A stretch of DNA of 64,000 nucleotides from Sphingomonas gilva (lineage in GTDB: Bacteria; Pseudomonadota; Alphaproteobacteria; Sphingomonadales; Sphingomonadaceae): positions 62,001 to 126,000 of the forward strand of contig NZ_QWLV01000007.1 in the NCBI RefSeq assembly GCF_003515075.1, written 5' to 3'. The position numbers were made by a program, and so were the translations under genes. Below, piece after piece: positions 1-64,000 of this stretch; the first letter of the stretch is position 1; each line of letters starts with the position of its first letter. The notes below the pieces were generated by a model, which was given only the letters and a program-made list of their open reading frames with translations, was not told the DNA's origin and ran no database searches.

Positions 1-254
1 TGGCGGTGGCTGCGGCGCTGGTTTCCGCGCTGTCGGAGCGGCCGGTGGCCGCTGACACCGTGGCGTTCGGCGAGATCGCGCTTTCGGGGGAGATACGGCC
101 CGTGGCGCACGCCGCGCTGCGCATGAAGGAAGCCGCCAAGCTCGGCTTCGCCCGCGCGCTGACGCCGGCCAACGGCGTTGGCGAGGGGAACGGCATATCG
201 GTGCAATCCTTCCGCACGCTCGGCGCCTTTGTCGATCATCTGCTCGGACGCTGA
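1..254 (+). CDS. radA: DNA repair protein RadA, C-terminal end (partial)
   Basis: This is the last 84 or so codons of an ORF that begins before the window. The visible part matches the C-terminal Lon-protease-like domain of RadA (Sms), the hexameric branch-migration ATPase of recombinational repair. The diagnostic stretch is FGEIALSGEIRPVAH followed by an R-x-KEAAKLGF helix. The zinc finger and RecA-like ATPase core lie outside the window. The gene is followed after 2 bp by an acetyltransferase, and then by a cvpA gene, which is a common neighbour of radA in alphaproteobacteria. The family assignment is confident; an intact N-terminus cannot be checked. Confidence 0.88.
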   Translation, partial: AVAAALVSALSERPVAADTVAFGEIALSGEIRPVAHAALRMKEAAKLGFARALTPANGVGEGNGISVQSFRTLGAFVDHLLGR

Positions 255-256
255 CC

Positions 257-733
257 ATGTATGACTTCAGGCCCGTCACCATCGCCGACCTGTCGTTGCT
301 CAACGACTGGATCGCGCGCCCACATGTCGCGCGCTGGTGGGGTGAGGAGATGTTCGACGAGGCGTATCTTGCGGACGCGCAGTCCGACCTCTGGATAGTA
401 AGCCTTGAGGGGCGGCCGTTCGCCTTTGCGCAAGACTATGCCGTGCATGGCTTCGGTCCGCATCATTTCGACTATCTCGCGCTCGGCGCGCGGGGGATCG
501 ACCAGTTCATCGCCGAGGCCGACTTGCTGGAGCAAGGCCATGGCTCCGCGTTCGTGCGGGCGCAGGTCGAGCGGCTGTTCGCGGGCGGCGCGCCGGTGGT
601 GGGAACCGATCCGCATCCGGACAATGCGCGCGCGATCCGCGCCTATCAGAAAGCGGGTTTCGTGCGCGCCGGCGATCCGCGCGAAACCGCATGGGGCCTG
701 GCGCAACTGATGGAATGCCGGCCATCGCCATAA
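257..733 (+). CDS. GNAT family N-acetyltransferase, AAC(6')-like
   Basis: A 158-aa single-domain GNAT acyltransferase. RPHVARWW (residues 21-28) is the N-terminal signature of the aminoglycoside 6'-N-acetyltransferase / siderophore-acyltransferase branch. The acetyl-CoA loop EQGHGS sits near residue 92, and PDNARAIRAYQKAGF (121-135) is the C-terminal hallmark. The reaction is transfer of an acyl group from acyl-CoA to an amine. The true substrate cannot be read from sequence, and a chromosomal housekeeping setting does not by itself imply antibiotic resistance. The start is 2 bp after the radA stop, which suggests co-transcription. Confidence 0.8.
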   Translation: MYDFRPVTIADLSLLNDWIARPHVARWWGEEMFDEAYLADAQSDLWIVSLEGRPFAFAQDYAVHGFGPHHFDYLALGARGIDQFIAEADLLEQGHGSAFVRAQVERLFAGGAPVVGTDPHPDNARAIRAYQKAGFVRAGDPRETAWGLAQLMECRPSP

Positions 734-784
734 CCGTCGCCATGCCGCGTTGACCAGTACAGCCTCGCCACCTACGTCCGCCTG

Positions 785-1336
785 ATGGGCCTGACCTCAC
801 TGGACATCGTCGTATTGCTGCTGGTCGGCGGCGCCGCCGTGCTCGGCGTGATGCGCGGGTTCGTGCATGAGGTGCTGTCGCTCGGCGTGTGGGTGCTGGT
901 CGTGATCGGGCTGAAGGCGGCGCACACGCCGCTGACCGCCAGCCTCGCCGATGCGGTGGGATCGACCGGAGGCGCTGCGGTGCTGGCCTTCGCGCTGATC
1001 TTCGGGCTGCTCTATTTCGGCGGCAAGCTGATCGCCCGGCGGGTCGGCAAGGGCGTCAGGACGTCGATGGTCGGCCCGGTCGATCGCGCGCTGGGGCTGG
1101 GCTTCGGCGCATTGAAGGGGCTGATCTTCGCCAGCCTCTTGTTCCTGCTGCTGGTGCTCGTCACCGACACCTTCGGCGGCGGCCCGCGCGAACGGCCCGA
1201 ATGGGTGACGACCGCACGGACATATCCGCTGCTCAACGCCACCAGCGGATCGATCGCCGATTTCGTCGAGCGGCGCAGGAAGGGCGAATCGATCTTCGCC
1301 GACGATTCGGCTGCCAATGCGAGCGACGCGAAATGA
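785..1336 (+). CDS. cvpA: CvpA family inner-membrane protein
   Basis: A 183-aa protein with about four hydrophobic segments. The first begins at residue 4 (LDIVVLLLVGGAAVLGVMRGF), and the glycine-rich MRGFVHE turn is typical of CvpA/colicin V production proteins. In other bacteria CvpA supports envelope homeostasis and, in E. coli, colicin V export. The C-terminus is polar and acidic. Its stop overlaps the start of the Fe-S scaffold-like gene (ATGA), so the two are probably translationally coupled. The cvpA-scaffold order after radA supports the call. Confidence 0.85.
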   Translation: MGLTSLDIVVLLLVGGAAVLGVMRGFVHEVLSLGVWVLVVIGLKAAHTPLTASLADAVGSTGGAAVLAFALIFGLLYFGGKLIARRVGKGVRTSMVGPVDRALGLGFGALKGLIFASLLFLLLVLVTDTFGGGPRERPEWVTTARTYPLLNATSGSIADFVERRRKGESIFADDSAANASDAK

Positions 1337-1758
1337 GCGCGCCGCTCTACAACAGCGCGTTGCTGAGGCTCGCCGCGACGATCCCGCATGCCGCCCGGCT
1401 GGCCGATCCGCATGCGAGCGTCGAGAAGCGATCGCCGGTATGCGGCAGCCGGGTGACGGTGGATGTGAAGCTGGACGATGCGGGCCGGGTGGCGGAGCTC
1501 GGCCAGCTGGTCCGCGCCTGCGCGCTGGGCCAGGCCTCCGCCTCGCTGATGGGCGCATCGGCGATCGGGCGCGACGCCGGCGAACTCGCCGCCGCGCGCG
1601 ACGCGCTGGCCGGGTGGCTCGCAGGCGCGCGCGGCGATCCGGGCGACTGGCCGGGGCTCGACGTGCTCGCGCCGGCGCGCGATTATCCCGCGCGCCATGC
1701 TTCGATCCGGCTGGCGTTCGAGGCGGTGGCCGAGGCCGCGGAAAAGGCGAGGGGCTGA
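1333..1758 (+). CDS. NifU/IscU-like iron-sulfur cluster scaffold protein
   Basis: A 141-aa protein with the IscU fold signature. It has SPVCGSRVTVDVKLD near residues 34-48 (first ligand Cys) and RACALGQASASLMG near residues 62-75 (second ligand Cys). Canonical scaffolds carry a third Cys in the C-terminal helix. Here the equivalent segment reads RHASIRLAFEAV and has no Cys, so cluster binding may differ or depend on a partner. The ATG overlaps the cvpA stop, and the last base of its stop is the first base of the kefC ATG, giving a tightly coupled three-gene run. The family is clear; the role in Fe-S assembly is inferred. Confidence 0.78.
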   Translation: MSAPLYNSALLRLAATIPHAARLADPHASVEKRSPVCGSRVTVDVKLDDAGRVAELGQLVRACALGQASASLMGASAIGRDAGELAAARDALAGWLAGARGDPGDWPGLDVLAPARDYPARHASIRLAFEAVAEAAEKARG

Positions 1759-3557
1759 TGCACGGCGAAGGGGGGACGGCGTCGCTGCTGCACGACGGGG
1801 TGATCCTGTTCGGCTTCGCGTTGGCCTTCGTCCTGATCTTCAGGAAGCTCGGGCTGGGCGCGACGCTGGGCTTTCTCGTCGCCGGCGCGCTGGTCGGGCC
1901 GCAGGCGCTGGGGCTGGTCGGCGAGGCCGAGCGGACGATGGGGATCGCCGAGTTCGGCATCACCCTGCTGCTGTTCCTGGTCGGCCTGGAGCTGAGCCCG
2001 GCGCGGCTGTGGCGGATGCGGCACGACATTTTCGGCTTCGGGCTGCTGCAGGTGATGCTGTGCGGGCTGGCGGTATCGGCGGTGATCTACGCCTTCACCG
2101 ATTTCTCCGCCGCCGCGTCGCTCGCCCTGGGCCTGCCGCTCGGCCTGTCGTCGACCGCGCAGGTGCTGCCGATGCTGCAATCGGCGGGGCGGATGCGCAC
2201 ACCGCTGGGCGAGCGCGCCTTTTCGACATTGCTGTTCCAGGACCTGTCGATCGTCCCGCTGATCACCATCGTCGCCGCCATGTCGCGCAATCCGGCCGAT
2301 GCGGCGGGACCGCCGGGCTGGCTGCTGTTCCTCTACACCGTCGCCGCGGTGGCGGGGCTGGTGCTTGCGGGGCGCTTCGTGCTGCGGCCCTTCCTCCGCC
2401 TGATCGGCAATCTCGGCGAGCGCGAGATGTTCGTCTTCGCCGCTTTGTTCACCGTGCTCGCCAGCGCGGCGGTGATGGAGCTGCTGGGCCTTTCGACCGC
2501 ACTCGGCGCGTTCATCGCGGGCGTGATGCTCGCCGACAGCCCGTACCGGCACGAGCTGGAGGCCGATGTCGAGCCGTTCCGGTCGATCCTGCTCGGCCTG
2601 TTCTTCCTGGCCGTCGGCATGATGCTCAACCTCCACGCGATCGCCGAGCGGCCGCTGTTCGTCGCGGCGATGGCGGCGGCGCTGATCGTGACCAAGGCGG
2701 TGGTGATCGGCGGCCTCGCGCTCGCCTTCAGGATGAAGTGGCGGCAGGCGCTCGCGCTCGGCCTGCTGCTGAGCCAGGGCGGCGAATTCGGCTTCGTGCT
2801 GTTCGCCGCGGCGCAAGGCGCGCTGCTGATCGACCCGGAGGCGGCGAGCCTGTTCGGCGCGATCGTCACCCTCTCCATGGCGACGACGCCGTTCCTGATG
2901 ATGGCGACCGCGCGCATCCGCGCCGAGCCGGTGATCGCGGGCGAGCGCGAAGGGCCGGTCGCCGACGGCTCCAACGCGCTGATCGTCGGCTATGGCCGCT
3001 TCGGCCAGACGGTCGGCCAGATGCTGCTGGCGCAAGGCGTCGAGGTGACGCTGATCGACACCGATATCGAGATGATCGACGTGGCGGGCGAGTTCGGCGC
3101 CAAGGTCTATTATGGCGACGGCACGCGGCTGGACATGCTGCGCCAGGCTGGCGCGGCGGATGCGGAGCTGATCCTGTTCTGCATCGACGGCGACCAGATC
3201 GAGCCAGAGCTGATCGAGGGCGTTCATGCGGCTTTTCCCGACGCCGCGATCTTCGTGCGCGCCTTCGACCGCCGTTCGCTGCTGAAGCTCAAGAAATCGC
3301 CGGTCGCGGGCGTGGTGCGGGAGGTGATGGAATCGGCGGTGGCGATGGCGCGGCAGGCGCTGGCGGAGATCGGCGTGGACGAGGAGGAGATCGCCCGCAC
3401 CGAGGACCTGTACCGCGCCAACGACAAGAAGCGCCTCGTCGCCCAGCATGAGGCGGGGGATGTGCGCGCGGCGCGCGACATCATCATCATCCGGCCCGAG
3501 CGCGAGGCGCGCCCCGGCGCGGCGGCCGCTCCGGCAACCGACACGGATTGCGGATGA
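1758..3557 (+). CDS. kefC: Monovalent cation:proton antiporter, KefB/KefC type (CPA2)
   Basis: A 599-aa inner-membrane antiporter. Residues 1 to about 390 are strongly hydrophobic with around twelve membrane segments. These are followed from about residue 406 by an RCK/TrkA-N Rossmann domain containing GYGRFGQ and an acidic end of the second strand (LIDTD). KefB/C proteins exchange K+ for H+ and are gated by glutathione adducts. Which ligand gates this homologue is not visible. The start is the ATG overlapping the upstream stop by one base; a longer in-frame reading would run through the scaffold gene. Its 3' end overlaps the DUF423 gene (ATGA). Length is normal for KefC-like proteins. Confidence 0.9.
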   Translation: MHGEGGTASLLHDGVILFGFALAFVLIFRKLGLGATLGFLVAGALVGPQALGLVGEAERTMGIAEFGITLLLFLVGLELSPARLWRMRHDIFGFGLLQVMLCGLAVSAVIYAFTDFSAAASLALGLPLGLSSTAQVLPMLQSAGRMRTPLGERAFSTLLFQDLSIVPLITIVAAMSRNPADAAGPPGWLLFLYTVAAVAGLVLAGRFVLRPFLRLIGNLGEREMFVFAALFTVLASAAVMELLGLSTALGAFIAGVMLADSPYRHELEADVEPFRSILLGLFFLAVGMMLNLHAIAERPLFVAAMAAALIVTKAVVIGGLALAFRMKWRQALALGLLLSQGGEFGFVLFAAAQGALLIDPEAASLFGAIVTLSMATTPFLMMATARIRAEPVIAGEREGPVADGSNALIVGYGRFGQTVGQMLLAQGVEVTLIDTDIEMIDVAGEFGAKVYYGDGTRLDMLRQAGAADAELILFCIDGDQIEPELIEGVHAAFPDAAIFVRAFDRRSLLKLKKSPVAGVVREVMESAVAMARQALAEIGVDEEEIARTEDLYRANDKKRLVAQHEAGDVRAARDIIIIRPEREARPGAAAAPATDTDCG

Positions 3558-3886
3558 ACGCGCTGCTGATCGCCGCCGCCCTGTCGGGCGCGCTCGCCGT
3601 CGCGGCGGGGGCGTTCGGCGCGCACGGGGCGGAGGGCAAGGCGGCCGAATGGCTGCGCACCGGCGGGCTGTATCAGCTGATCCACGCGGTCGCGGCGCTG
3701 GCCGCGCTCCGGCTGGAGGCGAAGGGGCCGGGCTGGCTGTTCGTGGCGGGGAGCGCGATCTTCGCCTGCTCGCTCTACGCGATGGCGCTGGGCGCGCCGC
3801 GCTGGCTGGGCGCGGTGACGCCGGTTGGCGGCGCGTTGATGATCGGCGGGTGGTTGTGGCTGGCGTGGGTCGGGATGCGGGGGTAG
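3554..3886 (+). CDS. DUF423 family membrane protein
   Basis: A 110-aa protein with four hydrophobic segments. The N-terminal pattern GALAVAAGAFGAHG followed by TGGLYQLIHAVAALA is the hallmark of DUF423 (YgdD/YwdK-like), a small four-helix inner-membrane family of unknown function. I chose the ATG at 3554 over a TTG six bases earlier because it overlaps the kefC stop (ATGA). It ends 9 bp before tgt, so it may be the last member of the cvpA-scaffold-kefC run or read into tgt. Confidence 0.85.
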   Translation: MNALLIAAALSGALAVAAGAFGAHGAEGKAAEWLRTGGLYQLIHAVAALAALRLEAKGPGWLFVAGSAIFACSLYAMALGAPRWLGAVTPVGGALMIGGWLWLAWVGMRG

Positions 3887-3895
3887 GGCGCGCGG

Positions 3896-5032
3896 ATGCC
3901 CCTCCCTCCCCGCTTCCAATTCACCATCTCCGCCACCGACGGCCGCGCGCGCGCCGGCGAGATCGCGATGCGGCGGGGCACGATCCGCACGCCGGCGTTC
4001 ATGCCGGTCGGCACCGCCGCCACCGTCAAGGCGATGAAGCCGGCCGACGTGCGCGCGGCGGGCGCGGACATCATCCTGGGCAACACCTATCACCTGATGC
4101 TGCGCCCGACCGCCGAGCGGGTGCACCGGCTGGGCGGTCTGCATGGGTTCATGGGCTGGGAGCGGCCGATCCTGACCGATTCGGGCGGCTATCAGGTGAT
4201 GAGCCTGGCCGACCTGACCACGCGCAACGAGGAGGGGGTGACGTTCAAGTCGCACCTCGACGGGTCGCGGCACACGCTCAGCCCCGAGCGGTCGATGGAG
4301 ATCCAGCGGCTGCTGGGGTCGGACATCGTCATGTGCTTCGACGAGCTGGTATCCACCACCGAGACGCGCGAGGCCCAGCAGGCGGCGATGGCGCGGTCGA
4401 TGCGATGGGCGAGGCGCAGCCGCGACGCGTTCGATGCGGGCGGGGCGCATGCGCAAGGGGCGGCGCTGTTCGGCATCCAGCAGGGCGCGCTGGACGAGGG
4501 ATTGCGCCGGGAATCGGCCGATGCGCTGATCGATATCGGATTCGACGGCTATGCGGTCGGGGGCCTCGCGGTGGGCGAGGGGCAGGAGGCGATGTTCGCC
4601 TGCCTCGACTTCGCGCCGGGGCAGCTGCCCGCCGACAAGCCGCGCTATCTGATGGGGGTCGGCAAGCCCGACGACATCGTCGGCGCGGTCGAGCGCGGGA
4701 TCGACATGTTCGATTGCGTGCTGCCGACGCGGAGCGGGCGCAACGGCCAGGGGTTCACGCGCGGCGGACCGATCAACATCCGCAATGCGAAGTTCGCCGA
4801 GGACCAGGGGCCGATCGATCCCGATTGCGCCTGCCCGGTGTGCGGGACGTGGAGCCGGGCGTATCTGCATCATCTCAACAAGGCCGGGGAGATCCTCGGT
4901 GCGATGCTGATGACCGAGCATAATCTGTGGTTCTACCAGGCGCTGATGGCGGACCTGCGCGCGGCGATCGGCGAAGGGCGGCTGGGGGCGTTCGCGGAAG
5001 GGTTTCGCGCGCGGTATTATGGGGTGACCTGA
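3896..5032 (+). CDS. tgt: Queuine tRNA-ribosyltransferase (tRNA-guanine transglycosylase)
   Basis: A 378-aa cytoplasmic enzyme that exchanges guanine-34 for preQ1 in GUN-anticodon tRNAs, a step in queuosine synthesis. The DSGGYQ substrate loop (active-site Asp about 95) and the nucleophile region [13 protein letters not shown] (Asp about 273) are present. The zinc site is complete, with CAC-x-x-C at 311-316 and His at about 342. Length is normal for bacterial Tgt. It is convergent with ubiG, and a 133-bp palindromic repeat separates the two stops. Confidence 0.96.
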
Positions 5033-5165
5033 TACCTCCCCGGAACGGGGAGGGGGACCAGCCGCAGGCTGGTGGAGGGGGAGCGCCGCGAGCGCGGCGC
5101 CTGTGGAGAGCCCCCTCCACCACCGCTTTTCGAGCGGCGGTCCCCCTCCCCGTTCCGGAGAGGTA
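5033..5165 (+). repeat. Dispersed intergenic palindromic repeat, family A, copy 1
   Basis: The element is bounded by inverted ends (TACCTCCCCGGAACGG at the left, its complement at the right) and contains inner palindromes around CAGCCGCAGGCTG and a GCGCCGCGAGCGCGGCGC core. A second copy, about 90% similar by eye and in the opposite orientation, is at 62619-62755. It fills the gap between convergent tgt and ubiG and could act as a bidirectional terminator. It resembles REP/BIME or MITE-type elements; it has no coding capacity. Confidence 0.85.
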
Positions 5166-5166
5166 T

Positions 5167-5907
5167 TTAGGGGCGCGTTGCCGAGACGAAGTAATCCAGC
5201 GCGAGATTGTCCGAGAGGTGGAAGCCTCTGAGCGGCGTGAAGTTCAGCCCGCGCACGTCCAGCACGCTGAGGCCCGCGTCCTCCATCAGCCTGGTCAGCT
5301 CCGCCGGGCGGAGGAAGCTGTTCCAGTCGTGGGTGCCCCTGGGGATTTGCCCGGTCCCCTCGCCGATGGTGATCATCGCCAGGCGTGACAGCGCGGTGCG
5401 GTTTGGGGTGGAGAGGATCATCAGCCCGCCGGGCGCCAATGCCGACGCCAGGCCCAAGACGAAGGCGGCGGGGTCGGACACATGCTCGATCACCTCCATC
5501 GAGGTGACGAGGTCGAACCGCTCGCCATTCACCGCCGCGACATCGCCGACGCGGTAGTCGATCGGCAGACCGCCGCGCGCGGCATGGGCGCTCGCCACGT
5601 CGATATTCTCGGGCGCCGCGTCCACGCCGGTCACCGCCGCGCCCAGCCGGGCGAGCGGCTCGCACAGGAGGCCAGCGCCGCAGCCCATGTCGAGCGCGCG
5701 CCTGCCTTCGAGCGGGCGGAAGCCGGTCTCGTCCAGGCTCCAGTGGCGATCGGCCTCCTCGCGCAGATAGGCGAGGCGCACCGGGTTCAGCCGGTGGAGC
5801 ATCGCCGACGAGCCCTTCGGGTCCCACCAGTCCTTCGCCAGCGCGCCGAAATGGGCGGCTTCTTCCGCGCGCACGGTGGTTTCTGCTGATACGGTTGCGC
5901 TCGTCAT
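5167..5907 (-). CDS. ubiG: Ubiquinone biosynthesis O-methyltransferase UbiG
   Basis: A 246-aa class I SAM methyltransferase that does both O-methylations of ubiquinone synthesis. After the amphipathic N-terminal segment containing HFGALAKDWWDPKG, the SAM loop LDMGCGAG is at about 72-79, and GVDAAPENI follows at the end of the second strand. EVIEHV and the UbiG signature THDWNSF are also present. Length is normal. It is divergent from the aspartate kinase, with 52 bp between start codons. I saw no strong promoter consensus in that gap. Confidence 0.95.
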   Translation of the reverse strand: MTSATVSAETTVRAEEAAHFGALAKDWWDPKGSSAMLHRLNPVRLAYLREEADRHWSLDETGFRPLEGRRALDMGCGAGLLCEPLARLGAAVTGVDAAPENIDVASAHAARGGLPIDYRVGDVAAVNGERFDLVTSMEVIEHVSDPAAFVLGLASALAPGGLMILSTPNRTALSRLAMITIGEGTGQIPRGTHDWNSFLRPAELTRLMEDAGLSVLDVRGLNFTPLRGFHLSDNLALDYFVSATRP

Positions 5908-5959
5908 GCGCGCAACCTATCGGGGGCGGCCTTTCGACCCAAGGGAAATCAGGACGCAC

Positions 5960-7225
5960 ATGGCCCGGATCGTGATGAAGTTCGGCGGCACGTCGATGGC
6001 CGGGATCGAGCGCATCCGCACCGTGGCGGGGCTCGTCAAGAGCGAGGTGGAGGCCGGGAACGAGGTCGCCGTCGTCGTCTCGGCGATGGCCGGCGAGACC
6101 GACCGGCTGGTCAATTTCTGCCGCGAGGCCTCCGCGCTCTACGATCCGCGCGAATATGACGTGGTGGTGTCCTCGGGCGAGCAGATCACCAGCGGGTTGC
6201 TGGCGATCACGCTGCAATCGATGGGCGTGCCGGCGCGGAGCTGGCTCGGCTGGCAGCTGCCGATCAAGACCAGCGACGCGCACGCCTCCGCCCGGATCGA
6301 GGATATCGACACCACCGCGCTCAATGCGGCGCTGGCGGACGGCGAGGTCGCGGTGATCCCCGGCTTCCAGGGCGTCGGCACCGGCGAGCGAGTCTCGACG
6401 CTGGGGCGCGGCGGATCGGACACGAGCGCCGTGGCGATGGCGGCGGCGATGAAGGCCGACCGCTGCGACATCTACACCGATGTCGACGGCGTCTACACCA
6501 CCGATCCGCGCATCGTCCCGCGCGCGCGCAAGCTGAGCAAGGTGACGTACGAGGAGATGCTCGAGCTGGCCAGCGTCGGCGCCAAGGTGCTGCAGACGCG
6601 GTCGGTCGGGCTGGCGATGAAGGAGAAGGTGCGCGTGCGCGTGCTCTCGTCCTTCGACACGGATATGCGCGATGAAAGCGGCCACAGGGGCACGCTGATC
6701 GTCGGCGACGAGGAAATCGAGGAAAGCGCAATGGAACGCCAGCTGATCACCGGCATCGCCTATGACAAGAACGAGGCGCAGATCACCCTGACCCGCGTGC
6801 CCGACAAGCCCGGCACCGTGGCGGGCATCTTCCGCCCGCTCGCCGAGGCGTCGATCAACGTCGACATGATCGTGCAGAACGTCGCCAAGGACAAGGGCGA
6901 GACCGACGTCACCTTTACCGTGCCCAAGGCCGAACTGGCCCGTGCGCAGGACGCGCTGGAGCAGGCGCGCGAGGCGATCGGCTACCATCGCCTCCTGACC
7001 AAGACCGACATCTGCAAGGTATCGGTGGTCGGCGTCGGAATGCGCAGCCATGCGGGCGTGGCGGCGGCGATGTTCGACGCGCTCGCCGAGCGGAAGATCA
7101 ACATCCTCGCCATCACCACCAGCGAGATCAAGGTGAGCGTGCTGATCGAGGAGGATTATACCGAGCTCGCGGTGCGCGTGCTGCACACCGCCTATGGGCT
7201 GGACGCGGAGGACGCGGCCGCCTGA
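5960..7225 (+). CDS. lysC: Aspartate kinase
   Basis: A 421-aa aspartokinase that makes 4-phospho-L-aspartate, the entry to lysine, threonine, methionine and diaminopimelate. The N-terminal kinase domain has KFGGTS (7-12) and GRGGSDTSAVA; two C-terminal ACT domains (LTRVPDKPGTVAGIF and VSVVGVGMRSHAGVA) provide allosteric control. An upstream in-frame start at 5876 would lie inside ubiG and is rejected; the chosen ATG has an AGGA-type site just upstream. The 239 bp after it, to 7464, hold no gene or convincing terminator that I could see. Confidence 0.95.
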   Translation: MARIVMKFGGTSMAGIERIRTVAGLVKSEVEAGNEVAVVVSAMAGETDRLVNFCREASALYDPREYDVVVSSGEQITSGLLAITLQSMGVPARSWLGWQLPIKTSDAHASARIEDIDTTALNAALADGEVAVIPGFQGVGTGERVSTLGRGGSDTSAVAMAAAMKADRCDIYTDVDGVYTTDPRIVPRARKLSKVTYEEMLELASVGAKVLQTRSVGLAMKEKVRVRVLSSFDTDMRDESGHRGTLIVGDEEIEESAMERQLITGIAYDKNEAQITLTRVPDKPGTVAGIFRPLAEASINVDMIVQNVAKDKGETDVTFTVPKAELARAQDALEQAREAIGYHRLLTKTDICKVSVVGVGMRSHAGVAAAMFDALAERKINILAITTSEIKVSVLIEEDYTELAVRVLHTAYGLDAEDAAA

Positions 7226-7464
7226 TTCGGGCGGAGGCGGGCGTACCCGATCTTCCAAAGGTGAGGAAGGTGAGGATAGGCGTGCCCTGTCTTCCCCTCC
7301 CCGCAATTTCGAAACGGCGTTGCCGATCGAAAGGGAGAGGGTGACGTGACGCGTCATCCGCCAGGGTAGAGCAGGCGAAATCCTACATTGCCAGACTTTT
7401 GTGAGGAGCCGCCCGTCGAACCAGGCCATTGCCGGTATCGAATACTCATTCTAGGCGGAGCGGC

Positions 7465-8496
7465 ATGAGCGATACAGCATCTGTCGGCGCCCAGCGCCTT
7501 TCCCGGCGCATGGCGCGCGGCTGCGAATTCCTGGGCAGCGAGGTCGCGGTGATGTGCGGCGCGATGTCGTGGGTCAGCGAGCGCAATCTGGTCGCGGCGA
7601 TGTCCAACGCGGGCGGGTTCGGGCTGATCGCCTGCGGGGCGATGACGCCCGAGCTGCTCGACGCCGAGATCGCCGGGACCAGGGCGCTGACCGACAGGCC
7701 GTTCGGCGTGAACCTGATCACCATGCACCCGCAGCTGTTCGATCTGATCGCGGTATGCGCCAGGCACCAGGTGACGCATGTCGTGCTGGCGGGCGGGTTG
7801 CCGCCCAAGGGCAGCCTGGAGGCGATCAAGGAGACCGGCGCCAAGGTCGTGTGCTTCGCGCCTGCCTTGAGCCTGGCCAAGAAGCTGATCCGATCGGGCG
7901 TCGATGCGCTGGTGGTCGAGGGGATGGAGGCGGGCGGCCATATCGGCCCGGTTTCGACCAGCGTGCTGGCGCAGGAGATATTGCCCGAGGTGGCTGAGCA
8001 GGTTCCGGTGTTCGTCGCCGGCGGGATCGGCCGTGGCGAGGCGATCGCCGGCTATCTCGACATGGGCGCGGCCGGCGTCCAGCTCGGCACCCGCTTCGTC
8101 TGCGCGAGCGAGAGCATCGCGCATGCCAATTTCAAGAAGGCGTTCATCCGCGCCAGCGCGCGCGACGCGGTGGCGAGCGTCCAGATCGACCCGCGCCTGC
8201 CGGTGATCCCGGTGCGCGCGCTGAAGAACGCCTCCACCGAGCTGTTCACCGCCAAGCAGCGCGAGGTCGCCCAGGCGCTGGACGAGGGCAGGGTGGCGAT
8301 GGCCGAGGCGCAGCTGCAGATCGAGCATTACTGGGCGGGCGCGCTCAGGCGGGCGGTGATCGACGGCGATGTCGACAACGGCTCGCTGATGGCGGGGCAG
8401 TCGGTTGGGATGGTGACGAAGGAGGAGCCGCTGGCCGACATCCTCGCCGCGCTGATGGCCGAGGCGGCGCATGCGCTGGAGGCGCGCGCAAGCTGA
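7465..8496 (+). CDS. Nitronate monooxygenase / FabK-like FMN oxidoreductase
   Basis: A 343-aa TIM-barrel flavoprotein. Diagnostic segments are the N-terminal GAMSWVSERNLVAAMSNAG, the phosphate-binding region VEGMEAGGHIGP and FVAGGIGRGEAIAGYLDMGA followed by GVQLGTRFVC. These fit the NMO / enoyl-ACP reductase II superfamily. Members oxidise nitroalkanes or reduce enoyl-ACP, and the sequence alone does not decide which. I took the ATG at 7465 because AGGCGGAG lies just upstream; a longer ORF starts at 7429. It is followed by the FitAB promoter region. Confidence 0.85.
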   Translation: MSDTASVGAQRLSRRMARGCEFLGSEVAVMCGAMSWVSERNLVAAMSNAGGFGLIACGAMTPELLDAEIAGTRALTDRPFGVNLITMHPQLFDLIAVCARHQVTHVVLAGGLPPKGSLEAIKETGAKVVCFAPALSLAKKLIRSGVDALVVEGMEAGGHIGPVSTSVLAQEILPEVAEQVPVFVAGGIGRGEAIAGYLDMGAAGVQLGTRFVCASESIAHANFKKAFIRASARDAVASVQIDPRLPVIPVRALKNASTELFTAKQREVAQALDEGRVAMAEAQLQIEHYWAGALRRAVIDGDVDNGSLMAGQSVGMVTKEEPLADILAALMAEAAHALEARAS

Positions 8497-8534
8497 TTGC
8501 TTGCATTTTGCTAGCAAAATGATATATCGCCATC
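8497..8534 (+). promoter_or_regulatory. Promoter and palindromic operator of the FitAB-type TA pair
   Basis: A perfect 18-bp palindrome, CATTTTGCTAGCAAAATG, lies at 8504-8521. It sits between a -35-like TTGCAT (8501-8506) and a -10-like TATATC (8523-8528), with a 16-bp spacer. Autorepression by antitoxin-toxin complexes on such palindromes is established for FitAB and VapBC. The predicted transcript start falls at or very near the ATG at 8535, so the message may be leaderless. Confidence 0.7.
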
Positions 8535-8771
8535 ATGGCGACGCTGACCATCCGTAAGCTCGACGATGCCGTGTACGAACGGCTGAAGGCGCAGGCTGCC
8601 GCCAACCATCGATCGCTAGAAGCTGAAGCGCGGATGCTGCTGGAGCAGATCGCACCGGACAAGGGCGACATCATCGCGCGTCTGCGGGAATCCAACACGC
8701 GTTACGTCGCCGAGCGCGGCTATGCGCCCGATAGTCTGGATCTCATTCGGAAGATGCGCGACGAAGAATGA
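8535..8771 (+). CDS. FitA-like ribbon-helix-helix antitoxin
   Basis: A 78-aa protein with an N-terminal ribbon-helix-helix domain: a TLTIRKLDD strand, then a helix leading to NHRSLEAEARMLLEQ. This is the FitA/VapB pattern. The C-terminal tail is polar and should wrap the toxin. It neutralises the PIN-domain RNase encoded next and, with it, represses the promoter at 8497-8534. Its stop overlaps the toxin ATG (ATGA), a translational coupling usual for TA operons. The base composition is slightly less GC-rich than its neighbours, consistent with acquisition. Confidence 0.85.
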   Translation: MATLTIRKLDDAVYERLKAQAAANHRSLEAEARMLLEQIAPDKGDIIARLRESNTRYVAERGYAPDSLDLIRKMRDEE

Positions 8772-9196
8772 TCGTCGTCGATGCAAGTCTGATGGTGAAG
8801 TCGCTCTTCGGCGAAGTCGATTGGGAAGCAGCCGTCACGTTCCTGGACAGTCATCGCGGTAAGATGGTGGCGCCCGATTTGCTGTTGACCGAAGTGGCGG
8901 GCGCTATCGTCCGGCGGGTAAACCAGCGCGAGGGATCGGAGAGCGAAGGCCGGGACATGCTCGCCAACTGGTTGGCGGCCTGGCGTGACGGTTTGATCCA
9001 ACTGCATCGCCTTGACGCTGGCCAACTCGGCAGAGCCACCCGGCTGGCGATGCGCATTGGCCATCCTCTCGCCGATTGCATCTATCTCTCGCTGGCGATG
9101 GAACTGCGCTGTCCGCTCGCCACCTGCGACGCCCGCTTCCGTGACAAGGCGCTGCCGGTTCATCCGGAAATCAAGTTGCTCGATGAATTCGACTGA
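8768..9196 (+). CDS. PIN-domain ribonuclease toxin, FitB/VapC type
   Basis: A 142-aa PIN domain. The acidic metal-binding residues are all there: VDAS (Asp5), LLTEVAGAI (Glu about 42), HPLADCIYL (Asp about 103) and ATCDARF (Asp about 120). It therefore looks catalytically intact. VapC/FitB toxins cleave RNA in a Mg2+-dependent manner, often tRNA or rRNA; the target here is unknown. It is coupled to the antitoxin by ATGA overlap. Confidence 0.88.
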   Translation: MIVVDASLMVKSLFGEVDWEAAVTFLDSHRGKMVAPDLLLTEVAGAIVRRVNQREGSESEGRDMLANWLAAWRDGLIQLHRLDAGQLGRATRLAMRIGHPLADCIYLSLAMELRCPLATCDARFRDKALPVHPEIKLLDEFD

Positions 9197-9251
9197 GCGC
9201 CCGCTCCGATAACGCGTTGGCCTCTCGCGTGGCGTCTGATACCGCTCTCTT

Positions 9252-11525
9252 ATGCCCGTTTCGGCCGCCGCCTCCGCCCGCGAAATCCTGGTCCGCCTGC
9301 ACGATGTGATGGCGGCGCGGCGGCCGGCGCAGGCCAAGCTCAACCAGGTCGTCAGGATCATCGCCGACGCGCTGGATAGCGAGGTCTGCTCGATCTACCT
9401 GCTGCGCGAGGGCGTGCTCGAGCTGTTCGCCACCGAAGGGCTGAAGCAGGAGGCGGTGCACGTCACGCGGCTCGCCCTGGGCGAGGGGCTGGTCGGCACG
9501 ATCGCCGCCAATGTCGAGACGCTCAACCTCGACGAGGCGGCGAGCCACCCCGATTTCGCCTACAAGCCCGAGACGGGCGAGGAGCTGTTCCACAGCTTCG
9601 CGGGCGTGCCGATCGTCCGGCGCGAGCGCGCGGTGGGGGTGCTGAGCGTCCAGCATGCCGATCCGCGCCGCTACGAGGAGGTCGAGATCGAGGCGCTGCA
9701 GACCGTGGCGATGGTGCTCTCCGAACTGATCGCCAACGCCGAGCTGGTCGACGGGCGCGGCGGCGAGACCGACCGGGTGCAATCGACCGCGCCGGTGCGC
9801 CTGGCCGGCCTCAAGCTGGTCGACGGCATGGCGCGGGGCAACGCGGTCTATCACCAGCCGCGCATCACCATCGAGCATACCGTCGCGGAGGACATCGAGG
9901 CGGAGCGCGCGCGCGTCTATGCCGCTTTCGCCAAGATGCGCGAACAGATCGACCGGATGGCCAACCAGGCCGAGTTCGGCGTGGGCGGCGAGCATGACGA
10001 GGTGCTCGAGACCTACAAGATGTTCGCCTATGACGAAGGCTGGAGCCGGCGGATCAACGAGGCGATCGACAGCGGCCTGACCGCGGAGGCCGCGATCGAG
10101 CGCGTCCAGCAGCGCACGCGCAGCCGCATGCGGCAGATCTCCGACCCGCTGCTGGCCGACCGGATGCATGACCTGGAGGACCTGTCCAACCGGCTCCTCC
10201 GGATCGTCTCGGGCCAGATGGGCACCGCCGCGCAGCAGGGGCTGCGGCAGGACACGATCCTGATCGCGCGCAACCTGGGCCCGGCCGAGCTGCTGGAATA
10301 TGACCGCAGGCGGCTGAAGGGCGTCGTCCTGGAGGAAGGATCGCTGACCGCGCACGTCACCATCGTCGCGCGGGCGATGGGGGTGCCGGTGCTGGGCCGC
10401 GTGCGCGACGTCCGCCAGCTGGTCGCCGAGGGCGATCCGCTGCTGCTCGACGCGGGCGAATCGGCGGCGTTCGTCCGGCCTTCGGCGGCGATGGACGAGG
10501 CGTTCGAGGCGAAGCTGGTGCTGAGCCAGAAGCGCCGCGCGGTGTTCGCCGCGCTGAAGACGGTGCCGCCGCTTTCAAGGGACGATCACCGCGTGACGGT
10601 GATGGTCAATGCGGGCTTGCGGGACGATGTCGCCGCGATCGAGCTGACCGGCGCGGACGGCATTGGGCTGTTCCGCACCGAGTTCCAGTTCCTCGTCTCG
10701 GCGACGCTGCCGCAGCGCGAGCGCCAGCAGCGGCTGTACCGCGACGTGCTGGAGCAGGCGGGCGAGAAGCCGGTGATCTTCCGTACGGTCGATATCGGCG
10801 GCGACAAGGCGCTCCCTTATATGCGCGCCGACGACGAGGCCGAGGAGAATCCGGCGATGGGCTGGCGCGCGCTGCGCGTCGCGCTGGAGCGCAACGGCCT
10901 GATGAAGGCGCAGGCGCGCGCGCTGCTGGAGGCGGCGGCGGGCCGCACGCTCAACGTGATGTTCCCGATGGTCAGCGAGCCATGGGAGTTCGACGAGGCG
11001 CAGGCGCTGTTCGAGGCGCAGCGCGCCTGGCTCGCCGGGCGCGGGCGGCGGCTGCCGGGCGAGATCCGCTACGGCGCGATGCTGGAGGTGCCGGCGCTGG
11101 CCGAGAGCCTGGATATCCTGCTGCCCAAGCTGGATTTCCTGTCGATCGGCACCAACGACCTGACCCAGTTCCTGTTCGCCGCCGACCGCGCGCATCCCAA
11201 GCTCGCCGAGCGCTATGACTGGCTCAGCCCGTCGATCCTGCGCTTCCTCAGACGGGTGATCGGCCCGGTGGACGCTGCCGGCGTCGATCTCTGCGTGTGC
11301 GGCGAGATGGGCGGGAGACCGCTCGAAGCCATGGCGCTGATCGGTATCGGCATCGACCGCCTGTCGATCACCCCGGCGGCGGTGGGGCCGATCAAGGCGA
11401 TGGTCCGCTCGCTCGATGTCGGCGGGCTGCGGACCGTGATGGCCGATCTGCTCGCGCAGCCGCCGCGCGACATGCGCGGGACGCTCGGCGCATGGGCGGC
11501 CGAAAATGGCGTCGAACTCGCCTGA
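9252..11525 (+). CDS. ptsP: Phosphoenolpyruvate-protein phosphotransferase PtsP (EI-Ntr)
   Basis: A 757-aa first enzyme of the nitrogen phosphotransfer system. An N-terminal GAF domain (about 1-160) is followed by the EI swivelling domain with the phospho-accepting His in GSLTAHVTIVARAMG (His about 368). The PEP-binding barrel contains GADGIGLFRTEFQFL, FRTVDIGGDKALPYM, a GTNDLTQ motif and the catalytic Cys in VCGEMGG. It takes phosphate from PEP and passes it to NPr (PtsO), linking nitrogen and carbon status to regulation. The downstream partner genes are not in this window. Confidence 0.95.
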   Translation: MPVSAAASAREILVRLHDVMAARRPAQAKLNQVVRIIADALDSEVCSIYLLREGVLELFATEGLKQEAVHVTRLALGEGLVGTIAANVETLNLDEAASHPDFAYKPETGEELFHSFAGVPIVRRERAVGVLSVQHADPRRYEEVEIEALQTVAMVLSELIANAELVDGRGGETDRVQSTAPVRLAGLKLVDGMARGNAVYHQPRITIEHTVAEDIEAERARVYAAFAKMREQIDRMANQAEFGVGGEHDEVLETYKMFAYDEGWSRRINEAIDSGLTAEAAIERVQQRTRSRMRQISDPLLADRMHDLEDLSNRLLRIVSGQMGTAAQQGLRQDTILIARNLGPAELLEYDRRRLKGVVLEEGSLTAHVTIVARAMGVPVLGRVRDVRQLVAEGDPLLLDAGESAAFVRPSAAMDEAFEAKLVLSQKRRAVFAALKTVPPLSRDDHRVTVMVNAGLRDDVAAIELTGADGIGLFRTEFQFLVSATLPQRERQQRLYRDVLEQAGEKPVIFRTVDIGGDKALPYMRADDEAEENPAMGWRALRVALERNGLMKAQARALLEAAAGRTLNVMFPMVSEPWEFDEAQALFEAQRAWLAGRGRRLPGEIRYGAMLEVPALAESLDILLPKLDFLSIGTNDLTQFLFAADRAHPKLAERYDWLSPSILRFLRRVIGPVDAAGVDLCVCGEMGGRPLEAMALIGIGIDRLSITPAAVGPIKAMVRSLDVGGLRTVMADLLAQPPRDMRGTLGAWAAENGVELA

Positions 11526-11640
11526 GGAACGGTTGATCTAGATTATCGGCGGTTGACATGGACGGGGCCGTTGGCGGACACGGGTGCGCGGACGGAATTC
11601 AACAGGATTGGGTCGCACCCCGCCCGCGAAAAGGAGCCTG

Positions 11641-12477
11641 ATGGCCGATATGGACCCCGAAGCGATGGCGCCGGGCACACCCGCGACGGTCGGCGAGCGC
11701 CTGCAGGCGGCGCGGCTGGCGCAGGGACTCGAGCTGTCCGATATCGCGGCGCGGACGCGCGTGCCGCTGAGGCATCTGGAAGCGATCGAGCGCGGCGAAT
11801 ACGGCGCGCTTCCCGCGACGACCTACGCCACCGGCTTTTCCCGCGCCTATGCCCGCGCGCTCGACCTAGACGAGGTGGAGATCGTCCGCGATCTGCGCGA
11901 GGAGCTGCAGCACATCGGCGAGTCGCCCGAATATCAGCCCTATGAGGCCGCCGATCCGGCGCGCGTGCCCCCCAGATGGCTGGCCTGGGGCGGCGTCGCC
12001 GCCGCGTTCGTCGTGCTCGCGCTGTTCGGCTGGTGGTATTCGAGCCGGCTGTCCTCTCCGGTCGATGCGCCCGAGGTCGCCGCGGTCGAGCCGCCCGCCG
12101 CCGCGGCCCCAGGGTCCGCGACCGGAAGCAATGCAGCGCAGCCCGCCGCGTCCGCGCCCGCCACCGGACCGGTCGTGCTGACCGCCACCCAGCCGGTGTG
12201 GCTGCGCATCTACGACGCCACCGACACGCGCCTGATGGAAAAGGAGATGGCGCGAGGCGAACGCTATGAGGTGCCGGCGGACGCCAACCGGCCGATGATC
12301 CTGACCGGGCGGCCCGACGCGCTGCAGGTCACGGTCGGCGGCCGGCCGGTGCCGCCGCTGGGCGACGGGACGCGCACGATCAGCGGCGTCGAGCTGACCG
12401 CCCAGGCGCTCGCCGCGCGATCGGCCCCGCCCGCCGCCCCCGCCGCCGCCCCCGCCGCCGCGTCGCCCGCCCCTTAA
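11641..12477 (+). CDS. RodZ-like helix-turn-helix membrane protein (DUF4115)
   Basis: A 278-aa bitopic protein. Residues about 16-90 form a Cro/C1-type HTH_25 domain (GERLQAARLAQGLELSDIA, then LRHLEAIERGEY). One membrane segment lies near 117-137 (WLAWGGVAAAFVVLALFGWW). A Pro/Ala-rich linker leads to a periplasmic beta domain of the DUF4115 type and an Ala/Pro-rich tail. RodZ proteins tie MreB to the envelope during elongation; shorter homologues like this one are common in alphaproteobacteria. I chose the ATG at 11641 because AAAGGAG lies just upstream; an upstream in-frame start at 11584 has none. Confidence 0.8.
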   Translation: MADMDPEAMAPGTPATVGERLQAARLAQGLELSDIAARTRVPLRHLEAIERGEYGALPATTYATGFSRAYARALDLDEVEIVRDLREELQHIGESPEYQPYEAADPARVPPRWLAWGGVAAAFVVLALFGWWYSSRLSSPVDAPEVAAVEPPAAAAPGSATGSNAAQPAASAPATGPVVLTATQPVWLRIYDATDTRLMEKEMARGERYEVPADANRPMILTGRPDALQVTVGGRPVPPLGDGTRTISGVELTAQALAARSAPPAAPAAAPAAASPAP

Positions 12478-12561
12478 GGCTGGCGACAGCTTCGCCTTGG
12501 CAACAAGGTCGATATGTGAGAATCCCGAGAGCCTTCGGGTCGAGGAAGCGTGGGGAAGACA

Positions 12562-13485
12562 ATGCGCATTTTGGTGATCGCTGCCGTGCTGGCGACGAGC
12601 GGATGGGCGGGCATCGCCTCCGCACAGTCGGTCGAGGGGCGCGTCGACAGGCTCGAGCGCGAGATGCGCGCGGTGCAGCGCAAGGTGTTTCCCGGCGGCG
12701 CCGGCCTGACGGTCGAGCCGCAGATCACCGGCCCGGCGCAGGGACCGGTCGCGGCGCCGGGGAGCCCGGCGTCGAGCGTGCTGAGCGACCTGACCGCGCG
12801 GGTCAACGCGCTCGAATCGCAGATGGCGACGCTGACCGGCCAGACCGAGCAGAACGGCTACCAGATCCGCCAGCTGGAGGAGGCGTTCGCCGCCTACAAG
12901 GCCGCGACCGACGCCAAGCTGCGCGCGCTGGAGAGCGGCGCGGCGCCCGCGGCCGCCCTGGGCGGGCCGGAGACTTCGGTCGACCGCGCCGCGTCGGGCA
13001 CGCGCCCGCCCGCGGTGCGCCCGACCGCATCGACCAGCCGCGCCGATTCCGCGCGGGTCGAGGCGGTGGCGGCGATCGAGAAGCCTTCCACCGGCGATCC
13101 GGCCGAGGACGGCTATGTCTACGGCTTCCGCCTGTGGGACGCCGAATTCTATCCCGAGGCGCAGGCCGCGCTGAAGGCGGTCGCCGACAAATATCCCAAG
13201 CATCGCCGCGCGAGCTTCGCGCAGAACCTGCTCGGCCGCGCTTATCTGGACGAGGGCAAGCCGGCGCTGGCGAGCGTCGCCCTTTACGACAGCTACAAGA
13301 AATGGCCCGATGGCGAGCGCGCGCCGGACAGCCTGGTCTATCTCGGCCAGGCGCTGACCCGGCTCAAGAAGCCGGCGGACGCGTGCAAGGTCTATGACGA
13401 GCTGGCCGACGTCTATGCCGGCAAGATTTCGGCCAGCCTGCAGGCGCAAGTGACGCGGGGCCGGGCCGACGCCAAGTGCAAGTGA
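12562..13485 (+). CDS. cpoB: Cell division coordinator CpoB / YbgF (Tol-Pal associated)
   Basis: A 307-aa secreted periplasmic protein. It has a signal peptide (cleavage near SAQS, residue about 21), an N-terminal heptad-rich coiled coil (VDRLEREMRAVQRKV, then further coil to residue 110), a low-complexity linker and C-terminal TPR repeats (DGYVYGFRLWDAEFYPEAQ, later LLGRAYLDEGKPALA). This is the YbgF/CpoB architecture, which coordinates Tol-Pal and septal peptidoglycan synthesis. I prefer the ATG at 12562 to a GTG at 12550. It lies 1 bp before tilS, the canonical alphaproteobacterial order. Confidence 0.88.
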   Translation: MRILVIAAVLATSGWAGIASAQSVEGRVDRLEREMRAVQRKVFPGGAGLTVEPQITGPAQGPVAAPGSPASSVLSDLTARVNALESQMATLTGQTEQNGYQIRQLEEAFAAYKAATDAKLRALESGAAPAAALGGPETSVDRAASGTRPPAVRPTASTSRADSARVEAVAAIEKPSTGDPAEDGYVYGFRLWDAEFYPEAQAALKAVADKYPKHRRASFAQNLLGRAYLDEGKPALASVALYDSYKKWPDGERAPDSLVYLGQALTRLKKPADACKVYDELADVYAGKISASLQAQVTRGRADAKCK

Positions 13486-13486
13486 G

Positions 13487-14446
13487 GTGGCGCCGCAGCG
13501 CGCGCTGATCGAACGCTTCGCCGCCGATCTTGCGGCGCTGCCGGGCGCGGACGGACGGTTGCTGCTCGCCGTCTCGGGCGGGCCGGACAGCCTGGCGATG
13601 CTGGCGCTCGCACACGGCGCGATGCCCGAGCGGATCGCCTGCGCGACGGTCGATCACGGCTTGCGCGCGGAGGCTGCCGACGAGGCGGCGATGGTCGCGC
13701 GGCTGTGCGCCGGGCTCGGCCTGCCCCATGCGACGCTGCGGCCCGAACCGCCCCTTGCGCGCGGAGCTAACGTCCAGGCGCGCGCGCGGGCGGCGCGGTA
13801 CGATCTGCTCGCCGATCACGCGCGGGGGACCGGCTGCGCGGCGATCCTCACCGGGCATCACGCCGACGATCAGGCCGAGACGCTGCTGATGCGCGCGAGC
13901 CGGGGGAGCGGGGTCGACGGACTGGCGGGGGTGCGCGCGGCGGGCGACTGGGCGGGCATGCCGCTGCTGCGCCCACTGCTCGGCTGGCGGCGCGCCGAGC
14001 TGGCCGCGATCGTCGAGGCGGCCGGCCTCGATCCGGCGGACGATCCCGCCAATCGCGATCCGGCGCATGACCGCAGCCGGTTTCGCGCGCTGATCGCCGC
14101 ATCCGGCGATCTCGACCCCGCCGGGCTCGCGCGGTCGGCCGGCGCGCTCGCCGACGCGTCCGAAGCGCTGCGCTGGAGCCTCGATCGGCTGGCCGCCGAG
14201 CGCATCACCGTCGATGGGAACGCGCGGACGATCGACCCGGCCGGTCTGCCGCGCGAATATCTGAGGCGGCTGCTCGTCCGCGCGCTGGCCGAGCTTGGCG
14301 AGGAAGCGCCGCGCGGCCCCGCGCTCGACCGCCTGATCGCGGCGCTGGAAGCCGGCGGGAGCGGGACGTTGGGCGGCGTCAAGGCCGAGCGCGCGCGGGC
14401 GGGATGGCGCGTCGCCGCCGCGCCGCCGCGCCGGCATCCTCACTGA
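13487..14446 (+). CDS. tilS: tRNA(Ile)-lysidine synthetase
   Basis: A 319-aa N-type ATP pyrophosphatase that converts C34 to lysidine in the CAU-anticodon tRNA-Ile. The PP-loop SGGPDS is at residues 30-35, with VDHGLRAEA and GHHADDQAETLLM downstream. The protein starts at GTG, 1 bp after the cpoB stop; the nearest ATG is beyond the PP-loop. It is shorter than E. coli TilS and lacks most of the C-terminal domains, as usual in alphaproteobacteria. In relatives ftsH follows tilS; here ftsH lies 8.5 kb away in the opposite orientation. Confidence 0.93.
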   Translation: MAPQRALIERFAADLAALPGADGRLLLAVSGGPDSLAMLALAHGAMPERIACATVDHGLRAEAADEAAMVARLCAGLGLPHATLRPEPPLARGANVQARARAARYDLLADHARGTGCAAILTGHHADDQAETLLMRASRGSGVDGLAGVRAAGDWAGMPLLRPLLGWRRAELAAIVEAAGLDPADDPANRDPAHDRSRFRALIAASGDLDPAGLARSAGALADASEALRWSLDRLAAERITVDGNARTIDPAGLPREYLRRLLVRALAELGEEAPRGPALDRLIAALEAGGSGTLGGVKAERARAGWRVAAAPPRRHPH

Positions 14447-14464
14447 CCGGCGCTACGCCAAGCG

Positions 14465-14851
14465 TCAGGCGTTCCCCGCGGCCGGCGCCTCGCCAAAGGC
14501 CCACATCCGCTCCAGATTGTAGAAGCTGCGCACCTCTGGGCGGAACAGATGGACGATCACGTCGCCCGCGTCGATCAGCACCCAATCCGCATTGGGCAGG
14601 CCTTCGATCCGCGCCGGGCGGCCGGTCTCCGCCTTGATCCGCTCGGCGAGCTTCTGCGCCATCGACGCGACCTGGCGGGTCGAACGGCCGCTGGCGATCA
14701 CCATGTGATCGGCGATCGCGCTCTTGCCGGCGAGCGGGATCGACACGGTGTCGACCGCCTGATCGTCGTCGAGCGAGCCGAGCACGAGCGCATGCAGCGC
14801 CTCCACCTCATCGGGGGCAGACGCGCGGGGCACGGAAGCGGAATGTGGCAA
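14465..14851 (-). CDS. rsfS: Ribosome silencing factor RsfS (Iojap)
   Basis: A 128-aa Iojap-family protein that binds uL14 and blocks subunit joining under starvation. Family features are DDDQAVDTVSIPLAGKSAIADHMVIASG, RSTRQVASMAQKLAERIK and the C-terminal GDVIVHLFRPEVRSFYNLERMW, here named only as landmarks around residues 28-55, 56-72 and 96-118. It is 9 bp downstream of nadD and the last gene of the proA-parDE-nadD-rsfS run. Normally rlmH would follow. Confidence 0.93.
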   Translation of the reverse strand: MPHSASVPRASAPDEVEALHALVLGSLDDDQAVDTVSIPLAGKSAIADHMVIASGRSTRQVASMAQKLAERIKAETGRPARIEGLPNADWVLIDAGDVIVHLFRPEVRSFYNLERMWAFGEAPAAGNA

Positions 14852-14860
14852 GGGCGTTCC

Positions 14861-15493
14861 TTATGAAGGAGGACGGGGTTCGTCCGGCGCGGCATCGCTG
14901 CGATGCCATGGATGTTCGGCCCAATTCGGATTGGACTGCCTGAGCAGCGTCGCGGAGGTCGGATCGGGGCGAAAGCGCAACAGCACGAGCGCCGGTAAAC
15001 TCCACCGCGTCCAGAACCTGGCCTGGCTTGCGGGCCGGACGGAGCGCCGCAGCCAACCCATCGCGACACCCGCGAGGGCGTCGTCATCATATCCGGGCCG
15101 CGCGACCACCGCAATGGGGACTTCGCGCGCGATGCTCCGCCAGTCGCGCCAGCGGTGGAACTCGGCGAGATTGTCCGCACCCATCAGCCAGATGAAGCGC
15201 CGCTTCGGATAGCGGCGCTTCAATGCCCGGATGGTGTCGATGGTGTAGCGTGTGCCCAGCCGCTGCTCGACGGCGGTGGCGCGGATCGGCGCGCGCCGCG
15301 CCATCCGGCGCGCGGAGGCGAGCCGCGCGGTGAGGGGCGCCATGTCGCCGCGCCCTGCCTTCAGCGGATTGCCCGGCGAGACCAGCCACCATGCCTCGTC
15401 CAGCCCCAGCGCGCGGATCGCGGCGAGCGTGATCCCCCGATGCCCGCGATGCGCCGGATTGAAGGAGCCGCCGAGCAGGCCGGTGCGGGTCAC
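14861..15493 (-). CDS. nadD: Nicotinate-nucleotide adenylyltransferase
   Basis: A 210-aa nucleotidyltransferase that adenylates nicotinate mononucleotide for NAD synthesis. The GGSFNPAHRGH loop (8-18) carries the adenylyltransferase H-x-G-H signature, and the FIWLMGADNLAEFHRW region is present. I start it at the GTG at 15493, whose bases overlap the toxin stop as GTGA. An in-frame TTG at 15508 would add five residues before VTRTGLLGG. The overlap would couple NAD-synthesis translation to the upstream toxin gene. Confidence 0.9.
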   Translation of the reverse strand: MTRTGLLGGSFNPAHRGHRGITLAAIRALGLDEAWWLVSPGNPLKAGRGDMAPLTARLASARRMARRAPIRATAVEQRLGTRYTIDTIRALKRRYPKRRFIWLMGADNLAEFHRWRDWRSIAREVPIAVVARPGYDDDALAGVAMGWLRRSVRPASQARFWTRWSLPALVLLRFRPDPTSATLLRQSNPNWAEHPWHRSDAAPDEPRPPS

Positions 15494-15774
15494 GGCTTCT
15501 CTCGCCAATCGCTTCTGGCGTGCAGGACACGGCGCACCTCGACGGTCGCCGTGTTCACCGCGTAGATCAGCAGGAAGGGCGTTCTCGGCACGAGAAGCTT
15601 GCGCACGCCCGGCACTCCGGTGGGCGACCCCATTCGCGGGAAGGTTGGGATCAGCCGGGTGGCATCTTCGATGCGGCCGAGAAGGTCGTCACCCAGCCCC
15701 TCGCTGATTCCATTGTAGTAATCGGCGATTCCGAACAGATCGCCGCGCGCCAGCAGCGACCATATCAACCGCAT
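15490..15774 (-). CDS. ParE/RelE superfamily toxin
   Basis: A 94-aa ParE-like toxin. It shows the family's N-terminal helix pair (ARGDLFGIADYYN), the loop R-x-GSPTGVPGVRKLLV and the terminal strand pair with FLLIYAV and VEVRRVLHAR. ParE members poison gyrase; RelE members cut mRNA on the ribosome; sequence alone favours ParE but does not prove it. The ATG at 15774 overlaps the antitoxin stop (TGATG). Its own stop overlaps the nadD GTG, so the TA pair is embedded in the proA-nadD operon. Confidence 0.82.
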   Translation of the reverse strand: MRLIWSLLARGDLFGIADYYNGISEGLGDDLLGRIEDATRLIPTFPRMGSPTGVPGVRKLLVPRTPFLLIYAVNTATVEVRRVLHARSDWREKP

Positions 15775-16031
15775 CAAGCAGCGCGCTTGGAACGGGTCCG
15801 GCGAGCAGCGATCTCGGCCAGCAGTTCGTCATGCGTTATATAGCGACCGGCGGCGATGTCTTCCTCGCCCTCCTTGATGAAATCGATGAACTCGAGCTCT
15901 TCGCGCACATAGCGTTCGACCGCGGTCGCGATGACCCAGGCGCGCGATCTGTCGAGTTCGGCCGCCAGCCGATCAAGCTGCGCGCTCGCCTCGTTCGAGA
16001 TACGTGCGGTGATGACAGTCGTTTGACTCAT
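15774..16031 (-). CDS. ParD-like ribbon-helix-helix antitoxin
   Basis: An 85-aa protein with a ribbon-helix-helix core. An ITARISNEASAQLDRLA strand-helix (residues about 7-23) is followed by RSRAWVIATAVERYVREE, and an acidic then basic C-terminal tail should bind the ParE-like toxin. It starts 31 bp after the proA stop. That gap is AT-rich and holds a short palindrome, a likely autoregulated internal promoter. Confidence 0.82.
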   Translation of the reverse strand: MSQTTVITARISNEASAQLDRLAAELDRSRAWVIATAVERYVREELEFIDFIKEGEEDIAAGRYITHDELLAEIAARRTRSKRAA

Positions 16032-16040
16032 CCCGCGCTT

Positions 16041-16056
16041 GTATCATTTGTATACA
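16041..16056 (-). promoter_or_regulatory. Candidate operator/promoter of the ParDE-like pair
   Basis: The 31-bp gap between proA and the antitoxin is strikingly AT-rich for this genome. It contains the palindrome TGTATACA (16049-16056) and a second half-site-like GTATCA (16041-16046). These fit a ribbon-helix-helix operator overlapping a promoter for the pair. The signal is short, so this is a suggestion. Confidence 0.4.
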
Positions 16057-16062
16057 TTCAAT

Positions 16063-17313
16063 TCAAGGACGCGTCTGGCCAGTTCCGCGCACCAGCCATT
16101 TATAGGTGGTGAGCCCCTCCAGCGCGACCGGCCCGCGCGCATGGAGGCGGCCGGTCGAGATGCCGATCTCCGCGCCCAGGCCGAACTCGCCGCCATCGGC
16201 GAACTGGGTGGAGGCGTTCCACATGACGATCGCCGAATCGACCTCGGCGAGGAAACGCTCGGCGGTGGCGGCGTCGCCGGTGATTATCGCATCGGTGTGG
16301 TGCGAGGCGTGGCGGGCGATATGGGCGAGCGCGCCGTCGACCCCGTCGACCATCGCGATCGACAGCACCGCGTCGAGATATTCGGTGTCCCAATCCTCCT
16401 CGACGGCGGCGCGGACGTCCGCCAGCGCCTGCACCTCGGCATCGCCGCGCAGCTCGCAGCCGGTATCGGCGAGCGCCGCCACCAGCGCCGCGGCGGCGGG
16501 ATAGGCGCGGTCGATCAGCAGCGTCTCGGTCGCGCCGCAGATGCCGGTGCGGCGCATCTTGGCGTTAACCGCGATCGCCTCCGCCATCTCCCGGTTCGCC
16601 GCGCCGTCGATATAGGTGTGGTTGATCCCGTCGAGATGCGCGAGCACGGGCACGCGCGCCTCCGCCTGGACGCGCGCGACCAGCCCCTTGCCGCCGCGCG
16701 GCACGATGATGTCGATCAGCCCATGCGCGGAGAGCATCGCGCCGACGGCGGCGCGATCGGTGGTCGGCACCAGCTGCGCGGCGTCTTCGGGCAGGCCGGC
16801 TTCGGCGAGGCCGCGGATGAAAGCGGCGTGGATCGCGCGGTTGCTGCCCGTCGCCTCGCTGCCGCCGCGCAGGATCGCGGCGTTGCCGGCCATCACCGAC
16901 AGCGCGGCGGCGTCGGCGGTGACGTTGGGGCGGCTTTCATAGATGATGCCGACCACCCCCAGCGGCACGCGGACGCGGCTCAGCACCAGCCCGTTGGGCC
17001 GCACCGCCTGGTCGATCACCCCGCCGACGGGATCGGCCAGCGCCGCGACCGCCGCGACGCCGTCCGCCGTCGCCGCCACCCGCTCGGGCGTCAGCTTCAG
17101 CCGATCGAGCATCGCCGGCGAAAGCCCGCCGGCCTCGGCCAGCGCCATGTCGCGCGCATTGGCGGCGCAGATCAGATCGGTGTCCGCGCGGATCGCCGCG
17201 GCGGCGGCCGTCAGCGCCTGCGCCTTGGTCGCGGTGTCGGCGCGGGCGAGCAGGCGGGCGGCGGCGCGGGCGCGCGTCGCCATATCGTGGATCAGGGCGG
17301 TCGCTTCGGTCAT
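16063..17313 (-). CDS. proA: Gamma-glutamyl phosphate reductase
   Basis: A 416-aa NADPH-dependent enzyme of proline synthesis that reduces gamma-glutamyl phosphate to the semialdehyde. It has the [17 protein letters not shown] segment, the AILRGGSEA loop, RTGICGATE with the catalytic Cys and a C-terminal [12 protein letters not shown] motif. I took the ATG giving [14 protein letters not shown] extensions to 17331 or 17355 are possible but add no family sequence. It heads a minus-strand operon proA-parD-parE-nadD-rsfS; proB is not in the window. Confidence 0.95.
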
Positions 17314-17372
17314 GGTAGGTCCCGCTAACATAGTCGCTCGACGCCGCCCACCCATGGCTGTATCCCGCAGGA

Positions 17373-18440
17373 ATGACGGGGGAAGTCGAGGCCGCGGGGG
17401 AAATCGCGACCGGCGCGCTGCTGGCGCGCGCGGTGGACGGAGCGGCCGATTCGCATGGGCGGCATGGCGGCCAGTGCCTCAACTGCGGCACCGCGCTGAT
17501 CGGCAGCCACTGCCACCGCTGCGGCCAGAGCGGGCACATCCACCGTTCGCTGGGCGCGATCTGGCACGATCTGGCGCACGGGGTGCTCCATGTCGAAGGC
17601 AAGATCTGGCGCACGCTGCCGCTGCTGATCGTCCGCCCGGGCGAGCTCACCCGCCGCTATGTCACGGGCGAGCGCGTGCGCTTCCTCTCCCCGCTCGCGC
17701 TGTTCCTCTTCTCGGTGTTCCTGATGTTCGCGACGATCAGCGCGCTGGGGGGCGACATCGTCCCGCCGGACATGAATCCGCAACAGCGCGCCACGACGCT
17801 GGAGACGATGAACCTTCAGCTGCAAAAGGCCGATGGCGAGCTGGCGCGGATCGATCGCGAACGTGCCGCCGCGCTGAAGGCCGGCCGGAGTACCGCCGAG
17901 CTGGATGAGCAGCGTTCGGTGGTCGAAGCGACCAAGCAGGGCCTGGATGTCGCCAGCGCGGAGGTCAAAAACGGAGAAAACCCAGGCTTCACCGATCTCA
18001 GGACCGGCATCCCACGGCTCGACAAGGGGATCGCCAAGGCCAACGCCAATCCGGGACTCTTGGTCTACAAGCTGCAATCCTCCGCCTATAAGTTCAGCTG
18101 GGCGCTGATCCCCATATCGGTGCCGTTCGTGGCGCTCCTGTTCCTGTGGCGGCGCGGCCATCGCATGTACGACCATGCGGTGTTCGTCACCTATTCGCTG
18201 TCGTTCATGACGCTGCTGGTGATCGCGCTCAGCATCGCGGGCGCGGCGGGGCTGGGCGGCGTCGTCATCGCCACGGTGGCGACGTTCGCCCCGCCGCTGC
18301 ACATGTACAAGCAGCTGCGCGGCGCATACCGCCTGCGCCGCTTCTCCGCGCTGTGGCGCACGATATTCCTCATCAGCTTCGCCTTCGTCGCGCTGCTCTT
18401 CTTCCTCTTCATGCTGCTCGGCATGGGGCTGATGGGCTGA
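17373..18440 (+). CDS. DUF3667 zinc-ribbon membrane protein
   Basis: A 355-aa protein with an N-terminal zinc ribbon (C35-x2-C38 and C47-x2-C50, in the form CLNCG then CHRCGQ) followed by the DUF3667 pattern [13 protein letters not shown] and [14 protein letters not shown]. There is one membrane segment near 110-130, a charged helical periplasmic or cytoplasmic region (about 135-215) and then three or four C-terminal membrane segments. DUF3667 has no established function. It is divergent from proA and 28 bp upstream of the hscC-like gene, so it may be co-transcribed with it. Confidence 0.85.
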
Positions 18441-18468
18441 TTTCTCTCAACTCCGGACACATCACCGC

Positions 18469-20169
18469 ATGATCATCGGCATCGATCTCGGCACCACCAA
18501 CAGCGCGTGCGCGGTCTGGCGCGACGGGCAGGCGCAGCTGATCACCAACCGGCTGGGCCATGTGCTGACGCCCTCCGCGGTCAGCATCGACGAAGGCGGC
18601 GCGCTGCTGGTCGGTCTCGCCGCGCGCGAGCGCCAGGCGAGCCATCCGAGCGCCACCGTCACCGCGTTCAAGCGCTATATGGGCACGCAGCGGACCGCCA
18701 ACCTGTCCGGCCGCGAGTTCACGCCGGAGGAGCTGTCCGCGCTCGTCCTGCGCAGCCTGAAGGAGGACGCCGAGGCGTTCCTGGGCGAAGCGGTGACCGA
18801 GGCGGTGATCACCGTTCCCGCCTATTTCAACGACAAGCAGAGGAAGGCGACGCACCGCGCGGGCGAGCTCGCGGGACTGAAGGTCGAGCGGCTGGTCAAC
18901 GAGCCGACCGCCGCGGCACTCGCCTACGGCATCCACAATCTGGGCAGCGAAGCACGCTTCCTGGTGTTCGACCTGGGCGGCGGCACCTTCGACGTCTCGA
19001 TCATCGAGATATTCGAAGGGATCATCGAGGTCCGCGCGTCGACCGGCGACAATCATCTGGGCGGCGAGGATTTCAACGAGCTGCTGGTCCAGCTGATGCG
19101 CGAGCGCTTCGGCGACGCCTGGGGCACCGCCGGGCGCGGCGACGACGCGCTCTACCAGAAGCTGCGCGAGGCGGCCGAGCGCGGGCGGCGCGCCATGAGC
19201 AGCGATTCCAGCGCGCCGGTGCGCGTGACCTGGCTCGGCGAGACCTATGAGGCGGAGGTATCGACCGCCGATTTCGAGGCGCGCGCCGCGCCGCTGCTCG
19301 AACGCCTGCGCGAGCCGGTGCTCAGATCGCTGCGCGACAGCGATATCCGGCCCGACACATTGTCCGACATCATCCTGATCGGCGGCGCGACGCGGATGCC
19401 CGCCGTGCGCCGCACCGTCGCGCGGATGTTCGGCCGGTTTCCCAACACGACGGTCAATCCGGACGAGGCGGTGGCGCTGGGCGCGGCGGTGCAGGCGGGC
19501 CTGAAGGCGCGCGACGCGGCGCTGTCCGAAGTGGTCGTCACCGATGTCTGCCCCTATTCGCTGGGCGTCGACACCGCGCGGCAATTGCCCAACGGACAGT
19601 TCGAGACCGGTCTGTTCAGCCCGATCATCGAGCGCAACACGGTGATCCCCGCGAGCCGCGAGCACAGCTTCTCCACGCTGCAGGACAACCAGAAGTCGGT
19701 GCTGTTCGGCGTCTATCAGGGCGAATCGCGGCTGGTGCGCGACAATGTCGAGATCGGCAAGATCGAGGTGCCGGTGCCGCGCGCGCCCGCCGGCCAGCGG
19801 CTCGACGTGCGCTTCTCCTACGACGTGTCCGGGCTGCTCGAGGTCGACATCCTCGTCGCCAAGACCGGCGCGCGCCACAGCCTCGTCATCAACGACGGGC
19901 TGGCGGGCGATCCGTCGACGCTGGAGGAGCGCCGCAAGGCGCTCGCCGCATTGAAGACACACCCACGCGACGACGAGGCCAACCGCGCCGCCATGGCGCG
20001 CGCCGAACGCGCCTATGAGAATGCGCTGGGGCACGACCGCGAGGCGATCGGCATGATCATCACCCAGTTCCAGGGCATCATTGACGCGCAGGACCCGCGC
20101 GCCATCGCCGCCGCGCGCGATCAGTTCCACGCCGCGCTGGACCGGATCGAGGGCGAGAGCTACCTGTGA
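18469..20169 (+). CDS. hscC: Hsp70-family chaperone, HscC type
   Basis: A 566-aa Hsp70, shorter than DnaK. The ATPase domain is intact: GIDLGTTNSACAVW (phosphate 1), PAYFNDKQRKAT, NEPTAAALAYG, FDLGGGTFDVS (phosphate 2) and ILIGGATRMPAVR. The substrate domain is present and the C-terminal lid is short. This length and the lack of the acidic DnaK tail fit HscC (Hsc62), which in E. coli works with dedicated J-proteins. Its TGA overlaps the GTG of the next gene, a J-domain-like membrane protein, so the two are probably made together. Confidence 0.88.
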   Translation: MIIGIDLGTTNSACAVWRDGQAQLITNRLGHVLTPSAVSIDEGGALLVGLAARERQASHPSATVTAFKRYMGTQRTANLSGREFTPEELSALVLRSLKEDAEAFLGEAVTEAVITVPAYFNDKQRKATHRAGELAGLKVERLVNEPTAAALAYGIHNLGSEARFLVFDLGGGTFDVSIIEIFEGIIEVRASTGDNHLGGEDFNELLVQLMRERFGDAWGTAGRGDDALYQKLREAAERGRRAMSSDSSAPVRVTWLGETYEAEVSTADFEARAAPLLERLREPVLRSLRDSDIRPDTLSDIILIGGATRMPAVRRTVARMFGRFPNTTVNPDEAVALGAAVQAGLKARDAALSEVVVTDVCPYSLGVDTARQLPNGQFETGLFSPIIERNTVIPASREHSFSTLQDNQKSVLFGVYQGESRLVRDNVEIGKIEVPVPRAPAGQRLDVRFSYDVSGLLEVDILVAKTGARHSLVINDGLAGDPSTLEERRKALAALKTHPRDDEANRAAMARAERAYENALGHDREAIGMIITQFQGIIDAQDPRAIAAARDQFHAALDRIEGESYL

Positions 20170-22481
20170 GCCGGTCGGTCTGGAGGACGCTGGGCGTCCC
20201 GGCGGGCAGCGACCGCGTGGCGATCCGGCGCGGCTATGCGGCAAAGCTTCGCCAGACCAATCCGGAAGACGACCCCGAGGGTTTCAAGACGCTGCGCGCC
20301 GCCTATGACCAGGCGCTGGCGATGGCCGATGCGCGCGCCTGGCAGGCCGAGCATGGCGGCGACGCCGATGGCTGGGCCGATGAGGATTACGACGACAGCG
20401 CGCGCGAGGCGGTGTTCACCGCGACACCGACGCCCGACGAGCTGAATGCGGCGCCGACCGAGCCCGCGCCGCTGCCCGCATCACCCGACGCGCACCTGCT
20501 CGACGGACGCGAGCGCGACCTCGCCGATTTCGAGGCGCGGATGAACGCGCTTGCGGGGCACTTGACCAGCCCCTGGGCGCAGGACGACGCGGTGCTGGAG
20601 GCGGCGTTCCGTCACGTGCTCGCCAGCCCGGCAATGGCCGAGATCGCCATCCGCGCCCATGCCGAGGAATGGATCGCCGGGCTGCTCGCGAGCAACATCC
20701 CGAAGAGCGACGCGCTGCTGCTGCAGGCGATCGAGGCGTTCGGCTGGGACGGCGCGGGCTGGCAGCGCGGCCAGTCCCCCGCCGTCGCCGCTATACTCCA
20801 CCGCATCGACGAGTGGCGCACGATCGAAGCGCTCACCAGCCACGGCGACCAATATCATTTCGCCTTCACCGAGCTCACCAAGCCGCCGCGCGGCGAATGG
20901 GGCATGCGGCTGACCGCTATCAATCCAGGCGTGGCGCCGCGGATACGGACGCTGATCGACTACAGCGAATGGCAGATGCCGGGGCTGCGCCACTCGTTCA
21001 ACGCCGACACCGTCGCCTGGTGGCGCGAGCATCTCTCCCGCCCGCGGATGACGCTCGGCCGGCTGCTGCTCGCGCCCGCGCTGTTCACCGTGCTCCTGGC
21101 GCTCGGCGCGATCTTCAAGCCGCCCACGCCGTGGGACATGGTCCTGCTGATCGTGGGCGCGGTCGCCTCGCTCGCGCTTCCCTGGGCGCACCTCGCCACG
21201 ATCGGCCGCCTGACCCATGCGCGCGACACGGGCGTTGGCCCGGGGCTGCCGCGCTGGGCGGAAACGGGATGGATCGCGCCGATCTTCGCGCTTCCCATCG
21301 CGGCGATGTTCGTGCCGCCATCGCCGGGCTGGGCGGTCGTCGCGCTGCTGGTCGCGGCCTGCGGGATGCAGTGGACCCAGCTCACCGCCGGCGGAAGGCG
21401 ATGGCGCGAGACCGGCGAGAATGCGTTCGCCTGGATCCTGACGATCGGCGTCTACGGCTTTTTCGGCTTCGTCCCGTTCCTGGCGCTGCCGCCGCACGCG
21501 ATGCTGGCGCTCTCAGCCGCCGCCGCGCTGGTGATCCATGCGCGCGTCGCCGCGATCGACCGGCTGATGGCGATCGGCGAGCCGCTGACCCAGCGGTTCA
21601 AGGTGCCGGGTCTCGTCGCGATCGTGGTTCTGGGTTCCGCCGCGCTGAACTCGCCGCTTCTTCCGCCCTTCATCGCCGGCGCGGCCTTCGCCGTGACCGC
21701 GCTCCTCGTCAACGCGATGTTCCACGGTCAGATCGGCTGGCTGCGCTACGTCATCCGCGTCGCGATCGCGATCGCCTTTCTTGGTGCCTCGGCGGTGTCG
21801 ATGCCGGACGAACCGAAGGCGACCGGCATTGCAGGGGGGACGACCTATTCGCCGTCCGCCACGACGATCAGCGGTCGATCGACCGAGATCGCAATGAAGC
21901 GCCTGGAAGATGACCAACCCGGTTTGGTGCTGCTGCGCACCAACAATCCTGAACTCTATGCTGAGCTCCGCGCCGTCGTGGACGCGCGAGTGTCAGGGCG
22001 TATCGACGGCGATCAGGCCTCGCGCCGCTTCGACGAGAAGCTGAACGCAGCCTATAGGCGCATGCTGCCGTCTGCGCCCGATGTCCTGCTCATCGATGGC
22101 CTCAGGCTGGAGCTGCAAAGGCGCAAGGCGCTGCTGATGAGCAATCCTGCGGCCTGCGCCGGTTCAGGCGAAATCGATGGCGACGATCTTCCCGCCAACC
22201 TGCGACAGGAAGAGCTCGCCCACATATTTAGCATCGTTTCCGCGCCCGCACAGGCTGCTATGGGCGGCTCCACCGGCAGGCCTGTGGCTGACGATCTCGT
22301 ATTCTCGACCACAGCGAACCGGCTCGGCGTCACACCGGCCAAGCTATCCAGCTACCTGCGTAGCGACGCACCGGTGCATGATCAGTGCGTTGCGCGGATT
22401 GAGATGCTGCAGGTCGTGCTGGAGCAGCCGAGCGAGAATATCGCCGCCACCGTCCGCGCGATGCACGCGCAGCAGCCCTAG
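20166..22481 (+). CDS. Membrane protein with degenerate N-terminal J-domain, HscC partner
   Basis: A 771-aa protein. Residues about 4-55 read as a J-domain (VWRTLGVPAGSD, then RRGYAAKLRQTNPEDDPEGF and LRAAYDQAL), but the HPD tripeptide is replaced by NPE at 32-34. This matches the DjlB/DjlC-like proteins next to HscC in enterobacteria. A soluble region follows to about 290, then eight or so membrane segments (about 295-545) and a C-terminal soluble domain to 771. It starts at GTG overlapping the hscC stop (GTGA). The C-terminal 200 residues are not recognised. The 3' end overlaps a convergent gene by 4 bp. Confidence 0.75.
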   Translation: MSRSVWRTLGVPAGSDRVAIRRGYAAKLRQTNPEDDPEGFKTLRAAYDQALAMADARAWQAEHGGDADGWADEDYDDSAREAVFTATPTPDELNAAPTEPAPLPASPDAHLLDGRERDLADFEARMNALAGHLTSPWAQDDAVLEAAFRHVLASPAMAEIAIRAHAEEWIAGLLASNIPKSDALLLQAIEAFGWDGAGWQRGQSPAVAAILHRIDEWRTIEALTSHGDQYHFAFTELTKPPRGEWGMRLTAINPGVAPRIRTLIDYSEWQMPGLRHSFNADTVAWWREHLSRPRMTLGRLLLAPALFTVLLALGAIFKPPTPWDMVLLIVGAVASLALPWAHLATIGRLTHARDTGVGPGLPRWAETGWIAPIFALPIAAMFVPPSPGWAVVALLVAACGMQWTQLTAGGRRWRETGENAFAWILTIGVYGFFGFVPFLALPPHAMLALSAAAALVIHARVAAIDRLMAIGEPLTQRFKVPGLVAIVVLGSAALNSPLLPPFIAGAAFAVTALLVNAMFHGQIGWLRYVIRVAIAIAFLGASAVSMPDEPKATGIAGGTTYSPSATTISGRSTEIAMKRLEDDQPGLVLLRTNNPELYAELRAVVDARVSGRIDGDQASRRFDEKLNAAYRRMLPSAPDVLLIDGLRLELQRRKALLMSNPAACAGSGEIDGDDLPANLRQEELAHIFSIVSAPAQAAMGGSTGRPVADDLVFSTTANRLGVTPAKLSSYLRSDAPVHDQCVARIEMLQVVLEQPSENIAATVRAMHAQQP

Positions 22482-22912
22482 GGCGCTGCTTCCCCGCACG
22501 GATAGCGTTCCAGCATCATCGCGTCGAATGCTTGCCTGACGCTGATCCCGCGCTCGTGCGGGGGGAGGGCGCGCATCGTGCGGAGGAGGTCGGTGGAGGT
22601 GAGCCCGGCCCGGCCGCGCGGGGGCGGGCAGCTGTGCGGCGGCGCGCCGGCCGCCTGCTGGCGGGCGAGATCGGCGCGGTAGGCGGCGGTCACGCCCGCG
22701 ACGTAGCGCTGCAGTTCCTTATATTCGGGCGATTCGGCAGCCTGAGCCCCTTTGGCGCGCACGACCTGCGCCTTGGCGAGGAACTCGGCCACGGTCATCT
22801 CCGCCTGCGCCTCCTGCGCGTGCGCCGCCGAGGCGAGAAGCGCCGCGAGGCCAACGAAAAGGCCCCCGCCGATCCTGCGCCGCGGCGGAGCGATCGGCAG
22901 GGGCCGGTTCAT
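22478..22912 (-). CDS. Small secreted protein of unknown function
   Basis: A 144-aa protein with a signal peptide (positively charged start, hydrophobic LFVGLAALLASAAHA, cleavage near residue 33). The mature part has two Cys, one in HSCPPPRG and one in the terminal YPCGE, which could form a disulfide. The C-terminal region (DLLRTMRALPP, then SVRQAFDAMMLERYPC) is loosely like Rap1a/Tai-type secreted immunity domains, but the resemblance is weak. It lies 13 bp downstream of ftsH on the same strand. Confidence 0.6.
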   Translation of the reverse strand: MNRPLPIAPPRRRIGGGLFVGLAALLASAAHAQEAQAEMTVAEFLAKAQVVRAKGAQAAESPEYKELQRYVAGVTAAYRADLARQQAAGAPPHSCPPPRGRAGLTSTDLLRTMRALPPHERGISVRQAFDAMMLERYPCGEAAP

Positions 22913-22925
22913 GCCGAACCTCGCG

Positions 22926-24881
<1,956 letters not shown>

Positions 24882-24911
24882 CGCGTGATGCGCACCTCTG
24901 CTAACCGCCCC

Positions 24912-24939
24912 AAGATAAGCGCCCCTACGTTAATGACAA
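24912..24939 (-). promoter_or_regulatory. Candidate ftsH promoter
   Basis: Reading on the minus strand, TTGTCA (24934-24939) is separated by 16 bp from TATCTT (24912-24917), about 31 bp upstream of the ftsH ATG. It is a reasonable sigma-70-type match in a GC-rich genome. No heat-shock consensus was recognised. Confidence 0.45.
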
Positions 24940-25008
24940 TGGAACAACGTCGATCAGTGTGAACGCCGGGGTGGAGCCCGCCGCCCGGCCTGGTGTAGGG
25001 CATGCGGC

Positions 25009-25431
25009 ATGCTCCTCCACATCATGGCGCGCGGGAAGATCGGACGGTCGGCCGAGGCCGAACTGGTCGATCGCTACCTCAAGCGCGTGGCCTGGCCGAC
25101 CAGGATCACCGAGCTGCCCGATGCCGGCGGGCGCGTGCCGCCGGCGGAGGGGCAGGTGCGGACGGTGATGCTCGACGAAAAGGGCGAGCAGATCGGATCG
25201 ATTGCCTTCGCCGAGCGGCTGGGCCGATGGCGCGACGACGGCGTGCGCGAGGTCCGCTTCCTGATCGGCGCGGCCGACGGCTTCGGCGACGAGGAGCGCG
25301 CGGGCGCGGACCTGCTGATCGCCTTCGGGCGCGCGACCTGGCCGCATCTGCTGGCGCGCGCGATGCTCGCCGAGCAATTGTGGCGCGCGACCAGCATCCT
25401 TGCCAACCACCCCTATCACCGCGAAGGATAG
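25009..25431 (+). CDS. rlmH: 23S rRNA (pseudouridine-1915-N3) methyltransferase RlmH
   Basis: A 140-aa SPOUT methyltransferase that modifies helix 69 of 23S rRNA. Family features are MARGKIGR near the start, VMLDEKGEQIGSIAFAE, FLIGAADGFGDE (SAM-binding knot) and the C-terminal AEQLWRATSILANHPYHRE. Length is normal. It is 3 bp from envC and heads an rlmH-envC-ctpA run. Normally rsfS precedes it; here rsfS lies 10 kb away in inverse orientation. Confidence 0.95.
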   Translation: MLLHIMARGKIGRSAEAELVDRYLKRVAWPTRITELPDAGGRVPPAEGQVRTVMLDEKGEQIGSIAFAERLGRWRDDGVREVRFLIGAADGFGDEERAGADLLIAFGRATWPHLLARAMLAEQLWRATSILANHPYHREG

Positions 25432-25434
25432 GGC

Positions 25435-26610
25435 GTGCGCATCCTGTTCGCCCTTTCCGCCGTCGTGCTTGCCGGGGTCGCCGTCGCGCAGGATCGCAGC
25501 GTGGAAAGCGAGCGCGCGCGGCTCGTGCTCGCGCGGACCGCCGCCGAGCAGGCGCGCGCGCGCGCCGCCCGGCTGGAACGCGAGGCGATCCGCGCCAGCG
25601 ACGCCGCGGCCGAGGCGCAGGCGAAGGAGGCCGCCGTCGCCGCGCGCATCCAGGGTTTCGAGGCCGAGATCAGCGCGGCCGAGGCGCGCGTCGCCATCCT
25701 CTCGACGCTGCAGCGCCGCCAGGCGCGGCGGCTGGCCGAGCAGCAGGGCCCGATCGTGCGGCTGATGGCGGCGCTGCAATCGCTCGCCCGCCGTCCCGCC
25801 GCTACCGCATTGGTGCAGCCGGGATCGATCTCCGACCTGGTCCATGTCCGCGCCACGCTGGCGACGGTGCTGCCGGTGGTGAAGACGCGGACCGAGGAGG
25901 TGCGCGGCGAGCTCGAACGGTCGCGCAAGCTGCGGGAGGGCGCGAGCCTCGCCGCAGGCGCGTTGCAGCGCAGCCGGGCGGCCCTGGCGCGCGAACGCGC
26001 CGCGCTCGCCGGCCTGGAGGCGCAGCATCGCCTCCGCGCGCGCGATCTCAACCGCGGCGCGATGTTCGAGCAGGACCGCGCCATCGCGCTCGGCGAGGAG
26101 GCGCGCGATCTGGTCGATCTGATGGACACGCTCGATCGGCAGGCGGATATCCGGGCGCGCCTTGCCGCCTTGTCCGGGCCGGCGCCGCGCCCGGCGGATC
26201 CCGAATCGGCCGCCTCCACACCCGACGAGGAGCCCGCTGCCGAAACCCCGCCGGTCTACCGCCTGCCGCTCGCCGGACCAGTGGTGGCGGGGCTGGGCGA
26301 GGTAGCGCCGAGCGGCGCGCGCTCGCGCGGGCTGACGCTCACCCCGCGCCCGCAGGCGCTGGCGGTCGCGCCGGCCGGCGGCAAGGTCGCCTTCGCCGGG
26401 CCGTTCCTCAGATATGGTTCGATCGTGGTGATCGACCATGGCGAGGGCTGGACCAGCCTCGTCACCGGGCTGGGACCGCTCAGCGTCAAGGTGGGAGACG
26501 AGGTGGCGCAGGGCGCGCCCTTGGGCCGCGCGGGCGGCGAGCGCCCGCGCGTCACCGTCGAGCTGCGCCGGCGCGGTCGTCCGGTGGACATCACCCCGCT
26601 GATCGGCTGA
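25435..26610 (+). CDS. envC: Murein hydrolase activator EnvC (degenerate LytM)
   Basis: A 391-aa secreted protein with a signal peptide (cleavage near VAQD), a long N-terminal coiled coil (about 25-225) and a C-terminal LytM/M23 fold (about 270-391). The zinc ligands of active LytM enzymes are missing: no H-x-G-x-D and no H-x-H in the last strand. This is the expected state of EnvC, which activates amidases instead of cutting peptidoglycan. It starts at GTG, 3 bp after rlmH. Confidence 0.9.
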   Translation: MRILFALSAVVLAGVAVAQDRSVESERARLVLARTAAEQARARAARLEREAIRASDAAAEAQAKEAAVAARIQGFEAEISAAEARVAILSTLQRRQARRLAEQQGPIVRLMAALQSLARRPAATALVQPGSISDLVHVRATLATVLPVVKTRTEEVRGELERSRKLREGASLAAGALQRSRAALARERAALAGLEAQHRLRARDLNRGAMFEQDRAIALGEEARDLVDLMDTLDRQADIRARLAALSGPAPRPADPESAASTPDEEPAAETPPVYRLPLAGPVVAGLGEVAPSGARSRGLTLTPRPQALAVAPAGGKVAFAGPFLRYGSIVVIDHGEGWTSLVTGLGPLSVKVGDEVAQGAPLGRAGGERPRVTVELRRRGRPVDITPLIG

Positions 26611-26700
26611 CGCGACAGGCGCGGTTAAGCATGGCTTTGCTTTGATCGCCCGCGCGAATCCGGTATCATCACCCGAAACGCCACTCAGGAGTGCCCCATC

Positions 26701-28047
26701 TTGCGCATCCCCTCCGCCCTTCTTCAGGCCACCGCGCTGGTCGGCGCCCTGGCGCTGGTCCCCGTCGCGACCGGCGCGATGGCGCAGGTCGATACCGAGA
26801 CCTATCGCGAACTCGACACCTTCATGGACGTGTTCAACCGCGTGAAGGCCGATTATGTCGACAAGGTCGATGACGCGACGCTGATGAAGGGCGCGATCCA
26901 GGGGATGCTCTCCAGCCTCGATCCGCACAGCTCGTTTCTCACCGATCGCGACTTCGAGAATCTGCGCACCCAGACCGACGGCAATTACGGCGGCCTCGGC
27001 CTCACCGTCGGCCAGGAGGACGGCGCGGTGAAGGTGATCGCGCCGACCGAGGACACGCCCGCGTGGCGCGCCGGGATCAAGGCGGGCGACTACATCACCC
27101 ATCTCGACGGCAAGCTGGTGTTCGGCGGGACGCTGGACGAGGCCGTCGACCAGATGCGCGGCCGCCCCGGCACGCAGGTGCGGCTGACGATCGTCCGCCC
27201 CGGCCGCGACAAGCCGTTCGACGTCACCATCACGCGCGAGATCATCGTATTGAAGCCGGTCAAGTGGGAGGTGAAGGACGGCGTCGGCGTCATCAACATC
27301 AACACCTTCTCCAAGAATGTCGGTGCGGACACGCGCGCGGCGATGCTGGCGGTCGAGAAATCGCTGGGGAAGAAGCCGCTCGGCTATATCGTCGATCTGC
27401 GCTCGAACGGCGGCGGGCTGCTCGACCAGGCGATCGAGGTGACCGACGTGTTCCTCGAGCGCGGCGAGATCGTGTCGCAGCGCGGGCGCGAGAAGAGCGA
27501 GATCGAGCGCTTCTACGCGCGGCCGGGCGACCTCGCGCACGGCCTGCCGGTGATCGTGCTGATCGACGCGGGCACCGCCTCGGCCTCGGAGATCGTCGCC
27601 GGCGCGCTGCAGGACCACCACCGCGCGATCGTGATGGGCGAGACCAGCTTCGGCAAGGGATCGGTGCAGACGTTGCTGCCGCTCTCCGCCAACAGCGCGC
27701 TCCGGCTGACGACGGCGCGCTACTACACGCCGTCGGGCCGGTCGGTGCAGGAAGGCGGGATCGAGCCCGATCTGCCGGTGCCGCAGCTTTCCGATCCCGA
27801 TTACAAGACGCGGCCGCGCTTCCGCGAGGCCGATCTGCGCCGCCACCTGATCAACGAGGCGAAGGTCGACAATTCGGTGCTGGAGGACGACGTCAAGGAC
27901 GATCCCCGCTTCACCGCCACGCCCGAGGAGCTGGAGAAGAAGGGTATCGAGGACTTCCAGCTGCATTACGCGCTGCAGACGATCGGCCGCCTCGGCCCGG
28001 CGACGACTCGCACCGCCGCGGTCGCGCCGCGCGCGGCCAAGCGCTGA
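26701..28047 (+). CDS. ctpA: Carboxy-terminal processing protease CtpA (S41 family)
   Basis: A 448-aa periplasmic serine protease. It has a signal peptide (cleavage near AMAQ), a PDZ domain (about 85-170, with GLGLTVGQE) and the S41 catalytic core. The nucleophile Ser lies in GTASASE (291-297) and the general base Lys in GETSFGKGS (Lys319). CtpA trims C-termini of envelope proteins, including peptidoglycan hydrolases, which fits its place after envC. The start is TTG at 26701, with CAGGAG eight bases upstream. A weak TTTGAT/TATCAT promoter match lies at 26641-26669. Confidence 0.94.
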   Translation: MRIPSALLQATALVGALALVPVATGAMAQVDTETYRELDTFMDVFNRVKADYVDKVDDATLMKGAIQGMLSSLDPHSSFLTDRDFENLRTQTDGNYGGLGLTVGQEDGAVKVIAPTEDTPAWRAGIKAGDYITHLDGKLVFGGTLDEAVDQMRGRPGTQVRLTIVRPGRDKPFDVTITREIIVLKPVKWEVKDGVGVININTFSKNVGADTRAAMLAVEKSLGKKPLGYIVDLRSNGGGLLDQAIEVTDVFLERGEIVSQRGREKSEIERFYARPGDLAHGLPVIVLIDAGTASASEIVAGALQDHHRAIVMGETSFGKGSVQTLLPLSANSALRLTTARYYTPSGRSVQEGGIEPDLPVPQLSDPDYKTRPRFREADLRRHLINEAKVDNSVLEDDVKDDPRFTATPEELEKKGIEDFQLHYALQTIGRLGPATTRTAAVAPRAAKR

Positions 28048-28069
28048 TCCGGCCGGCGCGGCAGGGCGC

Positions 28070-28546
28070 ATGACCTCGCTCGACCGCGCGCGTTGGCTGG
28101 CGCTGGCGATTCCGGCCGCGCTGCTGGGCGGGGCCTATGCCTCGCAATATGTCGGCGGGCTCTATCCGTGCGAGATGTGCCACTGGCAGCGCTGGCCGCA
28201 CATGGCCGCGATCGTGCTGGCGGTCGCGGCGCTGGCGCTCAGGCAATCCGCCCTGTCGCGGCCGCTGATCCTGCTCGCCGCGGTGGCGATCGCGGTGTCG
28301 GGTGCGATCGGGGTGTTCCATGCCGGCGTTGAATATGGCTGGTGGCAGGGGGTGACCGGCTGCGCCGCGCCGATGTCCGCCACCAATGCCGAGGACATGC
28401 TGGCCGAGATCATGGCGACTCCGCTGATCCGCTGCGACGTCGCACAATGGACGCTCGCCGGCGTTTCGCTTGCCGGGTTCAACGCGATCTTCTCGCTCGG
28501 CGGGGCGCTCGCCGTGCTGGTGCTGGCGACGAGGCGCGGATCATGA
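28070..28546 (+). CDS. dsbB: Disulfide bond formation protein B-like
   Basis: A 158-aa inner-membrane protein with four hydrophobic segments. The first periplasmic loop carries C34-x2-C37 in PCEMCHWQRWPH, and the second pair is C98 and C122. This is the DsbB arrangement, in which electrons pass from DsbA to ubiquinone. The histidine after CEMC is typical of alphaproteobacterial members. Its stop overlaps the coq7 ATG (ATGA), so the quinone-reducing protein and a ubiquinone-synthesis enzyme are translationally coupled. Confidence 0.88.
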   Translation: MTSLDRARWLALAIPAALLGGAYASQYVGGLYPCEMCHWQRWPHMAAIVLAVAALALRQSALSRPLILLAAVAIAVSGAIGVFHAGVEYGWWQGVTGCAAPMSATNAEDMLAEIMATPLIRCDVAQWTLAGVSLAGFNAIFSLGGALAVLVLATRRGS

Positions 28547-29088
28547 CCCAATCGGCACAGTGGCGGCCAGGCGACCGCAAGCGGCGCATCCGGTCCATGA
28601 TTCGCGTCGATCAGGCTGGCGAATACGGCGCGACGCGCATCTATGCCGGGCAGCTGGCGGTGATGGGCGATCGTGCGCCTGCGGCGCGCGCGATCGCCGG
28701 CATGGCCGATCAGGAGGATCGCCACCGCAGGGCGTTCGACGCGCTGATCGCCGAGCGCGGGGTGCGGCCGACATTGCTCCAGCCCGTTTGGAATGTCGCC
28801 GGCTTCGCGCTTGGCGCGGCGACGGCGCTGATCGGGCCCGAGGCGGCGATGGCCTGCACCGCGGCGGTCGAGACCGAGATCGACAAGCATTATGCCGACC
28901 AGCTGGCCGAGCTGGGCGGCGACGATCCCGAACTGTCGGGGATGATCGCCGAATTCCAGGCCGAGGAGATCGAGCATCGCGAGGCCGCGCTGGCGGCGGG
29001 GGCGGAGAATGCGCCCGCCTATCCGCTGCTCGCCGGCGCGATCCGCCTGGGCTGCCGCGCGGCGATTGCGTTGTCGAAACGAATTTGA
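28543..29088 (+). CDS. coq7: Demethoxyubiquinone hydroxylase Coq7
   Basis: A 181-aa di-iron monooxygenase that makes the C6 hydroxylation in ubiquinone synthesis. Iron ligands are visible in two ferritin-like motifs: DQAGEYGA (Glu27), QEDRH (Glu58, His61), then AVETEIDKHY and AEEIEHREAAL. Length matches bacterial Coq7. It overlaps the dsbB-like gene. UbiG, the methyltransferase that follows it in the pathway, is at 5167-5907. Confidence 0.93.
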   Translation: MTQSAQWRPGDRKRRIRSMIRVDQAGEYGATRIYAGQLAVMGDRAPAARAIAGMADQEDRHRRAFDALIAERGVRPTLLQPVWNVAGFALGAATALIGPEAAMACTAAVETEIDKHYADQLAELGGDDPELSGMIAEFQAEEIEHREAALAAGAENAPAYPLLAGAIRLGCRAAIALSKRI

Positions 29089-29135
29089 GAGACCAATCAC
29101 GCGCTCGTGCGTTGTGGGGATAAGGAGTTGGACCG

Positions 29136-29534
29136 ATGCGTATGTTGACCCTGGCGCTTGCCGCCGCCGCTGTCCCCGCCTCGCTGGCCTTCGCCAGCCC
29201 GGCCCTGGCGCAGGCGAACACGCGCACCATCACGGTGTTTGGCGACGATCCTTGCCCGACCAGCAACAACGAAGAAATCGTTGTCTGCAAACGGCTTCCC
29301 GAAACCGAGCGCTTCCGTATCCCGATGGACCTGCGCGAAGGCACGCTGACGCCCGACAGCACGGCGCAGGCGGTGCGCAACAAGCGCATCGTCGACCAGG
29401 ACGTGGCGGATGCCGGCATCGGCAGCTGCTCGACCGTCGGGCCGGGCGGCGCCTCGGGATGCTTCCTCGAGAACGCCCGCCGCAACCGCGAGGCGCGCCA
29501 GGCCGAGGGCGAGGAGCCGGTGATCGACTTCTGA
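29136..29534 (+). CDS. Small secreted protein with CP-x9-EIVVC motif region
   Basis: A 132-aa protein with a clear signal peptide (cleavage near residue 26, ALAQ-A). The mature part holds C40-P and then EEIVVCKR (Cys51), exactly the same cysteine spacing as the unrelated-locus protein at 50762-51073. Two further Cys lie near residues 101 and 108, so two disulfides are possible. It ends in IDF, as does that protein. AAGGAG precedes the ATG. No function is known to me; it looks like a sphingomonad-specific secreted family. Confidence 0.7.
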   Translation: MRMLTLALAAAAVPASLAFASPALAQANTRTITVFGDDPCPTSNNEEIVVCKRLPETERFRIPMDLREGTLTPDSTAQAVRNKRIVDQDVADAGIGSCSTVGPGGASGCFLENARRNREARQAEGEEPVIDF

Positions 29535-29588
29535 TCTCGCCGACGTCGGGTCATTGGCGGTTCATTTGAATTTGGCGACACGGGCGCG

Positions 29589-30965
29589 ATGACCGTCGCC
29601 GACATGTCCGCGCCCGCGATCGACAACCCGATCGAGACTCGCGACTTTTTCGGCCATCCGCCCGGGCTGTGGTATCTCGCCTTCACCGAGGCGTGGGAGC
29701 GGTTCAGCTACTACGGCATGCAGGCGCTGCTCGCGCTGTATCTGGTCAAATATTTGCTCGAGCCCGATCGGATCGCGGGCGTCATCGGCTTCGAATTCGT
29801 TCGCGCCTTCTTCGGCGGGATTGACGGACAGCCGCTCGCCTCGGCGATCACCGGCGGATATTTCGCGCTCGTCTATCTGACGCCGATCGCCGGCGGACTG
29901 ATCGCCGACCGCTGGTTGGGCAAGCGTCTGACGGTGTTGCTCGGCGCGCTGACCATGGCGCTCGGCCATTTCATGATGGCGAGCGAAGCGCTGTTCCTGT
30001 TCGCGCTGCTGGCGCTCATCATCGGCGTCGGGCTGTTCAAGGGCAATATCGCGAGCCAGGTCGGCGCGCTTTACAAGCCGACGGATCTGCGCCGGGCGGA
30101 CGCCTTCCAGATCTTCTATCTCGGCATCAACGCCGGCGTGATCGCTGCGCCGCTGATTGTCGGAACGATGGGAGAAAAAATCGGCTGGCACTGGGGCTTC
30201 GGCGCAGCGGGCGTGGGCATGCTGATCGGTCTGCTCATCTATCTCGCCGGTCAAAAATATCTGCCGAACGAACCGCCGCGCGGTCGCGAGGCGCCGGCCG
30301 GGGCCGCATTGACGCGCGGCGACTGGGGCGCGCTCGTCACGCTGCTGCTGCTGATCCCGGTGATGGCGATCGCGCTGGTGCCGAACAACCAGATCTTCAA
30401 CGCCTATCTGGTCTGGGGCGACGCGAATTTCGATCTGCGTTTCGCCGGAACCGTCCTGCCGACGACCTGGCTGGTGACCCTCGATGCGATCGTCAGCATC
30501 TCCTTCCTGGCGATCGTCGCGCTGTTCTGGCGCTGGTGGGGCAAACGCCATCGCGAGCCGGATGAACTGGGCAAGATGATCATCGGATCGGCCTTTTCGG
30601 TGGGCGGCATGGCCTGCCTGTTCATCGCCGCGGCAACGCAAGGTCCGGGCGAGAAGATCGGCCTGTTCTGGCCGGTCGCCTTCCACGTGATCAACTCGAT
30701 CGGCTTCGCGCATCTGCTGCCGGTCAGCCTGGCGCTGTTCGCCCGGCTGGCGCCGCAGTCGATCAACGCGACGGTGATAGGTATCTATTATCTCGCCTTC
30801 TTCGCCGCCAATTCGCTGGTCGGATGGGTTGGCGGCTGGCTGACCGCCATGCCCGTTCCGCAATTCTGGCTGATCCATGCGGGCTTCGGTGCGATGGCCG
30901 GGGCGGTTTTCCTGGTCCTGAAGCTGATGTTGCGGGGGCGGTTGCTGCCGATCGCGCCAGCCTGA
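29589..30965 (+). CDS. POT/PTR family proton-coupled peptide transporter
   Basis: A 458-aa major-facilitator protein with about 12-14 membrane segments. The POT-family E-x-x-E-R motif is present in EAWERFSYYG (about 33-42), as are GGLIADRWLGKR after the second or third helix and the FYLGINAG segment. These proteins import di- and tripeptides with H+. Substrate specificity cannot be read. It is followed after 58 bp by the radical-SAM gene with its own promoter. Confidence 0.9.
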   Translation: MTVADMSAPAIDNPIETRDFFGHPPGLWYLAFTEAWERFSYYGMQALLALYLVKYLLEPDRIAGVIGFEFVRAFFGGIDGQPLASAITGGYFALVYLTPIAGGLIADRWLGKRLTVLLGALTMALGHFMMASEALFLFALLALIIGVGLFKGNIASQVGALYKPTDLRRADAFQIFYLGINAGVIAAPLIVGTMGEKIGWHWGFGAAGVGMLIGLLIYLAGQKYLPNEPPRGREAPAGAALTRGDWGALVTLLLLIPVMAIALVPNNQIFNAYLVWGDANFDLRFAGTVLPTTWLVTLDAIVSISFLAIVALFWRWWGKRHREPDELGKMIIGSAFSVGGMACLFIAAATQGPGEKIGLFWPVAFHVINSIGFAHLLPVSLALFARLAPQSINATVIGIYYLAFFAANSLVGWVGGWLTAMPVPQFWLIHAGFGAMAGAVFLVLKLMLRGRLLPIAPA

Positions 30966-30988
30966 GCGTTTCGCGGGGCCGCCCCTGC

Positions 30989-31021
30989 TGGACATCGATC
31001 TGCTACGAACATATAGCGAAC
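30989..31021 (+). promoter_or_regulatory. Promoter with LexA-type SOS box for the radical-SAM DNA repair gene
   Basis: GAAC-N7-GAAC lies at 31007-31021, which is the reverse complement of the alphaproteobacterial LexA site GTTC-N7-GTTC. It overlaps the -10 of a good promoter: TGGACA (30989-30994), a 17-bp spacer and TATAGC (31012-31017). Transcription would start at about the ATG at 31024, so the message is probably leaderless. Repression by LexA is inferred from site, position and gene function. Confidence 0.7.
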
Positions 31022-31023
31022 AT

Positions 31024-32271
31024 ATGGCGCAGCTAGACGTTCGCGAAAAGCTCGAAATCCTTGCCGATGCTGCGAAATATGACGCGTCGTGCGCCTCCTC
31101 GGGCACGGTCAAGCGCAGCTCGGTGGGCGGCAAGGGCGTCGGTTCGACCGATGGCGGGATGGGCATCTGCCATGCCTATGCGCCCGACGGACGCTGCATC
31201 AGTCTGCTCAAGATACTGCTTACCAACAGCTGCATCTTCGATTGCCATTACTGCATCAACCGCAAGAGCTCGAATGTCCGCCGCGCGCGCTTCACCGCCA
31301 AGGAGGTCGTCGATCTCACGCTCGCCTTCTACAGGCGCAACTATATCGAGGGCCTGTTCCTCTCTTCGGGGATCATCCGTTCGTCCGACTATACGATGGA
31401 GCAGATCGTCGAGGTCGCGCGGAGCCTGCGCGAGGACCATGATTTTCGCGGCTATATCCACCTCAAGACGATTCCCGACGCCGATCCCGCGCTGATCCAT
31501 CAGGCCGGGCTCCACGCCGACCGCGTGTCGATCAACGTCGAGCTGCCCACCGCGCCGGGGCTGCGGCGGCTGGCGCCCGAGAAATCGGCGGAGCGGATCG
31601 AAGGTGCGATGCGCGACATGGATGCAGCGATCGCCGACGCCGGCGAGGCGCGGGGCAAATACCCGTCCGCGCCGCGTTTCGCCCCCGCCGGCCAGTCGAC
31701 CCAGATGATCGTCGGGGCGGATGCGGCGACCGACGGCGACATCGTCCTGAAGGCGTCGAGCCTCTACGACCGTTTCGGCCTCAGGCGCGTCTATTATTCG
31801 GCTTTCTCGCCGATACCCGATGCGAGCGCCGTGCTGCCACTCAAGCGCCCGCCGCTGATGCGCGAGCACCGGCTCTACCAGTCCGATTGGCTGATGCGCT
31901 TCTACGGTTTTCAGCCCAAGGAGGTGGTCGCCGCCGCCGATGCGGACACGGGCATGCTGCCGCTCGACATCGATCCCAAGCTCGCCTGGGCATTGAAGTT
32001 CCGCGAGCGTTTCCCGATCGACGTCAATCGCGCCCCGCGCGAGATGCTGCTGCGCGTGCCCGGGCTGGGAGTGAAGGCGGTGGACGGCATCATCGCCTCG
32101 CGCCGCTGGCGGAAGCTGCGGCTGGCGGATGTGGCGCGCCTGACCGTTTCGGTCGCCAAGCTGCGGCCGTTCATCGTCGCGGCCGATTGGCGCCCGGTGG
32201 CGCTGGCCGACAAGGCCGAGCTCAAGCCGCCGGCGGCGCCGCGCCGCGAGCAGCTCGAACTGTTCGCCTGA
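31024..32271 (+). CDS. Putative DNA modification/repair radical SAM protein
   Basis: A 415-aa radical-SAM enzyme. The cluster-binding cysteines are C70-x3-C74-x2-C77 (NSCIFDCHYCINR). A C-terminal helix-hairpin-helix (about 338-360, with RVPGLGVKAVDGI) predicts DNA binding. This matches the family annotated as putative DNA modification/repair radical SAM protein, which usually sits beside a DUF4130 (SAM-linked) protein. Here that partner is the DUF4130-UdgX fusion at 35658-37040. The LexA-type box at its promoter supports a damage-response role. The reaction is not known. Confidence 0.9.
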   Translation: MAQLDVREKLEILADAAKYDASCASSGTVKRSSVGGKGVGSTDGGMGICHAYAPDGRCISLLKILLTNSCIFDCHYCINRKSSNVRRARFTAKEVVDLTLAFYRRNYIEGLFLSSGIIRSSDYTMEQIVEVARSLREDHDFRGYIHLKTIPDADPALIHQAGLHADRVSINVELPTAPGLRRLAPEKSAERIEGAMRDMDAAIADAGEARGKYPSAPRFAPAGQSTQMIVGADAATDGDIVLKASSLYDRFGLRRVYYSAFSPIPDASAVLPLKRPPLMREHRLYQSDWLMRFYGFQPKEVVAAADADTGMLPLDIDPKLAWALKFRERFPIDVNRAPREMLLRVPGLGVKAVDGIIASRRWRKLRLADVARLTVSVAKLRPFIVAADWRPVALADKAELKPPAAPRREQLELFA

Positions 32272-32323
32272 AAGGGTTGCAGCCTGCAACTTGCCGCTGC
32301 ATCATCTCCGTCGAGGAGAGAGG

Positions 32324-32755
32324 ATGCGCTGGCTGCCGCTTGCCGTCTGGCTGATCATCGCCGCGCCCGTCGCGGCCGAGGACGATGTGTCGCGCTACGC
32401 CGCCGGGCAGGTGTGGGAATATCGCACGCGCGCCGGCGAGGAAGGTTCGCTGCTCAAGATCCAGCAGGTCGAGCAGGCGCCGCGGGGCACGGTCTATCAC
32501 ATCAGCCTGATCGGCCTGTCGTTCGGGCGCGGCATGCCGCATGGCGGCGAGCTGGGCCATATGCCCGTCTCGCGCGAGACGCTCGACGCCAGCGTCACCC
32601 GCCTGTCCGACAGCAAGGCCGAGTTTCCCGATCCGGCCAGCGGCATCGCCGCATGGCGCGAGGCCGAGGGCGGCGTGTTCACCATTCCCGTCGCCGAGAT
32701 CGTCGAGAACATCCTGTCCATCATCGCGACCGGCGCGGTCGCCACCAAGGAGTGA
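32324..32755 (+). CDS. Secreted protein of the beta-helix/dihaem cytochrome operon
   Basis: A 143-aa protein with a signal peptide (cleavage near VAAE-D, residue about 19). The mature part begins with a YAAGQVWEYRTRAGEEG strand pattern that suggests a small beta-domain, followed by HISLIGLSFG and HMPVSRETLDASV. I do not recognise a family. GAGGAGAGAGG lies just upstream of the ATG. It is 4 bp from the beta-helix gene and likely the first member of a three-gene secreted operon. Confidence 0.65.
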   Translation: MRWLPLAVWLIIAAPVAAEDDVSRYAAGQVWEYRTRAGEEGSLLKIQQVEQAPRGTVYHISLIGLSFGRGMPHGGELGHMPVSRETLDASVTRLSDSKAEFPDPASGIAAWREAEGGVFTIPVAEIVENILSIIATGAVATKE

Positions 32756-32759
32756 AGAC

Positions 32760-33944
32760 ATGACCATGCGCTGGCTGACCCCGCTTTGCCTGATCGCCCT
32801 CGCGGGCCCGCTCGCCGCCAAGGAGATCAAGGTCGAGGCCGGCGCGAATGCGCAGGAGCGGCTGCAGGGCGCGCTGATCGAGGCGGAGCCGGGAGATGTC
32901 GTCGCGATCGGCGCCGGGCGGTTCGAGCTGACCGACGGGCTATCGCTCGACGTCGACAACGTCACGGTGCGCGGGGCTGGGCCGGGCGAGACGGTGCTGA
33001 GCTTCAAGGGGCAGCTCGGCTCCGGCGAAGGGCTGCTGGTGACGTCCGACGGCGTCACGCTGCGCGATTTCGCGGTGGAGGACACCAAGGGCGAAGGCAT
33101 CAAGTCCAAGGGCGCCGACCGCATCGTCTACAAGAATGTCCGCGTCGAATGGACCGGCGGGCCGAAGGCGACCAACGGCGCGTACGGCGTCTATCCGGTC
33201 GAAAGCAGGCAGGTGCTGGTCGACGGCGCGGTGGTGCGCGGCGCGTCCGACGCGGGCATCTATGTCGGCCAGTCGAGCGAGATCATCGTGCGCAATTCGA
33301 CCGCCGAGCGGAACGTCGCGGGGATCGAGATCGAGAACAGCCGCCGCGCCGACGTGTTCGGCAACACCGCCAGCCACAATACCGGCGGCATCCTGGTGTT
33401 CGACCTGCCCAACCTGCCGGTGATGAACGGCGGCGACGTGCGGGTGTTCAAGAACAAGGTGGTCGACAACGACACGCCCAATTTCGCGCCGCCGGGCAAC
33501 ATCGTCGCATCGGTGCGGATGGGCACGGGCGTGCTGGTGATGGCCAACGACAACGTCCACGTCTTCGACAATGACCTGTCGGGCAACGCGACCAGCAACG
33601 TGATGGTGATCGCCTATCGCCTCAAATATGACGACGCGCGCTACAACCCGCTGCCGCGCCGGATCATGGTCAGCGGCAACCGCCACGGCCGCGCGGGCTT
33701 CGCGCCGCAGCTGCCGGGCGGCGAGCAGCTGGCCGCGGCGTTCGGCGGATCGATCCCGCCGGTGCTGTGGGACGGCACCGGCAGCATGACCGTCGCAAGC
33801 GCGCCGGTGCTCAACATGAACATTGCGCAGGGAGCGGAGATGGAGACGGCCAAGCCCGCGCCCGCCGATCTCAGCAAGGGCGAGACCTACGCGCCGCCGC
33901 TCGCGGTGGTTCTGCCGGCCGAGATGGAGGCGCGCGCCAGGTGA
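32760..33944 (+). CDS. Parallel beta-helix repeat protein (periplasmic)
   Basis: A 394-aa protein with a signal peptide (cleavage near LAAK) followed by a right-handed parallel beta-helix of about 10 rungs. Repeat rungs are visible as VDNVTVRGAG, SDGVTLRDFAVEDT, ADRIVYKNVRVEW, SSEIIVRNSTAERN and SRRADVFGNTASHN. It belongs to the parallel beta-helix family that is found next to a dihaem cytochrome (SO2930/HNE_0200-like), as here. Polysaccharide lyases and epimerases share the fold, but no catalytic site is obvious. The ATG at 32760 lies 4 bp after the upstream stop; the 3' end overlaps the cytochrome gene (GTGA). Confidence 0.82.
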   Translation: MTMRWLTPLCLIALAGPLAAKEIKVEAGANAQERLQGALIEAEPGDVVAIGAGRFELTDGLSLDVDNVTVRGAGPGETVLSFKGQLGSGEGLLVTSDGVTLRDFAVEDTKGEGIKSKGADRIVYKNVRVEWTGGPKATNGAYGVYPVESRQVLVDGAVVRGASDAGIYVGQSSEIIVRNSTAERNVAGIEIENSRRADVFGNTASHNTGGILVFDLPNLPVMNGGDVRVFKNKVVDNDTPNFAPPGNIVASVRMGTGVLVMANDNVHVFDNDLSGNATSNVMVIAYRLKYDDARYNPLPRRIMVSGNRHGRAGFAPQLPGGEQLAAAFGGSIPPVLWDGTGSMTVASAPVLNMNIAQGAEMETAKPAPADLSKGETYAPPLAVVLPAEMEARAR

Positions 33945-34975
33945 GCTGGTCGGGTCGCCTTTTCCTCGTCATCGGCCTGCTCGCCGCCTCAGCGGCGGTG
34001 GCGGGCGCGGCGCGGCAGGCGGGGGTGGCCGACGCGGCGGTGACGGCGGAAGGCTATCCGGCGAAGCTCTCCGAATACGGCTTCTTCATCGATCTCGCCG
34101 AGCGGACACCCGCGGCGCGAGTGACGCCCTATCATCTCAACACGCCGCTTTTCTCCGATTACACCGAGAAGGAACGGCTGGTGTACGTCCCCGCCGGCGC
34201 GACGGCGAAATATGACGCCGAGGGGCTGTTTGAATTTCCCGTCGGCACGGCGCTGATCAAGAGCTTCGGCTATGGCCGGGGCGCGGCGTTCAAGCCGATC
34301 GAGACGCGGCTGCTGCTACACCGCGCATCGGGCTGGGTGGCCTTGCCCTATGTCTGGGACGCGGACGGCAGGGACGCGACGCTCAAGCGCGCGGGCACGC
34401 GCGTGCCGGTGAGCTTCACCGATCCCAATGGGCGCGAGCGGCGGATCAGCTATGCGGTGCCCAACCAGAACCAGTGCAAGGGCTGCCATGCGCTGGATGG
34501 CGCGATCATGCCGATCGGCCCCAAGGCGCGCAACCTCAACGACGGCGCGCAGCTTGGACAATGGCAGCGCGCCGGCATCCTCGACCGCGCGCCCGCCGAT
34601 GCGCCGCGCCTGGCGCGCTGGGACGATCCCGCTGCGCCGATCGAGGCGCGCGCCACCGCCTATCTGGAGGTCAATTGCGCGCACTGCCACAATGCGCGTG
34701 GCCCCGCGTCCAATTCGGGCCTGTTCTTTGATTGGAAGCAGACCGATCCCGTCGCGCGCGGCATCGGCAAGCGGCCGGTGGCGGCAGGGCGCGGCTCTGG
34801 CGGGCTCGATTTCAGCATCGATCCCGGCCATCCCGAACGGTCGATCCTGATCCACCGGATGAAGTCGACCGAGCCGGGCGTCGCCATGCCCGAGCTGGGC
34901 CGCGCGACCGCGCATGACGAAGGTATCGCCATGCTCAGCGAATGGATCGCGGGGATGAAAACGGCTCGCAACTGA
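33941..34975 (+). CDS. SO2930/HNE_0200-family dihaem c-type cytochrome
   Basis: A 344-aa secreted protein with a signal peptide (FLVIGLLAASAAVAGAA) and two haem c sites, CKGCH (about 179-183) and CAHCH (about 246-250). It has the family segments LSEYGFF, NTPLFSDYTEKERLVYVP and FPVGTALIKSF. It starts at GTG overlapping the beta-helix stop. Co-occurrence with the beta-helix protein is established for the family, but the electron-transfer partner and substrate are unknown. The periplasm is the expected site. Confidence 0.85.
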   Translation: MSWSGRLFLVIGLLAASAAVAGAARQAGVADAAVTAEGYPAKLSEYGFFIDLAERTPAARVTPYHLNTPLFSDYTEKERLVYVPAGATAKYDAEGLFEFPVGTALIKSFGYGRGAAFKPIETRLLLHRASGWVALPYVWDADGRDATLKRAGTRVPVSFTDPNGRERRISYAVPNQNQCKGCHALDGAIMPIGPKARNLNDGAQLGQWQRAGILDRAPADAPRLARWDDPAAPIEARATAYLEVNCAHCHNARGPASNSGLFFDWKQTDPVARGIGKRPVAAGRGSGGLDFSIDPGHPERSILIHRMKSTEPGVAMPELGRATAHDEGIAMLSEWIAGMKTARN

Positions 34976-35028
34976 AACCAGCGTGGAGGGCCGGGGTTGG
35001 ACAGGCGAACCACCCGGAGGACCCTCAA

Positions 35029-35514
35029 ATGGCCGATGCGCGCATTTTCGAAGACCTGAAGGCGGATCACGACCGCCACCGCAAGCTGCTCGCGGAGCTT
35101 GCCGGGACGTCGGAGGGCAGCCCGAACCGCCGCCGCCTGTTCGAGGCGTTCCGCGTCGAGGTGACCGCGCACGCGGCCGCCGAGGAGATGTCGCTCTACG
35201 CCACCATGCTCGCCAAGCCCGACCTGCGCGACGATGCCCAGCATTCGGTGAGCGAGCACAAGGAGATCGAGGATTTCCTGGGCGAGCTCTACGAGATGGA
35301 CATGGCGTCGTCCGCCTGGACCGAGAAGTTCGCGGCGATGCGCCACCGCTACGAGCATCATATCGACGAGGAGGAGGAAGAGATGTTCCCCGCCGCGGCC
35401 GAGGGGCTGGACGAGGCGGAGGTCAAGCGGCTGGCGGCCGTGTTCGAGGCGCGCAAGCCCCAAGAGAAGCAACGGGCGAGGGAGGAGCCGCCCGAAGGCG
35501 AAAAGCGGGAGTGA
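35029..35514 (+). CDS. Hemerythrin-domain protein
   Basis: A 161-aa four-helix protein. Iron-ligand histidines and acids are in the expected places: DHDRHRKLL (about 13-21), TAHAAAEE (about 45-52), SEHKEIEDFL (about 73-82) and HRYEHHIDEEEEEMFP (about 103-118). Di-iron hemerythrin domains bind oxygen or NO or sense redox state. A charged low-complexity tail follows. CGGAGGA precedes the ATG at 35029. The neighbouring dihaem cytochrome suggests but does not show a shared redox context. Confidence 0.85.
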   Translation: MADARIFEDLKADHDRHRKLLAELAGTSEGSPNRRRLFEAFRVEVTAHAAAEEMSLYATMLAKPDLRDDAQHSVSEHKEIEDFLGELYEMDMASSAWTEKFAAMRHRYEHHIDEEEEEMFPAAAEGLDEAEVKRLAAVFEARKPQEKQRAREEPPEGEKRE

Positions 35515-35538
35515 ACCTTCGAGAGAGGGTAGAGTCAT

Positions 35539-35629
35539 CGTCGCCCCTGCGAAGGCAGGGGCCGCAGGCGGCATATGCGAGGCCGGATGTGCCACAAACC
35601 CAGCGGCCCCTGCCTTCGCAGGGGCGACG
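35539..35629 (+). repeat. Palindromic intergenic repeat, family B, copy 1
   Basis: CGTCGCCCCTGCGAAGGCAG at the left end is mirrored by the complement at the right end (GGGGCGACG at 35621-35629). The centre (about 40 bp) is unique except for a shared CACAAACCC. The same element is at 37042-37133, on the other side of the udgX gene. It is non-coding. Confidence 0.85.
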
Positions 35630-35657
35630 GAATAAGGGGGCCAAAGTTGAGGCCTGA

Positions 35658-37040
35658 ATGCACCTCATAACCCTCGCCGCGCCCGATGACTTCGATGGCT
35701 GGCGTGCCGCCGCTCGGGCATTGGCGCTGGCCGATGTACCGCCCGATCAGGTCGTATGGCAGGTCGCAGGAGAGGCCGGCGATCTGTTCGGCGGCGAGCC
35801 TCCACCATCCGCGCCGCCGGGCGCCGCGTTCAACGTGCCGCGTCCGTTCATCGCGCTCGCCCAATCGGCGATCCTCCACGCCGACGCCGAGCGTTTCGCC
35901 CGCCTCTACGCGCTGCTGCTGCGCGTTCGCGCGCAGCCGGGCGCGATGGAGGACCGCGCCGATCCCGATCTGCGCCGGCTGGAGGCGATGGCGGGCGAGG
36001 TCCGCCGCGACATCCACAAGATGCGCGCCTTCGTCCGCTTCCGCGCGGTCGAGGATGCGGAGGGCGAGCGCTATGTCGCCTGGTTCGAGCCTGCGCATCA
36101 CATCGTCCGCGCCAATGCCGGCTTCTTCGTCGAACGCTTCGCCAACATGCGCTGGTCGATCCTGACGCCCGAGCTGTCGCTCCATTGGGACGGCGAGACG
36201 CTCGCCGAAGGCCCGCCCGCCGCCAAGGCCGATGCGCCGGAGGGCGATCCGGTCGAAGCGGTGTGGAAGACCTATTATGCCTCGATCTTCAATCCCGCGC
36301 GTTTGAAGACCGGTGCGATGCTGAAGGAGATGCCGCGCAGATACTGGAAGAACATGCCCGAAACCGCGCTGGTGCCGGGGCTGATAGCCGGAGCGCAGGC
36401 GCGCGAGGCCGGAATGATCGAGAAGGCGAGGGTGAGGATGGGCGGCAACAGCAAACAAGCGTGGGAGGCGCTGCGCGAGGAGGCGATGGGCTGCACGCGC
36501 TGCCACCTCTACAAGCATGCGACGCAGACGGTGTTCGGCGAGGGCCGGGTCGATGCGCCGATGGTGCTGGTCGGCGAGCAGCCCGGCGACCAGGAGGATC
36601 TGGCCGGGCGGCCCTTCGTCGGTCCGGCGGGCAAGGTGCTCGACGATGCGCTCGCCGCCGCCGGGATCGACCGCGTCAGGACCTACGTCACCAACGCGGT
36701 CAAGCATTTCAAGTTCGAGCAGCGCGGCAAGCGCCGCATCCACTCCAAGCCCGACGCGGGCGAGATCGAGGCGTGCCGCTGGTGGTGGGACCAGGAACGC
36801 GCGCTGCTGAAGCCCGACGTGACCGTGGCGCTGGGCGCCACCGCCGCGCGGTCGCTGTTCGGCAAGGTGATGACGATCAGCCGCGAGCGCGGGCGGGTGC
36901 TCGAACTGCCCGGCGGCGGCGCGGCGTTCATCACGGTGCATCCGAGCTATCTGCTGCGGATGCCCGACCGCGACCGCGCGGAGGAGGAACGCGCGCGGTT
37001 CGTCGAGGATCTGAAGCTGGCGAAGAAGGCGCTCACCTGA
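35658..37040 (+). CDS. udgX: DUF4130 - UdgX uracil-DNA glycosylase fusion
   Basis: A 460-aa protein. Residues 1 to about 240 match the SAM-linked DUF4130 domain (DDFDGWRAAARALA, later ETALVPGLIAG nearby). Residues about 270-460 form a UDG superfamily domain with GEQPGDQEDLAGRPFVGPAG (306-325) and the UdgX hallmark loop KRRIH at 358-362, with His362 as the residue that attacks C1' and links covalently to DNA in UdgX. Fe-S cysteines at 279, 282 and 373 are present. The NAVK-H segment has no Cys where family 4 UDGs have one. Its partner radical-SAM gene is 3.4 kb upstream. Family-B repeats flank it. Confidence 0.92.
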   Translation: MHLITLAAPDDFDGWRAAARALALADVPPDQVVWQVAGEAGDLFGGEPPPSAPPGAAFNVPRPFIALAQSAILHADAERFARLYALLLRVRAQPGAMEDRADPDLRRLEAMAGEVRRDIHKMRAFVRFRAVEDAEGERYVAWFEPAHHIVRANAGFFVERFANMRWSILTPELSLHWDGETLAEGPPAAKADAPEGDPVEAVWKTYYASIFNPARLKTGAMLKEMPRRYWKNMPETALVPGLIAGAQAREAGMIEKARVRMGGNSKQAWEALREEAMGCTRCHLYKHATQTVFGEGRVDAPMVLVGEQPGDQEDLAGRPFVGPAGKVLDDALAAAGIDRVRTYVTNAVKHFKFEQRGKRRIHSKPDAGEIEACRWWWDQERALLKPDVTVALGATAARSLFGKVMTISRERGRVLELPGGGAAFITVHPSYLLRMPDRDRAEEERARFVEDLKLAKKALT

Positions 37041-37041
37041 C

Positions 37042-37133
37042 CGTCGCCCCTGCGGAGGCAGGGGCCCCAGTCGGCAAGCGCGGCGCGCCTGATGTGCACA
37101 AACCCGGAGGCCCCTGCCTCCGCAGGGGCGACG
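37042..37133 (+). repeat. Palindromic intergenic repeat, family B, copy 2
   Basis: CGTCGCCCCTGCGGAGGCAG at the left and GGGGCGACG at the right form inverted ends like copy 1 (35539-35629). It begins 1 bp after the udgX stop, so the two copies bracket the gene. It may also terminate transcription between udgX and the convergent PEP-mutase-like gene. Confidence 0.85.
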
Positions 37134-37138
37134 GGGGC

Positions 37139-37885
37139 TCAGCTGTAGGCCCCCTCCGCCGCCTCCTTCAGCGCCGCCATCGCGGCCTTCCACGGAAACG
37201 GCCCGTGGCTGATCCGCGCGATGCCCGCTTCGGCCAGCGCCTTTGCGTCGGGCGCACCGGGATAGGCCATGAAGTTGATGGGCAGCGCAACCCGGCGACA
37301 GACCTCGGCGACCTGGGCGATATCGACCATGCCGGGAACGAAATAGCCGCTCGCGCCCGCTTCGGCATAGGCGACGCCGCGCGCCACCGCCTCGTCGATC
37401 ATCGCCTGGTCGTGCGGGCCGCCCCATTTTTTGAGGAACAGGTCGGTGCGCGCGTTGATGAAGAAATCGGGGCCGGTGGCGGCGCGGATCGCGGCGATGC
37501 GCGCCGCCTGGTCGGCGATGGCGTGCAGCCCCTCGCCGTCGACCACCTGGTCCTCGAAGTTGATCCCCACCGCCCCCGCGTTCCGCACGCGGCGCACATT
37601 GGCGGCGACCTCGTCGGCATCGGTCGCATAGCCGCCCTCGAAATCGAGCGTCACCGGCAGATCGACCGCGCCGACGATCCGTTCCAGGTTGGCGATGACG
37701 AAATCGAGCGGCAGCCCCTCGCCATCGGCATAGCCATTGGCCCCGGCGACCGAGGCGCTGCCCGTCGCGATCGCCTTGGCGCCTGCTTCCGCCACCACCT
37801 TGGCGCTGCCCGCGTCCCAGGCGTTGAACAGGATCAACGGGTCTCCGGCCACGTGCAGCGCGGCGAAATCGGCGAATTTGGTCAT
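37139..37885 (-). CDS. Isocitrate lyase/PEP mutase superfamily protein
   Basis: A 248-aa TIM-barrel protein of the ICL/PEPM superfamily. It has ILFNAWDAGSAKVV near the start, LPVTLDFEGGYA with the metal-binding acid region (around residue 83), AVGINFEDQ and FFINARTDLF. Short single-domain members include carboxyphosphonoenolpyruvate mutase and oxaloacetate decarboxylase-like enzymes; specificity is not determined. The KKCGH motif of true isocitrate lyase is absent. The ATG at 37885 has AGGGAGGA upstream on the minus strand; a longer ORF to 38326 has no family sequence. Confidence 0.82.
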   Translation of the reverse strand: MTKFADFAALHVAGDPLILFNAWDAGSAKVVAEAGAKAIATGSASVAGANGYADGEGLPLDFVIANLERIVGAVDLPVTLDFEGGYATDADEVAANVRRVRNAGAVGINFEDQVVDGEGLHAIADQAARIAAIRAATGPDFFINARTDLFLKKWGGPHDQAMIDEAVARGVAYAEAGASGYFVPGMVDIAQVAEVCRRVALPINFMAYPGAPDAKALAEAGIARISHGPFPWKAAMAALKEAAEGAYS

Positions 37886-38020
37886 GCGGTCCTCCCTGGA
37901 TGCGACAGGGAGGTGGGGTAGCGCGGGCGTGGGCGCAATTCCCTCCCGGTAATTGCGCTCAACACCCGCGAAGCAGCAATCGGAAGCGGCGAATCTTTCC
38001 AGCTCGCCACTTACCTCCTC

Positions 38021-38057
38021 CGTCACCCCGGCCCCTTCGACAGGGTCCGGGGTGACG
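38021..38057 (+). repeat. Palindromic intergenic repeat, family C, short copy
   Basis: CGTCACCCCGG and its complement CCGGGGTGACG enclose a short GCCCCTTCGACAGGGT centre. Outside it, CCTCCT and AGGAGG also pair. It lies between the PEP-mutase-like gene and the LytTR regulator and may be a terminator. A related longer element with CGTCACCCCGG at its left end is at 63354-63450. Confidence 0.75.
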
Positions 38058-38091
38058 AGTGAAGGAGGAATCGTCGCGATTACAATTTGGT

Positions 38092-38892
38092 CTAATGCAC
38101 GAAGCGCGCCACCACATCGCGGTACGAGCGCGACACCTTCACCTGCGCCCCCGAATCGAGCACGAGGAAGCATTCGCCGTTGGTGTGCGGCTTGACCTGC
38201 TTGACCAGGTCGAGGTTGACGATGGTCGAGCGGTGGACGCGCTGGAAGCGCCGCGGATCGAGCCGCTTTTCCAGGTCCTTCATCGTCTCGCGCAGGATCA
38301 GCGTGTTGTCGCCGGTATAGATGCACATATAGTCGCCCGCGGCGTCGATCCGCTCGATCGAATCGACGTCGACGCGGAAGATCTGGCCGCGATCCTTGAT
38401 GTTGATCAGCTTTTCATAGCGGCTGGCGGCATGTTCGGCGCTGCCGTCGGAGATCTCCTCGACCGCGTCGGGCGCGACCTCGGCGAGCACGGTCTTCAAG
38501 CGGTCGATCTCCTCGATCCCGCGCTTTTCGGCCAGGCGCTGGCGGACGCGGTCGAGCGTGTCGGCCAGCCGCGCCTCCTCGACCGGCTTCATCAGATAAT
38601 CGACCGCCTGCGCCTCGAACGCGCGGATCGCGTGATCCGAATAGGCGGTGACGAAGACGAACAGCGGCGGTTCGACCTCCATCAGCCCCTGGACGACGGA
38701 AAAGCCGTCGAAGCCCGGCATCTGGATGTCGAGGAAGACCAGATCGGGCTTGTGCGTCTTGATCGAACGGATCGCCTCGCGGCCGTTGGTGCAGGTATCG
38801 ATGATCTCGATATCCTCATGCGCTTCCAGCCGGAGCTGGAGCCCCTGGATCGCGAGCGCTTCGTCGTCGACCAGGATTGTGCGTATCGTCAT
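38092..38892 (-). CDS. LytTR-type response regulator
   Basis: A 266-aa two-component regulator. The receiver domain has Asp9-Asp10-Glu11, the phosphoacceptor Asp55 in FLDIQMPG and Lys102 in DYLMKPVEE. After a linker, the C-terminal LytTR DNA-binding domain (about 160-266) contains RFQRVHRSTIVNLDLV and VSRSYRDV. LytTR regulators bind direct-repeat sites; their target here is unknown. The ATG overlaps the stop of the histidine kinase gene (ATGA), so the pair is co-translated. Confidence 0.92.
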   Translation of the reverse strand: MTIRTILVDDEALAIQGLQLRLEAHEDIEIIDTCTNGREAIRSIKTHKPDLVFLDIQMPGFDGFSVVQGLMEVEPPLFVFVTAYSDHAIRAFEAQAVDYLMKPVEEARLADTLDRVRQRLAEKRGIEEIDRLKTVLAEVAPDAVEEISDGSAEHAASRYEKLINIKDRGQIFRVDVDSIERIDAAGDYMCIYTGDNTLILRETMKDLEKRLDPRRFQRVHRSTIVNLDLVKQVKPHTNGECFLVLDSGAQVKVSRSYRDVVARFVH

Positions 38893-39989
38893 GCGGTCTC
38901 TCTCGGCCTCGGGCCGTCCAGTTGAAGGGGGATCTCGATCTCAACGCCGAACCCCCCTCCCGGGTTCGATCGGGTCTCGAAACGATGGTCTGGGCCGAAC
39001 GCCTGCGCCAGTCTTTCGCGGATATTGGCATGGCCTACGCCGGTGGAAAGGGTGGGCCGGATCGTCTTTTCCTGCAAGCCGGGGCCGGTGTCGGACACGG
39101 TGATATGCACCCGATCTCCGGCCAGTCGCGTGGCGATGGTGATCGTCGCCCCCTCTTCCTGGGGGGTGACGGCGTATTTGATCGCGTTTTCGACCAGCGG
39201 CTGGAGCAGCAATGAGGGCAGCTGTGCCTGCATCGTCGCCGGATCGATGTAGAATTCGGGCTGCAGCCGCGCGTCGAACCGCATCTTCTCGATCTCGAGA
39301 TACAGCTTCAGCGTCTCCACCTCCTGCGCGATCGTCACGTTCGCGGTGGGCTCGTTGACCAGGGTATAGCGCAGGAACGAGGACAGGCGCGACAGCATCG
39401 CATTGGCGCGCTCGGTCTGTTTCAGGAGCACCAGCGTCGAGATCGAATTGAGCGTGTTGAACAGGAAGTGCGGGTTGAGCTGATAGCGCAGCATGGCGAG
39501 ATGCGCCGACGTCGCCTGGCTCTCGACCGCCGCCAGCCGATCGATCTGCTCCTCGACGATCAGATAATAGTTGATGCCGAAATACATCGCCGTCCACGCG
39601 GCGAGCAGCACCGACGCCATCAGCAGCGTGCCGAGCAGGATGGTGAAGTCGAACGGCTCGCCGGGGCGCTGGATGATGCTGAACACCCACGCGTCGATCG
39701 TCGCATAGAGCAGGCTGGCGATCGCCACCGTCGCCACCGCGGCGCTCCACATCACAACGGTCTTGCGGTGGAACACGCTGCGATAGATCACCGCCATCAA
39801 CAGCGTCAGCGACAGGCCGGTGATCGTCGAGATGGTGAATTGCACGGCGTAGGACCAGGGCCGCTCGTTGGCGAAGGTGGAGACCGTGCGCAGCAGCAGA
39901 TAGCCGCCCCAGCCGACCGCCTGCAGCCGCCAGAAGGCGCGATTCTTGTCCGCGAAGAAGGGCTGGTTGGAAAGGCCGAAGGACGCCAT
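38889..39989 (-). CDS. Sensor histidine kinase, LytS/YehU-like (HisKA_7TM-less His_kinase family)
   Basis: A 366-aa membrane kinase with four predicted membrane segments in residues 20-145. The phosphoacceptor is His174 in QLNPHFLFNTLNS, the mark of the His_kinase (PF06580) type. The ATPase domain has QPLVENAIKYAV (N box) and SDTGPGL (G1). It partners the LytTR regulator downstream. The start is uncertain: ATG at 39989 (MASFGLS) is used, and ATG at 40043 adds 18 residues. Neither has a clear ribosome site. The sensed signal is unknown. Confidence 0.9.
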   Translation of the reverse strand: MASFGLSNQPFFADKNRAFWRLQAVGWGGYLLLRTVSTFANERPWSYAVQFTISTITGLSLTLLMAVIYRSVFHRKTVVMWSAAVATVAIASLLYATIDAWVFSIIQRPGEPFDFTILLGTLLMASVLLAAWTAMYFGINYYLIVEEQIDRLAAVESQATSAHLAMLRYQLNPHFLFNTLNSISTLVLLKQTERANAMLSRLSSFLRYTLVNEPTANVTIAQEVETLKLYLEIEKMRFDARLQPEFYIDPATMQAQLPSLLLQPLVENAIKYAVTPQEEGATITIATRLAGDRVHITVSDTGPGLQEKTIRPTLSTGVGHANIRERLAQAFGPDHRFETRSNPGGGFGVEIEIPLQLDGPRPRETA

Positions 39990-40091
39990 CGCCGACCGAT
40001 CTAGAGACAAGCGCGCGCCAAGCAAAGCCTGCGCCTTCGACATCCAATCGAACTTCGGGTATGGTGGCGTCGAAGTCGGATGGAGAGAGGC

Positions 40092-40694
40092 ATGGACGCG
40101 CACCACGACCGCGCAGGATTCACCGCGATGACCGAGGGCACCGCCGAGGACTGGGGCATCATCGCCGGGCATTTCCGGGAGTTTTCCAGCCATCTGCCGG
40201 CGCGCGTGATCACGCATCTGAAGCTGCTCGAAGGCGATTATGGGGGCTTCCCCGTCGACAGGCTGGAGCATTCGCTGCAGACCGCGACGCGCGCGCATCG
40301 GGACGGACGCGACGAACCCTATGTCGTGATGGCGCTGCTGCACGACATCGGCGACACGCTGGGCAGCTTCAACCACCCCGAGATCGCCGCGGCGATGCTG
40401 CGCCCCTTCGTCAGCGAGGAACTGCACTGGATCGCCAATACCCACGGCGTGTTCCAGGGCTATTATTACTTCCACTATATCGGCGGCGACCGGGACATGC
40501 GCGAGGCCTATCGCGGCCATCCGCATTTCGAGGCGTGCGCGGAGTTCTGCGAGAAGTACGATCAATCGGCGTTCGATCCCGGTTACGAGAGCGCGCCGCT
40601 CGATTTCTTCGTGCCGATGGTCGAGCGGGTGATGGCGCGGCCGATCAATTCGATCTACGCCAGGGCCGCGCAGGCGGCGGCTGAGGCCGCCTGA
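40092..40694 (+). CDS. HD-domain protein, PhnZ/inositol-oxygenase-like
   Basis: A 200-aa HD-fold protein. Metal residues are in EHSLQTA (His60), ALLHDIGD (His84, Asp85), FNHPEIAA (His95) and WIANTHG. The late YDQSAFDP motif and the overall pattern resemble the mixed-valent di-iron oxygenase branch (PhnZ/TmpB, myo-inositol oxygenase) as much as phosphohydrolases, so either a phosphohydrolase or an oxygenase is possible. GGAGAGAGG lies directly upstream of the chosen ATG; an ATG 12 bases earlier is also in frame. Confidence 0.75.
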   Translation: MDAHHDRAGFTAMTEGTAEDWGIIAGHFREFSSHLPARVITHLKLLEGDYGGFPVDRLEHSLQTATRAHRDGRDEPYVVMALLHDIGDTLGSFNHPEIAAAMLRPFVSEELHWIANTHGVFQGYYYFHYIGGDRDMREAYRGHPHFEACAEFCEKYDQSAFDPGYESAPLDFFVPMVERVMARPINSIYARAAQAAAEAA

Positions 40695-40732
40695 CGCTTG
40701 TGTCCGCGGTGCGCCCGGTCTAGGCGCGCGGC

Positions 40733-41140
40733 ATGTTCGCAGGGATACGCGACGGCAGTCTGATGCCGCGCCCGATCGCATTGGCGATCCTCGGCGCAGC
40801 CTTGCTGCTGCGCGTGCTGATCCCGACCGGCTGGATGCCCGCGCACGGGGCCGACGGCGCAACCCGCATCACGCTGTGCACCGGCATGGGCCTGGTGCAG
40901 GCGTGGGTCGACGCCGACGGCACGATCCATGACAAGCAGCCGCGCGAGAAGTCGGCCGCCGATCAGCCCTGCGCCTTTGCCGGCCTGGCGATGGCGGGTG
41001 ACCTGCCGGACGTCGCCGCCCTGCTGGAAGCCGCGGCGCTGCCGATCGCGACCCCGCTCGCAACGCGCTCCAGCACGGCGATCGGCCAGGGCCTTGCCGC
41101 CCCGCCGCCGCCCGCCACCGGACCGCCCGCCTTCGCCTGA
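40733..41140 (+). CDS. DUF2946-type membrane-anchored protein
   Basis: A 135-aa protein with an N-terminal hydrophobic segment (IALAILGAALLLRVLIP). A GWMPA motif and ITLCTGMGLVQAW follow, with a second Cys in QPCAFAGLA, then a Pro/Ala-rich tail. This is the pattern of DUF2946 proteins. Such genes commonly precede metal-related TonB receptors. It is 61 bp upstream of a TonB receptor and likely part of the same operon. Confidence 0.68.
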   Translation: MFAGIRDGSLMPRPIALAILGAALLLRVLIPTGWMPAHGADGATRITLCTGMGLVQAWVDADGTIHDKQPREKSAADQPCAFAGLAMAGDLPDVAALLEAAALPIATPLATRSSTAIGQGLAAPPPPATGPPAFA

Positions 41141-41201
41141 TCCACGTTAGCGCCCGGCCGCGGCGGGGTGCGTACCGCATCAGCTTCTGAAGGACTTCCG
41201 C

Positions 41202-43178
41202 ATGAACATGCTATTGCGTGCGCTTTCGGGCGTATCGCTGGCCGCCCTCGCGGCCCCCCTCTGCGCGCAGGACAGCGCGCCCCCCGACGATATCGTCATC
41301 ACCGCCGAGCGCGCGGTGGAGCTCGCCATCCAGCAGGTGGAGGAGACGCCCGGCGGCGCCGATGTCGTCGCCGCGACCGATTATGAGGATAAGGTCGCCG
41401 TCTCGCTGCGTGACGCGCTGGCCTTTAGCCCCGGCGTCTACGCCCAGCCGCGCTTCGGACAGGAGGTGCGGCTGTCGATCCGCGGATCGGGCATCAGCCG
41501 CGGCTTTCACATGCGCGGGCTGACGCTGCTGCAGGACGGCGTGCCCATCAACCTGGCCGACGACAATGGCGACTTCCAGGAGCTCGACCCGCTGGTGCTG
41601 CAGCATCTGGAGGTGTTCCGCGGCGCCAATGCGCTGCGCTTCGGGGCGAGCACGCTGGGCGGTGCGATCAACGGCGTGACGCCGACGGGGCGGAGCGCAT
41701 CGGGCCTGACCTTCCGGTTGGACGGCGGCAGCTTCGCCACCGCCCGCGCGCTGGCCGGCTACGGCATGGCCGATGCGCGCGGCGACGCCTTCGTCGCGCT
41801 GACCGGCGACCGCTCCGACGGCGACCGCGACCATGCCGGCCGCGCCTCGCTGCGCCTCCACGGCAATCTCGGCATTCGCCTGACCGACCGCATCGAGACG
41901 CGCTTCTACGCCAGCGCGCAGACGATCCGGCAGGATCTGCCCGGTGGGCTGACCCGCGCGGACATCTTCGCCAATCCGGAGAAAGGCAATGTCACGGGCG
42001 ACCAGGAACGCGACATCGATTCGATTCGCGTGCAGAATCGGACGCGGTTCGATCTTGGCGGGGGAACGCTCGATATCGGCGTGTTCCTGAGCGCCAAGGA
42101 GCTGTTCCACCCGATCTTCGAGGTGGTCGATCAGGTCTCGACCGATTGGGGCGCCTATACGCGTTTCGATGTCGAACGCGGTCCGTTCGCCTTGTCGGCG
42201 GGGGCGACCGCGCGCTCGGGTTCGGTGCGGTCGCAGCGCTACCGCAATGTGAACGGGGATCGCGGCGCGAGGACCTTCCTCGCGGACCAAAGGGCGCGGA
42301 CGATCGACCTCTACGCCGAGGGGCGCTACCGCCCGGCCGAACCGCTGACGCTGATCGCGGGCGCGGTCTACACCTCGGGCCTGCGCAGGCAGGATGCGGT
42401 GCTGCCCGCCAGCGCCAGCGGGCGCGCGCATTATGACGAGGTGTCGCCCAAGTTCGGGCTGCTGTTCGAACCCGTCGCGAAGGTGCAATTCTACGCCAAC
42501 TACAGCCGCAGCCACGAATTGCCCGGCTATATCGAGCTCGCGCAGATCGCGACCTTCGTCGATCTCGCGTCCCAGCGCGGCTGGACGGCGGAGATCGGCG
42601 CGCGCGGCGCGCTGGGCCCGGCGCGGTTCGACATCGGCCTCTACCGCGCCGATCTGCAGGGCGAGCTGCTGCAATTCTCGGTTGCGCCGCCGACCATCCC
42701 CGCCGCCACCTTCAACGCCGGCCGCACGCGGCATCAGGGGATCGAAGCGGGGCTGGATATCGATCTGACCAGCTGGGCGCGGCTGCGGCAGGCGTATCAG
42801 CTGAACGACTTCGCCTTCCGCGGCGACGCGCAATATGGCGACAACCGCCTGCCGGTGATCCCCCGCCATCTCTACCGCGCGGAGCTGCGGCTTGGCACCG
42901 ACGCTTTCCATGTCGCGCCCAATCTCGAATGGGCGCCGCAGGGCGGCTGGGCCGATTACGCCAACAGCTTCCGCGCGGGCGGCTACGTCCTTGCCGGGCT
43001 GACCGCATCGGCGGCGGTGTCGGGGGGGCTGGAGGTCTTCCTCGACGCGCGCAACCTGGGCGATCGCAGGGCGATCGGCGATATCTCGGCGGTCACGGCG
43101 TTCGATCCGGCAAGCGCGGTCTTCACCCCGGTGGAGCGGCGCGCGGTGTTCGGCGGCGTGCGGCTGCGGCTGCCATGA
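41202..43178 (+). CDS. TonB-dependent outer-membrane receptor
   Basis: A 658-aa receptor. It has a signal peptide (cleavage near residue 21, LCAQD), a TonB-box-like IVITAER (about 29-35) and a plug domain with SIRGSGISRGFHMRGLTLLQDGVPIN. About 22 beta-strands follow, ending in an aromatic-poor VRLRLP tail. The substrate cannot be told from sequence. The genes on each side (DUF2946 and PepSY-TM) suggest a metal or metallophore. Its stop overlaps the next ATG (ATGA). Confidence 0.9.
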   Translation: MNMLLRALSGVSLAALAAPLCAQDSAPPDDIVITAERAVELAIQQVEETPGGADVVAATDYEDKVAVSLRDALAFSPGVYAQPRFGQEVRLSIRGSGISRGFHMRGLTLLQDGVPINLADDNGDFQELDPLVLQHLEVFRGANALRFGASTLGGAINGVTPTGRSASGLTFRLDGGSFATARALAGYGMADARGDAFVALTGDRSDGDRDHAGRASLRLHGNLGIRLTDRIETRFYASAQTIRQDLPGGLTRADIFANPEKGNVTGDQERDIDSIRVQNRTRFDLGGGTLDIGVFLSAKELFHPIFEVVDQVSTDWGAYTRFDVERGPFALSAGATARSGSVRSQRYRNVNGDRGARTFLADQRARTIDLYAEGRYRPAEPLTLIAGAVYTSGLRRQDAVLPASASGRAHYDEVSPKFGLLFEPVAKVQFYANYSRSHELPGYIELAQIATFVDLASQRGWTAEIGARGALGPARFDIGLYRADLQGELLQFSVAPPTIPAATFNAGRTRHQGIEAGLDIDLTSWARLRQAYQLNDFAFRGDAQYGDNRLPVIPRHLYRAELRLGTDAFHVAPNLEWAPQGGWADYANSFRAGGYVLAGLTASAAVSGGLEVFLDARNLGDRRAIGDISAVTAFDPASAVFTPVERRAVFGGVRLRLP

Positions 43179-44422
43179 GCGGCAGCCTGCGACGCGCGGT
43201 GTGGCGCTGGCACATGTTCGCCGGGCTGATCGTGCTGCCCGTGCTCGCCTGGATGGCGGTGACGGGCGCCCTGTACCTCTACAAGCCGGAGATCGAGCGC
43301 CGGCTCTATGCCGACTGGCTGACGGTGGAGGCGGGCGCGCCCTTGTCCCTCGCCGCCATCCAGGCGCGGGTGGAGGCGGAGACCGGCGGGCATGTCACCC
43401 AGTTCGCCAGGCCTGGGAGGCCGGAGGCGTGGCGGCTGACGGTCGCCACGCCCGAGGGCGATCGCACCGCCTTCGTCGACCCCGGCGATGGCCGGGTGCT
43501 GGGCATGACCGCCAAGGGCGGGGCGATGGCCGTGCTGCGCGAGCTGCACAGCCTCGTCATCGCCGGCCCCATCGCCAATGCGGTGACCGAGATCGTCGCG
43601 GGCTGGGCGATCATACTCGTCCTCACCGGCTTGTGGATGTGGTGGCCGAGGTGCAGCCTGAGCGTGCGCGGGCCGCCTGGGGATCGGCGCTTCTGGCGCG
43701 ATCTCCATTCCTCGATCGGGGCGGCGGTGGGCGTGGTGATCCTGTTCCTCGCGCTTACCGGCATGACGTGGACCGGCGTGTGGGGAAAGGGCCTGCAGAC
43801 GCTGATCGCCGCGGCCGAGGCCGGCCGGCCCAAGTCGCCCGGACCGAACCCATGGGAGGCACATGGCGGCCACGGGGCGGAGACCCTGCCCTGGTCGCGC
43901 CAGGCGATGGCGGCGCCGCACGGCGGCGGCGCAGCGATCGGGCCCGACCGTGTCGCGGCGATCGCCGAGGCGCGCGGACTGGCCGCGCCATGGACGATCA
44001 CCGTCCCCCGCAGCCATGGCGCGCCGTGGCTCGTCGCCAGGATGGCGACGCGCGCCGCCGACGCGCACGTCATCTACATCGACGGCGCCGACGGCCGCGT
44101 GCTGCAGGATGCGCGCTACGCCGCCTTCGGCGCGGGCGCGAAGGCGGTCGAATGGGGCATCGCGGTGCATGAGGGCCGCGAATATGGCGAGGCGAACCGC
44201 CTCGTCATGCTCGCCGGCGCGATCGGCCTGCTGCTGCTCTGCGTGACCGCACCGGTGCTGTGGTGGAAGCGCCGCCCGTCCCCGGCGCCGCGCGGCAACG
44301 GCCGCGACGCGAAGGCGGTGGCGACGATCATGCTCGCCGTGGGCGTCATCTTCCCGCTGACCGGCCTGACGATGCTCGCCGCGATGTTGGGCGAAGCAAC
44401 CCTCGCCCGTCTCCGCCCATAG
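43175..44422 (+). CDS. PepSY-associated TM helix protein
   Basis: A 415-aa inner-membrane protein with four membrane segments. The N-terminus has RRAVWRWHMFAGLIVLPVLAW, typical of PepSY-TM proteins; TEIVAGWAIILVLTGLWMWWPR marks the second; a WRDLHSSIGAAVGVVILFLALTG third; and a C-terminal WWKRR boundary. Two PepSY-like periplasmic segments lie between. Relatives act with TonB receptors in ferric-siderophore or metal reduction. Histidines at the helix ends could bind haem or metal. It is coupled to the receptor gene by ATGA overlap. Confidence 0.85.
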   Translation: MSGSLRRAVWRWHMFAGLIVLPVLAWMAVTGALYLYKPEIERRLYADWLTVEAGAPLSLAAIQARVEAETGGHVTQFARPGRPEAWRLTVATPEGDRTAFVDPGDGRVLGMTAKGGAMAVLRELHSLVIAGPIANAVTEIVAGWAIILVLTGLWMWWPRCSLSVRGPPGDRRFWRDLHSSIGAAVGVVILFLALTGMTWTGVWGKGLQTLIAAAEAGRPKSPGPNPWEAHGGHGAETLPWSRQAMAAPHGGGAAIGPDRVAAIAEARGLAAPWTITVPRSHGAPWLVARMATRAADAHVIYIDGADGRVLQDARYAAFGAGAKAVEWGIAVHEGREYGEANRLVMLAGAIGLLLLCVTAPVLWWKRRPSPAPRGNGRDAKAVATIMLAVGVIFPLTGLTMLAAMLGEATLARLRP

Positions 44423-44460
44423 AAAAAGCCGCCGCCCCATCGCTGGGGCGGCGGTCTTCA
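44421..44460 (-). terminator. Intrinsic terminator between convergent genes
   Basis: A 10-11-bp GC stem (left arm 44428-44438 CCGCCGCCCC-type, right arm 44445-44455) with a 6-nt loop. On the minus strand it is followed by a run of T (AAAAA at 44423-44427 on plus), so it is a classical terminator for the Oar-like receptor gene. It may also stop plus-strand transcription from the PepSY gene. Confidence 0.85.
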
Positions 44461-44477
44461 ATGCAGGTCGGCGCAGA

Positions 44478-47400
44478 TCAGAACTGATAGCTGACGCCGA
44501 ACTTCAGGCGCCACAGCGACGCGCTGGAGGTGATGTCGTTCGCATCATCGGGCTGGAAGCTGTTGATGATGTACTTGCCCTCCGAATCCACCGGGCTGCC
44601 GCTCGGCGGGCTGACCACGTTCACCAATCCGGCGAAATTGCGCGTCCGGCGAACATTCCAGTCACTGTTCAGGAAGTTCAGGAAATTGTCGAACAGCACG
44701 GTCAGCTTGATGCTGTCGCCGGGCAGCGGTCCGGGCAGTTCCTGCGAGAAGTTGAGGTCGAGATCGTAATACCAGTCGTTGGTGCAGGTATTGCGCTCGA
44801 TAATCCGGCCCTTCGCCTCGCGGGCGCATTCCAGGCCATCGACATAGCTCACGAAGTCGGCGACCGCATCGTCATTGGACGAATCCGACAGGTTGGGATC
44901 GTCGACCCCCGTCGGGATGTACAGCAGCCGATTGTCGAAGCCCGAAGCCGAGTCGAAGAACCCGCCCGAACCACCGAAGGTCAGGCTGTATGGCCGGCCC
45001 GAGTGGGCGACGAAGGTGAAGCCCAGGCTGGTGTCCAGATCGTCACCGAAGAACTGTTCGCTGAAATTCGCCGCGAAGGTGATGCTGTGGCGTGTTTCGT
45101 AGAAGCCCCGCGCTTCCGGCGGATCCTGCAGGTTCGTCGCGGCGGTCAGATCGTAGTTCGACGTCGCCGTGGAATTGAACATGTTCCGGCGATCGTTCGA
45201 ATCGGTGTAGGCGTAGCCGAAGTTGACGAACACGTTGCCGCCCTCGGTGAACACGCCGCGATCGAAATTCTTCGACAGCAGCAGCGAGCCGATGTGCGAG
45301 TTGTAGGAACGGCCGTTGGTCAGCTGGATTTCGTCGTCGCGACTGGTGCTGAAGCAGGCGGCGGTGACGCCTTCCCAGCGGATATCGACTCCATCCTCGG
45401 CAAGCACCGCGTCGCAGCCGGCGGCCGTCGGATCGATCGCGCCGAAGATCGGCTGGCCGTCCACGGTGAAGCCGTCGACGCCGCGGCGGATGTCGATCGT
45501 CTGCGAAAGATCGACCACCGTCAGCGCCTTGCGATAGTGGCTGTAGATATAATCGAGGTTGAGGTTCCAGCCGCTGAAGAAGCCGTCGCCGGAGCCCAGC
45601 TGCGCTTCGAAGCCCAGATTGGCGCGGACCACGGTCGGAATTTCGATGTCCGGATCGATCGACTGGGTATCGCCGAGGCCAGCCGCGGCGCGAGTGATCG
45701 CCGCGTCGCGGAAGCAGGTGGGCGCGCCGGTGAACTGACCGTTCTCGACGACGTCGATCTGGCCGCCGGGGCAGGGCGCGTCGTTGGTGTTGCCACTGGC
45801 GAAGCCGAAGCCGTTGTTCTGGAAAGCGTTGCCGAACCAGACCCCCGGATCGCCGCCCGAAAAGATGCCGACGCCGCCCTTGACCTGCGCCCGGCCCAGA
45901 AAACCGAAATCGCCAAGGTCATAGTTGAACGCCAGGCGCGGCAGCAGCACCGGCTCGAGATTGCTGAAACCCGTGTTGTTGCTGAAGCCGTAGCGCGCGA
46001 CGAAATTGTCGTTCTGATCGGGGTGATCGCCGTCATACCACTCGACGCGAACGCCGGCGGTCAGCTCCAGCGCGTCGCTCGCCTGCCACACGTCCTGTGC
46101 ATAGGCCGAATAGATCGAGCGGCTGAACTTGGCGCGGGCGGTATTGACGTTGCCGTCACGCGAGAAAGCGCCCTCGGCGCCGATCGTGGTGCCGTCGCCG
46201 ACCGCCGACGCGGTCGTCACCGACGTGCTGGTGCCTGCATTCAGAAGGCCTTCGCGCAGCGCATCGACGTCGGCGAAGTACAGCGTGCCGGTGGCGTTCT
46301 GGACGAACAGATTGTCGAAATTGACCGTGTTCAACTCTGCGCCGATCGTGATCTGATGCGCGCCGGCATCGATCAGGCCCTTGGCCTTGTACTGATCGAT
46401 CGTGGTGTACAGGTCGTTCGCCGTGCGCGAGAAACCGGGACCGGAGATGAACAGGCCGCGGTCGTCGTCATTGCGCACACCGACGACGATGCGGGTCAGC
46501 GGATTTTCATCCTGCGCTTCGCCGCCGCCAACCGGTCCCTGGATATCGGTGATCTCGGACCGCGAATAGCGCAACTCGGTCGAGAACACGTCGCTCCAGC
46601 GCGAGTAGAGGCGGACCGAGCCATAGTCCGCGGTCGAGCCGGAATTCTGGAAATTGTCGAGTCCGGTGAAGTTGGTGCTCGAGAAATCGTCGGCGCGGAC
46701 GCTGTTCTCTTCGGTTCGCTGATAAGTCGCCTCAAGGCGGTGGTCGTCGGTGATGTACCAGTCGAGGCGGCCGAAATAGCGATCGGTCACCGTCGGGCGG
46801 TCACGCACGATGCCCAGCGTGTCGCGGCCGTAGACCGACGACAGCACCTCGGAGATCTCGTTGAATTGCTCAACCGTGATGAACGCGCGCTCGTTGGGGA
46901 AGCCGCCGCCCGAAGGGCCATCGTCCTGCGCCAGCGTCACCTCGCTATGCTCATAGGCGCCGAAGAAGAACAGCCGATCGGGGATGATCGGACCGCCCAG
47001 CGAACCGCCATAGCGGATGTCGTCCGCCGCCGCCTTCGCCGGGCGACCCGCGACATTGTCGCCGGCCAGGCTGGTATCGCCATATTGGAAGAAGGCGTCA
47101 CCGTGGAAGGCATTGCTGCCCGATTTGGTGACGACGTTGATCGCGCAACCGGTGAAGGAGCCGTATTCGACGTCGAACGGGGCGAACTGGACGCTTGTTT
47201 CGCTGATCGCGCCAAATGGGATCGGCGCGCCCGAACGAGAAGAAAAGGGCGTATCGGTCAGGCCATAATTGTCGCCCTGCGAAATGCCGTCGACGGTGAA
47301 GGCGTTCGACCGGTCGTTGCCGCCCAGGCACGAAACGCGGTCCGATTCCAGGTTGCGCTCAAGGCTGACGCGCGGATCCACGCGCAGGATGTCGCGAATG

Positions 47401-47849
47401 TCGCGATCGAAGCTGGGCAGCGCGTTGATCACCTCGGCACTGAACGACTGGCCGGGGCCGGTGGCCAGCTGGCTGACATTCCCGCGCGACGCGGTGACGA
47501 CGATGTCCTCGCCGCCCGAGGCAAGCTGCAGGTCGACGCGGCTGTTGCCCTGCAGCGTGGTGGTGATGTTCTCGATCGTCTGTGTGCCGAATCCGGCGCT
47601 CGACGCCGATACGGTGTAGGGGCCGCCGACCACCAGGCCGGAAGTGGAGAAGGAACCGTCCGCGCCCGTCACCAACGTGCGCGAGGTTCCGGTGCGGGTA
47701 TCGGTGACGGTCACCTCGACGCCCGCCAGCGGCTGGCCCGCGCCATCGACGACCGTGCCCTGAATGCCCGATGTGATCTGCTGCGCATACGCGCTCGCCG
47801 GAACCATGAGCGCGGCCGCAGCCGCGCCTGCAAACAGATAATTTCGCAT
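44478..47849 (-). CDS. Oar-like TonB-dependent receptor with N-terminal carboxypeptidase-regulatory domain
   Basis: A 1123-aa outer-membrane protein. A signal peptide (cleavage near YAQQ) is followed by a carboxypeptidase-regulatory-like beta-sandwich (about 27-110, with TGIQGTVVDGAGQPLAGVEV). The plug (about 115-260) and a large beta barrel follow, ending in a terminal Phe (LKFGVSYQF), as expected for BamA recognition. This is the Oar-like layout common in sphingomonads and xanthomonads. Oligosaccharide or peptide transport is guessed in relatives. Ends at the terminator at 44421-44460. Confidence 0.9.
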   Translation of the reverse strand: MRNYLFAGAAAAALMVPASAYAQQITSGIQGTVVDGAGQPLAGVEVTVTDTRTGTSRTLVTGADGSFSTSGLVVGGPYTVSASSAGFGTQTIENITTTLQGNSRVDLQLASGGEDIVVTASRGNVSQLATGPGQSFSAEVINALPSFDRDIRDILRVDPRVSLERNLESDRVSCLGGNDRSNAFTVDGISQGDNYGLTDTPFSSRSGAPIPFGAISETSVQFAPFDVEYGSFTGCAINVVTKSGSNAFHGDAFFQYGDTSLAGDNVAGRPAKAAADDIRYGGSLGGPIIPDRLFFFGAYEHSEVTLAQDDGPSGGGFPNERAFITVEQFNEISEVLSSVYGRDTLGIVRDRPTVTDRYFGRLDWYITDDHRLEATYQRTEENSVRADDFSSTNFTGLDNFQNSGSTADYGSVRLYSRWSDVFSTELRYSRSEITDIQGPVGGGEAQDENPLTRIVVGVRNDDDRGLFISGPGFSRTANDLYTTIDQYKAKGLIDAGAHQITIGAELNTVNFDNLFVQNATGTLYFADVDALREGLLNAGTSTSVTTASAVGDGTTIGAEGAFSRDGNVNTARAKFSRSIYSAYAQDVWQASDALELTAGVRVEWYDGDHPDQNDNFVARYGFSNNTGFSNLEPVLLPRLAFNYDLGDFGFLGRAQVKGGVGIFSGGDPGVWFGNAFQNNGFGFASGNTNDAPCPGGQIDVVENGQFTGAPTCFRDAAITRAAAGLGDTQSIDPDIEIPTVVRANLGFEAQLGSGDGFFSGWNLNLDYIYSHYRKALTVVDLSQTIDIRRGVDGFTVDGQPIFGAIDPTAAGCDAVLAEDGVDIRWEGVTAACFSTSRDDEIQLTNGRSYNSHIGSLLLSKNFDRGVFTEGGNVFVNFGYAYTDSNDRRNMFNSTATSNYDLTAATNLQDPPEARGFYETRHSITFAANFSEQFFGDDLDTSLGFTFVAHSGRPYSLTFGGSGGFFDSASGFDNRLLYIPTGVDDPNLSDSSNDDAVADFVSYVDGLECAREAKGRIIERNTCTNDWYYDLDLNFSQELPGPLPGDSIKLTVLFDNFLNFLNSDWNVRRTRNFAGLVNVVSPPSGSPVDSEGKYIINSFQPDDANDITSSASLWRLKFGVSYQF

Positions 47850-47925
47850 GTTGTTTCCCTCTGGTGGCCAAAGCCGACACGCGGTGCCCTGAGCACCGTC
47901 TGCCCCGCCCGTTGCTCGCTAACTA

Positions 47926-47941
47926 TGTCGCATATGTGACA
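47926..47941 (-). promoter_or_regulatory. Near-palindromic site upstream of the Oar-like receptor gene
   Basis: TGTCGCATATGTGACA is a 16-bp palindrome with one mismatched pair, 77 bp upstream of the receptor ATG. A TTGTCA-like -35 overlaps it on the minus strand. It could be an operator for a regulator; no regulator family is indicated. Confidence 0.35.
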
Positions 47942-48007
47942 AGCCGCCCCGGAGTCGAGACGGGCGGAGAAGAGTCATGGTGCGTTGCAAAAAAGCATCA
48001 CATCACG

Positions 48008-50387
<2,380 letters not shown>

Positions 50388-50389
50388 GC

Positions 50390-50674
50390 TCAGTCGAGCA
50401 GATCGTCAAGCGAAACCGGGATGCCTTCCTCGCCACTCTCAAGCGCTTCGCGCGCCTGTTCCGCCAGATCGATGTCGTCCAGCACATCATTGAGATATTC
50501 CCACACCTCGGGCGATATCACATAGGCCACCGGCCGGTTGCGATTGAGGATCGCGACCTGCTGCTCGCGCGCGGCGGCGACCACCGCGGCTGGGTTCTTC
50601 TTCAGCTCGCTGATCCCGACGCACATGTCGGCAAGGATCGGCAGCACGGTGTCGGGCTTGAAAGGCGCGTTCAT
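50390..50674 (-). CDS. Phd/YefM-type antitoxin
   Basis: A 94-aa protein with the Phd/YefM fold: GISELKKNPAAVVAAARE (about 21-38), VAILNRNRPVAYVISPE (about 41-57) and an acidic C-terminal helix (DDIDLAEQAREAL) that should cap the RelE-type toxin. It binds DNA to repress the operon; a perfect inverted repeat lies directly upstream at 50675-50702. Co-directional with the toxin and ligA. Confidence 0.85.
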   Translation of the reverse strand: MNAPFKPDTVLPILADMCVGISELKKNPAAVVAAAREQQVAILNRNRPVAYVISPEVWEYLNDVLDDIDLAEQAREALESGEEGIPVSLDDLLD

Positions 50675-50702
50675 GACCTGAATATGGTACGCCCATCAGG
50701 TC
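50675..50702 (-). promoter_or_regulatory. Operator of the Phd/RelE pair
   Basis: GACCTGA (50675-50681) and TCAGGTC (50696-50702) form a perfect inverted repeat whose half-sites start 21 bp apart, two turns of helix, so a pair of Phd dimers could bind one face. It touches the antitoxin ATG. The spacer holds a TATTC-like -10 on the minus strand. Confidence 0.65.
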
Positions 50703-50761
50703 TTTCGTCAAGGCGTTTGTCGGCTTCCACGGCACGCCGCGCTATGCCATGTTCGCCTCCG

Positions 50762-51073
50762 ATGCCCTTGGTCCTGGCCCTTCTCCTGCAGCTGCCGACG
50801 GCAGTCGAGCGGATCGACCTGACCAAGCTGGTGCCGCCCGAATGCCCGAAGAGCGAGGTGGACGAAATCGTCGTCTGCGGCCGCGTCGGCGACTCGCCTT
50901 ATCGGCTGAAGCCATTGCCGCCGCTGCCGAACGAGAAGCGCGTCGCCGGCCCCGGCATCGGGATGCGGCTGTCCGAGAACGCGCGCGCCAATGTCTATGG
51001 CGAGACGGTCGAGCAACCGGGCGGCGGCGGCCAATCCAATCGCGCGATGGTGCGTATGACGATCGACTTCTAG
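50762..51073 (+). CDS. Small secreted protein with CP-x9-EIVVC motif region
   Basis: A 103-aa protein with a short hydrophobic N-terminus (LVLALLLQL). It carries C28-P then DEIVVCGR (Cys39), with C-x10-C spacing identical to that in the protein at 29136-29534, followed by YRLK and ending in IDF. This is likely the same secreted family. The ATG at 50762 is the best start; an upstream M at 50744 is possible. It overlaps convergent recN by 4 bp at the stops. No function is known to me. Confidence 0.68.
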   Translation: MPLVLALLLQLPTAVERIDLTKLVPPECPKSEVDEIVVCGRVGDSPYRLKPLPPLPNEKRVAGPGIGMRLSENARANVYGETVEQPGGGGQSNRAMVRMTIDF

Positions 51074-52728
51074 GCCGCCTCCAGCAGCCGTTCCGCCTGC
51101 GCGCGCGCCTCTGGCGTGATCTCCGCGCCGGAGAGCATGCGGGCGATCTCCTCGCGGCGCTGGGCCTCGTCGAGCGCGGCGACGCCGGTGCGGGTGACGG
51201 TGCCGTCATGGCTCTTGGCGATCAGCAGGTGCCGGCGCCCGCGCGCAGCCACCTGGGGGCTGTGGGTGACGACGAGCAGCTGCGTGCGCTCGGCCAGCCG
51301 CGCCAGGCGTTCTCCTATGGCGCTCGCCACCGCGCCGCCGACGCCGCGGTCGATCTCGTCGAAGATCATCGTCGCGGCGGCGCCCTGCTCGGCTAGCGCG
51401 ACCTTCAGCGCAAGGATGAAGCGCGACAGCTCGCCGCCCGAGGCGATGCGGGTCAGCGCCCCGAACGGCGCGCCGGGATTGGTCGAGACCTCGAACTCGA
51501 CCCGGTCGCGTCCCGCGGCACCCCATTGGCCTTCGTCCAGTTCGGCGACGACGGTCCGGAACCGAGCCGCATCCAGCTTGAGCGGCGCGAGCTCGCCGGC
51601 CACCGCCGCATCCAGCCGCGCCGCCGCCTCCTTGCGCGCGGCACTCAACGCCGCTGCGGTGTCGGCATAGGCAGCGCGCGCCTCCTCCAGCCGTTGCTCC
51701 AGCGCCGCGATCCCGCCTTCGCCGGCCTCGATCCGCTCCAGCTTGCCCGCCAGCTCGGCGGCGAGCGCGGCGAGATCGTCGGGCTGCACGCGGTGCTTGC
51801 GCGCCATTCCGCGCAGGTCGAACAGCCGCGCCTCGTCCTCCTCCAGCGAACGCGGGTCGAAGGCGAGCGCGGCGCGCGCCTCGCGCAGCCGGTCCTCGGC
51901 GGTTGAGCCCTCGATGATCGCACGATCGATCGCCGCCAGCGCCTCGGCCAGCGCGGCATGGTCGCCGGCGATCCGCTCCAGCACGCGCGCCGCCTGGCGC
52001 AGCTGGGCGAGTCCGCCCTCCGAACCCTCGATCCAGCCCTCGATCGCGTTCAGGTCGTCGGCGATCTTCTCGGCGCGCTGCATCGTCCGGCGGCGATCGG
52101 CGAGCGCCTCCTCCTCCCCCGGTTCGGGGGCGAGCGCGGTCAGCTCGTTGACCGCATGCTCCAGCCACTCCCGGTCGCGCGCGGCCGCTTCGAGCTCCGC
52201 CCGCGCGGCCTCCAGCGCCGCCGTCGCTTCGCGCCACGCGCGATGGGCCGCGGCGACCGCACCCGTGTCGATCCGCCCGAACGCGTCGAGCAGCGCGCGA
52301 TGCCCGCGCGGGTTGAGCAGCCCGCGATCGTCATGCTGGCCATGGATCTCGACCAGCAGCGGCGCGATCTCGCGCAGCAGCCCGGCGGAGACCGGCTGAT
52401 CGTTGACGAAGGCGCGGCTGCCGCCATCGGCCCTGAGCGTGCGCCTCAGAATCAGCGGCTCGCCCGCCTCATGCTCGATATCGTTGTCCGCCAGCAGCGC
52501 CTCCAGCGGTGCGCTCGCGATCTCGAAGGTCGCGGTCACGCCCGCGCGCCCGGCGCCGCCGCGCACCAGGGCGCTGTCGCCGCGCGCGCCCAGCACCAGC
52601 CCCAGCGCGTCGAGCAATATCGATTTGCCCGCCCCCGTCTCGCCGGTCAGCACGCCCAGCCCGTCCGAAAAATCGAGGTCGAGCGCCTCGATCAGCACGA
52701 CATCTCTGATGGACAGCGCGGTCAGCAC
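51070..52728 (-). CDS. recN: DNA repair protein RecN
   Basis: A 552-aa SMC-like ATPase for double-strand-break repair. Walker A GETGAGKS is at 29-36, followed by LVEIHGQHDDRGLL, a long central coiled coil (about 155-365), the ABC signature FGALTRIASGGELSRF and Walker B ATMIFDEIDRGVGG. Length is normal. RecN is often SOS-controlled, but no GTTC-N7-GTTC box was seen in the 19 bp between bamD and recN; it is probably read from bamD. Confidence 0.95.
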   Translation of the reverse strand: MLTALSIRDVVLIEALDLDFSDGLGVLTGETGAGKSILLDALGLVLGARGDSALVRGGAGRAGVTATFEIASAPLEALLADNDIEHEAGEPLILRRTLRADGGSRAFVNDQPVSAGLLREIAPLLVEIHGQHDDRGLLNPRGHRALLDAFGRIDTGAVAAAHRAWREATAALEAARAELEAAARDREWLEHAVNELTALAPEPGEEEALADRRRTMQRAEKIADDLNAIEGWIEGSEGGLAQLRQAARVLERIAGDHAALAEALAAIDRAIIEGSTAEDRLREARAALAFDPRSLEEDEARLFDLRGMARKHRVQPDDLAALAAELAGKLERIEAGEGGIAALEQRLEEARAAYADTAAALSAARKEAAARLDAAVAGELAPLKLDAARFRTVVAELDEGQWGAAGRDRVEFEVSTNPGAPFGALTRIASGGELSRFILALKVALAEQGAAATMIFDEIDRGVGGAVASAIGERLARLAERTQLLVVTHSPQVAARGRRHLLIAKSHDGTVTRTGVAALDEAQRREEIARMLSGAEITPEARAQAERLLEAA

Positions 52729-52747
52729 GGGAATGCGCGCTGGCGGA

Positions 52748-53572
52748 TCACCCGCCCGTGGCAGGGGCGGCGGCGGTCGCCATCGGCGCGGGATATTTCT
52801 GCATCAGCTCATAGGAGCGCTGATACCATTCGGTGCCGGGATAGTTGGCCCCCAGCACCGCCGCCGATTTCTGCGCCTCGTCGCGCAGGCCGAGCGCCAG
52901 ATAGCTTTCGGTCAGCCGCATCAGCGCCTCGGGCACATGGCTGGTGGTCTGATAGTTCTCGACGACGTTGCGGAAGCGGATCGTCGCCGCCAGCCACTGG
53001 CCGCGCACCTGGTAGAAGCGGCCGATCTCCATGTCCTTGCCCGCCAGGTGATCGGTGACGAGGTCCATCTTCACCCGCGCGTCGGCGGCATAGTTGGTGT
53101 TGGGATAGCGCCGCGAAAGCTCGCCCAGCGCGTCGAGCGCCTGCTGGGTGATCTTCTGGTCGCGGGTGATGTCCTCGATCTGCTCGTAATAGCTCATCGC
53201 GATCAGATAATAGGCGTAGGGCGCGTCCTTGTTGCCGGGATGGACCGACAGGAAGCGGCGCGCCGATTCGATCGCCTTGGTGTAATCCTGCGCCATGTAA
53301 TAGCTGAACGCGCTCATCAGCTGCGCGCGCCGCGCCCATACCGAATAGGGGTGCTGGCGCTCGACCTCGTCGAAGATCACCGCCGAGCGTTTGTAGTTGC
53401 CCCGGTCGATCTCGCGCTTCGCCGCGGTGTAGAGCGTGCCCACGTCGCGCGCGACATAGCTGGTGTCGGCGCGCGTGCCGGCGTTGCGGCCGGCGCAGGC
53501 GCCAAGGCCGAGGATCGCGACCGACGCCAGCATGACGGCGGCGGGACGGGCGAATGACTGGAGGATACGCAT
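52748..53572 (-). CDS. bamD: Outer-membrane assembly lipoprotein BamD
   Basis: A 274-aa lipoprotein of the BAM complex. The lipobox LGAC places the lipidated Cys at residue 26. Then come five TPR-like repeats: YTAAKREIDRGNYKRS, VWARRAQLMSAFSYYM, YAYYLIAMSYYEQI, and so on. It binds BamA and unfolded outer-membrane proteins. The ATG at 53572 is chosen; a longer ORF to 54217 lacks a signal peptide. It is 19 bp upstream of recN, co-directional. Confidence 0.94.
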   Translation of the reverse strand: MRILQSFARPAAVMLASVAILGLGACAGRNAGTRADTSYVARDVGTLYTAAKREIDRGNYKRSAVIFDEVERQHPYSVWARRAQLMSAFSYYMAQDYTKAIESARRFLSVHPGNKDAPYAYYLIAMSYYEQIEDITRDQKITQQALDALGELSRRYPNTNYAADARVKMDLVTDHLAGKDMEIGRFYQVRGQWLAATIRFRNVVENYQTTSHVPEALMRLTESYLALGLRDEAQKSAAVLGANYPGTEWYQRSYELMQKYPAPMATAAAPATGG

Positions 53573-53704
53573 AGCCGAGACCCTTACTCCACACAGGCTC
53601 GCGCGAACAATCCCTTTCGCGCGCGTCCGGAAGCGCCAGAGGGATCGGCTTGACGCGGGCATGCGTTTCTCTTTGTAGGAGCGCGAAATCTCCCGGAGCC
53701 CGCA

Positions 53705-54529
53705 ATGCCAGTCACCCGCCTCACCACCCACCGCGTCGAAAAGCCATGGGGCCGAACGAAGCTCTGGCCGGGCTTCGACGACCCGGCGCCCGGCGGCGAG
53801 CCGGTGGGGGAGATATGGTTCCAGACGCCGGGCGACGAGCAGCCGGAACTGCTCGTCAAATATCTCTTCACCTCCGAACGCCTCTCGATCCAGGTCCACC
53901 CGGATGACGAGGAGGCGCGCGCGCGCGGCCATGCGCGCGGCAAGGACGAAGCCTGGGTGATCCTCGACGCAGAGCCCGAATCGACCATCGCGCTCGGTAC
54001 GGTGCGGGAGGCGAGTCGCGAGGAGCTGCGCGCCGCGGCGCTCGACGGATCGATCGAGCAGCTGATGGACTGGAAACATTTCGATGCGGGCGATTCGGTC
54101 TATTCGCCCGCCGGCACGGTCCATGCGATCGGCGCCGGGCTGACGCTGGTCGAGGTCCAGCAGAATGTCGACCTGACCTACCGTCTCTACGACTACGGCC
54201 GTCCGCGCGAGCTGCACCTGGACGATGGCATCGCGGTCTCCGATCCCGAGCCCTTCGCGGTGGAGGATCGCAGCGTCGAGGTGGAGGACGGGCGCACCAT
54301 CCTGTTCGAAGGGCCCAAATTCGTGCTGGAACGCTGGACCGACCGTTCGCGGCGGGTCGATCTGCCCGAGGGCATGACGGGCTGGTTCGTGCCGCTGAAG
54401 GGCACGGGCTCGCTCGACGGCGTCGATTGGCGGGCGGGCGAATGCCTCACCCTCACCGAACAGGCGCTGCTCGCGCCCGACGAGGGCGCGGAGATGCTGT
54501 TCGCCTATCCGGGCGACAAGCGGATCTAA
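53705..54529 (+). CDS. manA: Class I mannose-6-phosphate isomerase
   Basis: A 274-aa cupin isomerase that interconverts fructose-6-phosphate and mannose-6-phosphate, feeding GDP-mannose and exopolysaccharide. Zinc ligands are in SIQVHPDDEEA (Gln63, His65) and GKDEAW (Glu82), with a third His in SPAGTVHAIGAG. It lacks the large helical insert of E. coli ManA, as in many short bacterial enzymes. The downstream glycosyltransferase is separated by a repeat. Confidence 0.9.
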   Translation: MPVTRLTTHRVEKPWGRTKLWPGFDDPAPGGEPVGEIWFQTPGDEQPELLVKYLFTSERLSIQVHPDDEEARARGHARGKDEAWVILDAEPESTIALGTVREASREELRAAALDGSIEQLMDWKHFDAGDSVYSPAGTVHAIGAGLTLVEVQQNVDLTYRLYDYGRPRELHLDDGIAVSDPEPFAVEDRSVEVEDGRTILFEGPKFVLERWTDRSRRVDLPEGMTGWFVPLKGTGSLDGVDWRAGECLTLTEQALLAPDEGAEMLFAYPGDKRI

Positions 54530-54530
54530 C

Positions 54531-54648
54531 CCCCTCTCCCCTTCAGGGGAGAGGGCCGGGGAGAGGGGCAGTGTGGCCAGTATCCTAGCCGGCTCTCGGC
54601 GCTATCGTCCTTCCCCTCTCCCAACCCTCTCCCCTGAAGGGGAGAGGG
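54531..54648 (+). repeat. Palindromic intergenic repeat, family D
   Basis: Both ends carry the self-complementary CCCTCTCCCCT-AGGGGAGAGGG block (left about 54533-54556, right 54625-54648), with a unique centre. It resembles the other repeats in the window in size and organisation, but the sequence is different. It lies between manA and the glycosyltransferase. Confidence 0.75.
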
Positions 54649-54655
54649 CTTCTTA

Positions 54656-55855
54656 ATGCCATTCAGCTATCCCCCCGCCATGCTGCGCGTGCTGACCCTC
54701 TCCACCCTGTTCCCAGACGCCGCGCGTCCCAATTTCGGCCTGTTCGTCGAACGCCAGACATTAGGCCTCGCCGCGCATCCGGACGTTGAGGTCAAGGTCG
54801 TCGCGCCGCGCGGGCTGCCGCCGTTCCCGCTCGATCGCCATCCGCACTATGCCGGGCTGCGCGGCCGGCCGCTGCGCGAGGATTGGAACGGTCTCGACGT
54901 CCATCGCCCGCGCTTCCTTGCGCCGCCGATGACGCAGGGGCGCTTCCATGCCCGCGCGCTCGCCCGCGCGTTGATTCCAGTGCTCGACGCCATTCGCCGG
55001 GACTTCGCCTTCGACGTCATCGATGCCGAGTTCTTCTTTCCCGATGGCCCGGCCGCGGTTGCGCTTGGCCGGCGCTACGGCGTGCCGGTCTCGATCAAGG
55101 CGCGGGGCGCGGATATCCACCATTGGGGCCGCGCCCCGGCGACCGCCGCGCAGGTGCTGGCGGCGGGACGCGAGGCCGGCGGGCTGCTGGCGGTCGCGGG
55201 CGCGCTCAAGGCGGACATGGCCGCGCTCGGCATGCCCGCCGATCGCATCCGCGTGCATCATACCGGCGTCGATCTGACCGCCTTCCGCCCCGCTGCCGAT
55301 CGCGCGGCGGCCAAGGCGGCGCTGGGCGTCGCCGGCCCGCTGGTCGTCTCGGTCGGCGCGCTGATCCCGCGCAAGGGGCATGACCTCACCATCCGCGCCG
55401 TCGCCTCGTTGCCGGACGCTTGTCTGCGCATCGCCGGCGAGGGGCCGGAGCGCGGCCGGCTGGAGGCGCTGGCCCGCGAACTCGGCGTCGCCGACCGGGT
55501 GGCCCTGCTCGGATCGGCGCCGCACGCCGATCTGCCGCCGCTGCTCGCCGCCGCCGACGTGCTGGCGCTGCCCTCGACCTCCGAAGGCCTCGCCAATGCG
55601 TGGGTCGAGGCGCTGGCGAGCGGCACGCCCGTCGTCACCAGCGATGTCGGCGGCGCGCGCGAGTGCATCGACCGCCCCGCCGCCGGCCGCATCGTCGCAC
55701 GCGATCCGGCCGCGATCGCCGCCGCCATCGCCGATCTCCTCGCCGACCCGCCCGACCCGCAAGCGACACGCGCGGCGGCGGAGCGCTTCACCTGGGAAGC
55801 CAATACGGCGGCCTTGGCGGAGCATCTGGTGAGCTTGACCCGAATAAATATGTAA
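54656..55855 (+). CDS. GT4-type glycosyltransferase
   Basis: A 399-aa retaining glycosyltransferase with two Rossmann domains. The N-terminal part has LRVLTLSTLFPDAARPNFGLF, and the C-terminal part has VGALIPRKGHDLTIRA, IAGEGPERGRLE and the E-x7-E motif in SEGLANAWVEALASGTPVV (landmarks). It probably transfers a hexose from a nucleotide-sugar in envelope or exopolysaccharide synthesis, in line with manA upstream. Start choice: ATG at 54656 follows GGAGAGGG of the repeat; ATG at 54680 (MLRVLTL) is equally reasonable. Confidence 0.85.
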   Translation: MPFSYPPAMLRVLTLSTLFPDAARPNFGLFVERQTLGLAAHPDVEVKVVAPRGLPPFPLDRHPHYAGLRGRPLREDWNGLDVHRPRFLAPPMTQGRFHARALARALIPVLDAIRRDFAFDVIDAEFFFPDGPAAVALGRRYGVPVSIKARGADIHHWGRAPATAAQVLAAGREAGGLLAVAGALKADMAALGMPADRIRVHHTGVDLTAFRPAADRAAAKAALGVAGPLVVSVGALIPRKGHDLTIRAVASLPDACLRIAGEGPERGRLEALARELGVADRVALLGSAPHADLPPLLAAADVLALPSTSEGLANAWVEALASGTPVVTSDVGGARECIDRPAAGRIVARDPAAIAAAIADLLADPPDPQATRAAAERFTWEANTAALAEHLVSLTRINM

Positions 55856-55862
55856 CTACATA
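55849..55862 (+). promoter_or_regulatory. Candidate BrnTA operator
   Basis: TATGTA-AC-TACATA (55849-55862) is an inverted repeat with two-base spacing, 2 bp upstream of the BrnT-like start codon. It lies in an AT-rich stretch overlapping the glycosyltransferase stop. BrnA is known to autoregulate at such promoters. Confidence 0.5.
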
Positions 55863-55864
55863 AT

Positions 55865-56135
55865 ATGCGGGTGGAGATCAGCTTCGACCCGGCCAAGCGC
55901 GATCGGACGCAGCGAACGCGGTCTTGATTTCGCTGATGCGGCCAGATTGTTCGAGGGCCGGAGCCTTACGATCGAGGATGGTCGTTTCGATTATGGCGAG
56001 CGGCGAATGCTGACCTTTGGTTGGTTGGACGACCGCGCCGTTGCGATGGTCTGGACCGAGCGGGAGGGCGGATGCCGGGTGATTTCGATGCGTCATATGC
56101 ATCGCTGGGAGATTGAACATGTCGGATTGGATTGA
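55865..56135 (+). pseudogene. brnT: BrnT-family RNase toxin, frameshifted
   Basis: The ATG at 55865 opens a BrnT-like N-terminus (VEISFDPAKRDRTQR) that meets a stop after about 20 codons, near 55925. The rest of BrnT continues in the next frame from about 55918: RGLDFADAARLFEG, then RRMLTFGWLDDRA and CRVISMRHMHRWE. Reading across requires a small indel (a missing two bases, or one extra) near 55913-55920. BrnT is a RelE-fold RNase. The toxin is therefore probably inactive unless the frame is restored or the sequence is in error. Confidence 0.75.
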
Positions 56136-56391
56136 TCCTGACGACGCGCCGGAGTTCACGGCGGAGATGGCGTCGGCGGCGGAGTTGCGTGTCGGCGGCA
56201 AGGTGGTGCGGGAAGCCAAGGGATATCTCGCGCGCGACGGTGTTCGCCCCGGCCGTCCGCCCGAACGCCAGCAGGCCAAACAGCAGGTGACATTGCGGCT
56301 CGATCAGGATGTCGTAGCGACGTTCCGCGAAGGCGGCCCCGGCTGGCAATCGCGAATGAACGCCGCGCTACGCAAGGCGGCGGGGCTCTGA
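56119..56391 (+). CDS. brnA: BrnA-family antitoxin
   Basis: A 90-aa ribbon-helix-helix antitoxin. The C-terminal domain has VTLRLDQDVVATFRE, then GPGWQSRMNAALRKA, the BrnA hallmark. The N-terminal DPDDAPEFTAEM segment is also typical. It starts 17 bp inside the end of the BrnT-like pseudogene, the usual BrnT-BrnA overlap, and appears intact. An in-frame TTG lies six bases upstream. Confidence 0.88.
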   Translation: MSDWIDPDDAPEFTAEMASAAELRVGGKVVREAKGYLARDGVRPGRPPERQQAKQQVTLRLDQDVVATFREGGPGWQSRMNAALRKAAGL

Positions 56392-56392
56392 T

Positions 56393-56773
56393 CTAGGCGT
56401 CGAGCGGATAGAGCGCGCCGGCGATCCAGCGGCCTTCGCCGCGCACCATGCCCCAGGCGCGGGCGGCGGCGCGGCTGTCCATCGGCTCGACGCCGATGCC
56501 CCGCGCCTCCAGCGCGGCGGTGAAGGCGGGGGACGGGCGCTTGAGCGTCGCGCCGGTGCCGAGCAGGAGGAATTCGGGCGGCGGATCGATGCCGATCAGA
56601 TCGGCGACGTCGCTGGCGGTCAGCGCGTCGATCGCCGGCGCCGCCCATTCGCGCGCCCAGAGCGGCGTGATCGCCAGCGCGCCCGAGCACAAGGTGTCGT
56701 CGACGCGGAAGCCGCCGCTCGCGAACCCCCGGATCAGCGGGCCCTGCGGGCGCTGGTCCGGGTCCATCTTCAC
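56393..56773 (-). CDS. Mth938-like domain protein (DUF498)
   Basis: A 126-aa protein with the Mth938/NDUFAF3-like fold. Landmarks are GFASGGFRVDD, EFLLLGTGATLKRPSP, then EARGIGVEPMDSRAAARAWG. Some relatives are implicated in complex I assembly or in secD-secF operons of alphaproteobacteria. It starts at GTG overlapping the secF stop (GTGA), so it is coupled to secF. Function is not established. Confidence 0.85.
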   Translation of the reverse strand: MKMDPDQRPQGPLIRGFASGGFRVDDTLCSGALAITPLWAREWAAPAIDALTASDVADLIGIDPPPEFLLLGTGATLKRPSPAFTAALEARGIGVEPMDSRAAARAWGMVRGEGRWIAGALYPLDA

Positions 56774-57726
56774 GGGAGCTCCTTCACCGTCACGCGCTCC
56801 GCATCCTCGCCCTTCGGCAGGAAGCTGTCGGGCCCGAGCTTGAGCCAGAGCAGGATCGCCGCCGAGACATAGACCGAGGAGAAGGTGCCGATGACGATGC
56901 CGAGCAACATCGCCGCGGTGAAGCCGAAGATCACGTCGGGGCCCAGGAGCAGCAGGATGGCGAGCGTGATGCCGATCGAAAGGCTGGTGACGACGGTCCT
57001 CGACAGGGTCTCGTTGATCGACAGGTCGAGCAGCGCGACGATGTCCATCTTGCGGTATTTGCGCATATTCTCGCGTATTCGGTCATAGACGACGATGGTG
57101 TCGTTCAACGAATAGCCGATGATCGTCAGGATCGCGGCGACGATGTTCAGGTCGAATTCGAGCTGGGTCAGCGCGAAGAAGCCCAATGTCAGCGCCACGT
57201 CGTGGAACAGCGCGAACAGCGCGCCCACGCCGAACTGCCATTCGAAGCGGATCCAGATATAGATCGAGATGCCGATCATCGCGAGGCCCAGCGCCCAGGC
57301 GCCCTTGCTGAACAGCTCGTCCGAGACCTTGCCCGAAACGCTCTCCACCGCGCCCACCTCGGCGCCGGGGAAGTTCTGCTCGATGGCCGTGCGCAGGCGG
57401 CTCGCGGCATTCTCCGCCGCGCCCGCGCCGCCGTCCGGCAGCGGCGTGCGGATCGATACCTCGCGCGGGGAACCGAATTGCTGGATCGTCGCCTCGCCGA
57501 TGCCCAGCGTCTCGACCCGCGCCCTCAGGTCCTCGATCTGGACGGGCTGTTCGAAGGTCACCCGAACCATCTGCCCGCCGATGAAATCGATGCCCAGGTT
57601 GAACCCCTTGATGAAGCACAGCGCGATCGCGGCGGCGATCAGCGCGAGCGACAGCCCCATCGCCAGAAAGCGATATTTGAGGAAGGGGATGTTGGTATCG
57701 TCGGGGACGAGTTTCAGCGGGCGCAT
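56770..57726 (-). CDS. secF: Protein translocase subunit SecF
   Basis: A 318-aa inner-membrane protein with six membrane segments and a periplasmic loop after the first. It has the SecF-type FNLGIDFIGGQMVRV, then SYILW-like segment equivalents (IGISIYIWIRFEW), and GYSLNDTIVVYDRIREN and NETLSRTVVTS. It works with SecD to pull proteins across the membrane using the proton gradient. It is 7 bp after secD. Confidence 0.96.
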   Translation of the reverse strand: MRPLKLVPDDTNIPFLKYRFLAMGLSLALIAAAIALCFIKGFNLGIDFIGGQMVRVTFEQPVQIEDLRARVETLGIGEATIQQFGSPREVSIRTPLPDGGAGAAENAASRLRTAIEQNFPGAEVGAVESVSGKVSDELFSKGAWALGLAMIGISIYIWIRFEWQFGVGALFALFHDVALTLGFFALTQLEFDLNIVAAILTIIGYSLNDTIVVYDRIRENMRKYRKMDIVALLDLSINETLSRTVVTSLSIGITLAILLLLGPDVIFGFTAAMLLGIVIGTFSSVYVSAAILLWLKLGPDSFLPKGEDAERVTVKELP

Positions 57727-57733
57727 GGCGGCC

Positions 57734-59323
57734 TCAGATATTGATGTGCTTGGGGCGGTTGCGCTTCAGCCAGTCCGCGACGAGCAGACGGGTGAAGGTC
57801 ACGCCGGTGAACACCGATGTGGCGATGCCGATGGCGAGCACCACGGCGAAGCCGCGGATCGGGCCGGAGCCGAACACGAACATGATCGCCGCGGAGATGA
57901 CGTTGGTGATGTTCGCGTCGAAAATCGCGCGGCTGGCTTCCTTGTAGCCGAACTCGACCGCCTGGATGGTCTGCCGCCCTCGTCGCTGCTCCTCGCGGAT
58001 GCGTTCGTTGATCAGCACGTTGGCGTCGACCGCCGCGCCCACGGTCAGCACGAAGCCGGCAATGCCGGGCAGCGTCAGCGTCGCGTTGAACAGCGCCATG
58101 ATGCCCAGGATCATCACCGCGTTCACCAGCAGCGCGAAGGTCGTATACACGCCGAAGCGCACATAGGTGATGATCATGAACAGCATCAGGGCGACGCTGC
58201 CGACGACGCCCGCGAGCACGCCCTTCTCGATCGAATCGGTGCCGAGCTCGGAGGAGACCGTCCGCTCCTCGACCACCGTCAGCTCGACCGGCAGCCTGCC
58301 CGAGCGCAGCGAAATGGCGAGCTGGTTCGCGCTTTCCACCGTGAAGCTGCCGCTGATCGTCGCCGATCCGCCGGGGATCGGCTCGTTGAAGCTCGGCGCG
58401 GAGATCACGACATTGTCGACGATGATGGCGAAGCGCTGCCCGGTGAACTGGGTGGAGAGGTTGGCGAACTTGCGTCCGCCCTGGCTGTCGAAGCGGATGT
58501 TGACGACCGGGCGGTTGTCCTGCGAATCGAACCCCTGCTGCGCGTCGGTCAGCTCGTCGCCCGAGATCGCGACGCGGCGCTGGACGGCGATCTGCCCGCC
58601 GCCTTCCTGATAGGGCAGATACTGCACGCCTGCCGGCGGCACCGGCGTGGTGATCTCGCCATTCCCCGCGACCATGCGGAATTCCAGGCGCGCGGTCTTG
58701 CCCAGCAGGTCCTTCAGCGCCTGCGGGTCGTCCAGCCCCGGCACCTCGACCAGGATGCGGTTGTCGCCCTGGCGCACGATCGTCGGCTCGCGCGTGCCGA
58801 ACTCGTCGACGCGGCGGCGGACCACCTCGGTCGCGACCTCCATCGCCTGGTCGGTCGCGGTGGCGAGCCCCGCGCTGGTCGGCGTCAGGATGAAGCGGCT
58901 GGTGTCGACGACCTGGATGTCCCAGTCGCGCTGGCCGGTCATCCCGGCGCCGGTGGTCAGCTGGTTGATCCGCTCGCGCGCCGCGTCGACCTGCGCCGAA
59001 TCGCGGACCATGAAGCTGAGGCGCCCGCCCGCCGTCGAGATGTCGCCGATGGCGATGCGCGGCGCGTCGCGGCGGCGCATCTCGGCCTCGACCTGCTGCT
59101 CCATCTGGCCGATGCGCTGGCGGGCGATGTCGGCGGTGTCGGCCTCGAGCAGGATCGAGCTGCCGCCGGCGAGATCGAGCCCCAGGTTGATCCGCGCGCT
59201 GGGCGCCCAGGCGGGCCAGGCGTCGGTGGTTTTCTGCGGGAAGAAGCTGGGGACGGCGAAGACGAAGCAGAAGACGATCGTCAGGATGACCGTCCAGACC
59301 TTCCAGCGCGGGAAATCGAGCAT
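57734..59323 (-). CDS. secD: Protein translocase subunit SecD
   Basis: A 529-aa partner of SecF. A first membrane segment is followed by a large periplasmic domain with LGLDLAGGSSILLEAD, VNIRFDSQGGRKFA and YQEGGGQIAV. The C-terminal five-segment bundle has GFVLTVGAAVDANVLINERIREE and GYKEASRAIFDANITN. It is 13 bp after yajC, in the usual yajC-secD-secF order. Confidence 0.96.
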   Translation of the reverse strand: MLDFPRWKVWTVILTIVFCFVFAVPSFFPQKTTDAWPAWAPSARINLGLDLAGGSSILLEADTADIARQRIGQMEQQVEAEMRRRDAPRIAIGDISTAGGRLSFMVRDSAQVDAARERINQLTTGAGMTGQRDWDIQVVDTSRFILTPTSAGLATATDQAMEVATEVVRRRVDEFGTREPTIVRQGDNRILVEVPGLDDPQALKDLLGKTARLEFRMVAGNGEITTPVPPAGVQYLPYQEGGGQIAVQRRVAISGDELTDAQQGFDSQDNRPVVNIRFDSQGGRKFANLSTQFTGQRFAIIVDNVVISAPSFNEPIPGGSATISGSFTVESANQLAISLRSGRLPVELTVVEERTVSSELGTDSIEKGVLAGVVGSVALMLFMIITYVRFGVYTTFALLVNAVMILGIMALFNATLTLPGIAGFVLTVGAAVDANVLINERIREEQRRGRQTIQAVEFGYKEASRAIFDANITNVISAAIMFVFGSGPIRGFAVVLAIGIATSVFTGVTFTRLLVADWLKRNRPKHINI

Positions 59324-59336
59324 CGCGCGCGGCCCG

Positions 59337-59681
59337 TCAGTCGTTCGCTGGCTTGGCGCCGCCCAGCGGGTGCACCGCCGACAGCGTCATCTTGACCACG
59401 CGGACCTTGGTGCCCGGCGCGATCTCGACCTCGACATGATCGTCCTCGACCCGCGTCACCTTGCCGACGATGCCGCCCGCGGTCGTCACGCTGTCGCCCT
59501 TCTTGACCGCGGCGATCGCCGCCTGCTGCTCCTTCATCCGCTTCTGCTGCGGACGGATCAGCAGGAACCAGAAGACGATGAAGATCAGGATCAGCGGCGC
59601 GATCTGCACCATGAAGGCGGCGGTGCCGCCGCCACTGCTCGCGGAACCGGCGGCCTGCGCATAGGCGGGGGAGGAGAACAT
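59337..59681 (-). CDS. yajC: Preprotein translocase subunit YajC
   Basis: A 114-aa single-pass protein. One membrane segment (MVQIAPLILIFIVFWFLLIRPQQKR, residues about 24-48) is followed by the YajC cytosolic domain (KGDSVTTAGGIVGKV, then VEIAPGTKVRVVK). It associates with SecDF. The chosen ATG gives MFSSPAYAQA; longer ORF extensions run into the tRNA region and are rejected. Confidence 0.94.
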   Translation of the reverse strand: MFSSPAYAQAAGSASSGGGTAAFMVQIAPLILIFIVFWFLLIRPQQKRMKEQQAAIAAVKKGDSVTTAGGIVGKVTRVEDDHVEVEIAPGTKVRVVKMTLSAVHPLGGAKPAND

Positions 59682-59812
59682 AGGTCGGATCGGCCTAATA
59701 TTGTGGGTTGGACGGCGCGGGTGCGCGGACCGGTAAATATGGTGGGGCGCGCTACCATCAAGCGGGGGCGCACGCAACAGATCAGCCGGGGCGGGAGAGC
59801 GCCGGGGCGCGC

Positions 59813-59841
59813 TTGCATCGCCCGGACGATCCGCGTAAGGC
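59813..59841 (+). promoter_or_regulatory. Candidate tRNA-Pro promoter
   Basis: TTGCAT (59813-59818) and TAAGGC (59836-59841) are spaced by 17 bp. A GC-rich discriminator (GCGCGC) follows the -10, as is usual for stable-RNA promoters. The 212-bp gap between yajC and the tRNA contains nothing else convincing. Confidence 0.4.
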
Positions 59842-59893
59842 GCGCACCTTCGAGAACCGGCCGGCCCCTTGGGCGGCGCCGGATCCGATCGGT

Positions 59894-59970
59894 CGGGGCG
59901 TAGCGCAGCCTGGTAGCGCATCACACTGGGGGTGTGGGGGTCGCAGGTTCGAATCCTGTCGCCCCGACCA
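59894..59970 (+). tRNA. tRNA-Pro (anticodon GGG)
   Basis: A 77-nt cloverleaf with encoded CCA. The acceptor stem CGGGGCG pairs with CGCCCCG at 59960-59966. The D-arm is GCGC-AGCCTGGTA-GCGC. The anticodon stem TCACA/TGTGG encloses CTGGGGG, so the anticodon is GGG, reading CCC and CCU. The T-arm has GGTTCGAATCC. It is on the plus strand, divergent from yajC. Confidence 0.95.
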
Positions 59971-59989
59971 TTTCGCTTCGCGCCGCGGC

Positions 59990-60077
59990 CGACGCAGCAA
60001 AGCTGCGTCGCTCTTCAGCGGCGCGAACGGCCGGCGCGGCCAAAAGCCGCGGCCGACGGCATGGGCTTCGCCCATGC
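59990..60077 (+). repeat. Cluster of perfect hairpins downstream of tRNA-Pro
   Basis: CGACGCAGC-AAA-GCTGCGTCG (59990-60010) and GCATGGGC-TTC-GCCCATGC (60059-60077) are perfect hairpins. A third, GGCGCGGCC paired with GGCCGCGGC-type sequence, lies between them. They may end the tRNA transcript or be a local repeat; no T-run follows, so rho-independent termination is not clear on the plus strand. Confidence 0.6.
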
Positions 60078-60097
60078 CCGCCACCTTACCCAACACC

Positions 60098-60134
60098 AAA
60101 AAGGACCCTCCGAAGCATCAGCTCCGAAGGGCCC
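60098..60134 (-). terminator. Intrinsic terminator of the urcA-like gene
   Basis: On the minus strand, GGGCCCTTCGGAGC and GCTTCGGAGGGTCC form a 14-bp stem with three G-U wobbles and a TGAT loop, followed by a T-run (AAAAA at 60098-60102 on plus). It lies about 60 bp after the UrcA stop. Confidence 0.85.
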
Positions 60135-60193
60135 AGTTTCTGAGGGAGCCGGAAGGCTCCTGGCGTGCGGGGCGCCAGCCCCGCGCGTCGGGT

Positions 60194-60520
60194 TCAGCGG
60201 CTGGCGGTCCGCGTCTCGGCCGGTCCGCGCGCCGCGGCGACCGCCATGTCGCGCTGCCGGGCGGCGTCCGCGGTCGCCTTGGCGATGCAGTCGCGCACGC
60301 GCAGCTTGGCGGCGAGGTCATAGGTCGTGCTGGTCCGGCACATCGCCCGCGCGGCCTTGCCGATGCGGCGGTCGAGCTTGGCGACATGCGCCGGATCGCT
60401 GAGGTTCAGATCGGCCACGCGCACCGCGCGGGAAAGCGTTTCGGTCTGGGCGACCTGCGCAAAGCCAGGCGCGGCGATCGCCCCGGCGGCAAGCGCCGCC
60501 AGCGTGATGAGGGTCTTCAT
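60194..60520 (-). CDS. UrcA family protein
   Basis: A 108-aa secreted protein. It has a signal peptide (LITLAALAAGAIAAPGFAQ) followed by the UrcA pattern VRVADLNLSDPAHVAKLDRRI, then AARAMC and CIAKATADA. The two Cys flank the helix and may pair. UrcA proteins are widespread in sphingomonads and caulobacters; their function is unknown. AGGAG precedes the ATG. It is divergent from the LysR regulator, with 120 bp between them. Confidence 0.88.
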   Translation of the reverse strand: MKTLITLAALAAGAIAAPGFAQVAQTETLSRAVRVADLNLSDPAHVAKLDRRIGKAARAMCRTSTTYDLAAKLRVRDCIAKATADAARQRDMAVAAARGPAETRTASR

Positions 60521-60616
60521 GTCAGGTCTCCTGGGGAAGGAAGTTCGTCCTGCACCGGTGCGGGACCTGTCTAGCCGCTCGCGCCGGATTCGCCGAACAA
60601 CGATGTTGCGCGACCG

Positions 60617-60634
60617 TTCTGCAAAAGTGCAGAA
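60617..60634 (+). promoter_or_regulatory. LysR-type operator
   Basis: TTCTGCA-AAAG-TGCAGAA is a perfect inverted repeat 6 bp before the LysR ATG. It has the T-N11-A form of LysR boxes. It probably serves autoregulation and perhaps control of the divergent UrcA gene. Confidence 0.65.
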
Positions 60635-60640
60635 TGGGCC

Positions 60641-61543
60641 ATGTTCGACTGGAACGACATCCGCCACTTCCTCGCGGTCGCGGAGACGGGCAGCACGCTC
60701 GCCGCCGGCCGGGCGCTGCGCGTCAGCCAGACGACGGTCGCGCGGCGCGTCGCCGCGATCGAGGCGGCGTTCGGCCTCGTCCTGTTCGAACGCCGGCAGG
60801 CGGGCTACGCGCTGACCCCGGCGGGGGAGCGGCTGCTCGGCCATGCCCGCGCGGTGGAGGCGGCGGCGCGGGGGCTCGACGACGCGGCGGCCGCGCAGAA
60901 GCGCGAGACGGGCGGCGTCGTCCGGCTGACGGTCAGCCATATCTACGCGACCACCATCCTGCCGCCGCTGCTGCGCGATCTGCACGACGCGCATCCCGAC
61001 ATCCACATCGATCTGGAGACCACCGACGAGAAGCGCGATCTCGCCGCCGGCGGCGCCGATGTCGCGCTGCGCACCACCGATCGGCCGGCGGGCGGCGGGC
61101 TGGTCGCGCGGCGTCTGATCGACGATCAATGGGCGATCTATTGCAGCCGCGCTTATGCCGCCGAGCATGGCCGCCCGCGCCGCCGCGCCGAACTGCGCGG
61201 CCATCCCTTCGTCGGCGGCGGCGGCGACGGCGTCTGGCAGATCTACCAGCATTGGCTGCGCGAGAATGACCTCGAAAGCGCGGTCGCCATCCACCACAAC
61301 TCGGCGCTCGGCCTCCTCGCCGCGGTGCGCGCGGGGATGGGGCTGGCGGTGCTGCCGTGCATCGTCGCCGACAATGATCCCGATCTCGTGCTCTGTCTGC
61401 CGCCCGCCGCTGGGGAGACGCGCGGCATCTGGCTGCTCACCCACGAACGGCTGCGCCATATTCCCCGCATCCGCACCGTGCTCGACTTTCTCGGGCGTCG
61501 GCTGCCGCGGCTGGTCATCGAAGAAACGCGCCGCATCGAATAA
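60641..61543 (+). CDS. LysR family transcriptional regulator
   Basis: A 300-aa regulator. The N-terminal winged HTH (about 5-62) has HFLAVAETGSTLAAGRALRVSQTTVARRVAAIE, and the effector domain starts near 90 (GVVRLTVSHIYATTILPPLL). The effector-domain hallmark GLLAAVRAGMGLAVLPCIVAD is present. The ligand is unknown. It is divergent from the UrcA gene and has its likely operator at 60617-60634. Landmark sequences are split for length. Confidence 0.9.
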   Translation: MFDWNDIRHFLAVAETGSTLAAGRALRVSQTTVARRVAAIEAAFGLVLFERRQAGYALTPAGERLLGHARAVEAAARGLDDAAAAQKRETGGVVRLTVSHIYATTILPPLLRDLHDAHPDIHIDLETTDEKRDLAAGGADVALRTTDRPAGGGLVARRLIDDQWAIYCSRAYAAEHGRPRRRAELRGHPFVGGGGDGVWQIYQHWLRENDLESAVAIHHNSALGLLAAVRAGMGLAVLPCIVADNDPDLVLCLPPAAGETRGIWLLTHERLRHIPRIRTVLDFLGRRLPRLVIEETRRIE

Positions 61544-61603
61544 AGTGCTGTCCTACATGTAACCAGATGGGTTATCATCCGAGTCGGACGCAGGAGACCG
61601 ACG

Positions 61604-62143
61604 ATGGATGTGGACGAACTGATCGATGAAGTGATCGCGCGCGAAGGGGGCTATTCGAACCACCCGGCCGATCGCGGCGGCGCGACGCGCTGGGGCGTGA
61701 CCGAGGTGGTGGCGCGGGCGGACGGCTATGCCGGCGACATGCGCGAATTCCCGCGCGAACGGGCGGCGGCGATCTACCGCCGCGTCTATTGGGACCGGCC
61801 GGGCTTCGCCGCCGTTGCGCTGCGCGCCCCGAAACTGGCGGCGGAGCTGTTCGATACCGGCGTCAACATGGGGCCGGCGGTGGCGGCCGGCTTCCTCCAG
61901 CGCGCGCTGAACGCGCTCAACCGGGGTGCGTCGGACTATCCCGATCTCGCGCTCGATTCGGCGATCGGCCCGCGGACGCTCGCCGCGCTTGGCGCCTTTC
62001 TCGATCGCCGCGGGCCGCCGGGCGAGGCGGTCCTGGTGAAGGCGGTCGAGGCGCTGCAGGGCGAGCGCTACCTCCGCCTGGCCGAGCACCGGCCCGCCAA
62101 CGAGGCCTTTCTCTACGGCTGGCTGGCGAACCGGATAGGATAG
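61604..62143 (+). CDS. GH108-family peptidoglycan hydrolase (endolysin-like)
   Basis: A 179-aa protein of the glycoside hydrolase 108 type. The catalytic Glu14 is in AREGGYSNHPADRGGATRWGV, and a C-terminal PG-binding-3 domain follows (about 90-175). Such enzymes are found as phage, GTA or secretion-associated lysozymes. No signal peptide is seen, so export would need the downstream holin. It is 58 bp upstream of that gene, in the same orientation. Confidence 0.85.
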   Translation: MDVDELIDEVIAREGGYSNHPADRGGATRWGVTEVVARADGYAGDMREFPRERAAAIYRRVYWDRPGFAAVALRAPKLAAELFDTGVNMGPAVAAGFLQRALNALNRGASDYPDLALDSAIGPRTLAALGAFLDRRGPPGEAVLVKAVEALQGERYLRLAEHRPANEAFLYGWLANRIG

Positions 62144-62201
62144 AATGACCCGACACCTAGTCTGACTTTCCTCACCTTCCGATCCTGAAAGGACAGATAT
62201 C

Positions 62202-62615
62202 ATGAGCATCATCGAAGGAATCATCGGCCCGGTGGCCAAGCTGATCGACAAGATCATCCCCGATCCCGAGGCGCGCGACCGCGCCAAGCTGGAACTGCTG
62301 AAGCTGGAGGGCAGCCAGGAAATGGAATCGGTCAGGGCGCAGATGTCGGCGATCCTCGCCGAAGCCGCCTCCGCCGATCCCTGGACCAGCCGCGCGCGTC
62401 CCAGCTTCCTCTACGTCATGTACGCGCTTCTGCTCTGGTCGATCCCGATGGGCCTGATCGCCGCGGTCCAGCCGCAAATGGCCGAAGGCATCGCCAGGGG
62501 CATGAACGCCTATCTCGCCGGCATCCCCGAACCGATGTGGGCGCTCTTCGGCACCGGCTATCTCGGCTACACCGCCGCACGGGCATGGGGCAAGGCGAAG
62601 GGGGTGGAGAAGTAA
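62202..62615 (+). CDS. GTA/phage holin, three-TM type
   Basis: A 137-aa protein with an amphipathic N-terminus ([22 protein letters not shown]), then two or three membrane segments (about 68-88 and 105-125) and a charged tail. This is the gene-transfer-agent 3TM holin family (PF11351-like). AAAGGA precedes the ATG. With the endolysin it forms a lysis pair. No phage structural genes lie nearby, so it may be a remnant of a GTA or a domesticated system. Confidence 0.82.
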
Positions 62616-62618
62616 TTC

Positions 62619-62755
62619 GATCCTCCCCGGCAACGGGGAGGGGGACCGCCGCTCGAAGAGCGGTGGTGGAGGGGGCTCTCCGCTGGCGCAGCGCCCGTGG
62701 CGCTCCCCCTCCACCAGCCTGCGGCTGGTCCCCCTCCCCGTTGCCGGGGAGGATC
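62619..62755 (-). repeat. Dispersed intergenic palindromic repeat, family A, copy 2
   Basis: The reverse complement of this element matches 5033-5165 over its whole length, including CAGCCGCAGGCTGGTGGAG and GGGGGAGCGC. It differs mostly in the central GCGC core and at single positions. It lies between the holin and hslV, here with co-directional genes on both sides. Confidence 0.85.
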
Positions 62756-62776
62756 TGTTCCCCCATATCGCCGCCC

Positions 62777-63334
62777 ATGACCTCCAACACAGCGCAGGCC
62801 TGGCACGGCACCACCATCGTCTCGATCCGCAAGAACGGAAAGGTCGTCGTCGCGGGCGACGGCCAGGTCTCGGCCGGCCAGACGATCATGAAGCCCAATG
62901 CGAAGAAGGTCCGCCGCCTCGGAGACGGATCGGTGATCGGCGGCTTCGCCGGCGCGACCGCCGACGCCTTCACCCTGTTCGAACGGCTCGAGCGCAAGCT
63001 CGAACAGCATCACGGCCAGCTGCTCCGCGCCGCGGTCGAGCTCGCCAAGGACTGGCGCACCGACAAGTATCTGCGCAACCTGGAGGCGATGATGATCGTC
63101 GCCGACAAGGAGGTGACGCTGATCCTCACCGGCAACGGCGACGTGCTCGAACCGGTCGAGGGCATCGCCGCGATCGGCTCCGGCGGCAACTACGCGCTCG
63201 CCGCCGCCAAGGCGCTGGCGGATTATGAAGGAGACGCCGAGACGATCGCGAGAAAGGCGATGAAGATCGCCGCCGACGTCTGCGTCTACACCAACGACCA
63301 GGTCACCCTGGAGGCGATGGACGCCGCGGGCTGA
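62777..63334 (+). CDS. hslV: ATP-dependent protease subunit HslV
   Basis: A 185-aa proteasome-like peptidase. The propeptide is cut before the N-terminal nucleophile in [10 protein letters not shown] (Thr12 in the precursor). The core has [34 protein letters not shown] and [16 protein letters not shown]. It is partnered by HslU, which is not in this window. I chose the ATG at 62777; the ORF could extend upstream but that would be repeat sequence. Confidence 0.95.
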
Positions 63335-63353
63335 CTCGTTATTCCACCTCCTC

Positions 63354-63450
63354 CGTCACCCCGGACTTGTTCCGGGGTCCATCGTGCCGCAGGTTCAACC
63401 GCCGGGGCTCTTGAGGAAACATGGACCCCGGAACAGGCCCCGGGGCGACG
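63354..63450 (+). repeat. Palindromic intergenic repeat, family C, long copy
   Basis: CGTCACCCCGG-ACTTGTTCCGGGGTCCAT at the left is mirrored by ATGGACCCCGGAACA-GGCCCCGGGGCGACG at the right. The shared CGTCACCCCGG end links it to 38021-38057. It sits between hslV and the oxidase gene and includes an in-frame-looking ATG at 63421 that I do not accept as the oxidase start. Confidence 0.75.
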
Positions 63451-63468
63451 TATCGAAAGGGAGGCGAA

Positions 63469-64000
63469 GTGCATAACAGGCGTGCGATACTCGGCACGGG
63501 ACTGATCGGCGCAGCAGGCCTCGCGCTTCCGGGCTGCGCCACCACCGCCGCCCGCACCGCCACCGCGCGACCCTGCCTTCCCCGCGTCAACGTCGCCGCC
63601 AACCGCGTCATCCGCACCGTCGCGGGGCTCCGCCCCTATCGCCCCGGCGGCTTCCGCGTCGAACGCGAGGCGCTCGGCGACAAGGCGCTGGTCCACAACT
63701 ACGGCCATGGCGGCGCGGGCATCACGCTGAGCTGGGGCACGTCGCGGCTCGCCGTCGATCTCGGCCTGCCCGGCCATCAGGGGCCGGTCGCGGTGATCGG
63801 CGCGGGCATCGTGGGGCTGACGACTGCGCGGCTGGTGCAGGAGGCGGGCTATCCGGTCACCATCTACGCCGCCGCGCTGCCGCCCCAGACGACCTCGAAC
63901 ATCGCCGGCGGCCAGTGGCAGGCCTATGCGCATTACGATAGGGAGGCGGTCACGCCCGCCTGGCGCGCGCAGAACGCCGCCGCGCTCGAATACAGCTTCC
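63469..64000 (+). CDS. FAD-dependent oxidoreductase, permuted D-amino-acid oxidase-like (partial)
   Basis: The first 177 codons of an ORF that leaves the window. GTG at 63469 is preceded by AAGGGAGG. The N-terminus has an RRAILGTGLIGAAGLALPGC lipoprotein-like signal (Cys about 21). Residues about 45-83 match the C-terminal block of D-amino-acid oxidases (GLRPYRPGGFRVE, then VHNYGHGGAGITLSWG). Only then comes the FAD-binding VAVIGAGIVGLTTARL with the GxGxxG motif near 105. So the order is opposite to DAAO, implying circular permutation. Substrate is unknown. The 3' part cannot be read. Confidence 0.75.
   Translation, partial: MHNRRAILGTGLIGAAGLALPGCATTAARTATARPCLPRVNVAANRVIRTVAGLRPYRPGGFRVEREALGDKALVHNYGHGGAGITLSWGTSRLAVDLGLPGHQGPVAVIGAGIVGLTTARLVQEAGYPVTIYAAALPPQTTSNIAGGQWQAYAHYDREAVTPAWRAQNAAALEYSF

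Follow-up and report, generated by a model that had tools for sequence, protein, structure and literature searches.

A predicted LexA operator on the promoter of a UdgX-linked radical-SAM gene in Sphingomonas gilva

Which regulator controls the radical-SAM gene that begins just behind a GAAC direct repeat in Sphingomonas gilva, and does this control extend to the UdgX-type gene encoded further along the same strand? The locus was analysed within a stretch of 64,000 nucleotides (the window). The repeat, GAACATATAGCGAAC, is an exact GAAC-N7-GAAC (8 of 8 bases) at positions 31007–31021 of the forward strand, and its end lies 2 bp upstream of the ATG of the radical-SAM (rSAM) gene at 31024. It overlies the −10 element of a promoter in which TGGACA (30989–30994) and TATAGC (31012–31017) are separated by a spacer of 17 bp. 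These coordinates agree with the first-pass annotation, made from the sequence, which had described a GAAC-N7-GAAC overlapping the −10 of this promoter just upstream of the ATG. A generic sigma-70 scan, however, called no promoters, this one included, because TATAGC lacks the final T. The generic scan also returned two terminator-like sites, both on the opposite strand, with 3.2 expected. The promoter assignment rests on conserved columns, namely the TA at box +5 and +6 in the −10 element and the G at box −16 in the −35 element, which are identical in all 30 aligned loci of the genus. The features of the locus are collected in Table 1.

Table 1. Features of the rSAM–UdgX locus, in coordinates of the window
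Feature	Position	Strand	Basis or remark
−35 element TGGACA	30989–30994	+	T-N-GAC-type hexamer at box −18 in 21/30 genus loci
LexA operator GAAC-N7-GAAC, GAACATATAGCGAAC (predicted)	31007–31021	+	Exact match and conservation
−10 element TATAGC, within the operator	31012–31017	+	TA invariant in 30/30 genus loci
Radical-SAM protein TIGR03916 (rSAM_link_UDG), 415 aa, C-terminal helix-hairpin-helix-like stretch	31024–32271	+	555 bits against a cut-off of 343.5
Three genes after rSAM: 143-aa protein without family, TIGR03805 beta-helix protein, TIGR03806 diheme cytochrome c	32324–34975	+	
Hemerythrin (HHE) protein	35029–35514	+	Relative lies between rSAM and UdgX in related loci
REP-like palindrome with 24-bp perfect arms, between the HHE and UdgX genes	35539–35629	.	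242 half-site matches genome-wide (≤2 mismatches)
DUF4130 (TIGR03915) fused to UdgX (TIGR03914); GEQPG, KRRIH, HPSYLLR	35658–37040	+	Profile matches and motifs; no LexA box of its own

A single site of this kind is at chance level in 64 kb, and the significance of the box stems from its conservation. The window contains one exact GAAC-N7-GAAC where 1.17 are expected, and at least one match was obtained in 73 of 100 shuffles. Across the whole genome (3.54 Mb), 89 exact boxes were found, compared with 41 matches to the reversed pattern, and roughly half of the 89 may be noise. Exact boxes precede both lexA and recA of the same genome, the two genes at which the first-pass annotation had proposed to look for it. 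Others precede genes matching UvrA, RuvA, the ribonucleotide reductase alpha subunit (nrdA), a Pol IV-like protein and a PA0069-family radical-SAM protein, and further ones lie before RarA-like and RadA-like ATPases and an HhH-GPD glycosylase; among these matches, RuvA and the PA0069-family gene score above curated cut-offs, and UvrA, NrdA, RadA and the RarA-like and Pol IV-like proteins score below them, several being cut by stretch ends or being relatives only. Of 26 fetched LexA loci from relatives (L153–L178), 23 have a box no more than about 360 bp away from the lexA match; L176–L178 have no exact box near lexA, though their rSAM genes have one. On a matrix derived from 11 SOS-type boxes, one of which belongs to a gene (L122) judged imuA-like by eye only, the rSAM box scores 17.3, with a leave-one-out range for the 11 of 13.9–24.1, and ranks 26th among the 89 exact boxes of the genome. 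The identification of L122 as imuA was set aside, with no family assigned from NCBIfam or Pfam; the box of this 267-aa gene (L122, 1068–1082) has a spacing of 17 to the ATG, as at the rSAM gene.

The first-pass annotation had also proposed to look for the box upstream of homologous rSAM genes, and it recurs there exactly in 32 of 32 genus genomes that have the gene, 26 of 29 genomes of the class Alphaproteobacteria and 77 of 80 loci of a named set; the three sets overlap and cannot be counted as independent samples (the own genome and G010 recur in the class set, and the contigs of L188, L189, L192 and L193 are as long as those of L036, L040, L039 and L047). The search within genus and order covered 61 genomes, the own one included, of which 33 have the rSAM gene and 28 do not; within the genus it is present in 32 of 37. 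In all 32 the box lies directly upstream of the start (all 30 fetched loci, plus G023 and G006). The remaining genome with the gene (G038) belongs to another family of the same order; LexA is present, and its rSAM gene is preceded by AAAC-N7-GAAC, which deviates by one mismatch. Over the 30 aligned genus loci, the eight box bases have a mean pairwise identity of 1.00 and the spacer one of 0.63; the value is 0.35 at positions −40 to −1 and 0.28 at positions −100 to −41. The standout columns of the −35 element at −18, −16 and −14 have identities of 0.87, 1.00 and 0.93, and the TA of the −10 element reaches 1.00. A composite pattern of box, ATG and first codons matched once each in 44 of 61 genus genomes, a set that includes genomes without the rSAM gene, and its reversed control in none of the 61; four genomes with gene and box were missed by the pattern (G003, G022, G023 and G028).

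Of 387 genomes of the class, 29 have a TIGR03916 match above the cut-off, the own genome and G010 included (14 of 43 genomes, with matches under the cut-off, were left out). The three in which the exact box is missing are G444, G225 and G433. LexA exceeds its family cut-off in 26 of the 29 genomes scored for it (the other 28 of the class and G038), is present in the own genome, and is without a match over the cut-off in the same three, G444 and G225 having LexA relatives under it. All 26 class genomes in which LexA scores above the cut-off have the box, and none of the other three does, a coincidence with a chance of 1/3654 if the genomes were independent; they are not fully so, since two of the three share a family. 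The named set, which comprises the best 80 of more than 580 relatives and leans to close ones, covers Sphingomonas, Novosphingobium, Erythrobacter relatives, Brevundimonas, Bosea, Rhizobium, Mesorhizobium and others. Its 77 exact boxes fall in the same 150-bp interval, and 16 boxes occur elsewhere in 467 kb of those stretches; among the misses, L222 has one mismatch, and L257, titled an uncultured Luteibacter MAG, and L259 have no exact box. The same spacing of rSAM gene, box and ATG also occurs on a 12.6-kb contig of a viral collection (L152, box at 1984–1998), which is probably bacterial DNA.

Outside the class the operator changes. Of 397 genomes searched across the phylum, 103 exceed the TIGR03916 cut-off (14 of 117, with matches under the cut-off, were left out), and the 35 of them that lie outside the class were scored for boxes. 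Judged from their LexA site, these 35 are taken as gammaproteobacteria in the GTDB sense. The palindrome CTGT-N8-ACAG, which we take to be the gammaproteobacterial LexA site, is present exactly in 25 of the 35, starting 21–65 bp before the first matched base, and with one mismatch in five more, which count for less because such matches are fairly common by chance (estimated at about 0.13 per locus in 340 bp). GAAC-N7-GAAC was found at the rSAM gene in none of the 35, and the alphaproteobacterial sets, 139 loci in all, contain no CTGT-N8-ACAG (one of these loci, L257, is titled Luteibacter). Among the lexA loci of five of the 35 (L322–L326), an exact CTGT-N8-ACAG lies near lexA in three and is absent from L323 and L325. 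The five genomes without any CTGT-N8-ACAG match comprise G506 and G707, without LexA over the cut-off, and G523, G660 and G738, which have it and belong to one genus. In these last three, lexA is preceded just before its start by TTAGTAGTAATACTACTAA, presumably the Xanthomonas-type LexA site, and neither TTAGTAGTAATACTACTAA nor another recognised site was found at the rSAM gene; the genus is a real exception to the rule that a LexA site accompanies the rSAM gene. In the same genus (L292, L304 and L315, with lexA loci L327–L329), a palindrome, GGTCTCATCCAATGAGACC, stands before the rSAM gene in L292 and L315, and nearly so in L304. The swap of operators between classes provides comparative evidence that SOS control of the module is selected rather than incidental.

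The distance between box and start codon differs among lineages. In 28 of 30 genus loci the first in-frame start codon lies at box +17; among loci with a box, the same holds for 43 of 77 in the named set and for seven of 26 in the class set. Transcription is predicted to start at box +17 because this is the standard spacing from the −10 element, and the frequency of a start codon there, high in the genus and lower elsewhere, makes a leaderless mRNA starting at the rSAM ATG likely in sphingomonads and not in all lineages.

We consider it highly probable that the sequence at 31007–31021 is a LexA operator on the −10 element of the rSAM promoter, at which repression by LexA would be relieved by DNA damage. 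The first-pass annotation had called the repeat the alphaproteobacterial LexA site and the rSAM gene a candidate SOS gene on its account, and both gain support from the conservation of the box, the boxes at lexA and recA, the joint absence of box and LexA and the replacement of the operator outside the class. In the SOS response, LexA repression ends by cleavage of LexA. Bound at this site, LexA would cover the −10 element and block RNA polymerase, and this occlusion points most naturally to a repression that LexA cleavage would relieve. RecA on single-stranded DNA would promote LexA self-cleavage and thereby derepression of the rSAM gene, whose transcript would probably be leaderless and start at the ATG. 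The product of the gene belongs to the repair module of rSAM and DUF4130(-UdgX) proteins.

Three other accounts of the repeat were weighed against LexA control. That the match is an accidental direct repeat, passively inherited, would be in keeping with the expectation of one exact match per 64 kb and with a background that may make up about half of the exact matches in the genome. Its probability is nevertheless close to nil, since none of the eight bases varies among 30 genus loci with nearly random flanks, and since the box keeps to one 150-bp interval throughout the 77 named loci. A second account is constraint from the promoter and the start site: the conserved bases might mainly serve the −10 and a leaderless start, LexA binding being incidental, and the TA within the box, the −35 columns, invariant or nearly so, and the start at box +17 in most genus loci all fit this account. 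The GAAC arms, however, are not promoter elements, other lineages keep the box while their first in-frame start ranges from +19 to +108, and some loci have it in the GTTC orientation; we regard a mere promoter constraint as extremely improbable.

On the third account the site is real but read by another regulator, an S24-family protein other than LexA or an unrelated factor. Additional S24 relatives are present in several genomes, and the assignment of the site to LexA comes from sequence comparison. Yet the identical motif heads lexA and recA, it is missing from the three genomes of the class in which no LexA scores above the cut-off, and in another class a LexA site takes its place, which together make a different regulator very unlikely. 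For LexA itself, we infer binding and repression at 31007–31021 and induction by DNA damage.

The rSAM protein belongs to TIGR03916, which we take to be equivalent to COG4277 and to be defined by pairing with a TIGR03915/TIGR03914 protein; such a protein is encoded here at 35658–37040, and 127 of 139 related loci have a DUF4130(-UdgX) partner within reach. A sequence search of the PDB with the rSAM protein gave weak matches only (best E of 0.02), to ComEA/RuvA-like proteins for the C-terminal part and to short radical-SAM stretches. The structure was predicted with a mean pLDDT of 71.4 and a pTM of 0.71, and a Foldseek comparison of this model with the PDB gave no match at E ≤ 0.001, the best rows being MiaB at 1.0e-03; therefore no substrate can be inferred. 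With SOS control, a radical-SAM family of obscure chemistry would gain a defined trigger, and its function could be tested by asking which damage requires it once SOS is on.

The UDG domain encoded at 35658–37040 aligns with solved UdgX chains, of which 6ajo and its like are presumably Mycobacterium smegmatis UdgX, and it retains motif A (GEQPG), the KRRIH loop and the HPS of motif B. The aligned domain, GEQPG and KRRIH are common to the protein described here and that of M. smegmatis, whereas the fusion to DUF4130 and the lack of a LexA box of its own are features of the gene described here. The hallmarks of UdgX given in the text available from PMC10359453 are the GEQPG motif A, the KRRIH loop with its cross-linking histidine and the HPS motif B, and the product of 35658–37040 has these motifs, as expected of a putative cross-linking UDG.

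In most relatives the DUF4130(-UdgX) gene directly follows the rSAM gene: of the 127 loci with a partner in reach, 89 have it no more than 120 bp away. The two genes in the window are 3,386 bp apart with four genes between them and do not form an adjacent two-gene rSAM–UdgX operon. The beta-helix and diheme cytochrome genes look unrelated; a relative of the beta-helix gene also follows the rSAM gene in L048 and L058. No LexA box, exact or with one mismatch, was found at the UdgX gene from 34187 to 35834. With no box of its own and a place behind four genes and the palindrome, the SOS control of UdgX here would depend on read-through from the rSAM promoter, which is possible in this genome. The earlier suggestion that UdgX shares the control of the rSAM gene is not supported here, given the missing box and the four genes and strong palindrome in between. 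A copy of the REP-like palindrome also lies just 3′ of lexA (C1:83408–83495). A gap of at least 120 bp separates the two genes in 38 related loci, of which only L047 and L193, taken as the same species, have a box at UdgX; in this species, Sphingomonas hominis, the separated UdgX gene has its own exact box (L047, 3546–3560) 22 bp before the start.

The partner protein varies in its composition. Of 102 partners read to the stop codon, 16 are without GEQPG, among them 14 of 261–325 aa, about the size of DUF4130 alone, one of 478 aa and one 7-aa misread; the UDG part of the partner thus appears to be optional. Eleven of the 30 genus loci have a hemerythrin gene behind the rSAM gene and ahead of UdgX (L037, L039, L042, L044, L052–L056, L058 and L060, with UdgX out of reach in L058). 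The same arrangement occurs in one class locus of 29 (G010) and in 11 of the 80 loci of the named set, and no hemerythrin gene was found at any other place in the fetched stretches. It is a candidate third member of the SOS operon. On a joint reading, which we put forward tentatively and hold to be rather less probable than its negation, rSAM and DUF4130 would be a core SOS pair of Proteobacteria that stayed under LexA while its operator changed from GAAC-N7-GAAC to CTGT-N8-ACAG. The UDG domain would be optional, and the pair would act on SOS-time lesions beyond uracil, for example by resolving or rewriting sites captured covalently by UdgX, with a hemerythrin-like third operon member gained in part of Sphingomonas.

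An SOS link of this gene pair is already known. In the text available from PMC8565304, SOS control is inferred for a COG1573–COG4277 (UDG / rSAM) operon in Bacteroidetes, and Verrucomicrobia and Alphaproteobacteria (the Caulobacter SOS regulon) are cited for the UDG-based system. The pair described here is the same by COG number, is LexA-controlled there and is predicted to be under SOS control here; compared with the operon as presented in that text, rSAM comes first in S. gilva, GAAC-N7-GAAC lies on the −10 element and UdgX is 3.4 kb off behind four genes. The same source quotes GTTC-N7-GTTC as the alphaproteobacterial LexA site. As far as that text describes the alphaproteobacterial LexA regulon, the operator sequence, the overlap with the promoter and the presence at the own lexA and recA are the same, and no essential difference is seen; the spacing of 17 from operator to ATG suggests a leaderless transcript here. 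DUF4130 is linked with SplB-like radical-SAM proteins and UDGs in the text available from PMC3765255. The part of PMC10359453 considered describes the physiological role of UdgX as largely unknown and proposes that its DNA adducts are resolved by RecA-dependent pathways; joint SOS control, where present, would give a reason for this link of UdgX to RecA.

The titles and abstract openings of open-licence literature contained no treatment of this gene pair in Sphingomonas, and among the matches listed for COG4277, only PMC8565304 was found. Against this background, the Sphingomonas rSAM gene would be a well-supported further case, and the operator change, the joint absence of box and LexA and the hemerythrin member are additions beyond prior reports, as far as the open-licence literature listings show. 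A further parallel is offered by SplB, an SOS gene in the available text of PMC8565304, and by genes of the PA0069 type, which likewise encode radical-SAM proteins under a LexA-type box. TIGR03916 differs from these as a family of its own, with an HhH-like part at the C-terminus and DUF4130/UdgX as its partner. The own genome has such a boxed PA0069-family gene, a second radical-SAM gene (L129, 1–1014, on contig C13), whose box, GTTCTTGATATGTTC, starts 39 bp before the start codon.
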